In this document: piece by piece, positions 1 through 64,000 of the stretch
How positions within the stretch are numbered: the stretch's first letter is position 1
How the letters are laid out: every line of letters begins with the position of its first letter
The notes under the pieces: generated by a model
Told to the model about the DNA's origin: nothing
Databases searched by the model: none
The model's input: the letters and a program-made list of their open reading frames with translations, nothing else
Program-made: the position numbers and the translations under genes
NCBI GenBank assembly: GCA_021405325.1
Contig: QWII01000005.1
Coordinates: forward strand, 1 to 64,000
From: Caldilinea sp. CFX5
GTDB taxonomy: Bacteria; Chloroflexota; Anaerolineae; Caldilineales; Caldilineaceae
DNA length: 64,000 bases
Direction of reading: 5' to 3'

Positions 1-310
1 CAAGTCCGTCACCCGTTATTGGCGTTACACTTTCCTGACTTGTGAACCACTTCACAAACAGCCTTCCAGGGCACGAGCAAGGAGTTTACCACGCCCTCCT
101 ATCCCTGTCAAATTCAAAACTCAACGTTTTCACTTTGATTCTTTCCTTTAACAGTGCCCTGCTCAACAACAAACACAATTTTGCGGCTTGTTTTGGTGGC
201 AGGATTTACTAGTATACCACAGCCAACCACCTTGTCAAGTAAGCCTTGCTCCATTTTTCACATTCATCTGTTTGCGAAATTTTTATTTTCTTTGCAGGAG
301 CAAACAACCC
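1..310. other. Left-edge intergenic sequence
   Basis: No convincing gene is seen here. Short reading frames exist but have no ribosome binding site, no recognisable motif and a composition unlike the neighbouring genes (AT-richer). The stretch lies downstream of the importer genes that end at 311. The ATP-binding subunits expected after a peptide-type permease pair are not found here, so either they lie elsewhere or the transporter uses shared ATPases. Confidence 0.5.
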
Positions 311-1234
311 CTACTCCAACTGAATCCGTGGATCCAACCAGGTATAAAGAACATCTACCAACAGATTAGCCAGCCCAATCAAGACGGCGCCAAAGAGGAC
401 GCTGCCCATGATCAACGGCACATCGAGATGTTGCGCGGCCTGTAACGTCTGCATCCCGATACCCGGCCAGCTAAAGACGCTCTCCACCAGCACAATGCCC
501 GTAAGCAACGAAGCCATGTCGATGCCCATGATCGTCACCACCGGCAGGAGGGCATTGCGTAACATGTGACGCACGGCGACAATTTGCGGGTTCAAGCCCT
601 TGGCATAGGCAGTGCGTACATAGTCCGCCGAGATCGCTTCCAACATGTTGGCCCGCAACAAAATGGCATACCATGCGCCCCACGGGATCGCGACGGCCAG
701 CGTCGGCAGCACCAGGTGGCGGAAGGTGCCATAGCCCCCCACGGGAAACCATTTCACCTGGAAAGCAAAGCAGTAGAGCAGCAGCAACCCCACAAAAAAA
801 GTCGGCAGCGAGATCGAGACCAGGCCCAGCACCATGGTCGCCCGATCCAGCAGCGATCCCTGGCGCAGCGCCGTAATCACCCCCAGTGGAATGCCAATCA
901 GACAGCCGACAAACATAATTGAAAAGGCAAGCAACGCCGTGGCCGGCAGCCGGGAGAAGAGCGCCTCCACCACCGGTTTGCGAAAATAGTAGGAATCCCC
1001 CAAGTCACCCTGCACCAGTCGCCCCAGGTAGGTCAAAAATTGCATATAGAGCGGCTGATCCAACCCATACTGTTGGCGTAAGTGTTCAATCGATACCCCG
1101 GTCGCCTTTTCACCCACCAACGCCCGCGCCGGATCGGTCGGCCCCGCAAAGACGAGCAGAAAGGTCAACACCGCCACCCCTAGAATCGTGATCACCGTCC
1201 AGAGTAGGCGGCGGAGAAGGTATTGTCCCAACAT
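311..1234 (-). CDS. Peptide/nickel-type ABC transporter permease (DppB-like)
   Basis: Inner-membrane permease of a peptide/opine/nickel family importer, 307 residues, the usual DppB length. The N-terminus (MLGQYLLRRLL, then a hydrophobic helix) and the segment QYGLDQPLYMQFLTYLGRL followed by GDLGDSY are family hallmarks. Several further membrane helices follow, with an EAA-like cytoplasmic loop around ADYVRTAYAKGL. It is the last gene of a minus-strand set: binding protein (2371-4074), DppC-like permease (1323-2243), then this gene. A weak AGGGAG lies about 10 bases before the ATG. Gene order A-C-B is unusual for this family, where B normally precedes C, and no ATPase gene follows. Substrate cannot be told from sequence; peptides or oligosaccharides are both known for the family. 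Confidence 0.9.
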   Translation of the reverse strand: MLGQYLLRRLLWTVITILGVAVLTFLLVFAGPTDPARALVGEKATGVSIEHLRQQYGLDQPLYMQFLTYLGRLVQGDLGDSYYFRKPVVEALFSRLPATALLAFSIMFVGCLIGIPLGVITALRQGSLLDRATMVLGLVSISLPTFFVGLLLLYCFAFQVKWFPVGGYGTFRHLVLPTLAVAIPWGAWYAILLRANMLEAISADYVRTAYAKGLNPQIVAVRHMLRNALLPVVTIMGIDMASLLTGIVLVESVFSWPGIGMQTLQAAQHLDVPLIMGSVLFGAVLIGLANLLVDVLYTWLDPRIQLE

Positions 1235-1257
1235 AATCTAGCGCTCCCTGTGAGAAA

Positions 1258-1325
1258 GACAGGAGACAGGAGCCACGAGAAGCCAACGATCTATGCCCTG
1301 TCTCGTGTCTCCTTGTCTCCTGTCA
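1258..1325. repeat. Imperfect inverted repeat between two permease genes
   Basis: The left arm GACAGGAGACAGGAG is mirrored by CTCCTTGTCTCCTGTC on the right. Arms are made of repeats of a GACAGGAG-like word and are offset by one or two bases. It sits in the 88-base gap inside a presumed operon and overlaps the last codons of the DppC-like gene, so it may form a processing or attenuating hairpin in the mRNA. Confidence 0.7.
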
Positions 1326-2243
1326 TTGCTTCCGCATCGGATCCATCGCCTCGCGCAAGCCCGTGCCCAGCAGGTTGATCGAAACGACGGCCAGGGCGAT
1401 GGCGACGCCGGGGAAGAAGGCGATCCAGGGCGCGGCGCGATAGTAGGCAAAGCCGTCTTGAATCATCGATCCCCACGAGGGGGTGGGTTGCGGTACGCCC
1501 AACCCGAGAAAGCTGAGACTGGCTTCGGCAAAGATCGTATTTGGGACATTGAGCGCCAGATAGACTACCACCAGCGGCAAAACATGGGGCAGCAGATGGC
1601 GGATAAAGATCCGGCGGCGGTGTACCCCCAGGCAATGGGCCGCCAGGACAAAGTCCCGTTGCTTCACGGTCAGAATTTGGCTGCGAAAGACGCGCGCCGG
1701 CGCCGTCCACGAAAAGAGCGAGATCACAGTAATCACGACCCAGACGCCCGGCTCCAACATCACCACCAGCAGCAGAATAATAAAGAAGGTGGGCATACTC
1801 ATGATGAGGTCGATCAGCCGCATGAGAAAGAAGTCCACCTTGCCGCCGACAAAGCCGGCTATCCCGCCCACCAGCAAGCCAATGCCAACGGCAATGGCGC
1901 TGGCGGCCAGCCCGATCCCCAGTGAGACCCGCGCCCCATAGATCAGGCGGCTGAAGAGATCGCGCCCCAGACCATCCGTGCCAAGCCAAAAATGGGCATT
2001 GGGCGCCAACGGCTCGCCCAGCGGTGAAAGCCCTTCTTTGCGGAATTGTTCGACAGGATTGTGGGGCGCGAGCACTGGCGCCAACAAGGCCAGCAGCAAC
2101 AGGGCTAGAAAAATCACGCCGGCCGCCAAGGGCGCTTTCTGCCGGGCAAAGCGGCGCCAGACCTCCCGCCACCACGAGCGGCTGGCATAGGTTGTACGCT
2201 GTTCAAATTCAAGCGAAGGGGTGTTAAGTTGGGCAGTTGTCAT
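1323..2243 (-). CDS. Peptide/nickel-type ABC transporter permease (DppC-like)
   Basis: Second inner-membrane permease of the importer, 306 residues. It starts with a cytoplasmic tail ending in a tryptophan/arginine-rich stretch (SWWREVWRRFARQK), then a strong membrane helix and the typical LAPVLAPHNPVEQF and LGTDGLGRDLFSRLIYGARVS motifs of DppC proteins. The EAA loop is recognisable around VLAAHCLGVHRRRIFIRH. It lies between the binding protein gene and the DppB-like gene on the same strand and is presumably co-transcribed with them. No clear Shine-Dalgarno site precedes the ATG at 2243. Assignment to the family is firm; the transported compound is unknown. Confidence 0.9.
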   Translation of the reverse strand: MTTAQLNTPSLEFEQRTTYASRSWWREVWRRFARQKAPLAAGVIFLALLLLALLAPVLAPHNPVEQFRKEGLSPLGEPLAPNAHFWLGTDGLGRDLFSRLIYGARVSLGIGLAASAIAVGIGLLVGGIAGFVGGKVDFFLMRLIDLIMSMPTFFIILLLVVMLEPGVWVVITVISLFSWTAPARVFRSQILTVKQRDFVLAAHCLGVHRRRIFIRHLLPHVLPLVVVYLALNVPNTIFAEASLSFLGLGVPQPTPSWGSMIQDGFAYYRAAPWIAFFPGVAIALAVVSINLLGTGLREAMDPMRKQ

Positions 2244-2257
2244 AGGTAGTTGGCGCC

Positions 2258-2370
2258 GTGATTCGTGCTGCGTGATTCGTTCCCTGAGCTTGTCGAAGGG
2301 TACGAATCACGCAGCACGAATCACGCAGCACGAATCACACAGCACAAATCACACAGCACGAATCACGAAT
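2258..2370. repeat. Inverted repeat followed by tandem 14-base copies
   Basis: A perfect 23-base inverted repeat has arms at 2258-2280 and 2302-2324 built from GTGATTCGTGCTGC. The loop holds GAGCTTGTCGA (2286-2296), the reverse complement of the TCGACAnGCTC motif found in other loops of this window. The right arm is extended by three further copies of a GCAGCACGAATCAC-like unit up to 2370. It fills the gap between the DppC-like gene and the binding-protein gene. Confidence 0.9.
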
Positions 2371-4074
2371 TTAACTCTGTTCCTCGATCCAGGCCGTTTC
2401 CAGATAAGGCCAACCATAGATGAAACTCATAAAGTCGTCATGGACATTGCTGCGCCCCAAGGCAACCTGTTGGCCGGTCCACAGCGCCACCCAAGCCACA
2501 TCCTGGTTGATGGTGATGTCCTGAATCTCACGGTAGGCGGCAATGCGTTCCGGATCTTGCAGCGGCAGCGCTTCCACCTTCGTCACCAGATCATCAATCT
2601 TCTGGTTGCAGTAGTAACCGTCATTGTAGCCGGTTTCAATGGAGGCGCAGGTGGACCAGGCTGAGGTGAAATCATAGGCGTCGGGGAAGCTGGCGCCCCA
2701 ACCATAGTAGAAAAGACCAACGTCACCGGCGCGTGTGGCATCACGCCACTCTTTCCACTGACCGACCAGCAGTTCCGTCTCAATCCCAATGCTTGCCAGA
2801 TCCGCTTGGAGCATCTGACCGATTTCCTCGTCGCGACCGATGTACATTTTGATGCCCTTGACGCCATCGCCATAGCCGGCTTCCGCCATCAACGCTTTGG
2901 CCTTTTCCACATCAAGTTGATAATTGCTCTTGAAGTCCGGATCATATTGCAGCATGGGTGGTGTATATTGCCCTTCCAACGGCGCCAACAGACCGCTCCG
3001 CTTTTGCGCAACAGCCTGTTTGTCAATGGCCATGGCCACCGCCTGCCGAACGCGAATGTCATCAAAGGGCTTGACCTGTTGTTGGAAGACAAGACGGTTG
3101 GTGCCCATCCCTGGCGCTATGCGCAGTTGCGCCTTTAATTCCTCGTCACCCAAGATGCGCGGCAATTCGGCGCTGGGGATGACATCCAGCCATTCCACTT
3201 CGCCATTTTCCCAGCGTAACATCTGCACCGCCGGCTCCAGATTCAGATACAATTCGATCCGTTCGATAAAGGGGGGCGTCTTGAAATAGTCGGGATTGCG
3301 CTCATAAACAGCCCGTTCACCGGCGGCCCACTCGACAAACTTGAATGGCCCCGTGCCGATGACCACCTTGGATCCCCAGTCGGCGCCGGCATCCAGCGTC
3401 TCCTGTTTGGGGATGATGGCGTTCATACTCATGGTCAGCAGCGCCGGGAAGACCGCTTGCGGCTTCTTGAGCGTCACCTCGACCGTGTACTGGTCGATGA
3501 CCTTGGTGCCGGAGAGTTCTTTGCTTGTGCCGGCGATCACCTCATCATAGCCGACCATGTTCTCCATATAGCTTTTGCCCCAACTGTAGACATCGGGCCA
3601 CAGTTGGCGCTCCAGGGTGAATTTGATATCGTCGGCGACCATTTCACGGCCGTTATGGAATTTCACCCCCTGACGCAGCGGAATGGTATAGACCAGGCCA
3701 TCATCACTGATCTTGGGCAGATCCGCGGCCAAGTCGGCGTAGAAGGTGCCGTCCTTATCATAGAAATAGAGCTGATTGTAGAGAACCATGCCGGCGCTCC
3801 ACCAATCCTCGCTGCTTTCCGCCGCCGGCGGGTCGAGCGACCGAATGTCGCCGCTGCCGGTGAGGCGATAGGTGCCGCCAACTTTGGGGCCGGCGCCGAC
3901 TTCCCCTGGCGCGGCGCTGCCGGTTGGCGCCGGGGCGGCGCAGCCAGGCAACAACGCCCCAATGGCGGTGGCGCTGCCGGCTAAGGCCATCGTCCGCAAA
4001 AAGGCGCGCCGGGAGAGCCAAAATTGTCGTTCCAACAGGGGGTTGCTGCTCGGCAAGCGATCTGTTTTAGGCAT
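2371..4074 (-). CDS. ABC transporter substrate-binding protein, family 5
   Basis: Secreted, lipid-anchored solute receptor for the adjacent permeases, 567 residues. The start at 4074 is chosen because GAAGGAG lies five bases upstream; a longer reading frame to 4191 lacks such a site. The N-terminus combines a twin-arginine-like SRRAFLRT motif with a hydrophobic stretch and a lipobox (LLPGC), so export through Tat followed by lipidation at the cysteine is likely. The body has the family-5 pattern (YTIPLRQGVKFHNGREMVADDIKFTLER, here only partly quoted as RQGVKFHNGREM; later DIRVRQAVAMAIDKQAV). It heads the minus-strand transport operon. An inverted repeat at 4255-4310 lies upstream. Ligand not predictable. 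Confidence 0.92.
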   Translation of the reverse strand: MPKTDRLPSSNPLLERQFWLSRRAFLRTMALAGSATAIGALLPGCAAPAPTGSAAPGEVGAGPKVGGTYRLTGSGDIRSLDPPAAESSEDWWSAGMVLYNQLYFYDKDGTFYADLAADLPKISDDGLVYTIPLRQGVKFHNGREMVADDIKFTLERQLWPDVYSWGKSYMENMVGYDEVIAGTSKELSGTKVIDQYTVEVTLKKPQAVFPALLTMSMNAIIPKQETLDAGADWGSKVVIGTGPFKFVEWAAGERAVYERNPDYFKTPPFIERIELYLNLEPAVQMLRWENGEVEWLDVIPSAELPRILGDEELKAQLRIAPGMGTNRLVFQQQVKPFDDIRVRQAVAMAIDKQAVAQKRSGLLAPLEGQYTPPMLQYDPDFKSNYQLDVEKAKALMAEAGYGDGVKGIKMYIGRDEEIGQMLQADLASIGIETELLVGQWKEWRDATRAGDVGLFYYGWGASFPDAYDFTSAWSTCASIETGYNDGYYCNQKIDDLVTKVEALPLQDPERIAAYREIQDITINQDVAWVALWTGQQVALGRSNVHDDFMSFIYGWPYLETAWIEEQS

Positions 4075-4254
4075 ACAATCTCCTTCTACAACTGCGTTAT
4101 GAATAGAACGGTATACGCCAATCGATAAGCCTATGCATTGGGGAGGATTGGGCAAACTGGTTGCTGACAAATGAGGAAACGAATGAGGCAAATTATACAG
4201 AATGTCGGCAATGTAGGCAAACTGCTTTTTTCCGGCGGGCCTATTGCAGACTCG

Positions 4255-4310
4255 TCCGAACCGGGAGCGTTAGCGACCAGTCGACTGGTCGCTAACGCTC
4301 CCAGTTCGGA
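4255..4310. repeat. 56-base palindrome
   Basis: Two 28-base arms meet at TCGA with a single mismatch (CCGGGAGCG against CTGGGAGCG). The core word GCGTTAGCGACCAG resembles the GCGTTAGCAACC word of the palindrome at 9911-9960, so the two belong to one sequence group. It lies between the binding-protein gene and cobU, both on the minus strand, downstream of cobU, and could act as a terminator without a T tract. Confidence 0.9.
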
Positions 4311-4341
4311 TATTGCCTCACGTCTACCTGGACGCCGACAG

Positions 4342-4905
4342 TTAACTATGATCGGGCTTTTTTACTACCATCGGCAAGCCGGCGACCATAAAGAAGACTT
4401 CATCGGCGGCGGCAGCAATCCGTTGATTGGCCCGCCCCAGAGCGTCGCGATAGACGCGTCCCAGTCGATAGGCCGGGACAATGCCGAGGCCAACTTCATT
4501 GGAGACCAGAATCCAAGCAGCGTCACTCTGGGCGTAGGCCGCCAGCAAGGCGTCTACTTCCACTTGCAGGGCCGCACTCGCCTCTAGTTCCGTCACACTT
4601 TCGGGCAGAGTAATGATGATATTGTTTGCCAACAGGGTGAGGCAATCGAGAAGAATCACATCGGGTTTATACGTTTGTAACGTTGCGGCAATGGCCGCGC
4701 CCACCGCCTGCGGCGCTTCCAGGGTCTGCCAGGTGGCCGGCCGTTGGGTGCGATGGTTGGCAATGCGCAACGTCATCTCCTCATCCCAGGCTTGGGCGGT
4801 GGCAACGTAGAGTACCTGTTGGCCGCGCTCAGCAGCTAGGGTTTCGGCATAGGTACTCTTACCGCTACGGGCGCCGCCTAAGATGAAGGCCAATTGTTTG
4901 GTCAT
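4342..4905 (-). CDS. cobU: Adenosylcobinamide kinase / adenosylcobinamide-phosphate guanylyltransferase
   Basis: Bifunctional cytoplasmic enzyme of the nucleotide loop part of cobalamin synthesis and salvage: it phosphorylates adenosylcobinamide and then transfers GMP to it. The 187-residue protein has the expected length. The P-loop GGARSGKS is at residues 10-17, and H51 in the segment [11 protein letters not shown] corresponds to the histidine that is guanylylated in CobU. The middle part [13 protein letters not shown] and the [10 protein letters not shown] motif are also typical. It stands alone; no other cobalamin gene is in the window, which fits salvage of cobinamide, though other genes may lie elsewhere. 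Confidence 0.95.
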
Positions 4906-4927
4906 GATCGAATCCGTAATTCGTGAG

Positions 4928-4991
4928 AAGGATGAAGGATGAAGAGGGTAGAATAGAGCTTTTCATCCTTCATCCCTCATCCTTCATCCTT
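4928..4991. repeat. Inverted repeat of AAGGATG words
   Basis: The left arm AAGGATGAAGGATGAAGAG is answered by CATCCCTCATCCTTCATCCTT. The same AAGGATGAAGGATG word recurs at about 29641. It lies just upstream of cobU. Confidence 0.85.
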
Positions 4992-5070
4992 TTCCATACA
5001 AAGATGCAAAGAATACGCTCTTTTGTTATCATATACGCAGCACGACCACAAGAAAAATCTGCGCATAATG

Positions 5071-5137
5071 ATTTTGCTCGTAGCCGGTCCGTGACCGGCG
5101 ATTGGGTCGCCGGTCACGGACCGGCTACGAGCAAAAT
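5071..5137. repeat. Perfect 31-base inverted repeat
   Basis: Arms at 5071-5101 and 5107-5137 are fully complementary, with a five-base loop. The arm word TAGCCGGTCCGTGACCGGCG is shared with the palindrome at 14907-14976, and variants occur near 29540 and 56120. It ends 32 bases before the start codon of the next gene, so it would lie in the 5' leader if transcription begins upstream of it. Confidence 0.95.
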
Positions 5138-5169
5138 CGTAATAGCTGCGCAAGCAAAGGAGCAACCCA

Positions 5170-6162
5170 ATGCGTTTGGTTCAATTTCTCACTCCTGGCG
5201 GCGAGCGCCGTGTCGCACTCGTCCGCGACAGCGCCACCTTGCAACTTTTAAAGAATACCAGCTACGTGCGCGACCTTGTCCTAGAAGCCCAGCGCGCCCG
5301 GCAAGCCCTCACCGCAACTGTCGAAGCACGATTGAGCGCTGAAACCGCCAATTACGATCAAGTTGTTGCCGAGAATCGCCTACTCCCCCCGCTCGATCAT
5401 CCCGATCCCGCTCATTGCATTCTCTCCGGCACCGGTCTGGATCACTTAGGGAGCGCCCAAGCCCGTGATTCGATGCACGCCAAGCTCAACAGCGGCGAAC
5501 TGACCGACTCCATGAAGATGTTTAAACTGGGTCTGGACGGGGGCAAACCCGCACCCGGTCAGATTGGCGTGCAACCCGAATGGTTTTACAAGGGGGACGG
5601 CAGTTGGCTGGTCGCCCCCGGTCATGGCCTGCCCCTGCCCACCTATGCCCTCGACGGCGGTGAAGAACCGGAGTTGGTCGGCCTCTATGTGATCGGCGAC
5701 AACGGCGAAGTGTTGCGCGTCGGCTTTGCCTTGGGCAACGAATTCTCCGACCATGTGCTGGAAAAGCAGAACTATCTCTATCTGGCCCACTCCAAGCTGC
5801 GCAATAGCTCCTTTGGGCCGGAACTGCTGGTGGGCGAAGCGCCGGCAGACATTCGCGGCGTCTCCCGCATCCTGCGCAACGGCGAAACCGTTTGGTCGGG
5901 TGAATTTCTCACCGGTGAGGCCAACATGACCCACACCCTCGCCAACATCGAACATCACCATTTCAAATACAGCGGTTTCCGGCGCCCCGGCGATGTCCAC
6001 TGTCACTACTATGGCACCGCCACCCTGAGTTTCGCCGCCGGTTTCCAACCCCAACCCGGCGATCTCTTTGAGATTTCCTCCCCCGCCTTTGGCCGCCCCC
6101 TGCGCAACCCGCTGGTGAAGCGCGCAGGCAGTGACCCGTTGATTGTGATTCAGCAGGCGTAA
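5170..6162 (+). CDS. FAA hydrolase family protein (GguC/AraD1-like)
   Basis: Member of the fumarylacetoacetate hydrolase superfamily, which hydrolyses, decarboxylates or dehydrates 2-keto acids using a bound divalent metal. The 330-residue length, the start MRLVQFLTPGGERRVALV and the segment SGTGLDHLGSAQARDSMH match the GguC/AraD1 subgroup associated with sugar-acid catabolism. A C-terminal Y-G-T-A-T-L-S-F motif is also typical. The ATG is preceded by an AAGGAG-containing stretch at about 5157. Downstream genes encode other small-molecule catabolic enzymes, so a role in degradation of a sugar acid (for example a 2-keto-3-deoxy acid) is plausible but unproven. Confidence 0.8.
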   Translation: MRLVQFLTPGGERRVALVRDSATLQLLKNTSYVRDLVLEAQRARQALTATVEARLSAETANYDQVVAENRLLPPLDHPDPAHCILSGTGLDHLGSAQARDSMHAKLNSGELTDSMKMFKLGLDGGKPAPGQIGVQPEWFYKGDGSWLVAPGHGLPLPTYALDGGEEPELVGLYVIGDNGEVLRVGFALGNEFSDHVLEKQNYLYLAHSKLRNSSFGPELLVGEAPADIRGVSRILRNGETVWSGEFLTGEANMTHTLANIEHHHFKYSGFRRPGDVHCHYYGTATLSFAAGFQPQPGDLFEISSPAFGRPLRNPLVKRAGSDPLIVIQQA

Positions 6163-6253
6163 AATAATTAATGGAAAATGGAGAATGGTTAATTTTTAAT
6201 GGTCGTCGGCCCGTCATTACCCATTAATCGTTTTCCATTCTCCATTAATTATT
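6163..6253. repeat. Imperfect AT-rich inverted repeat
   Basis: AATAATTAATGGAAAATGG on the left is mirrored by CCATTCTCCATTAATTATT on the right, with partial pairing between. It starts at the stop codon of the preceding gene and fills the gap before the GNAT gene. Confidence 0.8.
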
Positions 6254-6277
6254 CATTAAGATTCCAGAGAACGACCT

Positions 6278-7129
6278 ATGACACTCCGTTTTAAGCTGTT
6301 GAAAAGCTACGAAGATTGTTATCACTTTCAAGAGTTGACCAACCGCATCTGGGGCGGCGGCCCGGCGGATGAGACGCCGATCCACATTTTGGTGACGATT
6401 GGCAAGAATGGCGGCGGCGTGTTGGCCGCCTATGCCGATGATGGGCCGGCAGATCTCAATGGCATGGTCGGCATGGCACTCTGGTGGTTGGGAACGGACA
6501 GCCAGAACCGGCTCAAGATTTGTAGTCACATGGCCGGAGTGTTGCCGGCGTGGCAAGGGCAGGGCGTGGGGGCGCTGGTCAAATTCAAGCAGCGAGAGCT
6601 GGTGTTGGAACAGGGTCTCACCGACTGGGTCACCTGGACCTATGATCCGCTCTATCGCACCAATGGCGTTTTTAATATTCACCGGCTGGGCGCAGTTTGC
6701 AATACCTACTACCGCAATGTCTACGGGGAACTCAACGACGATCTCAACCGCGGCGCGCCCAGTGACCGCTGCCAGGTCGATTGGTGGCTGCGCAGTGAAC
6801 GGGTGGCAAGCGCCGCCAACAGCCGGTCGCAGCGGGGAATTCCGAAGGGGGATTATCAAGGCTTGCAGGTGTTGCCTAGCCGACTCACGGGGGACAATTT
6901 CCGTGCGCCGGTTGAGACAACGGTTCCGGTTGCCGGTGCGCCGCTGGCGGTTCCTGTGCCGGATGACATTGGCGCGATTCGGCGTACTGATCCGGAATTG
7001 GGAAAGGTCTGGCGGCTCTATATGCGTGGCGTGTTGGAAGCGGCCTTTGGTGCGGGTTACACAATGGTCGATTGTATCTACCTACCAGAGCAGGGATGGC
7101 ATTATATTTTGACCCAAAACCAAGCGTAA
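6278..7129 (+). CDS. GNAT-superfamily acyltransferase (COG3375-like)
   Basis: Cytoplasmic acyl-CoA dependent N-acyltransferase, 283 residues. The acyl-CoA binding motif appears as LPAWQGQGVGALVKFKQRE around residues 89-107 (Q-G-Q-G-V-G). The later WVTWTYDPLYRTNGVFNIHR segment is characteristic of the COG3375 subgroup. It lies 34 bases before a gene for an N-succinylamino acid racemase-like enolase. In Geobacillus kaustophilus the same pair (GNAT succinyltransferase plus racemase) works with a desuccinylase to convert D- to L-amino acids; I infer a similar role here, but no desuccinylase gene is adjacent. The true substrate is not shown by the sequence. Confidence 0.8.
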   Translation: MTLRFKLLKSYEDCYHFQELTNRIWGGGPADETPIHILVTIGKNGGGVLAAYADDGPADLNGMVGMALWWLGTDSQNRLKICSHMAGVLPAWQGQGVGALVKFKQRELVLEQGLTDWVTWTYDPLYRTNGVFNIHRLGAVCNTYYRNVYGELNDDLNRGAPSDRCQVDWWLRSERVASAANSRSQRGIPKGDYQGLQVLPSRLTGDNFRAPVETTVPVAGAPLAVPVPDDIGAIRRTDPELGKVWRLYMRGVLEAAFGAGYTMVDCIYLPEQGWHYILTQNQA

Positions 7130-7163
7130 AATCGTAAAACTTGTAGTACAGAGGAGAATTACC

Positions 7164-8276
7164 ATGCGTATTGAACGAGTCGAACTGCGCCAAATCTTTC
7201 TGCCCTATGTCTCTTACTTCGAGACGAGCGGCTGGCGCGAAGAGGGCTGTCACGCTGTCATCGTGCGCGTCGACGCCGGGGGCATCACCGGTTGGGGTGA
7301 GTCGCCGGTGGGGCAACATCCCTTTTACAACGAAGAGAATACCAAAACCGTCTGGGCGATGATGCAAGATTATTTGGTGCCGATGCTCTTCCAAAAAGAG
7401 TTGACCGGCCCCGAAGATGTGACCCCCACCTTTGCCCGTATTCGGGGCAACCGCATGGCGCAGGCCGGGTTGGAATTCACCATGTGGGATTGGTTTGGTC
7501 GCGCTCAAGGTAAAAGTCTGGCCGCGATGTTGGGCGGCGTCCGCGATCGCGTCGATGTCGGCGTGAGCGTCGGCATTCAGAAGGATATTGACACGCTACT
7601 CAAGGTCGTCGGCGGCTATATCGATTCCGGTTACAAGCGCATCAAGCTGAAGATCAAGCCGGGTTGGGACATTGAACCGACCCGCGCCGTGCGCAACGCT
7701 TGGCCTAACATTCTGCTCCAGGTAGACGCCAACAGCATCTACCACTTGAGCGATGCCGACCATCTGGCGAAGCTGGATGAATTCAACCTGCTGCTGATCG
7801 AACAGCCGCTGGCCCATGACGACATCTTTGACCATGCCAAGTTGCAGGGCAAGGTGAAAAGCCCCATCTGTCTGGACGAAAGCATTGTCTCCCCGGAACA
7901 TGCCCGTTGGGCGTTGGAGATGAACGCCTGTGGCGTCATCAACATCAAGCCGAGCCGCATCGGTGGTCTGGCCGACGCCAAGCGCATCCATGACATGGCG
8001 CAAGCCGCCGGCATTCCGGTCTGGCACGGCGGCATGTTGGAGACCGGCATCGGGCGCACCACCAACGTCGCCCTGGCCAGCCTGCCCAACTTCACCCTCC
8101 CCGGCGACATCAGTGCCAATGATCGCTACTACAAACGGGACATTGTCAAAAACCCCTTCACCCTTAACGCCGACAGCACCTTAACTGTCCTCACCACCCC
8201 CGGCAACGGCGCGATTGTCGATGAAGATTTCCTGGAGACGGTGACGGTAGCAAAGGTGGAGATGCGAAACAAATAG
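7164..8276 (+). CDS. Enolase-superfamily racemase (o-succinylbenzoate synthase / N-succinylamino acid racemase type)
   Basis: The 370-residue protein has a complete MenC/NSAR active site: the K-x-K pair K161 and K163 (IKLKIKPG), metal ligands D188 (VDAN), E213 (IEQP) and D238 (LDES), and the opposite-face base K262 (INIKPSRIGG). The N-terminal capping domain carries GWGESPVGQHPFYNEE, typical of the subgroup. Start at 7164 is supported by GAGGAG eight bases upstream. Members of this family either make o-succinylbenzoate for menaquinone or racemise N-succinylamino acids. No other men gene is present and a GNAT acyltransferase precedes it, so the racemase function is favoured, by inference. Confidence 0.88.
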   Translation: MRIERVELRQIFLPYVSYFETSGWREEGCHAVIVRVDAGGITGWGESPVGQHPFYNEENTKTVWAMMQDYLVPMLFQKELTGPEDVTPTFARIRGNRMAQAGLEFTMWDWFGRAQGKSLAAMLGGVRDRVDVGVSVGIQKDIDTLLKVVGGYIDSGYKRIKLKIKPGWDIEPTRAVRNAWPNILLQVDANSIYHLSDADHLAKLDEFNLLLIEQPLAHDDIFDHAKLQGKVKSPICLDESIVSPEHARWALEMNACGVINIKPSRIGGLADAKRIHDMAQAAGIPVWHGGMLETGIGRTTNVALASLPNFTLPGDISANDRYYKRDIVKNPFTLNADSTLTVLTTPGNGAIVDEDFLETVTVAKVEMRNK

Positions 8277-8304
8277 GTTATCGTATAGAAATTGAATTTG
8301 CGAC

Positions 8305-8360
8305 TGTCATCCTGTAAGAATCCCTGGTCAAGTCAGCTTGAAGATCCTTACAGGATGACA
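8305..8360. repeat. Inverted repeat after the racemase gene
   Basis: Arms TGTCATCCTGTAAGAAT (8305-8321) and ATCCTTACAGGATGACA (8344-8360) pair with one mismatch and a 22-base loop. It is placed like a terminator for the preceding gene but lacks a T tract. Confidence 0.85.
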
Positions 8361-8404
8361 AATCAACAAGTTACTCCTAAATGGTTTAACTGCCAAGATT
8401 ACTC

Positions 8405-8833
8405 ATGGTAAAGAAACGACGAACGCCTCAAGAGAAAAAGGTTTTGAGCTACCTCAAAGACCGCCGCAATATGTATGGTGAAAGCCGCTCAAGCTCAATT
8501 AAGAGTATTCGTAGGCGAAAAACCATCGTAAACCGGAACAATCGACGCACGGTGGCTCAACAATTCAAGGTTGTCGATGCGAGCATCCCCAGTGAGGAAA
8601 TTGAAGTTTCGCCACACATCGTCACCCGTAAAAAGTGGAGAAAATATGCTGATAAGCCTCTCGTGGACTATGTGGAAGATCGTTTACGCCGTCGCCAACG
8701 ATTAGGTATGAATCGGCAACAACAATCAAGCGCGCTGATGAAAGAAGCAAAGCGAAAATTGCGTAAGAAGCGTGGTCGACAATATTGGAAAGAACGGGTT
8801 GAATCGCAAGTAGAAAGAAGAACCAATGGATAA
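8405..8833 (+). CDS. Small highly basic protein of unknown function
   Basis: I do not recognise a characterised function. The 142-residue product is rich in lysine and arginine throughout (KKRRTPQEKKVLSYLKDRRN, RRRKTIVNRNNRR, RKLRKKRGRQYWKERV), without membrane segments or signal peptide. It looks nucleic-acid binding, and the N-terminal pattern of evenly spaced basic residues with a YGES turn resembles small conserved hypothetical proteins, but this is recall and not a domain assignment. No good Shine-Dalgarno site is seen. Its last eight bases overlap the start of the next gene, so the pair may be translationally coupled. Composition is AT-richer than the neighbours. Confidence 0.6.
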   Translation: MVKKRRTPQEKKVLSYLKDRRNMYGESRSSSIKSIRRRKTIVNRNNRRTVAQQFKVVDASIPSEEIEVSPHIVTRKKWRKYADKPLVDYVEDRLRRRQRLGMNRQQQSSALMKEAKRKLRKKRGRQYWKERVESQVERRTNG

Positions 8834-9905
8834 GCTTCGTGCAGTAATTATCGGAACTGGCGGCATTGCCCAATCCCATGTAGCGGCGTTGCGGGCAAAT
8901 GGTGGGCGCACCGATTTAGTGGCGGCGATGGACATTGACCAGGATCGGGTCTCCGCTTTTTGTGAAACGCATGAGATTCCCCGCCCCTATACCGATGTCG
9001 ATGAGATGTTACAGCGGGAACAGCCGCAACTGGTGCATATTGCCACCCCGCCCGGCACCCACTGTGATTTGAGTGTGGCGGCGCTGGAAGCGGGGGCATG
9101 GGTGTTGTGTGAAAAGCCGCTTTGCGCCTCGCTGGCCGAGATGGATCGGATTGAAGCGGCGGAAGCGCGCACGGGTAACTATTGTAGCAGCGTCTTTCAG
9201 TGGCGCTTTGGCTCCGGCGGGCAACATCTGAAAGGGTTGATTGACAGTGGCGCGCTGGGCAAACCGCTGGTCTGTGTCAATCTCACCACCTGGTATCGCA
9301 CCCATGCCTACTATGCCGTCCCCTGGCGCGGCAAGTGGGCGACCGAGTTGGGTGGCTGCACCATGGGCCACGGTATCCACGCGATGGACTTTATGCTCTA
9401 CCAACTGGGCGAGTGGGCCGAAGTGCGCGCCATGATGGGGACGCTCGACCGCAACATCGAAGTGGAAGATGTGTCGCTGGCCAATGTGCGCTTTGCCAAT
9501 GGCGCGCTGGCGAGTATCACCAACAGCGTCCTCTCGCCGCGCGAGGTCTCCTATCTGCGCTTTGACTTCCAAAAGGCGACGGTGGAGTTGACCCACCTCT
9601 ACAGCTACAAAAACGCCGACTGGCGCTACGCCATTCCCCCAGGCGCAACCCATACCGACGAGTTGGCCCAATGGCAACAACTGCCGCCCGATGTCCCCTC
9701 GTCCCATGCCGGCCAATTGGCGGCGCTGCTCGACAGCCGGGCGCGCAATGAACGACCGCTGGTCAGCGGGCCAGGGGTGCGTGGCACCATCGAATTTCTT
9801 GCCAGTCTCTACAAGTCGGCCATCACGGGGCAACCGGTGCTGCGTGGGTCGATCACACCGGACGATCCCTTCTATCATGCGATGAATGGCAAGCCAGGCG
9901 CATAA
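8826..9905 (+). CDS. Gfo/Idh/MocA family oxidoreductase
   Basis: NAD(P)-dependent dehydrogenase of sugars, inositols or related polyols, 359 residues. The Rossmann motif IIGTGGIAQSHVAAL is at residues 8-22 and the family catalytic E-K-P is at 96-98 (VLCEKPLCASL). The second half has the usual beta-sheet domain with GGCTMGHGIHAMDFMLYQLG. It overlaps the preceding small basic gene by eight bases. One of three such paralogues in the window (others at 16183 and 57412), in keeping with a carbohydrate-degrading life style. Substrate unknown. Confidence 0.92.
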   Translation: MDKLRAVIIGTGGIAQSHVAALRANGGRTDLVAAMDIDQDRVSAFCETHEIPRPYTDVDEMLQREQPQLVHIATPPGTHCDLSVAALEAGAWVLCEKPLCASLAEMDRIEAAEARTGNYCSSVFQWRFGSGGQHLKGLIDSGALGKPLVCVNLTTWYRTHAYYAVPWRGKWATELGGCTMGHGIHAMDFMLYQLGEWAEVRAMMGTLDRNIEVEDVSLANVRFANGALASITNSVLSPREVSYLRFDFQKATVELTHLYSYKNADWRYAIPPGATHTDELAQWQQLPPDVPSSHAGQLAALLDSRARNERPLVSGPGVRGTIEFLASLYKSAITGQPVLRGSITPDDPFYHAMNGKPGA

Positions 9906-9910
9906 AACCA

Positions 9911-9960
9911 AACGGGAAGCGTTAGCAACCCGCCTGGGCGGGTTGCTAACGCTTCCCGTT
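9911..9960. repeat. Perfect 24-base inverted repeat
   Basis: Arms at 9911-9934 and 9937-9960 pair perfectly around a two-base loop. The word GGGAAGCGTTAGCAACC is related to that of the 4255-4310 palindrome. It begins five bases after the dehydrogenase stop codon and is a candidate terminator. Confidence 0.95.
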
Positions 9961-9982
9961 CGGACCAGAAATGACAATCCGA

Positions 9983-10011
9983 TTGTCATCCGAGAAAAAA
10001 TCGAGTATACT
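9983..10011 (+). promoter_or_regulatory. Sigma-70-like promoter of the small cassette
   Basis: TTGTCA (9983-9988) and TATACT (10006-10011) are separated by 17 bases, close to consensus. It points at the two-gene cassette starting at 10080. Confidence 0.65.
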
Positions 10012-10039
10012 ATCCATACAGAAATTAGTAGTTGCAATT

Positions 10040-10055
10040 TGTACAACAATGTACA
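10040..10055. promoter_or_regulatory. Candidate operator TGTAC-N6-GTACA
   Basis: A 16-base palindrome with five-base arms lies about 30 bases downstream of the -10 box and 24 bases before the start codon. The same half-sites with a ten-base spacer occur at 11737-11756 before the toxin-antitoxin pair, hinting at a common type of regulator. Confidence 0.5.
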
Positions 10056-10079
10056 TCATTCCTCCCGTGGAGTCAGCAG

Positions 10080-10325
10080 TTGGCGCGCTATGATTTTGAG
10101 TTTTTGAGTGAATTGTATGCCATTGAAACCATCGCCAAAGGGAAGAGCGTCGAGCAACGTGCTTTCCTGAACCAGACCTTTGGACGAGGGCGGTGGCGGA
10201 AAATGAAAGGGCGAGCGATTATTAAGTACAGTGATGGTCGCGTGGTTGAGGCTGAAATTCACTATTTTGAAGCACATGGTATCGGTCGAGTTTTGGAGAA
10301 AGCCATTCGAGATTTAAACAAATGA
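10080..10325 (+). CDS. Small protein, first gene of a two-gene cassette
   Basis: 81 residues; function unknown. The TTG at 10080 is preferred because GTGGAG lies seven bases upstream and because an upstream start at 10032 would place the coding region over the operator-like palindrome. The C-terminal half contains GRGRWRKMKGRAIIKYSDG and AEIHYFEAHGIGR, a pattern I recall in small conserved hypothetical proteins of cyanobacteria and Chloroflexi, but not with a known activity. The stop overlaps the start of the next gene by four bases (ATGA). Own promoter, small size and coupling resemble toxin-antitoxin loci; this is inference only. Confidence 0.7.
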   Translation: MARYDFEFLSELYAIETIAKGKSVEQRAFLNQTFGRGRWRKMKGRAIIKYSDGRVVEAEIHYFEAHGIGRVLEKAIRDLNK

Positions 10326-10708
10326 TGCAATACGCAAAATGTGTCAATAATCAAACCTACTTTAAAGATGATTTGGCGCGTACCTTTGAGCCTGATCTCT
10401 TTATTGGCAAAATATATCGCGTTGCGCCGCCACTGCCGAATGACAATCCCATGATGATTCGTATCTTTGATGGTAGTTATGGTCAGGCTGGTAGTGAGAT
10501 TGGCTATCTCTATCCACGCGACTACTTTGAACCGGTTGATCTGACGCAGATCAATGGTCATGCCGATAAAGCCGTTACGACGCATTTGCCGGAAGCCTTA
10601 GCCGGCATATTGCACGCCGAAGCCATTATGGCCGAGAAGTCGGTTTCAGCCCTGCTACGCGAATGGGTTGAAGAACGGCTCGACCTCCCCGAAGCAGTCA
10701 AAGAGTAA
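10322..10708 (+). CDS. Second gene of the cassette, with helix-helix-like tail
   Basis: 128 residues; no characterised function. The N-terminal part (YAKCVNNQTY, IGKIYRVAPP, IGYLYPRDYFEPV) looks like a small beta-barrel fold found in conserved hypothetical proteins that accompany the preceding gene type. The C-terminal part (AEAIMAEKSVSALLREWVEERL, quoted in part: SVSALLREWVEERL) resembles the helical half of a ribbon-helix-helix antitoxin. The ATG overlaps the stop of the upstream gene. If the locus is a toxin-antitoxin pair, this protein would be the better antitoxin and autoregulator candidate. Confidence 0.7.
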   Translation: MMQYAKCVNNQTYFKDDLARTFEPDLFIGKIYRVAPPLPNDNPMMIRIFDGSYGQAGSEIGYLYPRDYFEPVDLTQINGHADKAVTTHLPEALAGILHAEAIMAEKSVSALLREWVEERLDLPEAVKE

Positions 10709-10711
10709 ACA

Positions 10712-10782
10712 AGTTGGTTGGCTCGTTCGGTGGTTTCGCGCCCCAGGGGCACCCGCTCAACCACCGAATGAGCCAACCAACT
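10712..10782. repeat. 24-base inverted repeat of the TTGGTTGG group
   Basis: Arms at 10712-10735 and 10759-10782 pair with one mismatch. The loop begins with TCG and ends with GCTC, a stretched form of the TCGACAnGCTC loop seen at 13752 and 56292. It begins three bases after the stop codon at 10708. Confidence 0.9.
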
Positions 10783-10804
10783 ACCAACTTCAGGCAAAAG
10801 CGCC

Positions 10805-11629
10805 ATGAAACCAATCACCGACGAACAAGGCCGCTATACAACAACCGCCCGCCGTGTCTTCCCGCTGGCCCGGCTCTTTCCGTCGCTTTTCTACTATACA
10901 GAGTTTTTGATCTATGTCTTCCGGTACAGCCCGCGCGCCAAACGGGGCCGCTATGGGGCGGAAGATTGGTGGTATAGCAGCCTGTTGGCCCTACAGGGTT
11001 TGGAGAAGGTAGGCGTCCAGATCGAGATCACCGGCGGCAAGTCCATGGAAAGCGTAGACGGCCCCTGCGTCTTCATTGCCAACCACATGAGTACGCTGGA
11101 GACCATCTGTCTGCCGGCGGTGATCCAGCCCTACAAGGATTGCACCTTTATCATCAAGCGCGGCATTGCTGAATATCCGGTCTTCAAACATATCATCATG
11201 TCCCGTGACCCCATTATTGTGGACCGCACCAACCCGCGCGAGGATCTCAAGGTGGTCTTGGAAGAGGGGAGCAAGGCCATTGAACGAGGCCGCTCGGTGG
11301 TGGTCTTCCCGCAGACGACGCGGACTGTTACCTTTGACCCTGAACAATTCAACACCATCGGCATCAAGCTGGCCAAACGGGCCAATGTGCCGGTCGTCCC
11401 GCTGGCGCTCAAGACCGACGCCTGGGGCATTGGCTCACTCGTCAAAGAATTTGGCCCCATCGACCCGACGAAAACAGTTCACATGGCCTTTGGCGCACCC
11501 CTCACCATCCAAAGCCGAGGCAATGAAGAACACAAACAGATCATCGACTTTATCCAACGCCAAGTTGCACAGTGGCAGCCCCAGTCCAGTGACCAGACAA
11601 ACCCGATGAATTTGGGACAACTAAGCTAA
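10805..11629 (+). CDS. Lysophospholipid acyltransferase family protein (PlsC-like)
   Basis: Membrane-associated acyltransferase of the 1-acyl-glycerol-3-phosphate acyltransferase superfamily, 274 residues. The catalytic block is IANHMSTLET with H94; the aspartate of the usual H-x4-D motif is replaced by glutamate E99. The second block, normally E-G-T-R-S, reads FPQTTRT (168-174). These two changes occur together and suggest a divergent subgroup. A hydrophobic segment lies near residues 20-40. Likely role is transfer of a fatty acyl group in phospholipid or other lipid synthesis; acyl acceptor unknown. No operon partner is evident. Confidence 0.82.
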   Translation: MKPITDEQGRYTTTARRVFPLARLFPSLFYYTEFLIYVFRYSPRAKRGRYGAEDWWYSSLLALQGLEKVGVQIEITGGKSMESVDGPCVFIANHMSTLETICLPAVIQPYKDCTFIIKRGIAEYPVFKHIIMSRDPIIVDRTNPREDLKVVLEEGSKAIERGRSVVVFPQTTRTVTFDPEQFNTIGIKLAKRANVPVVPLALKTDAWGIGSLVKEFGPIDPTKTVHMAFGAPLTIQSRGNEEHKQIIDFIQRQVAQWQPQSSDQTNPMNLGQLS

Positions 11630-11703
11630 CCCTTCAACCAAACCATTTTGCTATCTTTACGCCGGCAAAGGCAACCTTGTCCAGCAAGTATATTTGCGCG
11701 CCA

Positions 11704-11731
11704 TTGACAAAATGAAATTTAGTGATACAAT
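11704..11731 (+). promoter_or_regulatory. Promoter of the toxin-antitoxin pair
   Basis: TTGACA (11704-11709) and TACAAT (11726-11731) are 16 bases apart. The next start codon is at 11777. Confidence 0.65.
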
Positions 11732-11736
11732 CACCT

Positions 11737-11756
11737 TGTACTCTACAAACTGTACA
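11737..11756. promoter_or_regulatory. Candidate operator TGTAC-N10-GTACA
   Basis: An interrupted palindrome directly downstream of the -10 box. Phd/YefM proteins commonly bind such sites and repress their own operon. Confidence 0.55.
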
Positions 11757-11776
11757 GTCTATAAGGAGTATGCAAA

Positions 11777-12049
11777 ATGACCGTCAAAACTTACGGTGCT
11801 GAAGAGGTACGGGCCAAAATGCGCGATGTATTGGATGATATTCTAACTGGTGAAGCTGAGGCTATCATTGAACGCAATGGCAAACCAACGGCTGTGGTGA
11901 TCAGTTATAAACGTTGGCAGCAACTTGAGCAGGAAAAAACACAGAAGCTAACCCGCTTTACCGAGGCGCGCGCACGCATGGACGCTGGTGATTATCTCAC
12001 GCTGGATCAGGCGGAAGCGCAACTCAAACGTGATGGATTGCTACCATGA
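11777..12049 (+). CDS. Antitoxin, Phd/YefM family
   Basis: 90-residue DNA-binding antitoxin. The N-terminal pattern VKTYGAEEVRAKMRDVLDDI followed by GKPTAVVISYKRWQQLE is the Phd/YefM fold, which dimerises to bind DNA; the C-terminal tail (residues 55-90) would wrap the toxin. AAGGAG lies eight bases before the ATG. The promoter and palindrome upstream fit autoregulation. The gene overlaps the toxin gene by four bases (ATGA). Confidence 0.88.
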   Translation: MTVKTYGAEEVRAKMRDVLDDILTGEAEAIIERNGKPTAVVISYKRWQQLEQEKTQKLTRFTEARARMDAGDYLTLDQAEAQLKRDGLLP

Positions 12050-12285
12050 GATGGGGGCTGCGGCTTGATCGCGCCGCGGTACAAGATTTGTATAAAGTTG
12101 ACCGGCGTTTTGTGCCACTGATTTGGGCAGCGCTACATACACTGGCGGAAGCGCCAGACAGCACTACGATGCAGGCTGACGAAGATGATCCATCGGTCTA
12201 CTGGATCGCTGTCGAAGGGGACAGCGTGATTCACTTTGAGCTTCTTGATTCTGATCATGTCATTCGTGTACTTAGAATCAAGTAG
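12046..12285 (+). CDS. Toxin, RelE/ParE-like
   Basis: 79-residue partner of the Phd/YefM antitoxin. The order of elements (RLDRAAVQDLYKVDRRFVPLIW, then a short helix, then YWIAVEGDSVIHFELLDSDHVIRVLRIK, quoted here only as the ends RLDRAAVQDLY and IRVLRIK) fits the compact RelE/ParE fold. Typical catalytic basic residues of RelE are not obvious, so the target could be ribosome-bound mRNA or DNA gyrase. The four-base overlap with the antitoxin supports the pairing. Confidence 0.75.
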   Translation: MRWGLRLDRAAVQDLYKVDRRFVPLIWAALHTLAEAPDSTTMQADEDDPSVYWIAVEGDSVIHFELLDSDHVIRVLRIK

Positions 12286-12326
12286 ACCTTCCGGTTAACC
12301 CAGAGCAGAAGCTACATTGTCACTAG

Positions 12327-12389
12327 CCGCGCAGATGCGCAGGTAATGAAGCAATAGGTGATTGCTTCATTACCTGTGCGTCTGCGCGG
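12327..12389. repeat. 29-base inverted repeat
   Basis: Arms at 12327-12355 and 12361-12389 pair with two mismatches and a five-base loop. It is followed by AATTTTT at 12390-12396, so this copy also looks like an intrinsic terminator for the toxin gene. Confidence 0.9.
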
Positions 12390-12490
12390 TAATTTTTGAT
12401 GGTTTTCCGAATGGCGGTGCGTAATGGTAAGATACCACCCAGTCTTACATCCGATTGCTCGCTGATTCACCAAACGAAGGAAAGATTCTC

Positions 12491-13699
12491 ATGTCCGCAT
12501 CGACACCCTTTAGCTACAATACACTCCTCTCCAAACAGGCCGCTGACCCGGTCAAAGCCGGTCCTCGTCCGCGTCGCGGCAAGTATGATTTCGCCGTCGC
12601 CTATCCCGACCCGGCCTCGCTGCCGCTGGAAGAGTTAACCGATGGGCTGGCTCAAGCACTGGCCGAAGAAGGCCGTGAACTAGCGATCTATAGCCACCCG
12701 CAAGGCTACCCGCCGCTGCGTGAGTGGATTGCCGAAAAGCTGGGGCGTGAACGAGGCATTCACATCACCGCTGATGACCTGATCCTGGCCGACGGCTCTG
12801 GTCAACCAATCCACATGTTGATCGAGACGCTGGTCGATCCGGGTGATGTCGTGATCGCCGAGGACTTTGTCTACTCCGGCACGCTCAACCAATTGCGCCG
12901 CTTCCGCGCCGACATGCGCGGGGTGACGACCGACGAGGAAGGCATGTTGCCCGATGTCTTAGAAAACGTCATCCAGACCGCACTGCGCGAAGGCAAGCAC
13001 CCCAAGTTTATCTACACTGTCCCTTCTCACCAGAACCCGCAAGGCTGGACGATGTCACTGGAACGGCGCAAGGCATTAGTGGCGCTCTCGCAGCAGTACG
13101 ATGTGCCGGTGATGGAAGATGATTGTTATGTCGATGTGCGCTTTGAAGGCGAACCGGTGCCATCCATTCATGCACTGGACGGCACGGGGCGGGTCATGTA
13201 TGTCTCCTCCTTCTCCAAGATTATCGCCCCTGGGATGCGTCTGGGCTATATGACGGCGCAGCGCGATCTGCTGGAACGCGCGTTAGGGGCAAAGAGCGGC
13301 GGCTCCGTCAACACCTTTGCCGCCTTTGCCGTCCACCGCTACGCCACCGGTCAACTCGACGCCCACATTGAAGAGATCAATGACATCCAGCGGGTCAAGC
13401 GCGATGCCATGTTGGCTGCCCTGGAAAGCCACTTTGGCGGCACCGGTTCCACCTGGAGCCGGCCCAAGGGCGGTCTCTTTATCTGGCTCAAGTTGCCGGC
13501 AGGGGCCGACGCCGTGGCCATGCAACCCAAAGTGCTGGCCACCGCCGATGTCGGCTACCTGCCCGGTCCCGGCTTCGCCCCCGACGGCGTTTCCGGGCGC
13601 AACTGCTTGCGGCTCTGCTTCGGCTATAATCCCGCTACCGAGATGGACGAAGGCATCAAACGACTGGCCCAAGCGTTTCGGGCGGAAGGGATGATCTAA
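12491..13699 (+). CDS. PLP-dependent aminotransferase, class I/II
   Basis: Cytoplasmic pyridoxal-phosphate enzyme of the 2-aminoadipate/MocR-like aminotransferase subgroup, about 402 residues. The start at 12491 follows AAGGAA; a longer frame to 12455 begins with TTG and lacks support. The lysine that binds PLP is in SSFSKIIAPGMRLGYM. Other family blocks are IYSHPQGYPPLREWIAEKLG, GSGQPIHMLIETL, and the C-terminal PGFAPDGVSGRNCLRLCFGY with the carboxylate-binding arginine. No helix-turn-helix domain is attached, so it is an enzyme and not a MocR regulator. Substrate unknown. Confidence 0.9.
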   Translation: MSASTPFSYNTLLSKQAADPVKAGPRPRRGKYDFAVAYPDPASLPLEELTDGLAQALAEEGRELAIYSHPQGYPPLREWIAEKLGRERGIHITADDLILADGSGQPIHMLIETLVDPGDVVIAEDFVYSGTLNQLRRFRADMRGVTTDEEGMLPDVLENVIQTALREGKHPKFIYTVPSHQNPQGWTMSLERRKALVALSQQYDVPVMEDDCYVDVRFEGEPVPSIHALDGTGRVMYVSSFSKIIAPGMRLGYMTAQRDLLERALGAKSGGSVNTFAAFAVHRYATGQLDAHIEEINDIQRVKRDAMLAALESHFGGTGSTWSRPKGGLFIWLKLPAGADAVAMQPKVLATADVGYLPGPGFAPDGVSGRNCLRLCFGYNPATEMDEGIKRLAQAFRAEGMI

Positions 13700-13724
13700 G
13701 CGTCTGTCCAACCTTGAGAAATTG

Positions 13725-13789
13725 GGTAGTTGGTTGGTTCGTTCGTTGGTTTCGACAGGCTCAACCAACGAACGAACCAACCAACTACC
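13725..13789. repeat. Perfect 27-base inverted repeat, loop TCGACAGGCTC
   Basis: Arms at 13725-13751 and 13763-13789 of the GTTGGTTGGTTCG type, loop 13752-13762. Loop and arm style are shared with 56269-56325. It lies between the convergent aminotransferase and mannonate dehydratase-like genes. Confidence 0.95.
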
Positions 13790-13801
13790 TATCCAATGTT
13801 G

Positions 13802-13890
13802 GCTCATCTACGGAAAGTGTGAACACTTGTCAGGTTTTGGAAACCTGACAGGTGTGGCGGGTCGAAACCTCACACTTTCTGTAGATGAGC
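13802..13890. repeat. Nested inverted repeat whose right arm is the end of a gene
   Basis: Outer arms GCTCATCTACGGAAAGTGTGA (13802-13822) and its complement at 13870-13890 differ at one base. The right arm encodes the last residues and stop of the minus-strand gene ending at 13870. An inner hairpin TTGTCAGG...CCTGACAG lies at about 13827-13853 and resembles the elements at 62218 and 62617. Confidence 0.9.
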
Positions 13891-14865
13891 GTCCAATGTT
13901 TGTAACAACGCCCGGATATAGCCAAAACAGAAGGCGAAACCGACGGCAGTGGGGGCGGGGCCGTCCAACTGCGGCACATGATCGGGCATAATCATGTAAG
14001 GATAGCCGACTTCCTGATAGGTGCGCAGCGCTTTGCGCATGTCCACATCGCCTTCGTCGGGGAAGACTTCGACAAAGTTGAGGTAGCCGCCACGAAGGTT
14101 GCGGAAGTGGACATTGAAGATTTTGCGTCGCTCGCCAAAGTAGCGGATCACCGCATAGATCTGTTCAGCGGGCCGTTCCAACATTTCACAGATCGTCCCC
14201 TGGCAGAAGTTGAGACCGTGGTAGGGACTTTCATGCAGCGCCACAAAACGTTTTAGGCCGTCCACGTTGTCCAACACACTGGCGATCCCACGGTAGGTGC
14301 GTCCGCCCAGACCGGGATCATTGGGATGACAGGCCAGCCGCACCTGTGCCGCTGCCGCCACCGGCACCACACGAGCCAGAAATTGATCAATACGTTCCCA
14401 CATTTCATCGGCGTCAATCGGTCCATCGGGATGGGGGCCAAGGGTTTGATCCAACTGGGCATAGTCAAAAGAGGAGAGCCATGCGCCACCCCGTCCCCGC
14501 CGCTCGGCGGTGCGCAGATGGCCCAGCACTGTGATGTTGTAGCGCGCGGCCGGAATGCCGACCACACCTAAGTTTTCGATCAGCGTGCAGAGCGCGTCCA
14601 GTTCCCGCTCCCGTTCGGGGCTGGGGCCAAGAAAGAGATGGGGCAGGTCATTTTCACGGGCCGACCGGGAACCAAGGGGCAGCATGATCATGTCTAGGGT
14701 CAAGCCAAGTGCAGCCAGCCGTTCTTGAAAGTCGCGCAGCACGGGAACGGTCCAGCTTTGCCAGGGGCCAGGGGGATTGGCCGAAACGTGGGTGACGCCC
14801 AGTTGGGCCAGTTGTTGATAGCCCGGCCAGTCGTCACCAGTGATGTGTTGGGTGCCAAGGTACAT
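13870..14865 (-). CDS. Mannonate dehydratase family protein (UxuA-like)
   Basis: TIM-barrel metal enzyme, about 331 residues from the ATG at 14865, which has AGGAGG upstream; a frame to 14952 runs into an inverted repeat and is rejected. UxuA dehydrates D-mannonate to 2-keto-3-deoxy-D-gluconate in hexuronate breakdown. Conserved blocks visible here are LACHPNDPGLG, FCQGTICEM, IFNVHFRN and MIMPDHVPQLDGP, carrying the metal-binding His, Cys and Asp/His residues. The protein is shorter than enterobacterial UxuA (about 390). The neighbouring dehydrogenases and SGNH hydrolase fit sugar-acid or pectin-derived carbohydrate use. Confidence 0.82.
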   Translation of the reverse strand: MYLGTQHITGDDWPGYQQLAQLGVTHVSANPPGPWQSWTVPVLRDFQERLAALGLTLDMIMLPLGSRSARENDLPHLFLGPSPERERELDALCTLIENLGVVGIPAARYNITVLGHLRTAERRGRGGAWLSSFDYAQLDQTLGPHPDGPIDADEMWERIDQFLARVVPVAAAAQVRLACHPNDPGLGGRTYRGIASVLDNVDGLKRFVALHESPYHGLNFCQGTICEMLERPAEQIYAVIRYFGERRKIFNVHFRNLRGGYLNFVEVFPDEGDVDMRKALRTYQEVGYPYMIMPDHVPQLDGPAPTAVGFAFCFGYIRALLQTLDAHLQKV

Positions 14866-14906
14866 GGCGTGATTCCTCCTTCCGGTCAATTTGCTTCTAT
14901 AATCGT

Positions 14907-14976
14907 AACTACTAAGCCCGCTCCTAGCCGGTCCGTGACCGGCGCCGGTCACGGACCGGCTAGGAGCTTAGTAGTT
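14907..14976. repeat. Long palindrome of the CCGGTCCGTGACCGG group
   Basis: AACTACTAAGC...TAGCCGGTCCGTGACCGGCG on the left is answered on the right up to 14976, with a four-base insertion in the left arm. It lies between divergently transcribed genes, within the likely promoter region of the UxuA-like gene. Confidence 0.92.
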
Positions 14977-15027
14977 ACCTATAATCAACCACACAACTAA
15001 TCATTTTACATTGAAAAGAGCATTCAC

Positions 15028-15381
15028 TTGAATTTACAGAAGGTCTTACCGATCATTACTTCGATTGTCATTATCTTGATTGTCGCCGTTTTACGCGAAC
15101 GGTCACGCACGTTGGCCGCCATCCTCGGCACGATGCCGATCAACATGCCGCTGGTCATGTGGATCATCTGGAGTACGCCCGACACGACCCAGCCGATCAT
15201 GCTCGGCTTTGTTCGCTCCTTGATTATCGGCATGGTGCCGACCATGCTCTGGTTGGCGATTGTCTTTCTGGCGTTGCGGGGCGGCTGGAATTTGTGGCTG
15301 GCAATCGGCTCCGGCTATGTGGCCTGGGGCGTGCTACTGGCGGCGGCGATCCAGGCTGGGCTGTTGCGCATCAATCAATAA
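15028..15381 (+). CDS. Small integral membrane protein (DUF3147-like)
   Basis: 117 residues with a basic loop RERSR after the first helix and about four hydrophobic segments (residues 7-22, 30-50, 58-84 and 90-112). The segment LAAILGTMPINMPLVMWIIW resembles the DUF3147/GlpM-type membrane proteins, whose function is unknown. The proposed start is TTG at 15028; no ATG in frame would leave the first helix intact. It ends 37 bases before the SGNH hydrolase gene and probably forms a unit with it. Confidence 0.65.
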   Translation: MNLQKVLPIITSIVIILIVAVLRERSRTLAAILGTMPINMPLVMWIIWSTPDTTQPIMLGFVRSLIIGMVPTMLWLAIVFLALRGGWNLWLAIGSGYVAWGVLLAAAIQAGLLRINQ

Positions 15382-15418
15382 TCAGCAAACGGAAATAAGC
15401 AAACGGAGGAGAACACCC

Positions 15419-16090
15419 ATGCAAGGACAACTACCCAATCGCGAGCAATATCTCATTGACCTATTGCAGGAGATGCTCACGCCCTGGCCGCAGAACCGAA
15501 CGATCAACATCGTCTGTCACGGCCATAGTGTGCCGGCGGGCTATTTCTGCACGCCCATGGTCAACCCGCTCCACGCCTATCCCCACTTGCTCTTTGTTGG
15601 TTTGAAAGAGCGCTTCGCCTATGCCGTAATCAACGTGATTGTCACAGCAATTGGCGGGGAAAATTCTGAAGCAGGAGCTGCGCGCTTTGCCGACGAAGTG
15701 CTTAATCATCGCCCCGCTGTCGTCACTGTCGACTATGCCCTCAATGACCGCACCATTGGTTTGGCACGAGCTGAACGGGCTTGGCGCACCATGATCGAAC
15801 AGGCGCTGGTGCGTGGCAGCAAAGTAATTTTGTTAACGCCAACCCACGATCTGTTGACGCTGCGGCGGGGTGAACCGATGTGGGCTGAGGAGTTACCCAA
15901 ACATGCTGACCAGGTGCGCCGTCTGGCCGCCGAATATGGCGTCGGTCTGGCCGATAGTGATGCCGCCTTTCAGCGCTACCTCGCCGGCGGGGGTGAGGCG
16001 ACCGATCTGCTGTCGCATATCAATCATCCCAATCACTTGGGCCATCAGTTGGTGACGCGGGAGTTGTTGCGCTGGTTTCCGGCGCAGTAG
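15419..16090 (+). CDS. SGNH/GDSL-family hydrolase
   Basis: 223-residue esterase-like protein without signal peptide. The start at 15419 follows GGAGGAG. Block I is GHSVPAGYF with S37 as likely nucleophile (GHS replaces the usual GDS). The C-terminal block HINHPNHLGHQLVTREL supplies the catalytic histidine. The order and spacing fit SGNH enzymes acting on acetylated or esterified carbohydrates; cytoplasmic location suggests an imported substrate. Neighbouring sugar-acid enzymes support a role in deacylating sugars, by inference. Confidence 0.8.
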   Translation: MQGQLPNREQYLIDLLQEMLTPWPQNRTINIVCHGHSVPAGYFCTPMVNPLHAYPHLLFVGLKERFAYAVINVIVTAIGGENSEAGAARFADEVLNHRPAVVTVDYALNDRTIGLARAERAWRTMIEQALVRGSKVILLTPTHDLLTLRRGEPMWAEELPKHADQVRRLAAEYGVGLADSDAAFQRYLAGGGEATDLLSHINHPNHLGHQLVTRELLRWFPAQ

Positions 16091-16175
16091 CACAACAACG
16101 GATTTAGGAAGCAACGGATTTAGCGTCGGCCTCGCTGCGGCAGAAAATCCGTTGCTTCCTAAATCCGTTGTTGTG
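16091..16175. repeat. Perfect 31-base inverted repeat
   Basis: Arms at 16091-16121 and 16145-16175 pair fully. The word CAACAACGGATTTAGGAAG is shared with the element at 59466-59537. It starts at the base after the SGNH stop codon and lies between convergent genes. Confidence 0.95.
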
Positions 16176-16182
16176 TTCGTAT

Positions 16183-17163
16183 TCACACCGCAACCCGCTG
16201 TCCCGTCTCAAAAGATTGGATGGCCGCATAGGCCAATGTCAACGCGCGTCGTCCCGCTGCGGCGTGGATCGGCGGCGGTTGCCCCTGTTTAAAGGCAGTC
16301 AGCAACGCATCGACATAGCGATCAAAGGTGCGATGAAATTCGCGGTCGCGGTCGTTGAAATAGCCCGCTTGCCAGACTTCGGCAGTTTCGTTGCCAGCCA
16401 TCTGAAACGAATAGCGACGCACCGTGTCATCGACCAGGATGCGTCCCTGACTGCCATTGATCTCCAAGCGATGTGTGTCAGCATAGGCATAGGAAGAATC
16501 ATAGCTACCCAGTAAACTGCCGACCGCGCCATTGGCAAAATGCAAGGCCAGCACCAACGTGCGAAAACCCTGTCCCGTCTTGTCGGTCATCTGCGCCATC
16601 ACCGAAGCAACCGGGCCGCAGAGAAATTCGAGTTGGTCAAAGGCATGACACTGGGTTTCGATCAGGTTAGCGTGGGGATGGTTGCTGCGCCCTTCGCCGC
16701 CAAAGCGCCAACTGGCAAAGCTAATCTCGCCCAGGCGACCGGCGGCAATCGCCTCCTTTGCCATCTGGATCGGACGGGCGTAGCGGTGATTGAAGTTGAT
16801 GGCGAAAAAGAGGTTGCGTTTGGCTGCTTCCGCCAGCAAGGTATCAGCCTCCGTCAGGTCAAAGACCAGCGGTTTCTCAACCAGCAGCGGATAGCCGGCC
16901 TGGATCACTTGCAACGTCGCGTCAAAATGACCCTGGTTGGGCAGACAGAGGCTCACGAGATCGGGCCGCTCTTTGTCGAGCATTTCGCCAACATCAACAT
17001 AAGCCCGCACGCCGTACTGGTCAGCCCGTGCTTGCGTCTTCTCTGGGGTGCGACCGGCAATGGCGCACAAGTCCACATCCGGTCGTTCGGCAAAGATGCG
17101 GGCATGTTGGCGTCCCCAGCCCCCGGCGCCGACCAGGGCAATCTTCACTTTTGCTTGACTCAT
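16183..17163 (-). CDS. Gfo/Idh/MocA family oxidoreductase
   Basis: NAD(P)-dependent sugar or polyol dehydrogenase, 326 residues. Rossmann motif ALVGAGGWGRQHA at residues 9-21 and E-K-P at 96-98 (LLVEKPLVFD). The substrate domain starts with INFNHRYARPIQMAKEAI. Its start overlaps the stop of the zinc dehydrogenase gene by four bases, so the two are co-translated and likely act in one pathway, for example successive oxidation or epimerisation of a sugar. Confidence 0.92.
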   Translation of the reverse strand: MSQAKVKIALVGAGGWGRQHARIFAERPDVDLCAIAGRTPEKTQARADQYGVRAYVDVGEMLDKERPDLVSLCLPNQGHFDATLQVIQAGYPLLVEKPLVFDLTEADTLLAEAAKRNLFFAINFNHRYARPIQMAKEAIAAGRLGEISFASWRFGGEGRSNHPHANLIETQCHAFDQLEFLCGPVASVMAQMTDKTGQGFRTLVLALHFANGAVGSLLGSYDSSYAYADTHRLEINGSQGRILVDDTVRRYSFQMAGNETAEVWQAGYFNDRDREFHRTFDRYVDALLTAFKQGQPPPIHAAAGRRALTLAYAAIQSFETGQRVAV

Positions 17164-18167
17164 TGTTCGATCACCACTTTCCCGGTTTCGCCCTGCCAGA
17201 AAAGTTCAAAGGCGTGTTGAAGGTCGGCGACGCCAAAGCGGTGGGTGATGATCTGACGCAGATAGGGCAGATGCGCTTGGAGATGGGCGAGACTGGCCGG
17301 CAGTTCGTTGTAACAGAAATATTCGCTGCCCAGGATCGCCCGCTCCGTGGCAATCAAGTCAGGCGAGACGGTGATGGTCAAGCCTTCGCCGTGGCCGATA
17401 CAGACCAGGACACCCCGCTTGTCTAGCAGATCCAGGGCCGAGCGGCGAGCAACCTCTTTGCCGCTGGTGTCCAGAGCGGCATCCACCCGCGGCAAACCAT
17501 GCCCTTGCGCCCCGTCTGCCAAACTCGCTTCTTTGAGGTTGATCGGTTTACCACCCAGTTGTTCCGCCAGCGCCAATCGCCACGGAATGACATCGGTGAT
17601 CAGCACGGGGAAATCCATGCCGAAAATAAGCTTGGTCATCGCCAGCACCCCTAAGCCGATAGGACCCGCGCCGGTGACGAGCAAGGATTGAATGTCCGGG
17701 TGAACCAATTGGGCGCGGCGAAGGGCGTGGGCGGTGGTCCCCATCACATCGAGCAGCAAGGTCGCCTCGGTCAACGGCAGATCCGGCGGCACGGGCAGGA
17801 AAATGCTTTCATGCACCAGTTCATAGACGCCGTAGCCGCCATCACGGTTGAAGCCCATGTCGCCCCGCTTTTGCAGGCACTGGTTGGTCAAGCCGAGTTT
17901 GCAACTGCGACACTCACCGCAGAAATCCATCAAAAAGACAACGCCCGGCGTCCCCACCGGCGTCCTTGTCTCCGGCCCCGCAGCAACGACAATGCCGGCC
18001 GCTTCATGACCCGGCGTGACCGGCGCACCCTTGAAAAACTGCCCACGCTCCGAACCGCAGAGGGCGTTGGCCTTGACTTGCAGTAACAGTTGACCAGGGC
18101 CGGGGTGCGGCACCGGTTTTTCAATAAAATCGATCAACCCCTCACCCCGAAAGCGGGGGACACGCAT
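17160..18167 (-). CDS. Zinc-dependent medium-chain alcohol/polyol dehydrogenase
   Basis: 335 residues from ATG 18167; an alternative start at 18209 would add 14 residues. Structural zinc is bound by the four-cysteine lobe CGECRSCKLGLTNQC, and the catalytic zinc by C in ANALCGSE and by the H-E of TPGHEAAG. The NAD(P) site LVTGAGPIGLGVLAM is in the second half. The family oxidises sorbitol, threonine and similar alcohols. It is translationally coupled to a Gfo/Idh/MocA gene. Neither start has a good Shine-Dalgarno site. Confidence 0.88.
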   Translation of the reverse strand: MRVPRFRGEGLIDFIEKPVPHPGPGQLLLQVKANALCGSERGQFFKGAPVTPGHEAAGIVVAAGPETRTPVGTPGVVFLMDFCGECRSCKLGLTNQCLQKRGDMGFNRDGGYGVYELVHESIFLPVPPDLPLTEATLLLDVMGTTAHALRRAQLVHPDIQSLLVTGAGPIGLGVLAMTKLIFGMDFPVLITDVIPWRLALAEQLGGKPINLKEASLADGAQGHGLPRVDAALDTSGKEVARRSALDLLDKRGVLVCIGHGEGLTITVSPDLIATERAILGSEYFCYNELPASLAHLQAHLPYLRQIITHRFGVADLQHAFELFWQGETGKVVIEQ

Positions 18168-18285
18168 GGTGGTAGGCAAAGCGCCGGTAGACAAGTGGAC
18201 CTCTCCCATCTTCGTGAGTCTGCATAGCAATATTGAGTACTTTCTGCTTTCTATTGTACACTAAACCTACCAATCACCCTAGCAG

Positions 18286-20592
18286 ATGAATGAGTACGCT
18301 ATCCACCACAATCTAACCGATACGGGGCGGATGCGGATAACGTTGCGTAATGAACCAGTGAGGGCAGCCATGACCATAGGTACACATATGCCACCAACCG
18401 CTTATACCGATGAGCTACGCTTGTCCCCCCGTTGGGTTAGCGCCGGTTTAATTGGATTGAATTTAGGAATCGGGCTGATTGGCGAAAGGATCGACGCGCC
18501 GGCAACCCGTACCGCCTGGCTGCTGGGCGCACTCATGCTCCTTGCGGCCGCCTTTGTGATTGGTTTGCTTGAACACTGGAAGGAGTTGCTTGGGCGGTGG
18601 AGCGCCGTGTTGTTGCCCTTACTGCTGCTCTTTGCTGGCGTATACTGGCTCCAGTTACCGCTGGCGTTACTCTTTTTGCCGGTTACGGTGATCCTGGCGG
18701 TTGCCCTCCTGCACCTGCGGGCCGCAACGCTGGTTGCCGCCGCGGCATCCTTATGGCTGCTCATGCCATTGGCGATCCCGCCAGCGCAGAATACGATGCC
18801 GCCATTGGTTGTTCTGCTGAGTATATGGCTAACCTGGGGGGTGGTAGCGGTGATTACGACACCGCTACAGCGGGCTGTACAGCGCGCTTGGCACACAGTT
18901 GCGCAGGTGCAACAGCAATTGGCGGAAGCGCGCAGCCGCGATGCCGATCTAGCGCAAGCGCTGGATGACCTGCTCCATGCCAATCGGCAACTGGATCTGC
19001 TCAATGAACGGCTGGCGGCCATGCGGCTGTTGGCCGAACAAGCCCAACGTGCGAAGGCCGCCTTTGTCGCCAAGGTGAGCCACGAATTTCGTACGCCCTT
19101 GAATATGATTATTGGCCTGAGCGATTTGATCATCGAACGACCGGATGTCTATGGCGACCGCTTGCCCCCGGCTTTGCTGGAAGATCTGGCCATTGTCCAC
19201 CGCAACTGTCAGCATCTGGCCGGCATGATCAATGATGTCCTCGATCTCAGCCAGGCGGAAGCGGGCCATTTGAGCCTACACAAAAGCTGGGTCGCCCTGG
19301 ACCAGGTGATCGTCTTTGCCGTCGCTGTCGTACAGCCGCTGGTCGATAAGAAAAAGCTGACCTTACAGGTACAAGTCACGCCTGACCTGCCGTCGGTCTA
19401 TTGTGACGAGACCCGCATTCGCCAGGTGATCCTCAATCTGTTGAGCAACGCCGCCCGCTACACCGAAACCGGCGGCATTATAATAGAGGCGACAGCCGTC
19501 GAACAGCGGTTGGTGGTAAGCGTGGCCGACACCGGGCCGGGGATTAGCGCCGAAGATCTAAAAAATATCTTTGAACCCTTCTACCAAGGGGCGACGGCGG
19601 CGGGCCGCGCACAAGGGGGCAGCGGGCTGGGCTTGAGCATCAGCAAACAGTTGATTGAATACCACGGCGGCGATCTATCAGTCACGAGTAACGTGGGCCA
19701 GGGCAGCACCTTTACCTTTGCCCTCCCCATTGCGCCGCCGCCGCCGCTTGTCAGCACACCTGGGCGGTGGTTACATCCGGATTGGCCCTGGCTGGAGCGA
19801 AAACCAACGCGGCCGCTGCTCCGCTTGCCCCAACAGCCGCGCTTGGTCATTTGCGAGGCAGACAAGGGCGCGACCACGCACGGTGTTTGTGATCGTCTTT
19901 ATGATCGTTTTCATGAGTGTGGCGCCGCTGTGGAATTGGTGCCAGGCGGCGCGGTAGCGCAAGCTGCCGCCGCACTCGACCATTATCCGGCCCATGCGTT
20001 GCTCCTCAATGCCGCGACACCGGCTGAACTCCTGCCACTGTTGCAGGCGGCGCAGCAACGCGTATGCGACACACCGCTCATCGGCTGTGCGCTCTTGTCG
20101 CCAACCGAACATGTGCTGACCGCAGGCGCCATTGATTACCTGATCAAGCCGGTGACGCGCACGGCGTTGAGCCAGGCCTTACACAAAGTCGCCACCCCTG
20201 TGCAACGGATCTTAACCGTCGATGATGATGTTGATTTTCAACAGTTGTTGGCGCGCATGGTGCTGGCCTGGGACAGTGAGTTAGAGATTATCCAGGCGTT
20301 CGATGGTGAGGAGGCGTTGACCAAGATGCGCACCTGCGCCCCCGACCTGGTGCTGATCGACATTGTTCTGCCCCGGCTCACTGGCTGGCAAGTGCTGGAA
20401 CAGAAACGGCGCGAGACCGCCATCGCCGCCATTCCCGTAATTGTCGTCTCGGCACAAGACCAAAGTGAGCAAGGCGCCCGCAGTCCACTCCTGATGGCAA
20501 CCATGGGCCACGGTCTCACCGCTGAGCAACTGCTGCGCTGTTCGCTGGCCCTTTCCCATGTGCTGTTGACGCCTGCTCCAGCATCTGGATAA
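18286..20592 (+). CDS. Membrane-bound hybrid histidine kinase with two receiver-like domains
   Basis: 768 residues (ATG 18370, preceded by AGGG, is an alternative start). About six membrane helices lie between residues 45 and 205, then a coiled-coil, the dimerisation/phosphoacceptor box KVSHEFRTPLN with H266, and an ATPase domain with N-box RQVILNLLSNAARY, DTGPGIS and GGSGLGLSI. A receiver-like region follows (about 525-645) whose phosphoacceptor site reads LLLNAAT instead of aspartate although the K-P near its end is kept. The final receiver has DDD and D692 (LVLIDIVLP) but lacks the usual lysine. The 3' end overlaps the convergent regulator gene by 77 bases. Signal unknown. Confidence 0.88.
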   Translation: MNEYAIHHNLTDTGRMRITLRNEPVRAAMTIGTHMPPTAYTDELRLSPRWVSAGLIGLNLGIGLIGERIDAPATRTAWLLGALMLLAAAFVIGLLEHWKELLGRWSAVLLPLLLLFAGVYWLQLPLALLFLPVTVILAVALLHLRAATLVAAAASLWLLMPLAIPPAQNTMPPLVVLLSIWLTWGVVAVITTPLQRAVQRAWHTVAQVQQQLAEARSRDADLAQALDDLLHANRQLDLLNERLAAMRLLAEQAQRAKAAFVAKVSHEFRTPLNMIIGLSDLIIERPDVYGDRLPPALLEDLAIVHRNCQHLAGMINDVLDLSQAEAGHLSLHKSWVALDQVIVFAVAVVQPLVDKKKLTLQVQVTPDLPSVYCDETRIRQVILNLLSNAARYTETGGIIIEATAVEQRLVVSVADTGPGISAEDLKNIFEPFYQGATAAGRAQGGSGLGLSISKQLIEYHGGDLSVTSNVGQGSTFTFALPIAPPPPLVSTPGRWLHPDWPWLERKPTRPLLRLPQQPRLVICEADKGATTHGVCDRLYDRFHECGAAVELVPGGAVAQAAAALDHYPAHALLLNAATPAELLPLLQAAQQRVCDTPLIGCALLSPTEHVLTAGAIDYLIKPVTRTALSQALHKVATPVQRILTVDDDVDFQQLLARMVLAWDSELEIIQAFDGEEALTKMRTCAPDLVLIDIVLPRLTGWQVLEQKRRETAIAAIPVIVVSAQDQSEQGARSPLLMATMGHGLTAEQLLRCSLALSHVLLTPAPASG

Positions 20593-21805
20593 ACGCCTGC
20601 CGGTGGACGGGTTTGGGGAGGTAGGCCGTTGCCCCTAGTGACAGGGCGAGTTGCTCGCGCCTGACGACGGAACAGACAACGATTGGCGTCTGCTGGGTGA
20701 GCGGGTGGCGACGCAGGTCGATGAGCAGTTGCCAGCCGTCAATGTCGGGCAGCATAACATCCAACACAATCAGGTCGGGCGTAACCTCGGCAATTGTCGG
20801 AAAAACGGCCTGCCCTTCACGGACATGGACAAGGTGATAGCGCGTCCCTTCGACATAGCGCTGGTAGAAATGGACGAGGTCGCTGTTGTCGTCCACCACC
20901 AGCACCGTGACTTTGGTCACGCTGGGGAGGTGCAGCACAAAGGCCAGTTGGTCGTCTTCTCGTTGCACCTTTAGTGCGCTCCCCAACATCACAAGAATTT
21001 CATGGACAAAGTCGCTTTGCGGCAGTACGGTACTTTGTGCCGGCCTGCCGCTGACCGTGATCGTAACCCCTTGTCCATCTTGCAGCGCCGCCAGCATGAT
21101 TTCACCAACGGCAAGCTGCTGCGCCACCTTTTCGACCGCAGTGATCAACAGTTGGCGCAGCACAGTGGGATGGATTAGGGCTAGTAAAGGTGACGGCGTT
21201 GGGTGTACGGTTAGCTGAATGGCAGCACTGGCCGTCAGCCCAGCACCCAACGCAGCCAGGCTCTGCATCACCTGGTTGACATCGGCAATCAGACCGGGGG
21301 CGCTCTGTTGCAAGGCAATCAATTCCTGGCGCACCTGATCGCGGAAGGCGGTGCGCTTCGCTTCGGCGCCGGGTTGTCCTGACGGTAACGCAACTTCTTG
21401 GACAGCGTCAGGGCCGGTCGATGCTGGCGTTTGACTTTGGCGCCACAGTTGCTGGGCCAGCAGATGAACCGCCTGCGCCTGTTCACGGCTGAGATGGCGC
21501 GGCGAGATGCCCAGTTGCAAGGCTGTCTGCTTGTGGCTAATGTTCTGCACATAGCGGCTCGCCAGCAGTTCGTACATACGCCAGGCGCGGGCCGTTGCGG
21601 GGATATCACATGCCGGTTTCATTGCCTCAATTGCCTGCACAATACGCTGGTGAAGCGCGACACTCTCCTGGGCGGCCGGCAAATTAAGGACGCGCCTAAT
21701 GACCGCTGCCGGTTGATAGAGCGGCGTGTAGAGGTGGGTCAAGGCATCATGAAGTTCCACTTCAAATACATTGAAAGTAACAGGCGTGTCGGATGTCCCT
21801 GCCAT
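20516..21805 (-). CDS. Response regulator with N-terminal HTH-like and degenerate ATPase-like regions
   Basis: 429 residues from ATG 21805, which has AAAGGAGG upstream. The N-terminal part contains a possible helix-turn-helix (KQTALQLGISPRHLSREQ). The middle (about 180-290) aligns by pattern with a histidine kinase ATPase domain, including an N-box-like LRQLLITAVEKVAQQL, but lacks the glycine-rich ATP loops. The C-terminal receiver is canonical: VLVVDDNSD, phosphoacceptor in LIVLDVMLPDIDG, and YLPKPV. It overlaps the convergent kinase gene by 77 bases at the 3' ends and is the obvious partner. I infer a transcription regulator or a phosphorelay protein. Confidence 0.8.
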   Translation of the reverse strand: MAGTSDTPVTFNVFEVELHDALTHLYTPLYQPAAVIRRVLNLPAAQESVALHQRIVQAIEAMKPACDIPATARAWRMYELLASRYVQNISHKQTALQLGISPRHLSREQAQAVHLLAQQLWRQSQTPASTGPDAVQEVALPSGQPGAEAKRTAFRDQVRQELIALQQSAPGLIADVNQVMQSLAALGAGLTASAAIQLTVHPTPSPLLALIHPTVLRQLLITAVEKVAQQLAVGEIMLAALQDGQGVTITVSGRPAQSTVLPQSDFVHEILVMLGSALKVQREDDQLAFVLHLPSVTKVTVLVVDDNSDLVHFYQRYVEGTRYHLVHVREGQAVFPTIAEVTPDLIVLDVMLPDIDGWQLLIDLRRHPLTQQTPIVVCSVVRREQLALSLGATAYLPKPVHRQAFIQMLEQASTAHGKGPANSAAVAQR

Positions 21806-21861
21806 GTCCCTCCTTTGTCCCTCGGGCGTCCATTGTTTCTGCTTGATTCGGCATAGCGCTT

Positions 21862-21883
21862 GTGCCATAATGAATTATAGCAC
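21862..21883. promoter_or_regulatory. Palindrome between divergent genes
   Basis: GTGC-c-ATAAT-ga-ATTAT-a-GCAC is symmetric but for one position. It lies in the 136-base gap between the regulator gene (minus) and the sugar importer operon (plus) and may be an operator. Confidence 0.5.
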
Positions 21884-21941
21884 TTATCGTTTACCACAAA
21901 AAGTGTGCAAGCCATACGTATTCCAGGGTGGATAAACACAG

Positions 21942-22883
21942 ATGGCAAATGTATTCGTCCGCGCAACGCCAGCCGGGAAAGTGACTAGAAAGCCAACACG
22001 TTTGCGTGTAATAGAGGCGCGCTATGGCTGGCTCTTTGCCGCACCCTGGTTGATTGGCTTTCTGGTCTTTACGTTGGGGCCAATGGTGGCCTCAGCGCTG
22101 ATGACCTTTGCCGAATGGTCGATCCTGAAGCCGCCCCAATTCATCGGCATGCAGAACTATACCAAGTTGGTCAACGACCCGCTGATCTGGCACTCATTCA
22201 AGCTCACAACCTTCTATGCCGTCGGCTATGTACCGCTCAACACGATGCTGGGTCTCTTTCTAGCTGTGTTGCTGAACCAACGGATTTCGTTGCTGCGCTT
22301 CTACCGCACAGCCTATTATATGCCCAGTGTGCTATCTGGCGTCGCCGTCGCGGTGATGTGGCGGTTGATTCTGTCAGCAGACTTTGGGCTGCTTAACTAT
22401 CTGCTCAGCTTGGTGGGCATTCAGGGGCCGGCCTGGTTATCGGACCCGCGTTGGGTCTTGCCGGCCTTTATCATCATGGCGCTCTGGCACTTTGGCGGCA
22501 GCGTGGTCATTTACCTGGCGGGGTTACAAGGAATTCCGACCGATCTCTATGAGGCGGCCGCCGTGGATGGGGCCGGCTGGTGGCGCAAATTGCGTAGCAT
22601 CACCCTGCCGCTGCTCACGCCGATCATCTTCTTCCAGTTGATCATCGGCACGATCAATGCGCTCCAGACCTTTACCCAAGCCTTTATCATGACCAAAGGC
22701 GGCCCGATGAATGCTTCGCTCTTTATTGTCCTTTACCTCTACCAGAAGGCGTTTGAGTCCTTTCAAATGGGCTATGCCTCATTGATCGCCTGGTGCCTGT
22801 TCGTCTACATCTTGCTCTTAACCTTGATTCTGATCCGCACGTCAGGGCGGTGGGTCTATTACGAAGGACAGATCAAAGTGTAA
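21942..22883 (+). CDS. Sugar ABC transporter permease (CUT1, MalF/UgpA type)
   Basis: Inner-membrane subunit, 313 residues, with six predicted helices. The EAA loop reads EAAAVDGAGWWRKLRSITLP, the contact site for the ATPase. The N-terminus IEARYGWLFAAPWLIGFLVF and the segment GMQNYTKLVNDP are typical of the family. It is the first gene of an operon with a second permease (disrupted), a binding protein and a DUF4838-like protein. No ATPase gene is present; CUT1 systems often share one. Confidence 0.92.
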   Translation: MANVFVRATPAGKVTRKPTRLRVIEARYGWLFAAPWLIGFLVFTLGPMVASALMTFAEWSILKPPQFIGMQNYTKLVNDPLIWHSFKLTTFYAVGYVPLNTMLGLFLAVLLNQRISLLRFYRTAYYMPSVLSGVAVAVMWRLILSADFGLLNYLLSLVGIQGPAWLSDPRWVLPAFIIMALWHFGGSVVIYLAGLQGIPTDLYEAAAVDGAGWWRKLRSITLPLLTPIIFFQLIIGTINALQTFTQAFIMTKGGPMNASLFIVLYLYQKAFESFQMGYASLIAWCLFVYILLLTLILIRTSGRWVYYEGQIKV

Positions 22884-22892
22884 AAGAAGGTA

Positions 22893-23804
22893 ATGCGATC
22901 GGAAAATAGAAAGAGTAGGGAAAGGATGAGTATGGCAGCGATAAGAGTCCAAAATGGGCGCACACGGTGGCAGCAGCTTGCCAGGGAAGTGGTGCGTCAG
23001 TTGCCCTTTCATCTCGTGCTACTGCCTGGTCTGGTATTGACCCTGATTCCCCTGGCCTGGACGATTTCCACGTCACTTTCGGATTTGGGAGCGGTCTTCC
23101 AGTGGCCGATTCGTTGGATTCCTAACCCGGTGCGCTGGAGCAACTATGTAGAGGCGATGCGTATCCAGCCCTTTGGTCTCTAGTTTTTGAATACTACCTT
23201 TATAACAATGGCAACGGTGTTGGGGCAACTGCTCTCCAGTTCGTTGGTGGCATTCTCCTTTGCGCGGCTGCGCTGGAGCGCCCGTGATCACATGTTTATC
23301 TTAATTCTGGCGACCATGATGTTGCCCAGCCAGGTGACGATCATCCCACAATTTGTCCTGTTCAGCCGCCTGGATTGGATCAACACCTATTTGCCGCTGA
23401 TTGTCCCCGCCTATTTCGGTTCACCCTTCTACATTTTTTTGTTGCGTCAATTTTTTATGACCATTCCCCCCGAACTCGATGACGCGGCCAAGATTGATGG
23501 CGCTTCATTTTTACAGATCTACTGGCTTATTCTCTTGCCGCTGGCGACGCCGGCGCTGTTGGCGGTGGCGATCTTTCAATTTCAACACGCCTGGAATGCC
23601 TTTCTCGAACCACTGCTCTATCTGCACTCTGAATCCAAGTGGGTGCTGGCGTTAGGGTTGCGTAATTTTATCGGCGAATACATTCAGTGGTGGAATCTAA
23701 TGATGGCGGCTTCAGTTGTCGTCATGTTGCCGGTGTTGCTCCTGTTCTTCTTTGGACAACGCTATTTTATCCAGGGCGTCGTCTTCACCGGCTTAAAACA
23801 GTAA
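22893..23804 (+). pseudogene. Sugar ABC transporter permease (MalG/UgpE type) interrupted by in-frame TAG
   Basis: A single in-frame TAG at 23181-23183 breaks an otherwise intact 303-codon gene. Before it: [15 protein letters not shown], helix [20 protein letters not shown], and IQPFGL. After it: FLNTTFITMATVLGQLLSSS and the complete remainder with EAA loop DDAAKIDGASFLQIYWLILLP. Homologues usually have an aromatic residue at this place, so a TAC or TAT to TAG change or a base-call error is likely. Without readthrough the importer would lack one permease. AAGAAGG before 22893 supports the start. No selenocysteine or pyrrolysine signal is evident. Confidence 0.88.
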
Positions 23805-23867
23805 CTCCCTGCATAGTGGACAAAACTCGTTCCACGATTATTTTGCATTTTCAAGGAGGGCAATCTG

Positions 23868-25259
23868 ATGGAAAAGAAGCACAAACTATCAAGACGGTGG
23901 TTTTTGCAGAGTACGGCGCTTGGCATCGTTGGCACAGCGCTCGCCGCGTGCGCCCCTGTCCAATCGCCCCAAGCCACCGGCCAACAAGGCGGAACGGCAG
24001 CACAAGCGGAAGCCCACATCACCATGGCCGCTGGTGGTGTCCCTGCGCCCTATGGCCCTGCTTTTGAACGCCAGGCCAGACGCTTTGAAGAGAAGTGGAA
24101 TCAAGAAAAAGAGCAGAAGGTTGTGGTTGAGACCATCCTGGACCCAGACTGGACGGCGTATCATCACACCAAAGTGCCGACGCTGGTCGCGGCTGGAACA
24201 CCGCCGGATATTTCCTGGAACTCTGGCGAATTTGTCGGCCCTTATGTTGCCAAAGGCGATTGGGTGATGGTACTCGATGATTACATCGAGCGCGACCGCA
24301 CCATCGTCGATATTGAGAAGGACTTCCCGCCGATTGTCAAACAGGCGTCGATGTACAAAGGTCACTATATCTGCTTTGCCGAAGCCGGCATGGTTTACCA
24401 AGTGACGCTCTTTAACAAAGAATTTCTGGACAGCAATAACATGGCTTGGCCCGACAAACTCTACCAAGAGGGGAAATGGACATGGGAAACGCTGGATCAA
24501 ATGGCGCGCGACCTCGCCAAACAGGATGCCAATGGCAAGCCCATTCAGTTTGGCGCCACGACGGCGCCCTACACCAGCGTCTGGGGCTTTCAGTCGCGCC
24601 TCTGGTCGAATGGCGCAGACATCTATAGCGATGACGAGTCGGACTGTGTACTGGACAGCGAAGAGGGGTACAAACAGACGGAGGTGGTCCTCAAGGCCAT
24701 CTGCGAAGATAGAGTGGCGCCGCGCGCCGAAGACAAGGATATTGACTGGCTGGCCAGCAACAAATTGGGCATCAGCTTTGGCTGGCCTACGGCTATCGCT
24801 TCCTGGCAGGCCAAGTATCAATTTGAGTTTGATGTCGCGCCCTTCCCGGCAGGGCCACAGGGCTGGCAAGCTTCCGCTTCCTTCGACGGCTGGCAAATTG
24901 CCAAAGCGACCAAAGACCCAGAGGTCGCCTGGAACTATGTCCTCTTTGCCGTTGGGCCAGAGGAAGATATGACCCGTTCCTTGGACTGGACGCGTCCGCC
25001 GAACCATCTGGCGAACTTCGAGACCTGGGCTGCCGACTTGCTCAAGCAAGGGCGCATCAAGAACATTGATTACCTGCGGGAAAGCATGTTGAATGCACGT
25101 CTGGCGCATGTCATGATCCCGGAACGACCAGAATTTTCCACCGCCTATACCAACCTGTTCCGCTCACCCATTGAGAGTTGTTTAACGACGGGGAAAGAGG
25201 CGGTTGATGCGCTGGCAGCCGAGATTCGACGGCTCATTAGTGAGCGGCCGGCGGCGTAA
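23868..25259 (+). CDS. Sugar ABC transporter substrate-binding protein (family 1)
   Basis: 463-residue secreted lipoprotein. The N-terminus has a Tat-type LSRRWFLQST motif, hydrophobic core and lipobox (ALAAC), so it is anchored outside the membrane. The mature part shows the family-1 pattern ARRFEEKWNQEKEQKVVVE, PTLVAAGTPPDISWNSGEF and MVYQVTLFNKEFLD. AAGGAGGGC precedes the ATG. It follows the permeases and belongs to the same operon. The bound sugar cannot be told; the next gene suggests a complex carbohydrate. Confidence 0.93.
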   Translation: MEKKHKLSRRWFLQSTALGIVGTALAACAPVQSPQATGQQGGTAAQAEAHITMAAGGVPAPYGPAFERQARRFEEKWNQEKEQKVVVETILDPDWTAYHHTKVPTLVAAGTPPDISWNSGEFVGPYVAKGDWVMVLDDYIERDRTIVDIEKDFPPIVKQASMYKGHYICFAEAGMVYQVTLFNKEFLDSNNMAWPDKLYQEGKWTWETLDQMARDLAKQDANGKPIQFGATTAPYTSVWGFQSRLWSNGADIYSDDESDCVLDSEEGYKQTEVVLKAICEDRVAPRAEDKDIDWLASNKLGISFGWPTAIASWQAKYQFEFDVAPFPAGPQGWQASASFDGWQIAKATKDPEVAWNYVLFAVGPEEDMTRSLDWTRPPNHLANFETWAADLLKQGRIKNIDYLRESMLNARLAHVMIPERPEFSTAYTNLFRSPIESCLTTGKEAVDALAAEIRRLISERPAA

Positions 25260-25279
25260 CAGCGGTAGCGTTCTATCAA

Positions 25280-25318
25280 TGCAATCGTGCGACATTGGGC
25301 AAAAGTCGCACGATTGCA
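25280..25318. repeat. Perfect 14-base hairpin inside the operon
   Basis: TGCAATCGTGCGAC and GTCGCACGATTGCA enclose an 11-base loop between the binding-protein gene and the next gene. It could stabilise or partly terminate the upstream mRNA, a common feature after binding-protein genes. Confidence 0.85.
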
Positions 25319-25367
25319 CTTGCCGTTGTCCCATTGGCGCTTCGCTTTTAACGAAGGAATCAACCTT

Positions 25368-26348
25368 ATGACTTGGTTTACCCGGCGTGGCTTGGAGTTA
25401 GTGCCATCCGATCTCACCTCATATCCTCACTGGCTGGCGGAAATGCGCCAGGCTAAGTTGAACCTGCTGATCATTCATGTGCCACGTAGCATGGCCGAAC
25501 TGGTTGAGTATGCCGCATCAGCGCATTTTGTCGCCCTGGCGGCCGAAGCAGCCGATGCCGGTATTGACATTGAATGGGCGCCCCATAGCCTCAACGAGTT
25601 GCTGCCGCGCGCCCACTTTGCCGCCCACCCTGATTGGTTCCGTATGGACATCATGGGTCAGCGCACGCCGGACTTCAATATGTGTGTCGCCAGCGCTGAC
25701 GCCTTCCAGGTAGTTGAGCAGAATGCTGCTCGGCTGGCGGCGCAACTGCAACCCACCACCCATCGCTACTATTTTTGGGGCGATGACGGTCGTCCCTGGT
25801 GTTATTGCCCGGAATGTGTACAGCTAGGCGCGGCTGACCAAAATATGCGTTTTACCAACACTGTCCTCGCCGGCATCCGCACGGTCGATCCGGCGGCGCA
25901 GTTGTCAGGGTTAGCCTATTACAGCACGCTAGGGCCGTTGGAGCAGATAAAACCGGCGGAGGGTGTCTTTCTGGAGTATGCGCCGATTCAGCGCTCTTTC
26001 TTGTATGCCCTGGATGATGACCAGTGCGCTGTCAACCGTGATGAATTTGCAAAATTGCAACGCCTGTTGCCGACCTATGATGCACAACCGAATGCTCAGG
26101 TTTTGGACTATTGGCTGGATGAGTCCCTCTTCTGGCGCACTGCTGGTCGGCCAGAAAAATTGCCGCGCCTGCCCTTTTCAGCCGCGGTACTCCAGCGCGA
26201 TTTGCAATTGTATGCGGATCTGGGCTTTCGTTCGATCGTCTCCTACGCTGTGTTATTAGGGCAAGAGTACCGTACTCAGCATGGTCAACCACCAATACAG
26301 GTATATGGCGAAGCGCTGATGAGCATTCGTGGGCCACGCCATGAATAA
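25368..26348 (+). CDS. DUF4838-like protein, possible glycosidase-related
   Basis: 326 residues from ATG 25368, preceded by AAGGAA. It contains the segment YYFWGDDGRPWCYCPECVQL, a pattern of aspartates and a C-x-C-x-x-C cluster found in DUF4838 proteins, which are linked to carbohydrate-active enzyme loci. Other features are IEWAPHSLNELLPR and LDYWLDESLFWR, rich in aromatic and acidic residues as in TIM-barrel glycosidases. No signal peptide, so it acts inside the cell, probably on an oligosaccharide brought in by the importer. Activity unproven. Confidence 0.7.
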   Translation: MTWFTRRGLELVPSDLTSYPHWLAEMRQAKLNLLIIHVPRSMAELVEYAASAHFVALAAEAADAGIDIEWAPHSLNELLPRAHFAAHPDWFRMDIMGQRTPDFNMCVASADAFQVVEQNAARLAAQLQPTTHRYYFWGDDGRPWCYCPECVQLGAADQNMRFTNTVLAGIRTVDPAAQLSGLAYYSTLGPLEQIKPAEGVFLEYAPIQRSFLYALDDDQCAVNRDEFAKLQRLLPTYDAQPNAQVLDYWLDESLFWRTAGRPEKLPRLPFSAAVLQRDLQLYADLGFRSIVSYAVLLGQEYRTQHGQPPIQVYGEALMSIRGPRHE

Positions 26349-26417
26349 GTTGCCTGTCTACCTAACACGATTATAACACTCAGTGCAATCAGGCGTAGGA
26401 ATTCCTTGAGTAACCCG

Positions 26418-26450
26418 CAGCCACCGGCGCAAACCGGTGGCTGTTTATTC
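26418..26450. terminator. Rho-independent terminator
   Basis: CAGCCACCGG and CCGGTGGCTG form a perfect ten-base stem with a six-base loop, followed by TTTATTC. It ends the sugar importer operon; the stop codon of the convergent cyclase gene is only a few bases away, so it may serve both directions. Confidence 0.85.
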
Positions 26451-26454
26451 TTCC

Positions 26455-27270
26455 TCACCAGACCGCCATTACCCGCGTCGGGCCGCCGGAACTACCCGCA
26501 ATTTTCGGCACGCCAACAAAGATCATCGCCCCACTGGGCGGAATCTGCTCCAGGTTGGCAAGACATTCCAAACCCCAACGATTGGTCGGTAGAAACGCCG
26601 TGTGGACAGCAAAGTTTTGCGCCGGACCATGATCCAAACTCAGCGTATCGACCCCAATGCCGACAACATCCCGTTCATCCAGCAAAAAGCGGGCCGCTTC
26701 GACGCTGAAGCCGGGGAAGTGGTGGACCCCACTGGCATCGGTGTTGACATAAGCTTGCGTCGAATGGATGCGCGTCGCCCAGCCGGAGGCCATCAACACC
26801 GCGGCGCCCGCAGGAATCCGGCCATAGCGGCGCTCCCAGGCCAGCAGATCATCGGGCGTTACCAGGGCGGCGTGATCGTGTTTGGCCTTCGCACCAATAT
26901 CAATCACCACCGCCGGCGCAACTAGGGAGCGCACCGGCACTTCATCCGTATGCAACCCGTGGCGGGCGACATGATAGGGCGCATCAAAGTGGGTGCCGCA
27001 ATGGTCGGAGAGGGTGTAGCGGTTGATCGACACGCCATGCGCTTCATGGGTGGCAAAGGGCTGCTCGACCACAAAGGCCGGCAGCGACGGAAAGACCGGC
27101 GAGGCGGGACTGAGCGCGTGGGTCAGATCGACCACATGGGCAAAGCTGAAAGGCTGCACTGGCTGACCAGGGCGCGGGCTATCGACTACCGGCCCGCCGC
27201 CGGCACGATCAACGGCTTGCTCGACAAAACCGGGGGTGCGGAGCAGATCAAGAAATTTTGGTGGACACAT
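26455..27270 (-). CDS. Cyclase family protein (kynurenine formamidase-like metal hydrolase)
   Basis: 271 residues. The signature H-x-G-T-H-x-D-x-P-x-H is seen as HCGTHFDAPYH and forms the metal site of the cyclase/KynB fold. Other blocks are VVDLTHALSPASPVFP and VGIGVDTLSLDHGPA. The family includes kynurenine formamidase, isatin hydrolase and polyketide cyclase-like enzymes. No tryptophan catabolism gene is nearby, so the substrate is open. It converges on the sugar operon. Confidence 0.87.
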   Translation of the reverse strand: MCPPKFLDLLRTPGFVEQAVDRAGGGPVVDSPRPGQPVQPFSFAHVVDLTHALSPASPVFPSLPAFVVEQPFATHEAHGVSINRYTLSDHCGTHFDAPYHVARHGLHTDEVPVRSLVAPAVVIDIGAKAKHDHAALVTPDDLLAWERRYGRIPAGAAVLMASGWATRIHSTQAYVNTDASGVHHFPGFSVEAARFLLDERDVVGIGVDTLSLDHGPAQNFAVHTAFLPTNRWGLECLANLEQIPPSGAMIFVGVPKIAGSSGGPTRVMAVW

Positions 27271-27370
27271 GATATTTGGTTCCTGGGTGACTGGGTGATT
27301 GGTTGTTGGGATATGATAGAATTATAGGTCAAAGCAGGGGCAGGCAACAAGTCGTTGAGCAGGAGGGGTG

Positions 27371-27874
27371 ATGGAGCCGGGATTAATTGTGATTTTGGGG
27401 TCGCCGAACACAGATGATGGGCATCTGCCGGCGATGGCGCTGGGGCGGGTGACGGCGGGTTATCAACTCTATCAGGAACGGCGGGCGTTTGGCTGGCAGT
27501 TTCTCGTCACCGGCGGCTTTGGGGAGCATTTCAACCGTACCGCTTTCCCCCATGCTTACTATCTGCACCAGTGGCTGCTGGCTCAAGGCGTGCCGGCCCA
27601 CGCTATTGTTGATTTCGCCCTCAGTCGCCACACCGGGGAGGATGCTCTGTTGGCGCGGCCCATTATCGAGCGCAGCGGGGTTCGGCGCCTCTGTGTGGTC
27701 ACCTCTGATTTTCATGTCGAACGGGCGGCGTTTATTTTTCGCACTGTCTTTGCTGACTATGCGTTAGAATTTGTTGGTGTGCCGTACTTGCCGCTCTGTG
27801 CTAGGGAAGAACAAGAACGGTTGCTTGCTCATGAACGGCGTCGGCTGGCTGAGTTGCAGAAGTTGGGTAGGTAA
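27371..27874 (+). CDS. YdcF/ElyC-like DUF218 protein
   Basis: 167 residues, no signal peptide. The fold of DUF218 shows as LIVILGSPNTDDGHLPAMALGR, then FLVTGGFGEHFNRT, and VVTSDFHVERAAFIFRTVF with a conserved histidine. AGGAGG is directly upstream; GTG at 27368 is an alternative start. Proteins of this family are linked to envelope metabolism or bind S-adenosylmethionine; the exact role here is unknown. Confidence 0.8.
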   Translation: MEPGLIVILGSPNTDDGHLPAMALGRVTAGYQLYQERRAFGWQFLVTGGFGEHFNRTAFPHAYYLHQWLLAQGVPAHAIVDFALSRHTGEDALLARPIIERSGVRRLCVVTSDFHVERAAFIFRTVFADYALEFVGVPYLPLCAREEQERLLAHERRRLAELQKLGR

Positions 27875-27896
27875 ATCGTTTTTATGGGCTACAAAC

Positions 27897-27976
27897 AAAA
27901 TCACCCCTCTATAGGCTAGGCCCGGTTACCGGACGCAATGCGTGAGGCATGCTTTCGCCTAGCGAAGAGTGATTTT
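27897..27976. other. Cloverleaf-like structured element
   Basis: An 80-base stretch between convergent genes can fold into several helices: AAAATCAC with GTGATTTT closing the ends, CTCT with AGAG next to it, CTAGGC with GCCTAG, the small hairpin CCGGTTACCGG, and a hairpin around GCAATGC and GCATGC. It is not a tRNA: no T-arm consensus or anticodon loop fits. It may be a structured RNA or a repeat element. Confidence 0.45.
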
Positions 27977-28026
27977 CTGTATTCAGTATAGCAGGTTCAT
28001 GGCAAAAGGTCAATAAGCAGCCAAAT

Positions 28027-29253
28027 CTATTTTCCAACGTCGATTTGCAAAATCTCTGCTGCTGAAATCTCCTCCACCGTGCGCCCTGCCACCATCCGGT
28101 CAACCGCCCCGGCGTCCTTAAAGCCGCTACCCGTCAACCAACAGGCGACTCGTTCACTCCCACTCAGCCGCCCCGCTGCGCGATCGGCCCGCACCGCCGC
28201 CAACGTCGTCGCCGCGGCCGGTTCGACAAAGATGCCTTCGCGGCTGGCGAGTTCGGCTTGAGCGGCATAGGTGGCGGCATCGGGTACGGCGATGGCCCAA
28301 CCGCCGGACTCATGCAACGCCTGCAAGGCAAGATCGCCATCGGGCGGGGCGGTGAGTTGGATGCCGGAGATGTTGCTGGTGCAGCCGGGGATCGGCTCGA
28401 CCTTGCGACCAGCCAGCCAGGCTTGGGTGACGGCGTCGCAGCCTTGAGCTTGCACCGCTACCATGCGTGGCAAGCGGTCGATCCAACCGGCGGCTTTGGC
28501 TTCGACAAAGCCCTTCCATGAGGCGCTGAGAAGGCCGCCCCCGCCCACCGGCACATAGACCACATCCGGCGCCTGGCCCGCCAACTGTTGACAGACCTCA
28601 TAGGCGATGGTCTTCACGCCCTCCATGGCATGGGGGCTAAAGGCGCGCGCCGTCACCAACATCTGCCAGTTGTTGACGGCGCAGAGGTGGCGAATGTTGG
28701 CCCAGGTCGTCTTTTCCACCGCCGGGTCATAGCCCAGCCGCGTCACCGCCCACGCTTGCGGACCATAGGTCAGGATTTGGGCGACTTTGGCCTTGGCGTA
28801 CTTTTCCACGGTGAAGAGATAGCCCTTTACCCCGGCGCGCGCCCCATAGGCGGCAATGGCGGCGCCGGCGTTCCCGGAGGAAGTGGCGGCCCAGGCGCGC
28901 TTGCCCAGTTCCTGTAAGCGGGCAATGCCAACGGCAGCAATGCGATCTTTGTAGGAGCCGGTCGGATTGGCGCTCTCCATTTTGCAATAGAGATCAGCCA
29001 GCCCCAGTTCGTCCCCCAGATGAGCCGAACGGAGCAGTGGCGTGTTGCCTTCCCCCAGGCTGACCGCGTAGGCCAGGTTTTGCAAGGGCAGACGAGCGGC
29101 GTAGCGCCAGATCCCCGGTTGCGTAGCGGCAATCGGCAGTGTTGCGTCCGTATAGCGGATATCGAGGGCGGCGGCACAGGCGGGGCATTGTGACAGATCA
29201 GCGTCGGCGCCCTGCCAGGAACAGGCAGTGCAGGCCAGTGAAAAGTGACTCAT
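28027..29253 (-). CDS. thrC: Threonine synthase
   Basis: PLP enzyme converting O-phosphohomoserine to threonine, 408 residues from ATG 29253. It begins with a zinc-ribbon-like region with cysteines 8, 11, 23 and 26, frequent in archaeal and Chloroflexi-type ThrC. The PLP lysine is K102 in NPTGSYKDR, the phosphate-binding region is TSSGNAGAAIAAYGARAG, and GEGNTPLLRS is the usual N-terminal motif. The gene stands alone. A longer frame to 29316 starts with TTG and has no support. Confidence 0.92.
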   Translation of the reverse strand: MSHFSLACTACSWQGADADLSQCPACAAALDIRYTDATLPIAATQPGIWRYAARLPLQNLAYAVSLGEGNTPLLRSAHLGDELGLADLYCKMESANPTGSYKDRIAAVGIARLQELGKRAWAATSSGNAGAAIAAYGARAGVKGYLFTVEKYAKAKVAQILTYGPQAWAVTRLGYDPAVEKTTWANIRHLCAVNNWQMLVTARAFSPHAMEGVKTIAYEVCQQLAGQAPDVVYVPVGGGGLLSASWKGFVEAKAAGWIDRLPRMVAVQAQGCDAVTQAWLAGRKVEPIPGCTSNISGIQLTAPPDGDLALQALHESGGWAIAVPDAATYAAQAELASREGIFVEPAAATTLAAVRADRAAGRLSGSERVACWLTGSGFKDAGAVDRMVAGRTVEEISAAEILQIDVGK

Positions 29254-29418
29254 GGGATGGCGCCAACCAGGCCGCCGTGATGAATGAATGTAGACATCTT
29301 CAGGAATCTTCTCCAATTTGGCAAAGCGCGCCGACAGGTCATGCGCGGCGGTCGATTAACCATTGTCCACCGCCAGCAACACCCTCTTGTCACGCTGGAT
29401 AAGCAATGGGTTCTGTAG

Positions 29419-29580
29419 GTTATCATTTGTCATAATGGCGATCAATCAGTAGACCCCGTATCACTGATACGGCAATCGCCGGGTCTTAGTTATCATTTGT
29501 CATAATGGCGATCAATCAGTAGACCGCACGGACTCGCCTACCGCCGGTCCGTGACTGGCGGCAAGCGTTGCGGTCTACTG
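29419..29580. repeat. 37-base direct repeat with inverted repeat
   Basis: The stretch starting GTTATCATTTGTCATAATGG and ending AGTAGACC occurs at 29419-29455 and again at 29489-29525. The second copy runs into an inverted repeat with arms CAGTAGACCGCA and TGCGGTCTACTG (to about 29580) enclosing GCCGGTCCGTGACTGGC, a variant of the word at 5085. No coding potential is seen. Confidence 0.85.
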
Positions 29581-30086
29581 ATTATATGTAAAGCAGAGTA
29601 GTGTGTCAAGCAGGAGAGCGTGGTGCGTGGTCGGTGCGACAAGGATGAAGGATGCCTGACCGTCTAGCCGTTTAATGCGCCGCCATTCTTCATCCTCCAT
29701 CCTTTCCCATTTGGCGGCAGGGGCGGGGATGGGGTATACTATGGCGTAAGCTGAACTTTAACAACCGATAGTTTTGGGTGATTGTCCGGTTGCGAGCATC
29801 GCAGTAGGCCACTCGGCTGGCGGTGATGCTCGCAAGAGCAGTGATCGGGGTGGTTGCCCAGTGGTAGAGGTGCGTTGGCAATCAAACTACGGGGATCGGC
29901 AAGCATCTTTTGGGTGCGGAAAAGGCCCGTCTGCGCCCGCCCTTTTGGCGATGCTCGCAGGTAGGAGAAACTTCACAAAATCTGGCCCTCTTTTGCCATA
30001 CGTTCCCTATTTTTCGCCTTTTTTCCCACCCAAGTGGGAGAACCCCACAAATCGCTCTCTGGACGGTGGGACGGTGCGAGCAAGGA
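29581..30086 (+). other. Probable CRISPR leader region
   Basis: No gene is seen between 29581 and the first repeat. It holds an AAGGATGAAGGATG inverted repeat (about 29641-29704) and a TATACT box at about 29736. The part after 29740 is the likely leader because the degenerate repeat is at the other end of the array and repeats end in ATTGAAAC, the usual crRNA 5' handle. CTCTCTGG at 30055-30062 is complementary to the beginning of the first repeat (CCAGAGAG, 30088-30095). Confidence 0.6.
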
Positions 30087-33000
30087 GCCAGAGAGAATAT
30101 CAACCCAGTCGCGGGATTGAAACTGGAGCTAAAGAGAAAAAGTACACTTTGCATGAAGCCAGAGAGAATATCAACCCAGTCGCGGGATTGAAACTGCTTT
30201 TTGCTCTGATAATGCCCAGTCCCTCAACCAGCCAGAGAGAATATCAACCCAGTCGCGGGATTGAAACACCTTTCCCACCCCTCACATACAAGCGACCATT
30301 ATGCCAGAGAGAATATCAACCCAGTCGCGGGATTGAAACGTCCCCAAAACCTGATAGCTCTAACAATCGACGATGCCAGAGAGAATATCAACCCAGTCGC
30401 GGGATTGAAACTTTTCTGCCTCAGTAGCAGTTTCATCGTGAGTTTCGCCAGAGAGAATATCAACCCAGTCGCGGGATTGAAACTCTCTAACAATTTTAGT
30501 TAGAGGTAAGTCCGATACGCCAGAGAGAATATCAACCCAGTCGCGGGATTGAAACTCAGCAATGTTACAACATGTTCCAGTTCATCCTTGTGGCCAGAGA
30601 GAATATCAACCCAGTCGCGGGATTGAAACTGGAACACCCTACTTGGGAAGAGTTGTTGCAAGCTCAGCCAGAGAGAATATCAACCCAGTCGCGGGATTGA
30701 AACAAATCTGCAAACCTCTGTTTGAAAATAACTCCCTCATGCCAGAGAGAATATCAACCCAGTCGCGGGATTGAAACTACCAGTGCTAATATCACTGTTG
30801 ATGGTTCTGATGCCAGAGAGAATATCAACCCAGTCGCGGGATTGAAACTTGTATAGCTCAAATTCTGCCGAATACAAGGGAAGCCAGAGAGAATATCAAC
30901 CCAGTCGCGGGATTGAAACTTGGCTTTCCCTTGGTTGCAGAGGTAATTTTAGCATGCCAGAGAGAATATCAACCCAGTCGCGGGATTGAAACAAATACTG
31001 CCAGAGGCTGGTAAACACATAGCCAAGCCAGAGAGAATATCAACCCAGTCGCGGGATTGAAACCTAAAATCAACGAAAGAGTGTGAGGTGGTACTAAGCC
31101 AGAGAGAATATCAACCCAGTCGCGGGATTGAAACCGCGTTAGCAGCCAGCGCCTGTGCCGCACGCTGTGCGCCAGAGAGAATATCAACCCAGTCGCGGGA
31201 TTGAAACACTCATTGGTGGGGATAACCTTTCCACTTTTAGGCAGCCAGAGAGAATATCAACCCAGTCGCGGGATTGAAACCTGTTAGGGCAACCTGTGGG
31301 TACTCAAGCTCTGTTGGGGCCAGAGAGAATATCAACCCAGTCGCGGGATTGAAACGTAATTTTCGCTGGCGCCCATGACCAATAACTTGTTGCCAGAGAG
31401 AATATCAACCCAGTCGCGGGATTGAAACTTAGCGCTTGCCCGCCAGTGGCACGACGGACGAACTGGCCAGAGAGAATATCAACCCAGTCGCGGGATTGAA
31501 ACTTTTCGCCCTATTATACCAGAGATTGGAGCCTCTGTAGCCAGAGAGAATATCAACCCAGTCGCGGGATTGAAACCGGCTGGTACTACTGCCATTGTTC
31601 TGCCAGGCGCTGCCAGAGAGAATATCAACCCAGTCGCGGGATTGAAACTTTGAATTTTTCGGAAACTTGCATAAAACGTTGGGCGCCAGAGAGAATATCA
31701 ACCCAGTCGCGGGATTGAAACTGTTAGCTCCTATCGACATCCTAAGTTATTAAGTGGCCAGAGAGAATATCAACCCAGTCGCGGGATTGAAACGACGCTC
31801 TGCCCATCATGTCACCAACTCGCTGAGGCGCCAGAGAGAATATCAACCCAGTCGCGGGATTGAAACACACCAAAACCCAGGACATTGCAAGCACTGGCAG
31901 ACGGCCAGAGAGAATATCAACCCAGTCGCGGGATTGAAACCGCCACGCCCAGCACGCCTACGAGAAGTGCAAGCGTGCCAGAGAGAATATCAACCCAGTC
32001 GCGGGATTGAAACTGATGTCGCTGATGCGCCCTTGCCGCACATTGTAGCCAGAGAGAATATCAACCCAGTCGCGGGATTGAAACCACAATGCCGATCACG
32101 ACCGCAACGGACAGCAGAAGCCAGAGAGAATATCAACCCAGTCGCGGGATTGAAACAACAACATGCAATACGGAGCTTATCGCAAGGCGCGCCAGAGAGA
32201 ATATCAACCCAGTCGCGGGATTGAAACAAGATAATTGACAATAATGCTGGCGATGCTTATTGCCAGAGAGAATATCAACCCAGTCGCGGGATTGAAACAA
32301 TGCTGCCACGAGCATCAGCCACAGCAGCGCCACTGCCAGAGAGAATATCAACCCAGTCGCGGGATTGAAACATGCCGGTACTCAGGATGAACAGCGCCGC
32401 TTTTGGCCAGAGAGAATATCAACCCAGTCGCGGGATTGAAACCAAACATGACACCCCTTCTCTCCTTCTCTCAATTCAAAGCCAGAGAGAATATCAACCC
32501 AGTCGCGGGATTGAAACATCACCTTGTCGGCCATCGGTTGCGCGCAAGCTATGCCAGAGAGAATATCAACCCAGTCGCGGGATTGAAACTTCCGTTTTGT
32601 CTTTTCTCCCCGAATCTTCTACCCTGCCAGAGAGAATATCAACCCAGTCGCGGGATTGAAACGACGAGATTGAATACCTCATCCTCCTCGACGGCTCGCC
32701 AGAGAGAATATCAACCCAGTCGCGGGATTGAAACGCTTCAAGCGCCGAATATGCAGGAAATCAGTTTTGAGCCAGAGAGAATATCAACCCAGTCGCGGGA
32801 TTGAAACTGTAACCGCCGATGAACTTCTTAATGATTCGTGATGCCAGAGAGAATATCAACCCAGTCGCGGGATTGAAACAATATGCTTGGCGAGATTGAT
32901 ACTGCCCAAGCAGGCCAGAGAGAATATCAACCCAGTCGCGGGATTGAAACTGATGAAGTGTGCATGTGGGATGGAGTTTGCCCCCGGGCCAGAGAGAATA

Positions 33001-33088
33001 TCAACCCAGTCGCGGGATTGAAACCCCTCCTTTCAGCAGTGTGTGAGAGCCGACGCCAAAGGGCCAGAGAGAATATCAACCCAGTCGC
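30087..33088 (+). CRISPR. CRISPR array, 41 intact repeats plus one truncated
   Basis: By reading, 41 copies of a 37-base repeat (starts GCCAGAGAGAATATCAACC, ends GTCGCGGGATTGAAAC) with 41 different spacers of 34-38 bases; the first repeat is 30087-30123 and the last intact one 32988-33024. A 42nd copy at 33063-33088 keeps only the first 26 bases. Intact copies appear identical. The ATTGAAAC end is typical of class 1 (type I or III) handles, and transcription is expected on the plus strand. No cas gene is found in the 30 kb on either side, so the array either is orphan or depends on a distant locus. No spacer was traced to a source. Confidence 0.98.
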
Positions 33089-33281
33089 TTTGGTACAGTT
33101 GCTGCTGGAAAAAGCACGAAGCACACCTTATCCGCGTGCGTTCCTGCGCGTCTTCCCGGATAATCACATTGCGCTTGCTTGCTATCGACGGGCCGGCTTT
33201 ACGCCGGTTCGTCCAAACGAACAGCAGGCTTTTAACCGCGGCCAGTCAGTTGAGTACGTCTGGATGCGCTATGTTCTATAG
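33089..33281 (+). pseudogene. 3' fragment of a GNAT acetyltransferase gene
   Basis: Directly after the truncated repeat, the reading frame gives about 63 residues ending VWMRYVL and a stop. It includes FLRVFPDNHIALACYRRAGF, the typical late GNAT motif with asparagine and the Y-x-x-x-G-F turn. The N-terminal two thirds, including the acetyl-CoA loop, are missing, and the frame is continuous with the repeat, so the gene was cut where the array ends. Probably not functional. Confidence 0.75.
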
Positions 33282-33290
33282 GGCGCCTAC

Positions 33291-34046
33291 ATGAAACTTG
33301 ATCAACACTACATTGACCCACGTCTGGTGGCGTTATATGACCGCGATAATCCACGCGGCGCCGACACTGACTTTTATCTCGCACTTGCAACCGAGTTGGA
33401 TACCCGCACGATCCTCGACCTGGGCTGTGGCACCGGCTTGTTGACGCGCGCATTAGCGCTGGCCGACCGCCGCGTTATCGGCGTTGACCCGGCCCCTGCT
33501 ATGCTGGCCTATGCCCGCCGTCAACCGGGGGCCGCGCGTGTGCAGTGGATCGAAGGCGACGCCAGCGCTCTGGGCACGCCGGCTGCCGACCTGGTGCTGA
33601 TGACCGGCAATGTCGCCCAGGTTTTCCTGGATGACGCTGTGTGGGCCGCCACCCTGGGCGCTATCCATGCCGCGTTGCGCCCCGGCGGCCATCTCGCCTT
33701 CGAGAGCCGCAACCCCGACGAACGCGCCTGGGAACGCTGGAACCGAGCCGCCACCTACGAACAGATTGACTCACCTTATGGGCCGCTGACCTGCTGGCTC
33801 GATCTGGTGAGTGTGGGCAATGGTCGGGTCGCTTTTGAAGGGCATAATGTTTTTGCGAACAGTGGCGAGGATATAGTGGTGCGTAGTGAGTTGCGCTTTC
33901 GCACGCTTGCCGAGCTAAGCGATTCCTTGGTTGAGGCCGGCTTTGTGGTCAAACAGGTCTATGGTGACTGGCAGCACGGGCCGTTGCGTGATACTAGCCG
34001 GGTGATGGTTTTTGTTGCTCGGCGTGCTGCGCTGCCAGCGGGTTGA
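33291..34046 (+). CDS. Class I SAM-dependent methyltransferase
   Basis: 251 residues. Motif I is ILDLGCGTGLLTRALA, followed by GVDPAPAMLAYAR and a motif IV region DLVLMTGNVAQVF. The later LRPGGHLAFESRNP is also typical. The substrate is unknown; this subgroup includes small-molecule methyltransferases. It follows the GNAT remnant by nine bases and may originally have belonged with that gene. Confidence 0.88.
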   Translation: MKLDQHYIDPRLVALYDRDNPRGADTDFYLALATELDTRTILDLGCGTGLLTRALALADRRVIGVDPAPAMLAYARRQPGAARVQWIEGDASALGTPAADLVLMTGNVAQVFLDDAVWAATLGAIHAALRPGGHLAFESRNPDERAWERWNRAATYEQIDSPYGPLTCWLDLVSVGNGRVAFEGHNVFANSGEDIVVRSELRFRTLAELSDSLVEAGFVVKQVYGDWQHGPLRDTSRVMVFVARRAALPAG

Positions 34047-34062
34047 GGTTGTGGGTTCTGGG

Positions 34063-34102
34063 CCATTATCACCGCGAATCCTGGGATTCGCGGTGATAAT
34101 GG
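34063..34102. repeat. Perfect 19-base inverted repeat
   Basis: CCATTATCACCGCGAATCC and its complement are separated by two bases. It lies between convergent genes and is a candidate bidirectional terminator. The rest of the gap to 34212 shows nothing else. Confidence 0.95.
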
Positions 34103-34212
34103 GGACACCAATCCAAAAGCGCCGCCCCTTACCAGAGCGACGCTTTTGTGTTTTGCTGATCAGTTCTCTAAACGTTCAACCACCAATGCGACGGCGGCAA
34201 CGCCGGCGAACC

Positions 34213-37200
34213 TCACGGCACCGGAATATCACCCGGCAGACCGAAGGGGAGGTTGATCTGGGCATCATCCGAACTTTGGCGAATCGACCACGAGAGATTG
34301 CCCTCTTCGATGCGCACAATCGTCAGATCGGCCTTGCCGTCGCCATCATAATCGATGGGGGGAATGGCCGTGTCGCCGGGCAGGCTGCCCCAGTAGCCGG
34401 TCTGTTCGCTGTCACCGGCGCTGCTCTTTAACCAGCGCCAGCCGCCGTCGCTGGGGCGGTACATGGCAATATCCGTCCGCCCGTCGCCGTCATAATCGCC
34501 AGGGACGGGAACATCACCCTCCTGACCGTGCTTCTTCACCTTGAGGCCAGCTCTGGTTTGGGAGATGTGCCACTCGTTGGTGCTGGGGCGGTAGATGGCC
34601 GAATCAGCCTTGCCATCGCCATCATAGTCGGCATAGACGGGGATGTCGCCCTGCTGGCCCCATTGGAAGGCGGTGATGCCGATAACACCGGCCGGCCAGT
34701 AGGCCGTGCCGTTGCTGGGTCGCCAGACGGCGATGTCGGTGCGCTTGTCGCCATTGTGATCCTTGGCGATGGGAATGTCGCCGGCTTGCCCCAAAACCAC
34801 TACCTTGACGCCATCCCGGCTTTGGGCAATCCACCACTCGCCGGTGCTGGGCCGGAAGATGGCGGCGTCAGGACGCTTATCACCATCATAATCACCGGGG
34901 ACCGGAATATCGCCGGCGACGCCCCACTGTTGGCTGCGCGTGGCCCCTGTGCCGGCTTCCTGCCAATACCATGTCGCATTTGAAGGGCGATAGACGGCGA
35001 AGCCGGTCTTACCAGTGGTGGGGAAACCGCCGGTCGGGTTGTTCGGATTGTTGTTCAGATCGCCCTCGCAATGGCTGAGGAGCGCTTCGGTAAACGGCTG
35101 GGTGGCCCAATCGGCGACTGTCCACTCTTTGTTAACCGGCCAACTATCGGAGAGCGGATTGTAGCGCGCTCGGGCAAAGATGTAGAAGCGCACGCCAAAG
35201 GGTTGCACGGCCATATCGACATTCAGACACCAGCGCCGGTTGCTATTGTTCGACAGATATTGCACCGAGCCTTGAATCGGGAAGGTGGTCTTGAGCAGGT
35301 CGCCGCGCAGAGCCACGCCACCCTGGGCCAGCAGCGCATTGACATACGCCTCGCCGACAATGGTCAGCGAAATCCCCGGCGTGAGCCGCACCCGCAGCGC
35401 TCGTGTCCCGTCGCCACAGACATTGGTCGCCCCGGCATCCAGGGTGAGATAGAGTTGCGCGCCGGCCGAGACGCCAAAGGTGACCGGGACGACCCCCAGG
35501 ACAAAGATGGTGACGCTTTTTTCAAAAACCGGGATGTGCCGGTCGAGCAGGTTGAGCGGGCCAATCTCCTGGTTGCAACTCACAAAGTAGTTCTGGTTGA
35601 GCAGGTTTAGTTGGTCATTCATCATGCGCAATTCGACGGCAATGTTATAGCCATTAGCGCCGTTGTAGCGGGCATTGGCGACTGCGGTCAGGATATTGGC
35701 CTCCGGCAAAACTTCCCAGACATAAGCATCGACCTTTTGCATCGCCTGCACATAGATGTTCCCGCCGGCAAAGTCCGAGTCAGGCGGGGTCGCCACGGTG
35801 AGCGAACCAGGGGTGCGCACGCCGACATATTCATTGCCAAAGTTTTTGCCCCAATTTTTGCTGAGCTGGCCATTGATCGCTTGCACGCTGGCGGCCTGGA
35901 GCGGCTGACCTTCCGCCTGGTCGTAATCGTCATCCCAGCTATCCAGATAGGTATCGACATAATCGTTCAAGATAGCTGCGGCGGCGTCACTCAGACCACT
36001 CTCCTCATCCAGTTGGCGGGCGAGCAGCACATCGGCGATGACATTGCGCAGATCTAAGGCGCGGTTCGCGTCTTGCAGGCCGGCAATCAGCAGATCCTCG
36101 GCTTCCTGACCGGGGATGCCGCGCAAGGCGCTGTAGGCGGCCACATTCAATTGCCAAATGTCGAACAGGTCGGTCACCTTCTTCCCGTCGATCTCAATGG
36201 TATCGCTGAGGTACGGTTTGATGGCGCTGACCGAGCGGGCATCGCCGATATTGCCCAGCGTTTCCAGACAGATCAGCGCATCCTGGACATTTTTAACATT
36301 GTGCAAATCGGCTTCATAGTGGTCGATCACCTGGCTTTCCAGCCCCGGATTGTCCTCGTCAAATTGATCGGCCAGGCCACCCAGCGCCGCCGAGGCAACC
36401 GGGGAAAGGGGTTCGCTCTTGTTAAAGCCGATCTCTGTCAAGGTTTGCAGCGTGGTCGTCACCGGGGCGGCGAGCGCCGCCATGTTGAGCAACACCTGCT
36501 GTTGCGTGGTGATCGTCGCCGAGGCGGCAAGATTGGCCGCAGCAATCGTCGAGTTGTTAAAGAGGCCATTCAAATAGGATTGGGCCTGCGGTGTGCCGAT
36601 TGCGCCCAGCAGATCGACATAGAGATTGGCCAGCGCCTGGTTGTTGATCACCTGTTGTAACCGTTGGCCAAGCTTATCGACCACCACTGTCCCCGTGTCG
36701 GCGCGGTGTAGCGTCAAAATGTACATGAACAACTGGCTCTTGTCCGCCGCCGCTTCCAGGTCGGTCAGCACCTTGTTGAGATCAATGGTCGCCAGGTCAA
36801 TGCGTTTGTCGTTTGCGTAATCGCCCTCTAACTTGCCGCCGAGGGTATCGGCTGCATAAAGCGCAGCCGCCGCGGCCGCTTCGACGGCGGCTTCGGCTGG
36901 CGCGTTGGTGACGCTCTGCAAGGTCAACGAACCAGCAGTCTTGATGGCGGACCAGACCGAGAGGCCATCCGCACCGGTGACGCCCGTGTTGGCCGGCATC
37001 TTTTTGCCATCATTGCTCAGATGCTTTTCAACAACCTGCACCGACTCTAACACCTGGTGCTGTGCGCCGAGTAAGAGGTTGAGTTGGGTGTTCATTTGCA
37101 GACTGCTGATCTGATCACCCAGGGCAAGCAACTGCTGAAAATCGCCGGTGCTGATGGTTTTGGTAATAGCCAGACCGGCCGCAGTGTCAGTCAGTTGATA

Positions 37201-38001
37201 GTGGGCATTGTACGAACCTTGACCACCCGCTTCTTGGGCGACATAGCTGTTGCTGTCACTGCGCAACGTGACTTGAAGAAAGTTGATAACGCCTTTCTGG
37301 ATATTGGTCACGGCACTGGCAACGGTGGGCTGACTGGTCACTTCCACCACGGCGCCATTGGCTGCTTGTTTGAAGCGGATCGGCGTTGTCAACTGGGCCA
37401 GGAACTGGGCGTCATCAACCACGATCTGTTGCCCATTGTCGAGGGTGTTGCACAGGAAGGGCGAACGGAGCGCCAGTTGCGCCTCAATCGCACCGTCGGC
37501 GGCTTTGGACAAGACGGTGAGATCGGCATAGCTGTTGATGCGCGTCAACGTACCAGCAGCACTCCGCAGATCGGTCTGCTGATTTTGGCCGTTGCTCTCC
37601 GTTTCAATGGTGTAGTCGTAGAGGTAGGTGTAGACCTTGCCGACTTGATAGTTGAAGCTGCGGATGGTGGCGGCCGCCGGGTCATTGGTGGCCGCCGGGG
37701 TGTCAGCGCCGACCAACGCCGCGAGCGACGTTTTGGCTTTGGCAATCAGGGGCAGAAAGAGCGTGTTGGGGCCGGTGGCGCCACGATTGGGGGCGGCGCA
37801 GACGCCGGTGGTTGGCGTCTGTTGGCTCAACGGGGCGGCGTAGGCTGCCGGTGGGAGCGCGCCCAGGAGGAGGGCAATAACCACCAACAGGGCAAGACTT
37901 TTCTCGACAGTGCGCCGGAAGCGCGGGAAGTGGGTTTGCATGTAGCCGGACATTGATTGCCTCACGCTTCGTAAGGGTTGGGTTGGGATATTGGGTTTCA
38001 T
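34213..38001 (-). CDS. Secreted vitellogenin/LLTP-like protein with FG-GAP repeats
   Basis: 1262 residues from ATG 38001 (AGGAG upstream). A signal peptide lies around residues 32-56. Residues about 115-290 match the N-sheet of vitellogenins: YTYLYDYTIET, TPIRFKQAANGAVVEV, NIQKGVINFLQVTLRS, YVAQEAGGQGSYNAHYQL and ITKTIST occur in the same order as in animal vitellogenin. Residues about 400-720 are helical with LGAIGTPQAQSYL and LETLGNIGDARSVSAIKPYL, like the helical domain of lipid transfer proteins. A beta-rich part with several cysteines follows (740-1010). The last 250 residues have five FG-GAP-like loops (DYDGDGKAD type, calcium binding). Likely an extracellular lipid- or ligand-binding protein; function unproven. 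Confidence 0.8.
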   Translation of the reverse strand: MKPNIPTQPLRSVRQSMSGYMQTHFPRFRRTVEKSLALLVVIALLLGALPPAAYAAPLSQQTPTTGVCAAPNRGATGPNTLFLPLIAKAKTSLAALVGADTPAATNDPAAATIRSFNYQVGKVYTYLYDYTIETESNGQNQQTDLRSAAGTLTRINSYADLTVLSKAADGAIEAQLALRSPFLCNTLDNGQQIVVDDAQFLAQLTTPIRFKQAANGAVVEVTSQPTVASAVTNIQKGVINFLQVTLRSDSNSYVAQEAGGQGSYNAHYQLTDTAAGLAITKTISTGDFQQLLALGDQISSLQMNTQLNLLLGAQHQVLESVQVVEKHLSNDGKKMPANTGVTGADGLSVWSAIKTAGSLTLQSVTNAPAEAAVEAAAAAALYAADTLGGKLEGDYANDKRIDLATIDLNKVLTDLEAAADKSQLFMYILTLHRADTGTVVVDKLGQRLQQVINNQALANLYVDLLGAIGTPQAQSYLNGLFNNSTIAAANLAASATITTQQQVLLNMAALAAPVTTTLQTLTEIGFNKSEPLSPVASAALGGLADQFDEDNPGLESQVIDHYEADLHNVKNVQDALICLETLGNIGDARSVSAIKPYLSDTIEIDGKKVTDLFDIWQLNVAAYSALRGIPGQEAEDLLIAGLQDANRALDLRNVIADVLLARQLDEESGLSDAAAAILNDYVDTYLDSWDDDYDQAEGQPLQAASVQAINGQLSKNWGKNFGNEYVGVRTPGSLTVATPPDSDFAGGNIYVQAMQKVDAYVWEVLPEANILTAVANARYNGANGYNIAVELRMMNDQLNLLNQNYFVSCNQEIGPLNLLDRHIPVFEKSVTIFVLGVVPVTFGVSAGAQLYLTLDAGATNVCGDGTRALRVRLTPGISLTIVGEAYVNALLAQGGVALRGDLLKTTFPIQGSVQYLSNNSNRRWCLNVDMAVQPFGVRFYIFARARYNPLSDSWPVNKEWTVADWATQPFTEALLSHCEGDLNNNPNNPTGGFPTTGKTGFAVYRPSNATWYWQEAGTGATRSQQWGVAGDIPVPGDYDGDKRPDAAIFRPSTGEWWIAQSRDGVKVVVLGQAGDIPIAKDHNGDKRTDIAVWRPSNGTAYWPAGVIGITAFQWGQQGDIPVYADYDGDGKADSAIYRPSTNEWHISQTRAGLKVKKHGQEGDVPVPGDYDGDGRTDIAMYRPSDGGWRWLKSSAGDSEQTGYWGSLPGDTAIPPIDYDGDGKADLTIVRIEEGNLSWSIRQSSDDAQINLPFGLPGDIPVP

Positions 38002-38097
38002 CATATTCTCCTGGCTCAAGTTGTTAATGATGGTGCAAAGCGTTTTACTGGTGCAAGTTATGACGCTGTCATACCATAGGCTTTTCTTTGTTTGCTC

Positions 38098-38310
38098 TTA
38101 TTGCCCCCTTTCAGCGGCGCCCGGTTCTTGATCGTCAGGCGTCGCCAACCATGTTGTGTGGAGAAATAGGTACAAGTCATCAATGGTGACAAAGTGGTGC
38201 TGATCAGCCGGATCATGGACATTCACCAAGGAGGCCCTGACGGTCGTCTTGTTGGTGGTTTGCCACAGGCGCAGCAAGTAGGAACGGTACGTTGGTTGGT
38301 TGGTGATCAC
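38098..38310 (-). CDS. Small conserved protein of unknown function
   Basis: 70 residues starting with GTG at 38310, preceded by AAAGGAA. The pattern SYLLRLWQTTN...TVRASLVNVHD...HHFVTIDDLYLFLHTTW is like small Chloroflexi proteins in which a beta hairpin (RLWQ.., RASL..) precedes a short helix. No activity is known to me. It lies upstream of, and on the same strand as, the vitellogenin-like gene, 97 bases away, and may be transcribed with it. Confidence 0.65.
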   Translation of the reverse strand: MITNQPTYRSYLLRLWQTTNKTTVRASLVNVHDPADQHHFVTIDDLYLFLHTTWLATPDDQEPGAAERGQ

Positions 38311-38340
38311 AAGTGTTCCTTTCTGGCTGACGTTTCATTG

Positions 38341-38636
38341 TTGACTTACTTCCAGTCTACTGGCGCCCATTACTAAGCCATTACTCAATCATTACTGGCT
38401 TAACCAGTAATGATGTAATGAGCGGCCGGAAGGTGCGGTTGTTCTGGGGCGTTCACCTGTTTGTATGTGTAATAAAAAAGTAAATCTTGCTCTGTTTTAC
38501 AGATCGGAGTTGCCAACTTGCTGTGACTTGTGGAATAATCTCTTCTATTGAAAGCCCCACCGTTGACCTTCTTCCAGCATACGGGCGCCATGCCATTACT
38601 GAATCATTCGTCACAGATCGAAAGTTGCAGTAATGG
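38341..38636. promoter_or_regulatory. Divergent regulatory region with CATTACTGG palindromes
   Basis: This is the AT-richer gap between the small minus-strand gene and the SARP gene (38311-38876, no gene seen). CATTACTGG-N5-CCAGTAATG stands at 38390-38412; CCATTACTG (38593-38601) and CAGTAATGG (38628-38636) form a second, wider palindrome. A longer degenerate direct repeat (38341-38393 and 38563-38608) surrounds them. These are likely regulator binding sites. Confidence 0.55.
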
Positions 38637-38781
38637 CGGGTTGCACTTACAGACATTGGCAAATAACAATACACCGATTGGCCGATGTATAAACCGTGGA
38701 ACGTGAGAATATCGTTACGATTCATGTTTGATGCGGTACGCTTGCAAATCGTTACCCTTGTAATTCTTTGGGAAATCGAGG

Positions 38782-38862
38782 GGTTAGGTAGTTGGTTGGT
38801 TAGTTGGTTGGTTTCTCACTGAACTAACCAACTAACCAACCAACTAACCAACCAACTAACCA
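38782..38862. repeat. Inverted repeat of TTGGTTAG words just before the SARP gene
   Basis: GGTTAGGTAGTTGGTTGG on the left is mirrored by repeated AACCAACTAACC words on the right up to 38862, 14 bases before the ATG. It would hide or lie next to the ribosome binding site in mRNA. Confidence 0.88.
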
Positions 38863-38876
38863 AATCTGTGAGAGCA

Positions 38877-41800
38877 ATGGCAACATTACAAATTCGCCTT
38901 TTTGGCGTCGGTCAACTCCGTGACGGCGCCGGTAAAGTAGTTCCTGTGCGTTCGCGCAAAGAGTTGGCGGCGCTTGCTTATCTCCTGGTGGAAGGCAGCC
39001 AATCCCACAGCCGCGAGGTGCTGCAAAATCTCTTTTGGCCTGATCTGGATATGGAGAGCGGGCGCAACAACCTGCGCGTGACCCTGGCCCATCTTCAAGG
39101 GATCATGCCGGCTGGACAGAATGGCGCGGTCAATGCAGAAATAGTCCGGTTGTTCCATGCCAGCCGCAGCGAAGTGCAATTCAATCCTGCCAGCAATGCC
39201 TGGGTGGATGTGAGCGAATTTCAGCGCCTGATCGATGAGACCCAGCACCATGACCATACCAGTCGCAGCGCCTGCCCCCACTGCTACCAGTTGTTACACA
39301 CCGCCGTTGCCCTCTATGCGGCTGAGTTTTTGTCCGGTTTCGCGCTGGCGGACTGTCCGGCTTTTGAGGAGTGGCTCTTTCTGCAGCGCGAACGCCAACA
39401 TCTGTTGGCACTCAAGGCGTATCAGGATCTGAGCGCCTACGCCGAACAGCAGGGTGAACTGGAAACGGCGCTCACCTTTGTCCAACAGCAGATCGCCATC
39501 GATCCCTTGCGCGAAGCGGCTTATCGCCAGCAGATGTACATCCTGGCACGCCAGGGGGAGCGTAGTCTGGCGTTGGCCGCCTTTGAGCGCTGTCGGGCCG
39601 TCATCAGCGATGAGTTGGGCATCGACCCGGAGCCGGAAACGCTCTTGCTCCACCAACAAATTCTCTCTGACCAGATCCTGCCCCTGCCCAAGCCTGCGCC
39701 AACGGTCGTCCCCGACCAAGCGGAAGCGCCGTTCGTCCAATCTACCCCAACGTCGGCAACGCTACCCAGCACTGTTGGGGCAGAAACCAGGGGCGCCCGT
39801 CACAATCTTCCACAACAATTGACCGCATTTATCGGGCGGGAGCCAGAGCTAGCCCAGTTGCAAGAACGGCTACAGGCAAGCGATTCCCGTCTCATTTCGC
39901 TGGTGGGGCCGGGTGGCATTGGCAAGACCCGCCTGGCTATCCAAGTCGGTGGCGCCAGCCAACACCTTTTTCCCGATGGCGTCTTCTTTGTGGCGCTGGC
40001 TGGTGTACAAAGCGTGGAAGCGATCCCGGCGACGATCATGGCGGCCATGAATGCTACGTTGGGGGCCGGCGGCGCTTCGCCAACCCAACAACTCTTACAG
40101 GTGTTGGCCCCGCAAAAGGCGCTCCTGCTCATCGATAATCTGGAACACTTGATCGATGGCGTTGATCTGCTGTTGGCGCTTTTGCAGGCCGCGCCGGCGG
40201 TGACGCTGTTGGTGACGACACGGGAACAACTCAACTGCCAAGCCGAGGATATCTTTTTGCTCAGTGGGCTGGCCACGCCCAAAGCGAGTGCGCTGGCTGA
40301 AGCCAGCCACTATGCGGCGGTGCGCCTCTTCTGTGAGCGCGCCTATCGGCTGCACAAGAGCTTTAAACTTACGGCGGACAATTGTCCGCCGGTCGTCAAG
40401 ATCTGCCAACTGGTGGAAGGGATGCCCCTGGCGATTGAGTTGGCAACCACCTGGCTCGGCGATTTTGATTGCGCTGCTTTGGCAGCGGCCATTGCCAAGA
40501 ACATGTCGATCCTGGCAACGACCCAGCGCGACCTGCCGCTCCGCCACCGTAGTATGCAGGCAGTCTTCGACTACTCGTGGCAGATGCTCACCGCCCGCGA
40601 GCAACAGCTTCTCAGCCAGCTTGCCTTCTGCCAAGGGCCTTTTTCGGCCCACATTGCCGGGCAGCTTGCCGGCGCCTCGCTGGTCGATCTGACCGGCCTG
40701 CGTTACAAATCGCTGCTGCGGATTGTCGAGGCCGGCTATTATGATCTGCATCCATTAATTCGCACCTTTGCCCTGGCCCGACTGGCAGCGGCCAGCGCGT
40801 CACAAGTGGCAACGCGCCTGGCAACACTTTACATGCAGCAGGTGGCGGAGCAAGGGCTGGCGCTCGATGGGGCAACGCCACAAGCGGCGCTCCACGCCAT
40901 TGAGCGCGAGTTGGATAATGTGCAGCAAGCCTGGCAATGGGCAATGGAACAGGAGCGCACCGATCTCCTGGCGCAAGGCGTCACAGGGCTGGGCAGTTAT
41001 TATGCGTCTAGTGGCCGCAACAGCGAATGCGCCGAGCGCTTTGTGCCGCTGGCCCGGCAGTTAATCGAACAAGAGGATAGCGCCGGCGCAATGGGTAAGT
41101 TGCTCTGTGTGCGGCTGCTCGATAAAGCGTGCCATTCCTTGATCTGGCTGGGCAAATTGGCCGATGCCCAGCACTGGGCGCAAACCATGCTTGGCGTGGC
41201 CGCCGGTCTAGGCAACCAGGAGTACGTGGCGCGGGCGTTGGTCCACTGGGGCAAGACCGTGGATGAACATGCCAAGCCCGCCGCGGCTGTGGAAAAGTAT
41301 GAGGAAGCGTTGTCGTTGGCGCGCCAACTGCGGCTGTCCCCCCTGATCGGCCAGATTTTGATTGAGATGAGCCACCCCTTACGCGATCTGGATCGAGCCA
41401 GCGCGGCGGACGCGGCGTTGACCGAGAGTTTGGCGATTCAGCGGAGCCTGGGCAACCGGCTGGCCGAACAGCGCTGCTTGCTCTATCTGTCGGTGGGCCG
41501 GCGGGAAGCAAGTGATTTCCAGGCCGACCGCGATTATCTGATGGCGGCAATGGCGTTGCAACCTTTGACCGGCAGCCGCCATGTGGAGACGCGCTTGCTC
41601 GACGCCTTGGGGATCAATTACGGTCTGGTCGGCAACTATGCGACGGCCGTGGAATATCATGAGGCGTCGCGACGCATTGCCCAGGAGATTCGTCAGCCGG
41701 TTCAGCAATGTCACACCTTGCGTCATCTCTGTACGGCCCAGCGCAAATTGGGCAATCTGGCGCAGGCCGAGGAATGTGGGCTGGCGGCGCTTCATCTGGC

Positions 41801-42332
41801 GCTGGCGAACAACCTGCCCGCTGATATGACCCTGGCCCGCTTATATTTGGGCTATGTTTGGTTGGCCACGGGCGACTTGACCGCGGCCGCCAACGTCTTC
41901 CAACTGGCCTATGACAGTTGGCGCGCCCAGCAGCTTACCAACTTGAGCCAGGAAGCGCTGGTCGGGTTGGCCACAGTCGATCTGCGCCAGGGCAATCCCG
42001 CCCGCGCCGCTGAACGGATCGAACCCTTTGTGCCGACCCTGCTGCACCATGTTCCTGTGGGTGTGCGCGAATCCTACGAAATGCACCTGGCCTGCTACGA
42101 CATCTTGGCCGCCGTCGGCGATCATCGCGCCGGCGCTTTGGTGATAACGGCCTACAATCAATTACAGGCCAACATCAACAAAGTGATGGACAACGATCTG
42201 CTGCGCTGCTTCTGGGAGGCGCCGGCCCATCGCCGCATTCGGGCCTTATGGCAGCAGTTGCCGTCAGCGGATATGGAATGTACCCCCAAGCTATATCACG
42301 GCACATCGACAGCTACGGTAGGTGGCCTATAA
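38877..42332 (+). CDS. SARP-type regulator with BTAD, NB-ARC-like ATPase and TPR region
   Basis: 1151 residues (GTG 38868 is an alternative start). The N-terminal winged-helix part (LQIRLFGVGQL...LAALAYLL...LFWPDLDMESGRNNLR) is followed by a bacterial transcriptional activation domain (about 110-265, with the conserved AYRQQMYILARQGERSLAL). The STAND-type ATPase begins at about 310 with FIGREPELAQL; the P-loop GPGGIGKT is at 344-351 and the Walker B LLLIDNLEHL about 70 residues later. The C-terminal 500 residues consist of TPR-like helical repeats. Such proteins act as signal-gated transcription activators. It is divergent from the small gene and the vitellogenin-like gene, its likely targets by position. 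Confidence 0.9.
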   Translation: MATLQIRLFGVGQLRDGAGKVVPVRSRKELAALAYLLVEGSQSHSREVLQNLFWPDLDMESGRNNLRVTLAHLQGIMPAGQNGAVNAEIVRLFHASRSEVQFNPASNAWVDVSEFQRLIDETQHHDHTSRSACPHCYQLLHTAVALYAAEFLSGFALADCPAFEEWLFLQRERQHLLALKAYQDLSAYAEQQGELETALTFVQQQIAIDPLREAAYRQQMYILARQGERSLALAAFERCRAVISDELGIDPEPETLLLHQQILSDQILPLPKPAPTVVPDQAEAPFVQSTPTSATLPSTVGAETRGARHNLPQQLTAFIGREPELAQLQERLQASDSRLISLVGPGGIGKTRLAIQVGGASQHLFPDGVFFVALAGVQSVEAIPATIMAAMNATLGAGGASPTQQLLQVLAPQKALLLIDNLEHLIDGVDLLLALLQAAPAVTLLVTTREQLNCQAEDIFLLSGLATPKASALAEASHYAAVRLFCERAYRLHKSFKLTADNCPPVVKICQLVEGMPLAIELATTWLGDFDCAALAAAIAKNMSILATTQRDLPLRHRSMQAVFDYSWQMLTAREQQLLSQLAFCQGPFSAHIAGQLAGASLVDLTGLRYKSLLRIVEAGYYDLHPLIRTFALARLAAASASQVATRLATLYMQQVAEQGLALDGATPQAALHAIERELDNVQQAWQWAMEQERTDLLAQGVTGLGSYYASSGRNSECAERFVPLARQLIEQEDSAGAMGKLLCVRLLDKACHSLIWLGKLADAQHWAQTMLGVAAGLGNQEYVARALVHWGKTVDEHAKPAAAVEKYEEALSLARQLRLSPLIGQILIEMSHPLRDLDRASAADAALTESLAIQRSLGNRLAEQRCLLYLSVGRREASDFQADRDYLMAAMALQPLTGSRHVETRLLDALGINYGLVGNYATAVEYHEASRRIAQEIRQPVQQCHTLRHLCTAQRKLGNLAQAEECGLAALHLALANNLPADMTLARLYLGYVWLATGDLTAAANVFQLAYDSWRAQQLTNLSQEALVGLATVDLRQGNPARAAERIEPFVPTLLHHVPVGVRESYEMHLACYDILAAVGDHRAGALVITAYNQLQANINKVMDNDLLRCFWEAPAHRRIRALWQQLPSADMECTPKLYHGTSTATVGGL

Positions 42333-42471
42333 TGAAAACTGCGCCTAACGGCAAGCGCGCCGTGTAGATGCTGACTGACGATTAACCAACAGGGCAACTC
42401 GATCTGATGCAGTCGTGTTGAACCGGCCTACCCAATCCAAGACCAAAGGATGCGCACGTCGCGCCAAGCTT

Positions 42472-43821
42472 ATGGCTCACTCTTCTGATCCGTTACCCAC
42501 AACTGCGTCGCCGCTGAATGAACTTCTGCAACAGATCCGCCTGCGCGATGTGGTCATGGCGACGTTGACCATTGCCGCCCTGGTGCTGGCCCTCTTTCTG
42601 CTCTATCGCTTTGCCTATATTCTCCTGAGTCTGGTCATTGTGATCATGCTCTACCTGGCCGTGCGACCGCTGGTCGAGTGGCTCTACCGGCTGGGAGTGA
42701 GCAAACAAGTGGGGGTGATGGTCGGCTATGGCCTCATGGTTGCCTTTGTGGTCGGCTTTCTCGTTTTGCTCATCCCGATGATGCTGGGCCAGGTGCGTAT
42801 GATCACGGCCCGTTTGCCCGAATACTACACGTTGCTCAAAGATCTAATGGCACAGTCGAATATCGCCCTGTTACAACTGGCCGTCAGCTACCTGCCGCCG
42901 GCGTTGGATCTGGCGCGTCTGCCGCAGTTGCTCCTACCGGCATCACCTGATAGTGGCGCGCCGGTCACCGGTCTATCGCTCTATGGAGTACTGACCAACA
43001 CCTTTCTGGTCATCGCGATCTTTGCAATGGGCTTTTACTGGATGCGTGATCGCGACAAGATCGTCTACCAGTTTTTGCTCCTCTTGCCGACAGCACAACG
43101 CGATCGGGTCGAGCAGTTGATTGAAGAAGTGGAGCAGAAGGTCGGTTACTTTTACCAAGGGCAGTTGTTGCTCTGTAGCGCGGTCGGGGGCGTCAGCTTT
43201 CTTGCCTACTGGCTGGTCGGCTTGCCCTATGCGCTGACGTTAGGCGCTTTTGCCTTTGTTTTTGAAGCTGTGCCCCTGATCGGTCCGCTCTTGGGCGCCA
43301 TCCCGGCCATTTTGATTGCCCTAACCATCTCGCCGACCATGACCGGCATCGTCATTCTGATCAATGCGACGGTCCAATTTCTGGAAAACAATATTCTGGT
43401 GCCGCGCATCATGGATCGTGCGGTGGGGGTGAACCCTATTTTAACGGTGTTGGCGATTGCCAGCTTTACCACGCTGCTGGGGTTGACCGGCGCCCTGCTG
43501 GCAGTGCCGCTGGCTGCGATCATTCAGTTGCTCTTTGAACGGATCGTCTTTCACTTTCGCGCGCCGGAAAGCAGCGATGACCTATCGGCAGCGCCCTTGC
43601 CCGGCGTACAGGAGCGTAACCACTACAGTGTGTTGCGGGTAAAGGCGCAAGACCTGGCCCAGGATGTGCGCAAACAACTGCGTACAACCAAGACCGCTGT
43701 GACTGTCGAAAATGTTGAACTTGAGGAGTTGATCGAGGCCTATACCGTTGAATTAGAGCGGTTGCTGGCCCGACAGGAAGTTGCCGCGGCGCAAGAAAAC
43801 CAACTTGAGGCAAAGGGATGA
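42472..43821 (+). CDS. AI-2E family transporter (PerM-like)
   Basis: 449 residues from ATG 42472; an upstream GTG at 42415 is possible. Seven to eight membrane helices, with the family signature in the second half (FEAVPLIGPLLGAIPAILIAL and NNILVPRIMDRAVGVNPILT). The soluble C-terminal tail from about residue 380 is acidic and probably coiled. Family members export autoinducer-2 or act as sodium/proton antiporters. It overlaps the next paralogue by four bases (ATGA), so the two may form one complex. Confidence 0.88.
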   Translation: MAHSSDPLPTTASPLNELLQQIRLRDVVMATLTIAALVLALFLLYRFAYILLSLVIVIMLYLAVRPLVEWLYRLGVSKQVGVMVGYGLMVAFVVGFLVLLIPMMLGQVRMITARLPEYYTLLKDLMAQSNIALLQLAVSYLPPALDLARLPQLLLPASPDSGAPVTGLSLYGVLTNTFLVIAIFAMGFYWMRDRDKIVYQFLLLLPTAQRDRVEQLIEEVEQKVGYFYQGQLLLCSAVGGVSFLAYWLVGLPYALTLGAFAFVFEAVPLIGPLLGAIPAILIALTISPTMTGIVILINATVQFLENNILVPRIMDRAVGVNPILTVLAIASFTTLLGLTGALLAVPLAAIIQLLFERIVFHFRAPESSDDLSAAPLPGVQERNHYSVLRVKAQDLAQDVRKQLRTTKTAVTVENVELEELIEAYTVELERLLARQEVAAAQENQLEAKG

Positions 43822-44990
43822 ACAAAGTTGCCCAGATCACCATTACCATCCTCGCGACCCTGGCGCTGCTCTTACTACTCTGGCAACTGCGTGGGGTAGT
43901 AGCGATTTTACTGATTGCCATCATCCTTGCCACCACCCTGAGCGGCTTTGTCACGCTGCTGACGGCGGCCGGCTGGTCCCGACAATGGGCGATTGCGACC
44001 GTGATCCTGACCACACTCCTCTTTATCGCCGGCTTTACAACGCTATCGCTCTATATTGTAGGCGAACGTCTGCCAAGCGCCCTCCGTGACTTTCGCACCC
44101 TCTATGGCGAACTGTGGCGCACTTTGCTGGCCGGCAATAGCACGCAGCAGAGCATCGCCGTGCGTCTACCGGCGCCCGCCCTGTTGGATGATCTCTGGTT
44201 GGGGACGGATGGCTCTCGTCTGCTGGCATTGGTTTCGGGGCTTTCCGCCAATGTGGGCGCCTGGCTTTCCAATTTGGTGCTGGTGATCTTTGTGGCGCTC
44301 TATTGGGTGGTGGATCGGGAACGGATCGAGCGGCTTTGGCTCTCGCTCCTCCCGGCGCGCGCGCGCCCCCAAGCACGTACAGTCGTCTATCGGGTTGAAG
44401 AGGAAATCGGCAGCTATCTGCGCAGCAAGATTATGCAAGCGGTGCTGGCGCTCATCTTGCTCATGGTTGGCTTTTTGTTGATTGGGCTACAGTACCCCTT
44501 TTTGTCGGCATGGATTGCGGTCATTCTCTGGTTTGTGCCATTGATTGGGGGGGGGCTGGCGCTGTTGCCGGTTATGCTCTTGGGCTTGATCGACGGCCCG
44601 GTTGTCCCGCTGGCCGTGGCGCTCTATACCATTGCCGTCTTTGTCGGCGTGCGCTGGTTCATTGATCGCTACCCGGCGCTGCGCCAACAACCAGGCTCGA
44701 TCCTGGAACTGGTCATGGCGATTGCCCTGATCGACAGCTTGGGCATCGTTGGTCTGCTGATCGCGGCCCCAGTCGCCGTTGCCATTCAAGTCATCCTCGA
44801 TAGCTGGTTTCGCGCCACCACTGCCCCCACCGTTACCCCAGCCCCGCTGGACACCCAAGCCTTTTATGACAAAGTGACCACCCTCCATGAACGCATCGCC
44901 AATGATGAGCACGAGATTTCCCCCCGCACGCGCAATCTCTACGCCCGCCTCACCCAATTGGTGGACGAGGCGAAGGCGGTAGACAGGTAA
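43818..44990 (+). CDS. AI-2E family transporter (PerM-like), second copy
   Basis: 390 residues, membrane protein with the same layout as its upstream neighbour: helices, a soluble loop (about 70-155), helices with LILLMVGFLLIGLQYPFLS, and WFVPLIGGGLALLPVMLLGL in the signature region. The translational coupling (ATGA) suggests a heteromeric transporter. The last three residues (VDR) and the stop are encoded by the word GTAGACAGGTAA that begins the inverted repeat between this gene and enolase. Confidence 0.85.
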   Translation: MNKVAQITITILATLALLLLLWQLRGVVAILLIAIILATTLSGFVTLLTAAGWSRQWAIATVILTTLLFIAGFTTLSLYIVGERLPSALRDFRTLYGELWRTLLAGNSTQQSIAVRLPAPALLDDLWLGTDGSRLLALVSGLSANVGAWLSNLVLVIFVALYWVVDRERIERLWLSLLPARARPQARTVVYRVEEEIGSYLRSKIMQAVLALILLMVGFLLIGLQYPFLSAWIAVILWFVPLIGGGLALLPVMLLGLIDGPVVPLAVALYTIAVFVGVRWFIDRYPALRQQPGSILELVMAIALIDSLGIVGLLIAAPVAVAIQVILDSWFRATTAPTVTPAPLDTQAFYDKVTTLHERIANDEHEISPRTRNLYARLTQLVDEAKAVDR

Positions 44991-45058
44991 ACAGGGAGAC
45001 AGGTACATAGGTGCTACCAGCGATATACCTGTCTACCTGTCTCCCTGTCTCCCTATCC
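44979..45058. repeat. Inverted repeat of ACAGGTAGACAGG words
   Basis: GTAGACAGGTAAACAGGG on the left is answered by CCTGTCTACCTGTCTCCC on the right. The arms consist of repeated seven- to eight-base words, so pairing can slip. It overlaps the last codons of the transporter gene and reaches the stop of enolase. The element at 47206-47285 has the same words. Confidence 0.9.
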
Positions 45059-45060
45059 CC

Positions 45061-46377
<1,317 letters not shown>

Positions 46378-46398
46378 TTATCAGTTTCAATTTTGCTA

Positions 46399-46450
46399 AG
46401 ATCACTCATGGTAGGAGCACGAACTATCGTGCTCCTACCATGAGTGATCT
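46399..46450. repeat. Perfect 24-base inverted repeat
   Basis: AGATCACTCATGGTAGGAGC... at 46399-46422 pairs with 46427-46450 around a four-base loop. It lies about 50 bases upstream of the enolase start and probably in its leader or promoter region. Confidence 0.95.
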
Positions 46451-46793
46451 TGTCGTCTGACAGACAAACGATCCTGGTAGTTGTATCATGAATGTGGGAA
46501 ATTGGCGAATTTTCTCAGCACTGACCAGCAGCAATCGCATAGCGAGACGCCTTGCAACCGCAGCCTGCGCTTTGCGTACTATATAAGTAAGTACAACGTC
46601 TCTCGCGCGTAGCCAGCCACCGGGAACCCGTTGGGTGCGGCTATGGGCGAATCGGGTGGTGACCAATTATCGAGGGTTACTTTTTGGCCCTGAACAACGT
46701 CTACCCTTGATAGAATCGGTGACGGCTTGAAGAAGAACGATTAACCTTCACCCTGTCACCCTGTCACCGTGTCATGTTTCAGGGAGGCTCGCG
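46451..46793. other. Intergenic stretch upstream of a membrane protein gene
   Basis: No gene is supported. There is a CACCCTGTCACCCTGTCACC repeat near 46750 and AGGGAGG about ten bases before the next ATG. Enolase (minus) and the following gene (plus) are divergent, so both promoters should be in 46351-46793, but no convincing consensus was found. Confidence 0.4.
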
Positions 46794-47204
46794 ATGACCG
46801 AGTATCTACAACCCATCGAGCAAACGCCCCCACCACTTTGGCAACAGCGTGGTGATGGGCTGACGTTGATCGCCGGTTATCACTTTCTGGTAGCGGCGCT
46901 CTTCCTGCTCGGCACCCTTGTGCTGTTGTTGCCCACGGCGGTATTGGGGATTGTCGGCATGGTCGATGACCCCGATGCCTTCTTCGGCATGATCGCCGTC
47001 GGCTTTGCGGCCGTGGTCACCTTGATTTTGTCGCTTTTGTATATCGCGGTGGGCTTTGGTCTGTGGAACCTACGTCAGTGGGCGCGCGTAACGGCCATTG
47101 CGTTAGCCGTCGTCAGCCTGGTCGGCATCCCCATCGGCACCATCGCCGGCGCCCTGACCCTCTGGCACCTGCTGCGGTCGGATGTAGCGGCGAAGTTTGG
47201 GTAG
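46794..47204 (+). CDS. Small integral membrane protein
   Basis: 136 residues with about four membrane helices (residues 25-55, 62-84, 86-94 as a loop, 98-125). The segment GFGLWNLRQWARVTAIALAV is like that of small bacterial membrane proteins of unknown function. SD AGGGAGG supports the start. No partner is evident; the gene converges on fabH. Confidence 0.7.
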   Translation: MTEYLQPIEQTPPPLWQQRGDGLTLIAGYHFLVAALFLLGTLVLLLPTAVLGIVGMVDDPDAFFGMIAVGFAAVVTLILSLLYIAVGFGLWNLRQWARVTAIALAVVSLVGIPIGTIAGALTLWHLLRSDVAAKFG

Positions 47205-47205
47205 A

Positions 47206-47285
47206 ATAGGTAAACAGGTAAACAGGTAGACAGGTAGATACGTCCTATTACCCTGTCTACCTGTCTACCTATCTACCTATCTACC
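47206..47285. repeat. Inverted repeat of ACAGGTA words
   Basis: AGGTAAACAGGTAAACAGG on the left is mirrored by CCTGTCTACCTGTCTACC and further CTATCTACC copies on the right. The right arm contains the final codons of fabH (ends at 47273). It is the same word family as 44979-45058. Confidence 0.9.
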
Positions 47286-48646
47286 GTCTGCTGTGAACTC
47301 TCCTGCGGCGGGGTGGCTGGTTCGGGCTGGCGCACACCGGCTTCGTGCGGGTCGGTGGGCCAGACTTCATAGACCCAGCGCACGGCGCGGCGCCACATAC
47401 TGCGCGCCGCCGCGGCCTGATAGGTGGCCTGCCGCCGGTAGTTCTTCCACCAACTGGCGGTCTCTTTGCCGCCGATGGGTACGCTCCATTTAACGGTGCA
47501 GGCGGCCCAGGTCAAGCCGCCGCCAAAGCCGACAAAGACCAGATTGTTGCCGGGCTGGACTTTGCCGGCCTCAATCGCCTCACAGAGGGCAATCGGGATG
47601 CTGGCGGTGCTGGTGTTGCCGTAACGTTGGAGATTGATCCAAACCTTCTCTTGGGGAATTTTCAGTTGGGTCAACACGCTGTTTTGGATGATGCGAATGT
47701 TGGCCTGGTGCGGCACGATTAAATCCACATCGTTGGGGGTCAGCCCGCTCCGTTGGAGGACACGCGTAGTCGCCTGGGCCATGACGCGTGTGGCAAAACG
47801 GAAGACCGCTTTCCCATCCATCTTAATATAGTGGCTGCCGCTGCTCACTGTTTCCAGACTGGCCGGTTGCGCACTGCCGCCGGCCGGTACACTCAAGGAG
47901 TTGGCGCCGGAGCCGTCGCTGCCCAACTCTACGGCCATAATACCGCCGGGGACATTGCTGGCCGCCACCAAAACAGCGCCCGCCCCGTCGCCAAAGAGGA
48001 CGCAGGTGTTGCGGTCGGTCCAGTCCACAATGCGGCTGAGCGTTTCGGCGCCCAAGACCAGGACATATTCGGCATCCCCGGCCAAAATGTGACCGCGCGC
48101 CATGCTCAAGGCGTAAACAAAACCGGAACAGGCCGCGCTCAAATCAAAAGCGCCGGCATTGACCGCGCCGATGGCGTCCTGCACCAGCGAAGCGGTGGCC
48201 GGAAAGATATGTTCCGGGGAACTGGTGGAGCAGATGATAAGATCGATCTTGCTGGGGTGGACATCGGCCACTTCCAGCGCTTTGCGTGCGGCGGCGATCG
48301 CCAGCGTGGCGGTGGTCTCCTTGGGGTCAGCGGCGACATGGCGCTCTTCAATGCCCGTGCGCGAGCGAATCCACTCGTCGGTGGTATCGACAATCTGCTC
48401 CAGATCCTTGTTGGTGATCACCTTGGCCGGCACCTGGTAGCCCCAGCCGATGATCTGGGCATAGCGGCGCCCCTCATCCACCGGATCGCCGGCCGGGTCC
48501 AGCCCTGGAACGGTCTCCATCAGCACGCGATGATGACCATTCTGCCCGTTGAGAGTGTGTCCATTCGGGCTGTACCCATTGGCGCCGTTTTGTCCATTGA
48601 CATATTCAAATTTTGCGTCACGATTTTCGGTGCGATTATCGGTCAT
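47273..48646 (-). CDS. fabH: Beta-ketoacyl-ACP synthase III with N- and C-terminal extensions
   Basis: Initiates fatty acid synthesis by condensing acetyl-CoA with malonyl-ACP. The catalytic triad is visible: C173 (AACSGFVYAL), H313 (VPHQANIRI) and N344 (YGNTSTAS). The 457 residues exceed the usual 320-335: about 60 residues at the N-terminus, rich in Asn and Gly (NGQNGANGYSPNGHTLNGQ), and about 65 at the C-terminus with basic, aromatic helices and a proline-rich end. The last residues VDR come from the intergenic repeat. The fabF gene lies upstream on the same strand; no acpP is between them. Confidence 0.93.
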   Translation of the reverse strand: MTDNRTENRDAKFEYVNGQNGANGYSPNGHTLNGQNGHHRVLMETVPGLDPAGDPVDEGRRYAQIIGWGYQVPAKVITNKDLEQIVDTTDEWIRSRTGIEERHVAADPKETTATLAIAAARKALEVADVHPSKIDLIICSTSSPEHIFPATASLVQDAIGAVNAGAFDLSAACSGFVYALSMARGHILAGDAEYVLVLGAETLSRIVDWTDRNTCVLFGDGAGAVLVAASNVPGGIMAVELGSDGSGANSLSVPAGGSAQPASLETVSSGSHYIKMDGKAVFRFATRVMAQATTRVLQRSGLTPNDVDLIVPHQANIRIIQNSVLTQLKIPQEKVWINLQRYGNTSTASIPIALCEAIEAGKVQPGNNLVFVGFGGGLTWAACTVKWSVPIGGKETASWWKNYRRQATYQAAAARSMWRRAVRWVYEVWPTDPHEAGVRQPEPATPPQESSQQTVDR

Positions 48647-48711
48647 AAGACCTCCTGGTCGATTCTCTCTACGGTTTTGCTCTCCGCCATCTTATCATTC
48701 ATCCCGGCTTG

Positions 48712-50001
48712 TTATTCATACCGGCGCAACATAATGGAAGCATTATGGCCGCCAAAGCCAAAGCTGTTACTCAAGGTGACATCCACTTTGGCCTGTGCCG
48801 GGCGCAGCGGGGTATAGTCCAGATCACAGTCGGGGTCGGGGTTCTCCAGGTTGATGGTGGGCGGGATGATGCCCTCCTGGATGGTCTTGGCGCAGACAAT
48901 CGTCTCAATGGCGCCGGCGCCGGCCAGCAGATGGCCGAGCATACTTTTGGTGCTGCTCACCTTGAGGTTGTAGGCATGTTCGCCCAGCACTTTTTTGATC
49001 GCCAGGGTTTCCACCACATCATTGAGACGGGTGGAGGTGCCGTGGGCATTGATATAGTCGATGTCATGGGGCTGCACGCCATATTTTGCCGCTTTGCGCA
49101 TGGCCATGCGCATGGCGTCGATCGCGCCGCGGCCTTCATTGTGGGGCGCCACCATGCTATAAGCATCGGCGCTGCTGCCATAGCCGATCACCTCGGCATA
49201 GATGCGGGCGCCCCGTGCTTTGGCATGTTCTTCACTTTCCATAATTAGAATAGCACTGCCTTCGCCAACAACAAAACCATCGCGATCCTTATCAAAGGGG
49301 CGGCAGGCGCGCTGGGGTTCATCATTGCGCTGGCTCATGGCGCCGGTGAGGTCAAAACCGCCGATAATCAGCAGGTTGACCGCCGCTTCGGCGCCACCGG
49401 CCACCACCACATCGGCATCGCCGCGCCGGATCATCTCAAAGGCTTCGCCGCAGGCGGAAGTGCCGGTGGCGCAGGCGCTGATCACGGCATGGTTGGGGCC
49501 GTGGAAGCCATATTCCAAGGCAATACGCCCGCCGGCGCTGTCCACCAACATATTGGGAATCAAGTGGGGACTCATCTTCCGCCAGCCGCGCTCGGTGCAA
49601 ACCATTTGGTTTTCAATCGTCGCGCCAATGCCGCCGACGCCGCTACCCACCACCACGCCAACACGGGTGCGATCTTCAATGTTTTCCGTATCAAAGGCTG
49701 CGTCTTTTAAAGCTTCCTGGGTGGCCACCATGGCGTATTGAATATAGGGATCCAAACGGCGCGCCTCTTTGCGCTCCAGATAATTCGTCGGGTCAAAATT
49801 GCGCACCTCAGCAGCAAAGGTGGTGCGCAAGTCACTGGGATCAAAGCGAGTAATGCGATCAATCCCCGATTTGCCGGCCAGCAACGCCTGCCAGGTTTCG
49901 TCAACCGATAAGCCGAGCGGGGTAATGGCGCCCATGCCTGTGATCACAACACGGGTGGGGCCGTAGCCGTTGGTATGGTGTGCGGAAGCGAGATTTGTCA
50001 T
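48712..50001 (-). CDS. fabF: Beta-ketoacyl-ACP synthase II
   Basis: Elongating condensing enzyme of fatty acid synthesis, 429 residues. Active site: C177 (ISACATGTSACGEAF), H320 (NAHGTSTRLND) and H357 (KSMLGHLLAGAGAIE). The catalytic domain begins at residue 17 (RVVITGMGAITPLG); the preceding tail contains HHTNGY, a motif also seen near the N-termini of the divergent kinase and of FabH. It is transcribed towards fabH, 65 bases away, probably as one operon. Confidence 0.95.
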   Translation of the reverse strand: MTNLASAHHTNGYGPTRVVITGMGAITPLGLSVDETWQALLAGKSGIDRITRFDPSDLRTTFAAEVRNFDPTNYLERKEARRLDPYIQYAMVATQEALKDAAFDTENIEDRTRVGVVVGSGVGGIGATIENQMVCTERGWRKMSPHLIPNMLVDSAGGRIALEYGFHGPNHAVISACATGTSACGEAFEMIRRGDADVVVAGGAEAAVNLLIIGGFDLTGAMSQRNDEPQRACRPFDKDRDGFVVGEGSAILIMESEEHAKARGARIYAEVIGYGSSADAYSMVAPHNEGRGAIDAMRMAMRKAAKYGVQPHDIDYINAHGTSTRLNDVVETLAIKKVLGEHAYNLKVSSTKSMLGHLLAGAGAIETIVCAKTIQEGIIPPTINLENPDPDCDLDYTPLRPAQAKVDVTLSNSFGFGGHNASIMLRRYE

Positions 50002-50419
50002 AGAAATTTAATTAAATCCTTCAGAATTAGCCATTTTCGCCTGAACATAGAACAGGAGCAGTGATTCGATCAATAATATGATGAAGATAACACAGCGCTT
50101 CGGCAAAAGTTGCGCGCCCGCTTCCGATCGCTTACACCAATCCTTACTCGCCGTCCTACAACCGTAGCACGATTGACTGGCCGCTCGCGCTTTCGACTGA
50201 GGTCATCCGGTACAACTGGCTGAGAGTACCCTTGCGGCTTCCTCTTTCGGTAACTTAAATTTTAGTCATTTTACTGTAAGGTTTTGGCGCTTCTGTATGA
50301 TCATTTCTATCGGGTTTTTGGCTATGATGAGGTACTTATTCTACACATGCGAGCCTTACCCGGACCAGTCGCATTCACAAAAAATCGGGTAGCAAGCGCC
50401 GATGCGGCAAGGTGAATTC
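50002..50419. other. Divergent intergenic region between fabF and a kinase gene
   Basis: No gene supported. It must contain promoters for both genes; no near-consensus pair was identified with confidence. No long inverted repeat is present, in contrast to most other gaps. Confidence 0.4.
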
Positions 50420-51772
50420 ATGAATCTTCCAGTCGTAATGACCGATACCTATCATACCAACGGTTATGCATCAACCATACCACAACGTGGGAGTGACCTC
50501 CTCTTTGCGGAAAGCCGGCCCGATCAGAATCCCGGGCGTAAAATCACCATCGAGGACGCGCCTACGCCTTGGAAAATTTTAGTGGTGGATGATGAAGCCG
50601 AAATTCACCAAGTCACCCATCTGGCGCTCCATCGCTTTACCTATGCCGATCGCGGCCTGACCTTTCTCGCCGCCTATTCAGCCCGCGAAGCAAAACAAGT
50701 GCTGGCCGAACACCCCGACGTTGCCGTGATCCTGTTGGATGTGATCATGGAAAGTATGCAGGCTGGGTTGGATCTGGTCAAATACATTCGGGATGAGCTG
50801 GGCAATCGCGTGGTGCGCATTATTTTGCGCACCGGTCAACCTGGGGAAGCGCCCGAAGAGGCCGTCATTCGCCTCTATGATATTAACGATTACAAGACCA
50901 AAACCGAACTAACCCGGCAGCGGCTGGCGGCTACGCTCTTGATCTCGCTCCGGGTCTATCAACACCTGTTACAGGCCGCGGAGAACCGCCGCGAACTGGA
51001 AAAGCTGAATCGGATTTTGGAAGAGCAGAATTTGGAACTCCAGCGCGCGAAAAATGCTGCCGAGGCAGCCAATCGCGCCAAAGATGAATTTTTGGCCGTC
51101 ATGAATCACGAGTTGCGCACCCCGCTCAATGTCATTCTGATGCGCGCCGAGATCGTCCAGAGCGAAATTTACGGCGCCCTCACGCCCAAACAGAAGAGTT
51201 CCATTGACTTGATTTTGCGCAGCGGCCATCAACTGTTGGCGATTATCGATGATATTTTAGATCTGGTAGGAATCGAAAATGGGCGGATCAAGCCAATTGT
51301 CCGGCGGGTTTCCCTGCGCATGCTTTGCCTACAAAGTCTCCAGATGATCTACGAGGCGGCCCAACGAAAAGCCATTACCATTAACGCCATTGACATTGAC
51401 GAGGGGCTTTTTATCTATTCGGACGAACGGCGCTTAGGACAAATTTTGGAAAAGCTGCTAAAGAACGCCGTCAAATTCTCCGCTGAGGGCGCCCAAATCG
51501 GCATCACCGTGGAACCGGACCAGAAAGCCGACTTGATGCGGATCATCGTTTGGGATACGGGCATTGGCATTGCCGCCGAAGATATTAAGCGGCTCTTTCA
51601 GCCCTTTGTCCAGATCGAACAGAGCCTGACCCGCCGTTATGAAGGCGCCGGCGTTGGCTTGTCCATTGCAGCCCGGCTGGCCAAAGTGCTGGGTGGGACC
51701 ATTGCAGTTGAAAGCGTGGTCGGCGCCGGCAGCCGGTTTATTATCACCTTGCCGCTAACCCTGGAACGCTGA
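50420..51772 (+). CDS. Receiver-histidine kinase hybrid
   Basis: Cytoplasmic signalling protein, 450 residues from ATG 50420 (AAGGTG upstream; ATG 50402 is alternative). Residues about 45-165 are a receiver (ILVVDDEAE, phosphoacceptor D107 in VILLDVIME, and LYDINDYKTKTELT as in DUF3369-type regulators). A coiled coil (190-220) leads to the phosphoacceptor H230 in AVMNHELRTPLNVIL and an ATPase domain with LGQILEKLLKNAVKF, DTGIGIA and GAGVGLSIAARL. No membrane segment. Input comes via phosphorylation of the receiver from another kinase. The 3' end overlaps convergent mgsA by 18 bases. The N-terminus contains YHTNGYA. Confidence 0.9.
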   Translation: MNLPVVMTDTYHTNGYASTIPQRGSDLLFAESRPDQNPGRKITIEDAPTPWKILVVDDEAEIHQVTHLALHRFTYADRGLTFLAAYSAREAKQVLAEHPDVAVILLDVIMESMQAGLDLVKYIRDELGNRVVRIILRTGQPGEAPEEAVIRLYDINDYKTKTELTRQRLAATLLISLRVYQHLLQAAENRRELEKLNRILEEQNLELQRAKNAAEAANRAKDEFLAVMNHELRTPLNVILMRAEIVQSEIYGALTPKQKSSIDLILRSGHQLLAIIDDILDLVGIENGRIKPIVRRVSLRMLCLQSLQMIYEAAQRKAITINAIDIDEGLFIYSDERRLGQILEKLLKNAVKFSAEGAQIGITVEPDQKADLMRIIVWDTGIGIAAEDIKRLFQPFVQIEQSLTRRYEGAGVGLSIAARLAKVLGGTIAVESVVGAGSRFIITLPLTLER

Positions 51773-52192
51773 GGCGCAACCGGCTGCCGGCGCTCCTTCC
51801 GCTGTTTCCCCGGTAGCAGCCAGATCAGCGGCCAACGCCTGGAGGATCAGACGGGCACTGGCGACGTTGGTTGCCAGCGGAATATTATAGACATTGCAGA
51901 TGCGCAACAGCCCTTGAATATCAGGCTCATGGGGATGGGCATATAAGGGATCGACGAGAAAGATCACCACAGCGACGCGACCTTCGGCGACGCGCGTCGC
52001 AATCTGCGCGTCACCGCCATACGGGCCACTCAGCATCCGTTCGACGGCCAACCCGGTCGCCTGCGCGACGCGGGCGCCGGTTGTCCCCGTTGCAATCAAC
52101 TGAAATTGACTAAGCAGGGCGCGCTGGCTGCTCGTGAAATGTATCATGTCATCTTTTTTGCCATCGTGGGCAATTAGTGCTATTGTTGGCAT
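51755..52192 (-). CDS. mgsA: Methylglyoxal synthase
   Basis: Converts dihydroxyacetone phosphate to methylglyoxal and phosphate, bypassing lower glycolysis. 145 residues, near the usual 130-150. Motifs: IALIAHDGKKDDMI, ATGTTGARV for phosphate binding, SGPYGGDAQIA with catalytic D61, and FLVDPLYAHPHEPDIQGLLR. The C-terminal 20 residues are Ala/Gly rich. The gene ends inside the end of the kinase gene on the other strand. Confidence 0.95.
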   Translation of the reverse strand: MPTIALIAHDGKKDDMIHFTSSQRALLSQFQLIATGTTGARVAQATGLAVERMLSGPYGGDAQIATRVAEGRVAVVIFLVDPLYAHPHEPDIQGLLRICNVYNIPLATNVASARLILQALAADLAATGETAEGAPAAGCASAFQG

Positions 52193-52299
52193 AGCGAAGT
52201 GCTCCTGGTTGCTGATGGTCCGGAGTCCAGCGTCCGGAGTCCGGACTTTGGACTGACAACAGTATATACGCGGTGGGAAATCTTACAAAAAGTGACTGT

Positions 52300-53067
52300 A
52301 TGGCTGAACGACATGCCCCAAAAGCAGATATTTTACTCCTGATTGCGGTTCTCTTGCCGCCAACAACGTTGGATATATTGGGCAACGTTGCGGCGGAACG
52401 CACCGTGGAAACACCCTATGGCGTCGTCGGGCCGCTGGCCTTGCGCACCCCTGCGGCTGGGCCGGCCATTTGGGTGCAACCTTATACAGGCTTACCGACC
52501 CGCACCGATCCGCGTGCTATTATCTATGCTGCACACCACTTAGGTGTGCAGTATGTCTTGAATTGGGACACCGGCGTTGCCATCAATTCCGTATTAGAAC
52601 GAGGCCAAACCGTGATCCCGGTCGATTATCTTGACTGGACCCGGCACCAACCGCAGACCTTTGATGATCATTTCACCGATGAACGCTCGTTTGAGCGGCG
52701 CTTGCGGCTGCCGTCCTTTTGCCCCCACATGGTCGGCGCGCTCGCTCAGGTCTTACCGGCGGCGCCCTACGTCGTCTATTTGGGGGTCGATGGCCCCCGC
52801 CGGGAGACGCCCGCCGAGGCGCGGCTGTTCCGCACGTGGGGCGCCGATGTGCTAGGGCAGAATTTGGTGCCGGAAGTGGCGCTGGCCCGCTCCGCCGGTC
52901 TCTGCTACGCCGGCCTGGTCACTATTGGCGACCGCAGCGCCGATCAGGCGCCCCATCATGGCCCCGGCAAAATGCGCACGGGCCTGGAACAGACGATTCA
53001 GGCGCTGCCGACCTACGTCAATCTGTTAGGCGCTTTGCCAACTTGTACCTGTGCCTTGGGCGAGTAG
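52300..53067 (+). CDS. Purine nucleoside / methylthioadenosine phosphorylase family protein
   Basis: 255 residues from ATG 52300. The key block DGPRRETPAEARLFRTWGAD followed by NLVPEVALARSAGLCYAGL matches MTA phosphorylase and PNP (usually GPRFETPAE). The N-terminal phosphate-binding part is less typical (QPYTGLPTRTDPRAIIYAAH), so activity may be altered. Enzymes of this family split nucleosides with phosphate for purine or methionine salvage. It is separated by 73 bases from the M16C peptidase gene. Confidence 0.82.
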   Translation: MAERHAPKADILLLIAVLLPPTTLDILGNVAAERTVETPYGVVGPLALRTPAAGPAIWVQPYTGLPTRTDPRAIIYAAHHLGVQYVLNWDTGVAINSVLERGQTVIPVDYLDWTRHQPQTFDDHFTDERSFERRLRLPSFCPHMVGALAQVLPAAPYVVYLGVDGPRRETPAEARLFRTWGADVLGQNLVPEVALARSAGLCYAGLVTIGDRSADQAPHHGPGKMRTGLEQTIQALPTYVNLLGALPTCTCALGE

Positions 53068-53139
53068 AGGCGTTGTGTTACCCTGTCACCATTTGGCTTA
53101 GCTCATGGCGAAGCCTTGTCATCTGCCGAGGAGAGAACC

Positions 53140-56073
53140 ATGTCAACAACCCACGGGTTTGAACTGTGTCGTGAAGCGACCATTGCCGAGCTGCAAACCG
53201 TCGCCCGTATCTACCGCCATGTACAGACGGGCGCCGAATTGCTGTCAATGACGAATGATGACGAAAATAAGGTCTTTGGCATTGCCTTCCGCACCCCCCC
53301 GACCGACTCGACGGGGATTGCCCACATTATGGAACATGCGGTGTTGGGCGGCTCGCAAAAGTATCCGCTCAAAGAGCCGTTTGTGCAGTTGCTCAAGGGT
53401 TCACTCAAGACTTTCCTCAATGCCATGACTTACCCGGACAAAACGGTCTATCCGGTCGCCAGCACCAATTTGCAGGATTTTTATAATCTGGTTGATGTCT
53501 ATCTCGACGCCGTCTTTCACCCGTTGATCACCCCTAATCATCTGGCGCAAGAGGGGTGGCACTATGAACTGGAAAGCCTGGCCGCCCCCTTGACCTACAA
53601 GGGCGTCGTTTTTAACGAGATGAAGGGCGCCTACTCCTCGCCGGACAACCTGCTCTATCGCCAGGCCGCGCGCTCCCTCTTCCCTGACAACGCCTACGGC
53701 TTTGACTCCGGCGGCGACCCGGTGGAGATTCCCAATCTGACTTATGAGCAGTTCAAGAACTTTCACGCCACCTACTATCATCCCGCCAACGCCCGCATTT
53801 TCTTTTATGGCGATGATGATGTGACCGAACGGTTGCGCCTCCTGGATGAACGGTTGCGCCATTTCCAGCGGATTCCGGTCAACGGGACAGTGGCGTTACA
53901 GCCATTCTTTGCCGCCCCCAAGCGCTTTGTCTACCCCTATGGCGTGGCGGCGGAGACGCAGACTAAGCCCAAGAGCATGGTGCAGCTCAACTGGCTGCTG
54001 CCGGAGAGTGATGACCCCGATCTGATGATGGATCTGAGTGTGCTTTCCTACGCCCTGCTGGGTATGGCCGCCGCGCCGCTCCGCAAAAAGTTGATGGATA
54101 GCGGCCTGGGCGAGGATGTGACCGGCGGCGGCATGAGTAGCGCACGCCGCCAGATGACCTTTGCCGTCGGTCTCAAGGGGGTGGATCCAACGGCGGTGGC
54201 GCAGGTCGAGCCGTTGATTCTCGACACGCTGACCGAACTGGCGCAGCATGGCATTGACCCCGAAATGGTCGAGGCGGCGCTCAATACGATTGAGTTTAGC
54301 CTACGTGAAAATAACACCGGTTCCTATCCGCGTGGGTTGAGCCTCTTCTTCCGCACCCTCACCACCTGGCTCTATGAGCGCGACCCGCTGATGCTGTTGG
54401 CGTATGAAGCGCCGTTGGCCGCGCTGCGCACGCGTATGGCGGCGGACAGCGGCTATTGGCAAAAGCTGATTCAACAATATCTGCTGGACAATCCCCACCG
54501 CACCACGGTGACGTTGGAGCCGGATGCCGAGTACAACCAGCGGTTGGAGGCCGCGGAAAAAGAGCGGCTGGCCCAGATACGCGCCACCATGAGCGCAGCC
54601 GATCTGCAACAGGTGCAGGCAACGGCCCAAACGTTAAAGGAATTCCAGGAACGACAAGATCCGCCGGCAGCGTTGGCGGCCCTGCCCATGTTGACCCTCA
54701 ACGATCTGGAAAAGAGCGTCAAGACCATTCCGATTGCGGTGAGCGGCTTGGGGACGGGGGACGCCGATAAGGGTCAATTGCTCTATCATGATCTCTTTAC
54801 CAACGGCATTCTCTATCTAAATTTGGGCTTCGATTTGCACACCTTGCCCCAGGAATTACTGCCCTATGTTCATCTCTTTGGCCGCGCCCTGACCGAGATG
54901 GGGACGGCGCAGGAAGATTTTGTCAAGCTGCAACAGCGTATCGGGCGCAAGACCGGTGGCATCTGGCATTCGGCTCTGCTGGGGGAATCGAAGCAACGGG
55001 CAGCCACCAACGCCTGGTTCCTGGTCAGCGGCAAGGCAACCGTGGGGCAGACCGGCGATCTACTGGCAATTCTGCGCGATATTTTATTGACCGTCAAACT
55101 CGATGATCGCGAACGTTTCCGCCAGATTGCCCTCAAGGCCAAAGCGCGCAACGAATCGGGATTAATTCCCTCCGGTCACAGTGTGGTGAGCGGGCGACTG
55201 CGCGCGGCTTTTACCGAGTCCGACTGGCTGGATGAAGAGATGGGGGGTCTCAACTATCTCTTCTTCTTACGGCAACTGGTGAACCAAATTGAGGAAGATT
55301 GGCCGGCGGTATTGACGAAGTTGGAAGAAGTGCGCAGCGCCTTGATCAACCGCACCGGCATGATCTGCAACGTAACGCTCGACGGCGACAACTGGCGGCA
55401 AGTTCAGCCCCAGGTCCAGGAATTTCTGGGCGCACTGCCGGCGGCGACCATTCCCCATCCCGGTTGGCGCCCTGTCTTTGATCGCAGCAATGAAGGCTTG
55501 GTGGCGCCGGCCCAGGTCAACTATGTCGGCAAGGGCGCCAATCTCTATGAGTTGGGCTACCGCTATCACGGGTCGAGCAGCGTGATCACCAACTTTATTC
55601 GCACCAGTTGGCTCTGGGACAAAATTCGGATGCAGGGCGGCGCCTATGGCACCTACTGCACCTTTGGCCGCCAGTCGGGCTTGTTGACCTTCCTCTCCTA
55701 CCGCGACCCGAATTTGCTCAACACCCTGGCGGTCTATGACCAGACAGCCCAGGTTTTGCGCAACGCTGATCTTTCGCCGCAGGAGTTGACCCGCAATATC
55801 ATCGGCGCCATTAGCGCGATGGATGCGTACCAACTGCCTGACGCCAAGGGCTATACCTCGATGGTGCGCTATCTGCTGGGCGAAAGCGACGCCGAACGCC
55901 AGCAAATTCGCGACGAAGTGCTGGGCACCAAGTTGACCGATTTCCACACCTTTGCCGATGTGTTGGATGAAGTGAAAACGCAAGGTACGGTTGTCGTCAT
56001 GGGGCCGCAGAAGGCACTGGAAGCGGTCAACCAGGAGCGCAATGGCTGGTTGAAGCTGACCAAAGTGATGTAG
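53140..56073 (+). CDS. M16C-family metallopeptidase (presequence protease-like)
   Basis: Large two-halves zinc peptidase, 977 residues from ATG 53140 (GAGGAG upstream). The inverted zinc motif HIMEH is at residues 62-66 and the third ligand E160 lies in FNEMKGAYSSPDN. The C-terminal half has the substrate-binding R-x-x-G-G-A-Y-G pattern (IRMQGGAYGTYCTF). Family members degrade unstructured peptides up to about 60 residues. No signal peptide, so it acts in the cytoplasm on peptides, possibly those imported by the window's peptide transporter. Confidence 0.93.
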   Translation: MSTTHGFELCREATIAELQTVARIYRHVQTGAELLSMTNDDENKVFGIAFRTPPTDSTGIAHIMEHAVLGGSQKYPLKEPFVQLLKGSLKTFLNAMTYPDKTVYPVASTNLQDFYNLVDVYLDAVFHPLITPNHLAQEGWHYELESLAAPLTYKGVVFNEMKGAYSSPDNLLYRQAARSLFPDNAYGFDSGGDPVEIPNLTYEQFKNFHATYYHPANARIFFYGDDDVTERLRLLDERLRHFQRIPVNGTVALQPFFAAPKRFVYPYGVAAETQTKPKSMVQLNWLLPESDDPDLMMDLSVLSYALLGMAAAPLRKKLMDSGLGEDVTGGGMSSARRQMTFAVGLKGVDPTAVAQVEPLILDTLTELAQHGIDPEMVEAALNTIEFSLRENNTGSYPRGLSLFFRTLTTWLYERDPLMLLAYEAPLAALRTRMAADSGYWQKLIQQYLLDNPHRTTVTLEPDAEYNQRLEAAEKERLAQIRATMSAADLQQVQATAQTLKEFQERQDPPAALAALPMLTLNDLEKSVKTIPIAVSGLGTGDADKGQLLYHDLFTNGILYLNLGFDLHTLPQELLPYVHLFGRALTEMGTAQEDFVKLQQRIGRKTGGIWHSALLGESKQRAATNAWFLVSGKATVGQTGDLLAILRDILLTVKLDDRERFRQIALKAKARNESGLIPSGHSVVSGRLRAAFTESDWLDEEMGGLNYLFFLRQLVNQIEEDWPAVLTKLEEVRSALINRTGMICNVTLDGDNWRQVQPQVQEFLGALPAATIPHPGWRPVFDRSNEGLVAPAQVNYVGKGANLYELGYRYHGSSSVITNFIRTSWLWDKIRMQGGAYGTYCTFGRQSGLLTFLSYRDPNLLNTLAVYDQTAQVLRNADLSPQELTRNIIGAISAMDAYQLPDAKGYTSMVRYLLGESDAERQQIRDEVLGTKLTDFHTFADVLDEVKTQGTVVVMGPQKALEAVNQERNGWLKLTKVM

Positions 56074-56080
56074 GATTTTG

Positions 56081-56170
56081 GTAACGACTCCGCTCTGAGC
56101 TACACCCAAAGGGTTCCTGGTGACTGGCGATAGACCGCCAGTCACGGACTGGCTAAGAGCGGAGTCATTG
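56081..56170. repeat. Nested inverted repeat, CCGGTCCGTGAC group
   Basis: Outer arms TAACGACTCCGCTCT and AAGAGCGGAGTCATT, and an inner hairpin TGACTGGCG...CGCCAGTCA. The phrase GTCACGGACTGGCTAAGAGC is a variant of the arm at 5107. Between it and 56268 a TATAAT box (56224-56229) sits within a second hairpin AAGACACAGG/CCTGTGTCTT. Confidence 0.85.
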
Positions 56171-56268
56171 CCTATTTTGTACAGAATGCTACCGACAGGT
56201 AGACAGGAAAACCAAGACACAGGTATAATAGGGCGCGGCAACAAACCCTATGGGCCTGTGTCTTATTT

Positions 56269-56325
56269 ATTGGTTGGTTGGTGCGTTGGTTTCGACACGC
56301 TCAACCAACGCACCAACCAACCAAT
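56269..56325. repeat. Perfect 23-base inverted repeat, loop TCGACACGCTC
   Basis: Arms 56269-56291 and 56303-56325 of the TTGGTTGGTGCG type; loop 56292-56302 differs by one base from that at 13752-13762. It lies upstream of the nitrilase-family gene. Confidence 0.95.
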
Positions 56326-56374
56326 TTCAGTAGAACCTAATTTCATTGATAAAGCGAGGTGGCAGTAAAACAGA

Positions 56375-57397
56375 ATGCAGACGAGTTCCCTGGTGACGGT
56401 GGCGGCAGCCCAGTATCCGGTTGAGTTTTTGGGGCGGTGGGAGAAGTTTGAACAGAAGATCACAACGATGGTGCGCGAAGCAGTTGAAGAAAATGCCCAA
56501 CTATTGCTCTTTCCTGAGTATGGTTGTCTGGAACTGGCTTCGCTCTTTTCACCGACGATTTATAAAAGTTTATCCGGGCAGCTTGAAGCATTGCAGTCGC
56601 TATTGCCCGGCTATCGTACCCTCCACAGTCACCTGGCGCAGACCTTTGGCGTGACCATTGTCGCCGCCAGCTTTCCGGTGATGTTGCCCAATGGCAGCTA
56701 TCGTAATCGCGCCTATGTCTGTACACCGGACGGCGCCATTGATTTTCAAGACAAGTTGATCATGACCCGCTTTGAAAACGAGTTGTGGGAAATTTCGCCC
56801 GGCGACACGGTCAAGGTGATTTCGACGCCGCATGGCCTGGTCGGCATTTCGATCTGTTACGACAGTGAATTTCCCCTGATCGCCCGGCGGCAGGTGGAGC
56901 TGGGGGCCAGGTTGATTCTGGCGCCCAGTTGCACCGACACGGTGGCCGGTTTCAATCGGGTGCGTATCGGTTGCCAGGCGCGGGCGCTGGAAAATCAGTG
57001 TTATGTGGTCATGTCGCCACTAGTCGGCGCCGTGGATTGGTCAGAGGCGATTGACATCAATGTCGGCGCCGCCAGTGTCTTTACGCCGGTCGATTACGGC
57101 TTCCCTAGCGATGGCATTCTGGCGCAAGGGGAGATGAACCAGGCGCAATGGCTCATCGCTGAACTTGACCTGGCGCGCATTGATGAAGTGCGCCAAAATG
57201 GACAAGTTATCAATCATCGCGACTGGGATCGGCAATGGCCGATCTATCATGGGGCGGCTGCCGAACCCGGCTGGGAAGCGCCACCCCTACGCGGCCCGGC
57301 CATCTATGCAGTGCCGGCCATTGCTGAGCAGAACCATCATCACTTTTCCCTACAGCACGCCAACCCCAAGACAGCGTTGGCGTTGCAACCTGTATGA
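56375..57397 (+). CDS. Carbon-nitrogen hydrolase (nitrilase superfamily)
   Basis: 340-residue amidase-like enzyme with the complete catalytic triad E48 (LLLFPEYG), K127 (FQDKLIMTR) and C161 (VGISICYDSEFPL). It hydrolyses a non-peptide C-N bond, such as that of an amide or carbamoyl compound. Homologues of this subgroup are often fused to or next to GNAT domains, not the case here. The next gene begins 15 bases after its stop, so an operon with the Gfo/Idh/MocA gene is likely. Confidence 0.9.
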   Translation: MQTSSLVTVAAAQYPVEFLGRWEKFEQKITTMVREAVEENAQLLLFPEYGCLELASLFSPTIYKSLSGQLEALQSLLPGYRTLHSHLAQTFGVTIVAASFPVMLPNGSYRNRAYVCTPDGAIDFQDKLIMTRFENELWEISPGDTVKVISTPHGLVGISICYDSEFPLIARRQVELGARLILAPSCTDTVAGFNRVRIGCQARALENQCYVVMSPLVGAVDWSEAIDINVGAASVFTPVDYGFPSDGILAQGEMNQAQWLIAELDLARIDEVRQNGQVINHRDWDRQWPIYHGAAAEPGWEAPPLRGPAIYAVPAIAEQNHHHFSLQHANPKTALALQPV

Positions 57398-57411
57398 TGT
57401 GAGTAAACCGT

Positions 57412-58407
57412 ATGCAACCAATTCGACTGGCTTTATTGGGCGCCGGCATCTTTGCGCGCGATGCGCACTTGCCGTCGTTGCGCAATCTGAGCGACCGCTT
57501 TGCGATCACTGCCGTCTACAGCCGCACCGCCGCCACCGCGCAATCATTGGCTGCTGAGATCGGCCCCGATGTCAAAATCTACACCGATCTGGCGGCTCTT
57601 TTGATGGCGCCGGAGATTGACGCCGTTGATATAGTGCTACCTATTCCGGTGATGCCGCCGGTGGTGGCCCAGGCGCTGGCCAGCGGCAAACATGTGATCA
57701 GCGAAAAGCCGCTGGCGCCCGATGTCGCCACCTGTCGCCAACTGTTGGCCGCCTATCAACAGGAGCGCCAGGTCTGGATGGTGGCGGAAAATTGGCGCTA
57801 TGAGTCGGCGTATGGCAAAGCCGCCGAATTGGTAAAGAGCGGCGCCATCGGTCGCCTGATCACCTGCCAGATGGCGCTCTATCTGCCCATGCCGCCCAAC
57901 AGCAAATATTTCAACACCCCTTGGCGGCGCACCGGCGAATTTGCTGGTGGCGCTTTGATCGATGGCGGGGTGCATCATGTGTCCGCGCTCCGGTTGGTGG
58001 TTGGCGAAATTGCCGCGGTGACGGCGGTAACGGCCCACGCTTCCACGACCTTTGCCACGGCGGACACCCTGAGCGCCACCCTGCACTTTGCCAATGGCGC
58101 CATTGGCTCCTATCTAGTCACCTACGCCGCCGGCGCCCCCTGGTCCGGCGCGCTCCATCTTGTCGGTGAGGACGGCGCCATGCGAATTCAACGGGGCGAG
58201 ATCGAGTTGGTGCAGGGTAAGGCGAGCGAAGTGATCCCCTGTCCCAAATTTGATGGCGTGCAAAACGAATTCGCCGCCTTTGCCGCGGCCATTACCGCGG
58301 GACAACCGCATCTCAACACACCGGAAGAAGGTCTACTCGATGTGGCCGTCATTGAGGCGATGTTGCGTTCGGCCCAGAGCGGCGCACAGGTTCCCGTCAC
58401 AGTTTAA
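57412..58407 (+). CDS. Gfo/Idh/MocA family oxidoreductase
   Basis: NAD(P)-dependent dehydrogenase, 331 residues. Rossmann motif LALLGAGIFARDAHLPSL at residues 6-23 and E-K-P at 98-100 (VISEKPLAPDV). The second domain contains GGALIDGGVHHVSALRLVVG. Probably co-transcribed with the preceding amidase gene and possibly with the PhyH gene downstream, though a palindrome (58439-58501) separates the latter. Confidence 0.92.
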   Translation: MQPIRLALLGAGIFARDAHLPSLRNLSDRFAITAVYSRTAATAQSLAAEIGPDVKIYTDLAALLMAPEIDAVDIVLPIPVMPPVVAQALASGKHVISEKPLAPDVATCRQLLAAYQQERQVWMVAENWRYESAYGKAAELVKSGAIGRLITCQMALYLPMPPNSKYFNTPWRRTGEFAGGALIDGGVHHVSALRLVVGEIAAVTAVTAHASTTFATADTLSATLHFANGAIGSYLVTYAAGAPWSGALHLVGEDGAMRIQRGEIELVQGKASEVIPCPKFDGVQNEFAAFAAAITAGQPHLNTPEEGLLDVAVIEAMLRSAQSGAQVPVTV

Positions 58408-58438
58408 TTCTTACTCAAGACAAACCAAAACTACAAAG

Positions 58439-58501
58439 TTACACCGATAGGAAGAAGCACGGATCGTTTACGCCAGACAGCGCTTCTTCCTATCGGTGTA
58501 A
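58439..58501. repeat. Perfect 20-base inverted repeat
   Basis: TTACACCGATAGGAAGAAGC (58439-58458) and its complement at 58482-58501 enclose 23 bases. Candidate terminator or processing site between two plus-strand genes. Confidence 0.95.
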
Positions 58502-58555
58502 GCTGAAATAGTTGCCTACCGTTAGCATGAGCCAAGCACGAACAAGGAGTGGGTG

Positions 58556-59482
58556 ATGAACTATGATCCTGTGAATCGCACGTTTGACTGTGAGCCGACC
58601 CTGACCGATAGCCAGGTATTGGAGTTTTGCCGGCAGGGGTATATTCTCTTGCGCGGGGTTGTGCCGCCGGCGATCAACCAGCGCACCTGTGACTATTTGG
58701 AAGGGAAAATCCCCGCCAACCCCAGCTATATTCCTGCCGGTATGACCAAAGCGGAGCTGGAACGGATTCGCGCTTCGCATGAACCCAGCACCATCTTTCT
58801 CGAAGATTGGTTTTTGGAGCATGTCCTGCTCAACTCGCAACTGGCCGGCATCATGCGGTCGCTGTTGGGACGCAACGTGGGCTTGCCGATCCTGGCAAGT
58901 CATCATCGCGTGGTCTGTCCGTCGCCCCCGCAACGCTGGCACCACGACGCCGACCATGTTTTTGGCCCGGAACTCAACTTTGTCGAAGTCTTCTATTTTC
59001 CCCAGGATACACCCATCGAACTTGGCCCGACCGAACTGATGCCCGGCACCCACATCGGCCCGAGCCAGCGCAAAGAGGAGGAGGCCGGCGTCTTCACCGA
59101 CGGCCCTGCCGGCACCATCGGCATTCACCACCAGAGCATCCTCCACCGCCGCGGCGTCTCGACCGCCACCGGCATCCGGCACATGCTCAAGTACAACTAC
59201 TGGCGCACCGTCGCCCCCCAACGCGATTGGATCATCGAACCGGACTTTGATTTCCAGACCGCCTACTACGGCGGTCACAATCAAGCCCGTTACGTGGCGC
59301 ACATGTTTTACTGGCTCTGCGGCCAAGGCGACGACTATCGGATCATCGGCGGCCAGGCGTGGCCTTGGTCCAGCCCTAACCAGATCGGTCGCTCCTACGG
59401 CTACGGCAGCACCCACGGCTACCAACCCGACTGGCGCAAACAGAAGCAGGATGGGTACGCGGCGACACAACAACGGATTTAG
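58556..59482 (+). CDS. Phytanoyl-CoA dioxygenase (PhyH) family protein
   Basis: Iron(II)/2-oxoglutarate dependent oxygenase, 308 residues from ATG 58556 (AAGGAG upstream). Iron ligands H129 and D131 are in WHHDADH; the second histidine is probably H197 (ILHRRG) and the 2-oxoglutarate arginine R208. The double-stranded beta-helix segment ELGPTELMPGTHIG is typical. The substrate is unknown; bacterial members hydroxylate small molecules. Its last four residues (QQRI) and stop are encoded by CAACAACGGATTTAG, the word that opens the following inverted repeat. Confidence 0.88.
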   Translation: MNYDPVNRTFDCEPTLTDSQVLEFCRQGYILLRGVVPPAINQRTCDYLEGKIPANPSYIPAGMTKAELERIRASHEPSTIFLEDWFLEHVLLNSQLAGIMRSLLGRNVGLPILASHHRVVCPSPPQRWHHDADHVFGPELNFVEVFYFPQDTPIELGPTELMPGTHIGPSQRKEEEAGVFTDGPAGTIGIHHQSILHRRGVSTATGIRHMLKYNYWRTVAPQRDWIIEPDFDFQTAYYGGHNQARYVAHMFYWLCGQGDDYRIIGGQAWPWSSPNQIGRSYGYGSTHGYQPDWRKQKQDGYAATQQRI

Positions 59483-59537
59483 GAAGGAACGGATTTGTAC
59501 CTGCCACCTTAAAATCCGTTCCTTTCTCAATCCGTTG
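59466..59537. repeat. Inverted repeat sharing its word with 16091
   Basis: CAACAACGGATTTAGGAAGG on the left pairs with CCTTTCTCAATCCGTTGTAG on the right, with internal AACGGATTT/AAATCCGTT. It overlaps the last codons of the PhyH gene. Confidence 0.9.
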
Positions 59538-59565
59538 TAGCATTCGTGATGACAAGGAGGAGACG

Positions 59566-59709
59566 ATGATTGACGCGATGACAATGGAACAAAATCTGGC
59601 GCAATTGAAACGGATAAACGCGGATGAACACGGCTTTTTGCTCTTATCCGTGTACGATGTTCACATCACGATTTTCATATCAGGCCACATGAATAGGCTA
59701 CACCCATAA
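59566..59709 (+). pseudogene. Truncated gene start (47 codons) behind a strong ribosome site
   Basis: AGGAGGAG precedes an ATG at 59566. The frame MTMEQNLAQLKR resembles the first residues of PhyH-type proteins, but after about 20 codons it runs into a repeat-like stretch (CGGATAAACGCGGATGAACA with a complement ATCCGTG near 59645) and stops at 59709. Probably the remnant of a gene cut by repeat sequence; a real small peptide is possible. Confidence 0.4.
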
Positions 59710-59721
59710 CGATGAAAATGC

Positions 59722-59790
59722 AACAGCGATTTCACCGATTTCACAGATTTTTCTATTCGTTAATCGGCGTAATCGGTGAAATCCCTGTTA
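59722..59790. repeat. Imperfect inverted repeat
   Basis: AACAGCGATTTCACCGATTT at the left is mirrored by AATCGGTGAAATCCCTGTT at the right. It fills most of the gap before the end of the amine oxidase gene at 59809. Confidence 0.85.
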
Positions 59791-59808
59791 TTTACACATC
59801 AGTGCAAA

Positions 59809-61299
59809 TTAACCAAGAATCTGCTGGGCAGCACGTTGACCGGACATAAAGGCGCCATGTACTGTAGATGGGTACTGACGATGGGTGGCTTCCCCGGCAA
59901 AGTAGAGCCGATTGCCGACCGGTTTGGCGAGCGTCGTGCGATCAGCGCTGGTGGCCCCTGCCGGAACATGCGAATAGGAACCATAGGCAAAGGGATCGGA
60001 ACCCCAGCGGGTGATCTGCCATGCTTCCGGGTTGGGAATGCTGGAGCCGTAAATGGTGCGCAGGGTGGTCATGGCGCCGGCGACAATCGCTTCATCACTC
60101 AGACTTTCGATCTGGGCGCCGTAGGCACCGGCGTTAAAACCAAGTAAGACCGGTTGTTTGGTGTAATAGAAGATGTTCAGCCATTCCGCCCATTCACCGG
60201 TACGTTCCCCAATGTAATCGAGCCATTCGGCCTCCTGATCCCAGAAGACGCGGGAGAAGCGTAAGTAGGTTTTGTTGAGAACACCCATGTTGAGCCGGTT
60301 GATGGCGCTTACTTTGGCCGCCGGCAGCGCTGGCGTAAAGGTGACGGAGCCGCGCTTGAGGACGCCCAAGGGCAGGGTGATAATGGCCCGCGTGCCGGTC
60401 ACCTGCCCTTGATTGGTGGTGACGGTGACGCCGCTCGATCCATAAGCAATGTTCTGCACGATCTGGCCCAGGCGAATCTCCAGCCCCTTGACTAAGTTTG
60501 TAAAAATTTGGTCATAGCCCTGGGGAAAGACGACATCGCCGCCGGGTAGCGACTCGTTCTGATCATCCCAGTAGTAGAGCGAGAGATCGCTGCTGTCGGC
60601 GGCGTACTCATGTTCAATGGTCGTGTTGATGTACCAGCGCAGCGCTCGTTGCATGGTAGCCGAATCACGCCGTTGGGTCAGGATCTGTTCAAACACGTTC
60701 TTTAAGGGGATGTCCGGCAGACCATCAGCATCCCTTTCCTCGCGAATCGTCTCCATCGCTTCGTATACCGCATCAAAATTATCGACGAACGTTTGCACTT
60801 GTTTATCGGTGAGGGCGCGGCCATCAGCGGCATAACTTGCACTGTTTTCAAAGTCGGTAGCTTTGCGCGGCAACTTTAACGCGTCGGCCAGAGCGGTAAG
60901 CGGGTTGCCACGCACGCCGTGAATCCAAGAGGCGCCCAGATCGAGCGGCGCATTGGGCCAGGAGCGTTCACTCCAGATGCGCCCACCAATGCGGTTGCGC
61001 CCTTCCAGGATAATCACCCGGCGACCGCGATCCACCAACAGGCGCGCCGCCGCCAAGCCAGCAATGCCGGCGCCGATCACAATGGTCACATCAGCCTGTG
61101 CGGCCGCGCTGTCGAGCGTCTCCGCTTCTTCTGGGAGTTCTTCTGCTTCAGTTTCTAACTCAGTTTCAGACTTTGACGGCGCGTCATGGGTAATTAAAGG
61201 AAGAAAGATCGATTGGGCTTGGGTCGGCAAGACACCGAGAAGAGATGCACTGCCGGCTAGCAATGTTCCTGCCCGTAGAAAATCACGACGACTTGGCAT
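59809..61299 (-). CDS. Tat-exported flavin amine oxidase
   Basis: FAD-dependent monoamine/polyamine oxidase-like protein, 496 residues from ATG 61299. N-terminal Tat motif SRRDFLRAG with hydrophobic stretch and cleavage near PTQAQ; an acidic linker (about 43-68) follows. The FAD motif VIGAGIAGLAAARLL starts at residue 74, then LEGRNRIGGRIWSE and LGASWIHG. The C-terminal FAD block is RLYFAGEATHRQYPSTVHGA. It would act outside the cytoplasmic membrane, releasing ammonia and hydrogen peroxide from amines. A tatA gene lies 1 kb upstream on the same strand. Confidence 0.92.
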   Translation of the reverse strand: MPSRRDFLRAGTLLAGSASLLGVLPTQAQSIFLPLITHDAPSKSETELETEAEELPEEAETLDSAAAQADVTIVIGAGIAGLAAARLLVDRGRRVIILEGRNRIGGRIWSERSWPNAPLDLGASWIHGVRGNPLTALADALKLPRKATDFENSASYAADGRALTDKQVQTFVDNFDAVYEAMETIREERDADGLPDIPLKNVFEQILTQRRDSATMQRALRWYINTTIEHEYAADSSDLSLYYWDDQNESLPGGDVVFPQGYDQIFTNLVKGLEIRLGQIVQNIAYGSSGVTVTTNQGQVTGTRAIITLPLGVLKRGSVTFTPALPAAKVSAINRLNMGVLNKTYLRFSRVFWDQEAEWLDYIGERTGEWAEWLNIFYYTKQPVLLGFNAGAYGAQIESLSDEAIVAGAMTTLRTIYGSSIPNPEAWQITRWGSDPFAYGSYSHVPAGATSADRTTLAKPVGNRLYFAGEATHRQYPSTVHGAFMSGQRAAQQILG

Positions 61300-61425
61300 G
61301 ACTTGATCCTTTACTACATGAATATGGCTTAATTTATTTTTTCGTAAGAAATCAAACCATATCGTAACATAGCGAGGTTCAAGTTGCCGAATCAACGCAC
61401 CTGCTTGGATTACCGGTACTTTTGT

Positions 61426-61499
61426 CCCGTAGAGACGCTTGAGTTTAGGGGCAGGGATAATCGTTTGCTATGCCCTAAACTCAAGCGTCCCTACGGGAT
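61426..61499. repeat. 28-base inverted repeat
   Basis: TCCCGTAGAGACGCTTGAG on the left pairs with CTCAAGCGTCCCTACGGGA on the right, with one mismatch and one extra base in the left arm. It lies between two minus-strand genes. Confidence 0.92.
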
Positions 61500-61552
61500 G
61501 AGTTCACCAATCAAGATTTCGTTGACAAAACAGTCGAGAACGCTGATGGTCA

Positions 61553-62095
61553 TTAGCCGCCAATTTGCAACAGCAACTTGCCGGTCTCCGTCTTCACCTT
61601 GGCAGCAACCCCCAGGTTGGCGCCGGCCAGCGTCTTGTCGATTTGGCTGTTGACCATCGCCAAGATTGGTTCGTTCACACTCATGTTGCCCACGCCGGCC
61701 TGTTGGAAATTGACCACGACATGGTGTTCCTTGACTTCGGCTGAACCTTTCAGATCCAGCGTATCCCCCTGTTTCAACACGTCTTGCTTCAGGAGAACGC
61801 GCAGGTAGATCTCATTGTTGGGTTCAAACCAGACGTGGATGGCGGTGATGGGCATGTTTTTGCCGGTGTTCTGTTTTAGCCCCTCGGTGAGCAGGCTGCT
61901 AAATTGATTTTCCGTCCACTCCACCTTGCCGGTGCCTAGCGCCGCCAGAGCGGCCTGTTGCCCGGCAAGGGCTTCATCGGTGCTAACCGTAATTGTCCGT
62001 TTCGGCACCTGCACGGCGCTAGCTGTACAGCCGGCTAGTGCGCCTAGCAACAGGATAATCACACCGACTACCATAAATTTGCGATGTTGTGCCAT
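61553..62095 (-). CDS. Lipoprotein of unknown function
   Basis: 180 residues with a classic Sec signal and lipobox (LLGALAGC), so it is a membrane-anchored extracellular protein. AAGGAG precedes the ATG. The mature part has VEWTENQFSSLLTEGLKQ, an amphipathic beta-rich middle (IHVWFEPNNEIYLRVLLKQD) and alternates strands as in small lipid- or surface-binding domains. I do not recognise a named family. It lies between the amine oxidase and tatA genes. Confidence 0.8.
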   Translation of the reverse strand: MAQHRKFMVVGVIILLLGALAGCTASAVQVPKRTITVSTDEALAGQQAALAALGTGKVEWTENQFSSLLTEGLKQNTGKNMPITAIHVWFEPNNEIYLRVLLKQDVLKQGDTLDLKGSAEVKEHHVVVNFQQAGVGNMSVNEPILAMVNSQIDKTLAGANLGVAAKVKTETGKLLLQIGG

Positions 62096-62183
62096 AGAAG
62101 GCTCCTTGTTTGATAACGCTCAACTTGCCAGCGCTAGCCGCGCCAGCCATGATCTTTTCATTCAGCGTGTAACGGCGAGAACC

Positions 62184-62250
62184 AGGTGCTGTTGACATTT
62201 CGTGGTGGGCTGCTGGTACACCTGACAGGTTTCGGAAACCTGTCAGGTGT
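62184..62250 (+). repeat. 67-base element, copy 1 (flanking tatA)
   Basis: Begins AGGTGCTGTTGACATTTCG and ends with the perfect hairpin ACACCTGACAGGTTTC/GAAACCTGTCAGGTGT (62218-62250). The reverse-oriented copy is at 62617-62683. Confidence 0.92.
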
Positions 62251-62350
62251 GCAGCTCAAATCTCAACAGAACCTAATACCATCATAAGTCAAAGCGGGGG
62301 TCTATGTCTTTAAATGGAGTTCATTGCGAGTTTATGGGCAGTTCAACCTT

Positions 62351-62572
62351 TTATTCATCTTCTTTTTCCGGCGCCTGGCGGGGATCCGGGTTGTTTTCGG
62401 CTTGTGCAATGGGGGCGTTGGTTGCTTTCTCCGCTGACGAAAGCTCACGGCGGAACTCGCGAATCCCGCGCCCGACCGCACCGAAGACCTCCGGCAGGCG
62501 CCCGACGCCAAACAACATGGCGACAATGATGAGAATAATGACCAATTCCATTGGCCCAGGGATAAACTCCAT
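62351..62572 (-). CDS. tatA: Sec-independent translocase subunit TatA/TatE
   Basis: 73-residue pore-forming subunit of the twin-arginine translocase. A short N-terminal membrane helix (ELVIILIIVAMLFGVG) is followed by the hinge and amphipathic helix RLPEVFGAVGRGIREFRREL, then an acidic tail. AGGAGGAG precedes the ATG. No tatC or tatB is nearby. The gene is bracketed by two inverted copies of a 67-base element. Tat substrates in the window include the amine oxidase and binding proteins. Confidence 0.95.
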   Translation of the reverse strand: MEFIPGPMELVIILIIVAMLFGVGRLPEVFGAVGRGIREFRRELSSAEKATNAPIAQAENNPDPRQAPEKEDE

Positions 62573-62616
62573 CTTCTCCTCCTGTTATCTTGATTCCGTT
62601 GATAGTTGGGGAAAAC

Positions 62617-62683
62617 ACACCTGACAGGTTTCGGAAACCTGTCAGGTGTACCAGCGGCCCATCGCGAAATGTCAACAGCACCT
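62617..62683 (-). repeat. 67-base element, copy 2 (flanking tatA)
   Basis: Reverse complement of the element at 62184-62250 with a few differences, for example CGATGGGCCGC against TGGTGGGCTGC. Confidence 0.92.
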
Positions 62684-62795
62684 ACCTACAGATCTGCTGA
62701 TGACACTCCAGCCGCACTCTATCTTTGTCGCTGGCGATAGAATAGCAAAATACCTGGCCTTTCGACCAGGTATTTGATGGGTGGTGAAAGTCAAG

Positions 62796-63413
62796 TTAAG
62801 AGACTTTCGTCGTAATCTCCTTGCCGTCGGGTGAGAAGACCCACCAGTTATTGTCCATGCCCTGGCCGTGCAGATCACCCATTTGCTTGTCTTCATAGAA
62901 GTGGTAGAGCGGCATGCCATCATAGGCAACCTGGAATTTGCCGTCATCGCGCTTGATGATGCTCAACTTGCCGGGCAGACCTGGGGCCTCGGTCAGCTTG
63001 GCATTGGCGTCGGCCACGGTGTAAGGTTGCCAATCCTTGGTGCAATTGCCCGTGCAGTCACTCTTACCGGCGCTGTCCTTATCATAGACATAGAGTGTCA
63101 TGCCCTTGCCATCGGTGAGGAAGGAACCCAACTTGGCATCCTTGTGCAACATCACCGTCTCCATACCTGCGGCTGGTTGATTGGCGGCTGGTTTGCCTGC
63201 AACTTGGGTGGCCGACGGTTTGACAATCGCCGATGTCGTGGGGACCGGTTTAGCAGCACCTTGTGTGCTGGTGGCCGGTTTGGCGGCGGTGCTGCCGGGC
63301 TTGGTTGCCATCGGGACAGTACAGGCGCTAAAAAGCGCGGCGCCGACCAGACAGATGCTGACCAACGTCAGCAGTTGGCTCTTCTTGGTGCGTAGGGTGT
63401 GTAACGAAATCAT
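62796..63413 (-). CDS. Lipoprotein with Yx(FWY)xxD repeats (COG4315 type)
   Basis: 205 residues, Sec signal with lipobox-like LFSAC, then a long Ala/Thr/Pro linker (about 35-85). The mature domain has the repeated signature as LYVYDKD and PLYHFYED and the cysteine pair DCTGNCTKDWQPY. Members of this family are secreted proteins of unknown function, sometimes linked to redox or metal handling. AAGGAG precedes the ATG. Confidence 0.88.
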   Translation of the reverse strand: MISLHTLRTKKSQLLTLVSICLVGAALFSACTVPMATKPGSTAAKPATSTQGAAKPVPTTSAIVKPSATQVAGKPAANQPAAGMETVMLHKDAKLGSFLTDGKGMTLYVYDKDSAGKSDCTGNCTKDWQPYTVADANAKLTEAPGLPGKLSIIKRDDGKFQVAYDGMPLYHFYEDKQMGDLHGQGMDNNWWVFSPDGKEITTKVS

Positions 63414-63598
63414 TGTTTGCTCCTTGTGTTCTTAATTAGTTTACTTGCTTGTAACAGTCAGGTGCTTTCTATGCGCTCGGCCGTCACAACGCTGATTGTA
63501 CACCTGGATGGACGTTGCTGACTTTTGAGTTTCTTATAGATGGGCTTATCGACAGTTTAAGAGGGCGAATCATAAGACACCGGTTGGCATCCATTTAA

Positions 63599-63803
63599 GA
63601 AGCTGTTTGAAAAGTCTGTTGTCCCGTAGGTCATCGCCTCTGGCGTGACAAGCTGTTGTCCCGTAGGTCATCGCCTCTGGCGTGACAGGCTGTTGTCCCG
63701 TAGGTCATCGCCTCTGGCGTGACAAGCCGCCCCGTCACGCCAGAGGCGATGACCTACGGGAGCGTGCAATCGCTTGTCTGGCATCACCTTTTCAAACAGC
63801 TTC
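63599..63803. repeat. Composite element: three 37-base tandem units, one inverted unit, outer inverted arms
   Basis: Outer arms GAAGCTGTTTGAAAAG (63599-63614) and CTTTTCAAACAGCTTC (63788-63803) are perfect complements. Inside are three tandem copies of a 37-base unit starting CTGTTGTCCCGTAGGTC (63616, 63653, 63690) and an inverted copy of its core at about 63733-63761. No gene is seen in 63414-63843. Confidence 0.95.
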
Positions 63804-63843
63804 GTAGAGGTGCGGGCTTGTCGCCGCGCGGCCCGGCGACACA

Positions 63844-64000
63844 CTAGACCCAGTTGGCCGTATTCAGATATTCCGCTTCATCAGCTTCCAGCAACCACTT
63901 GTGGATCAAAAACATGTCGGCGTCGGGCGTCGGTTCACAGGCAACCACACAAAGTTCCCCAACTTTGCGCGGTTGTGGCGCGCCTTCGCTCTCGACAACG
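63844..64000 (-). CDS. C-terminal part of an unidentified gene (continues beyond window)
   Basis: Reading from the window edge gives about 51 residues ending LEADEAEYLNTANWV and a TAG at 63844-63846. Segments VGELCVVACEPTPDADMF and LIHKWLLEADEAEYL look like ordinary coding sequence, with codon use like the neighbours. The product is not recognised. Confidence 0.55.
   Translation of the reverse strand, partial: VVESEGAPQPRKVGELCVVACEPTPDADMFLIHKWLLEADEAEYLNTANWV

Follow-up and report, generated by a model that had tools for sequence, protein, structure and literature searches.

Introduction

Large lipid transfer proteins (LLTPs) are presented, in the parts of the literature available to us, as part of the yolk and blood lipoprotein machinery of animals. 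According to the accessible portion of one account (PMC7444587), the A and C sheets form the sandwich that is their lipid site, and a putative second phospholipid site lies between the N and A sheets of lipovitellin. The available sections of another (PMC3337244) divide MTP into residues 22-297, 298-603 and 604-894, assign lipid binding and transfer to the last of these parts, and attribute phospholipid transfer without triglyceride transfer to Drosophila MTP.

Bacterial LLTPs find no mention in the portions of PMC3538542, PMC1783640, PMC4219131, PMC2556348 and PMC9012834 available to us, and no paper with a bacterial vitellogenin, MTP or LLTP as its subject, judged by title or start of abstract, was among the matches listed in searches, mostly of open-access papers and excluding bioRxiv, on these protein families in bacteria, on their origin and on Herpetosiphon predation. 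Automatic database labels exist (PF01347 on relatives of the protein described here, and 'Lipid transport protein domain' on Haur_5045), so bacterial LLTP sequences were already known, though as far as these searches reach they had not been described. What is new here is that the LLTP superfamily has a bacterial branch, which carries C-terminal modules of its own.

Results

Gene and domain organization

The gene lies in a 64,000-nucleotide stretch of Caldilinea sp. CFX5 DNA (the window), on the minus strand at 34213..38001 with the stop codon counted in. The open reading frame called in the first-pass annotation is real: a single frame runs from the ATG at 38001 to the stop at 34213-34215 and encodes 1262 aa. 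Residues 1-55 (37837..38001, minus strand) form a signal-like N-terminus, basic and then hydrophobic, which by eye has the pattern of exported proteins, with cleavage judged by eye to fall between PPAAYA and APL. A candidate second start is the ATG at residue 17, where the related protein P0002 begins. Just past the signal-like stretch, Cys68, Arg73 and Phe-Leu-Pro 82-84 (window 37750-37800) are invariant in 8 aligned rows.

Four parts follow, all on the minus strand: an N-sheet domain (residues 112-372; 36886..37668), delimited by Pfam, an N-sheet profile and the predicted structure; a helical domain (residues 373-690; 35932..36885), delimited by sequence profile and predicted structure; a C-terminal beta domain (residues 712-985; 35047..35868), a predicted lipid sandwich drawn from the structure model only; and an FG-GAP module (residues about 991-1262; 34216..35031), whose start was set by eye. 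The five-loop FG-GAP end noticed at first reading is present, both as D-x-[DN]-G-D loops seen by eye and as matches to Pfam FG-GAP families.

Homology to large lipid transfer proteins

The first-pass annotation had likened the protein to vitellogenin on the strength of short blocks, and these are found at residues 206-283 (TPIRF, NGAV, NIQKGVINFLQVT, YVAQEAGGQG, NAHY and ITKT); in a pairwise comparison the window protein reads YVAQEAGGQGSYNAHY where a fish vitellogenin-like protein reads YELQEAGAQGVCKTLY. The resemblance is above chance, with Pfam Vitellogenin_N (PF01347) scoring 67.6 bits (1.1e-18) against a curated cut-off of 24. When the lone window sequence was compared with PDB sequences by phmmer, lamprey lipovitellin was the best match (9.4e-5), and a profile of 20 relatives matched human MTP twice (3.3e-10 and 4.3e-10) and lipovitellin at 1.4e-25, the latter over its residues 75-505. 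The helical domain is thereby aligned by sequence up to lipovitellin residue 505. All nine relatives scanned match PF01347 at E<=1 (best 2.5e-23), and P0008, P0021 and P0022 reach 51.6-55.0 bits. The N-sheet and helical domains are homologous to those of animal LLTPs. By sequence the C-terminal beta domain gave no credible LLTP match (best E 1.1), and NCBIfam gave no full-family match above cut-off for P0001, P0017, P0014, P0008 or P0022. A phycocyanin match to residues 616-687 was weak and was set aside.

We considered whether the protein might combine HEAT-like repeats with an unrelated beta domain, its likeness to LLTPs being superficial. False PF01347 matches do arise from HEAT proteins, at about 450-590 of the profile; one such protein, P0024, proved on full reading to be NACHT-plus-HEAT and was rejected as an LLTP. 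Designed alphaRep proteins also score with the 20-row profile, through repeats only. Against this, a 13-row profile confined to the N-sheet, a region without HEAT-like repeats, returned five sequences at E<=1: lipovitellin (4.3e-12) and MTP twice (4.1e-6), followed by a vitellogenin from honey bee at 0.11 and one phage protein at 0.71. Because the N-sheet by itself finds lipovitellin and MTP, an explanation by repeats is largely refuted, and the structure comparison described below helps to make it scarcely credible.

The remark in the earlier reading that the N-sheet cysteines of animals are mostly absent also holds. The window protein has 7 Cys (68, 184, 578, 809, 862, 925 and 978), and in the alignment the G-x-C block of the N-sheet has its Cys in all 5 animal rows and in none of the 16 bacterial ones. 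No VWD domain was among the four Pfam families matched by the window protein, P0001, at E<=10.

Predicted structure

Structure models were built from 20 aligned rows (pLDDT 77.5 and 72.4); lipovitellin was probably part of the AlphaFold2 training set. The model shows N-sheet, helical and beta domains in LLTP order, with the N-sheet barrel present and with 17 helices in the helical region that had been placed after the N-sheet from the letters. LLTP structures score Z values far above those of HEAT rows, and human MTP is the best or second-best structural match across the whole model. The predicted C-terminal beta domain aligns, as a predicted fold only, to the lipid-binding half of MTP, through MTP's end. 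Alternation of hydrophobic and polar faces is clear in two long strands of this domain (838-859, 3.1/-1.3; 866-888, 2.2/-1.2) and weaker or not clear in 9 of the 11 strands listed, shorter ones among them. With profile and structure comparisons both carried out, the LLTP reading stood. Sequence and predicted shape together support the window protein as a secreted bacterial member of the LLTP superfamily, the whole LLTP-like fold being a prediction.

Distribution of relatives

The protein searches scored only ~8000 candidates each, and their lists show presence, not absence. The first gave at least 8 bacterial-type entries, the window protein included, plus a fish vitellogenin-like protein; the second added P0011 and another fish protein among the matches listed; and the third, run with a diverse alignment, listed a single match, H. 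aurantiacus P0025, close relatives existing in the same database. P0003, P0005, P0006, P0009 and P0011 were taken as bacterial from similarity.

For the genome searches, a genome was counted only when its match included the N-sheet part (PF01347 profile about 1-250); many other PF01347 matches cover only the repeat-rich end of the profile (about 370-590) and were left out. N-sheet matches were found in 7 of 400 genomes drawn from the phylum of G001 (7 of 17 at E<=0.001 kept), 4 of 396 drawn from its class (4 of 9 kept) and 2 of 56 from its order (2 of 3 kept), at the same threshold. The order of G002 contributed 4 of 46 genomes, with all 4 at E<=0.001 kept, and the class of G112 (H. aurantiacus DSM 785) 6 of 158, with 6 of 16 kept. 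Asking after taxonomic spread, as the first-pass annotation had proposed, thus yielded bacterial LLTPs in 12 genomes from the Chloroflexota searches (G001, G002, G045, G072, G080, G112, G262, G283, G449, G476, G480 and G483). G001 has two copies and G112 three, and 14 control genomes gave no LLTP match. Across this scope of Chloroflexota and 14 controls, the family is sporadic in Chloroflexota. When 84,980 species genomes were scanned with sequence patterns, 2 loci were found; these patterns are specific to close relatives and missed 10 of the 12 positive genomes.

The three H. aurantiacus paralogues (L028, L029, L030, L037) include a copy on plasmid pHAU01 that lies amid integrase and transposase genes.

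Phylogeny

A tree of the N-sheet and helical domains was built from 16 bacterial and 5 animal rows (lamprey and two fish vitellogenins, and fragments of human MTP and apoB). The bacterial rows split into two clades, that of the window (12 rows, 96/97) and a Herpetosiphon type (4 rows, 93/97); the five animal rows come together at 65/36 only, the MTP row being a fragment that covers 48% of the columns. The LLTP of one locus from the class of H. aurantiacus (L033 in G262) belongs to the window's clade, perhaps by transfer inside the phylum.

Recent capture of the gene from an animal vitellogenin would fit both the sporadic occurrence of the family and the higher profile scores for lipovitellin than for MTP. 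The depth of the two bacterial clades argues against it, as does the AU test, which rejects a grouping of bacteria with fish vitellogenins (0.0019) or with lamprey vitellogenin (0.0012), although not with all three vitellogenins (0.127) or with apoB (0.133). Under this tree model, with animal rows from vertebrates only, borrowing from inside the vertebrate vitellogenins sampled is rejected, and we regard recent capture as very improbable.

The neighbouring regulator and other genes

A BTAD/NB-ARC/TPR regulator of 1154 aa (38868..42332, plus strand), identified by regulator searches and placed in a tree, is divergent from the LLTP gene, and the stretch between them (38002..38867, no strand) is likely regulatory. 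At 6 of 16 loci a large BTAD regulator sits next to the LLTP gene, divergently in the window and G002 and convergently in G480, G483, G449 and the second copy of G001. By blastp with four regulators, none was beside the LLTP gene in L001, L048, L033 or seven Herpetosiphon-type loci (for L026, one flank only). After near-identical pairs were merged, the regulator stands beside the LLTP gene in 4 of 7 lineages of the window's clade. BTAD genes number 15-44 per genome in six searched genomes of that clade and 9 in H. aurantiacus, giving a chance of ~0.5-1.3% per locus for such a neighbour; at 1.27%, the probability is 9e-7 for 4 of 7 lineages and 8e-6 for 4 of 11, values that assume one gene per 1150 bases and independent lineages and that are optimistic and after the fact, because the neighbour was seen first and BTAD tested afterwards.

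In a regulator tree that included 19 control BTAD proteins from 20 regions (L061 yielded none), the regulators beside the LLTP genes of the window, G002, G001 and G449 group with one other G002 protein at 98/96. Those of G480 and G483 are placed elsewhere, and the neighbours are not one clade; they need 3 changes on the tree, as few as in 9 of 500 shuffles. We read this linkage as a tendency of the BTAD regulator to travel with the LLTP gene, which it probably controls. A paralogue with 54% identity to the G002 neighbour regulator lies on the same contig, ~60 kb off (L071, G002:C76:76500-85000).

None of the other window genes scanned points to lipid transport: a cyclase, DUF218, PLP enzyme, methyltransferase and two AI-2E transporters, together with an enolase, M16 peptidase, ketoacyl-ACP synthase III and an unmatched ORF. 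The window also holds a CRISPR-like array from 30087 to about 33100 (37-nt repeat, at least 41 copies, spacing 71-75), and no cas genes were found among the 10 window ORFs scanned. An ORF at 32883-33281 runs from the last repeats into a tail that looks acetyltransferase-like by eye and has no Pfam match at 1e-6. A second identical 37-nt pair (29419-29455 and 29489-29525, 70 bases apart) differs from the array repeat and is perhaps the remnant of a second array.

Variable C-terminal modules

FG-GAP is the C-terminal module of the window protein and of P0003-P0006, and P0008 (G002) has a ricin-type lectin at its end (Pfam, 2.4e-23). P0007 and P0023 have a short tail after the core, and P0009, P0011, P0020, P0026-P0028 and the Herpetosiphon-type proteins stop, by eye, at or near its end. 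Since the module varies or is absent where the core stays, the core is the family, FG-GAP is one among several variable C-terminal modules, and the module may be a tether or aiming part. In P0021 (L034:15232-18627) and P0022 (L035:9320-12709), the last ~150 residues are Cys/Gly-rich, with no Pfam match at 0.001.

These modules also bear on whether the protein carries lipid at all. An old LLTP fold might serve as the stalk of a surface adhesin or sheath scaffold, with FG-GAP or ricin modules at its end, a last domain lacking sequence conservation with animal LLTPs, and no lipid genes among the scanned neighbours. Many relatives, however, have no module at all, and every module-less relative keeps the last domain, with its predicted MTP-like fold, which leads us to consider a stalk without lipid carriage unlikely.

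Discussion

We think it likely that the window protein is a secreted bacterial LLTP with a lipid-carrying sandwich, tethered by its C-terminal module. After export, the N-sheet and helical domain would hold the C-terminal beta sandwich, presumed to be hydrophobic inside, in the manner of MTP and lipovitellin. This sandwich would take up lipid and carry it through water outside the cell; phospholipid is favoured as the cargo because Drosophila MTP moves phospholipid without transferring triglyceride. The module, which is FG-GAP here and which in relatives is a ricin lectin, a stretch without a match or absent, would tether the carrier to sheath, polysaccharide or prey, and the BTAD regulator would control the gene. 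Against a lipid carrier count the last domain's lack of an LLTP sequence match, the weak or unclear two-faced pattern in most of its strands, the missing animal N-sheet cysteines and the scanned neighbours, which do not point to lipid transport. The small number of rows behind the models and the probable presence of lipovitellin in the AlphaFold2 training set also weigh against it. According to the available part of PMC6210107, Herpetosiphonales are monoderms inside a sheath, so that an exported carrier would meet the outside directly. As to direction, uptake from prey or surroundings is our first guess, a tentative one that may well be wrong; export to the sheath is the alternative.

A rather speculative account of origins, which we hold with more doubt than belief, is that LLTPs predate animals and arose in Chloroflexota-like bacteria, and that MTP, vitellogenin and apoB descend from an MTP-sized secreted lipid shuttle that had a regulator of its own and a surface module that could be exchanged. 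A compact branch in bacteria, present in three copies in one culturable species, would give the superfamily an outgroup. The bacterial core is small enough to serve as a minimal system in which to study the opening of the lipid sandwich, and it may be an instance of lipid being carried by a protein outside the cell of a monoderm bacterium.

Among known systems, apoB-100 (9bd1, 9bd8, 9ea7) has about four times the length and is wrapped around a particle, and lipovitellin and vitellogenin (lamprey 1lsh, honey bee 9enr) have a longer core than the bacterial proteins. The fish vitellogenin-like protein carries VWD (PF00094), whereas the window core is followed only by the FG-GAP module. P0004 of Caldilinea sp. 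CFX5 has 59% identity and the same FG-GAP module, and is annotated only as a hypothetical protein. Haur_5045 of H. aurantiacus plasmid pHAU01 (ABX07675.1) is a bacterial LLTP of the other clade with the same predicted fold, about 22% identity to the window core (row P0017, 21%) and no FG-GAP module. The large subunit of human MTP (PDB 6i7s, 8eoj) is of similar length to the bacterial core and has the same three parts in the same order, at 14% identity to the window protein in the structural alignment. It differs in that it is retained in the ER, complexed with protein disulfide isomerase, whereas the window protein is predicted to be exported, and in having the G-x-C block Cys that the window protein lacks. 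This refines the original likening to vitellogenin, since the core resembles MTP more than vitellogenin in its length and its parts.
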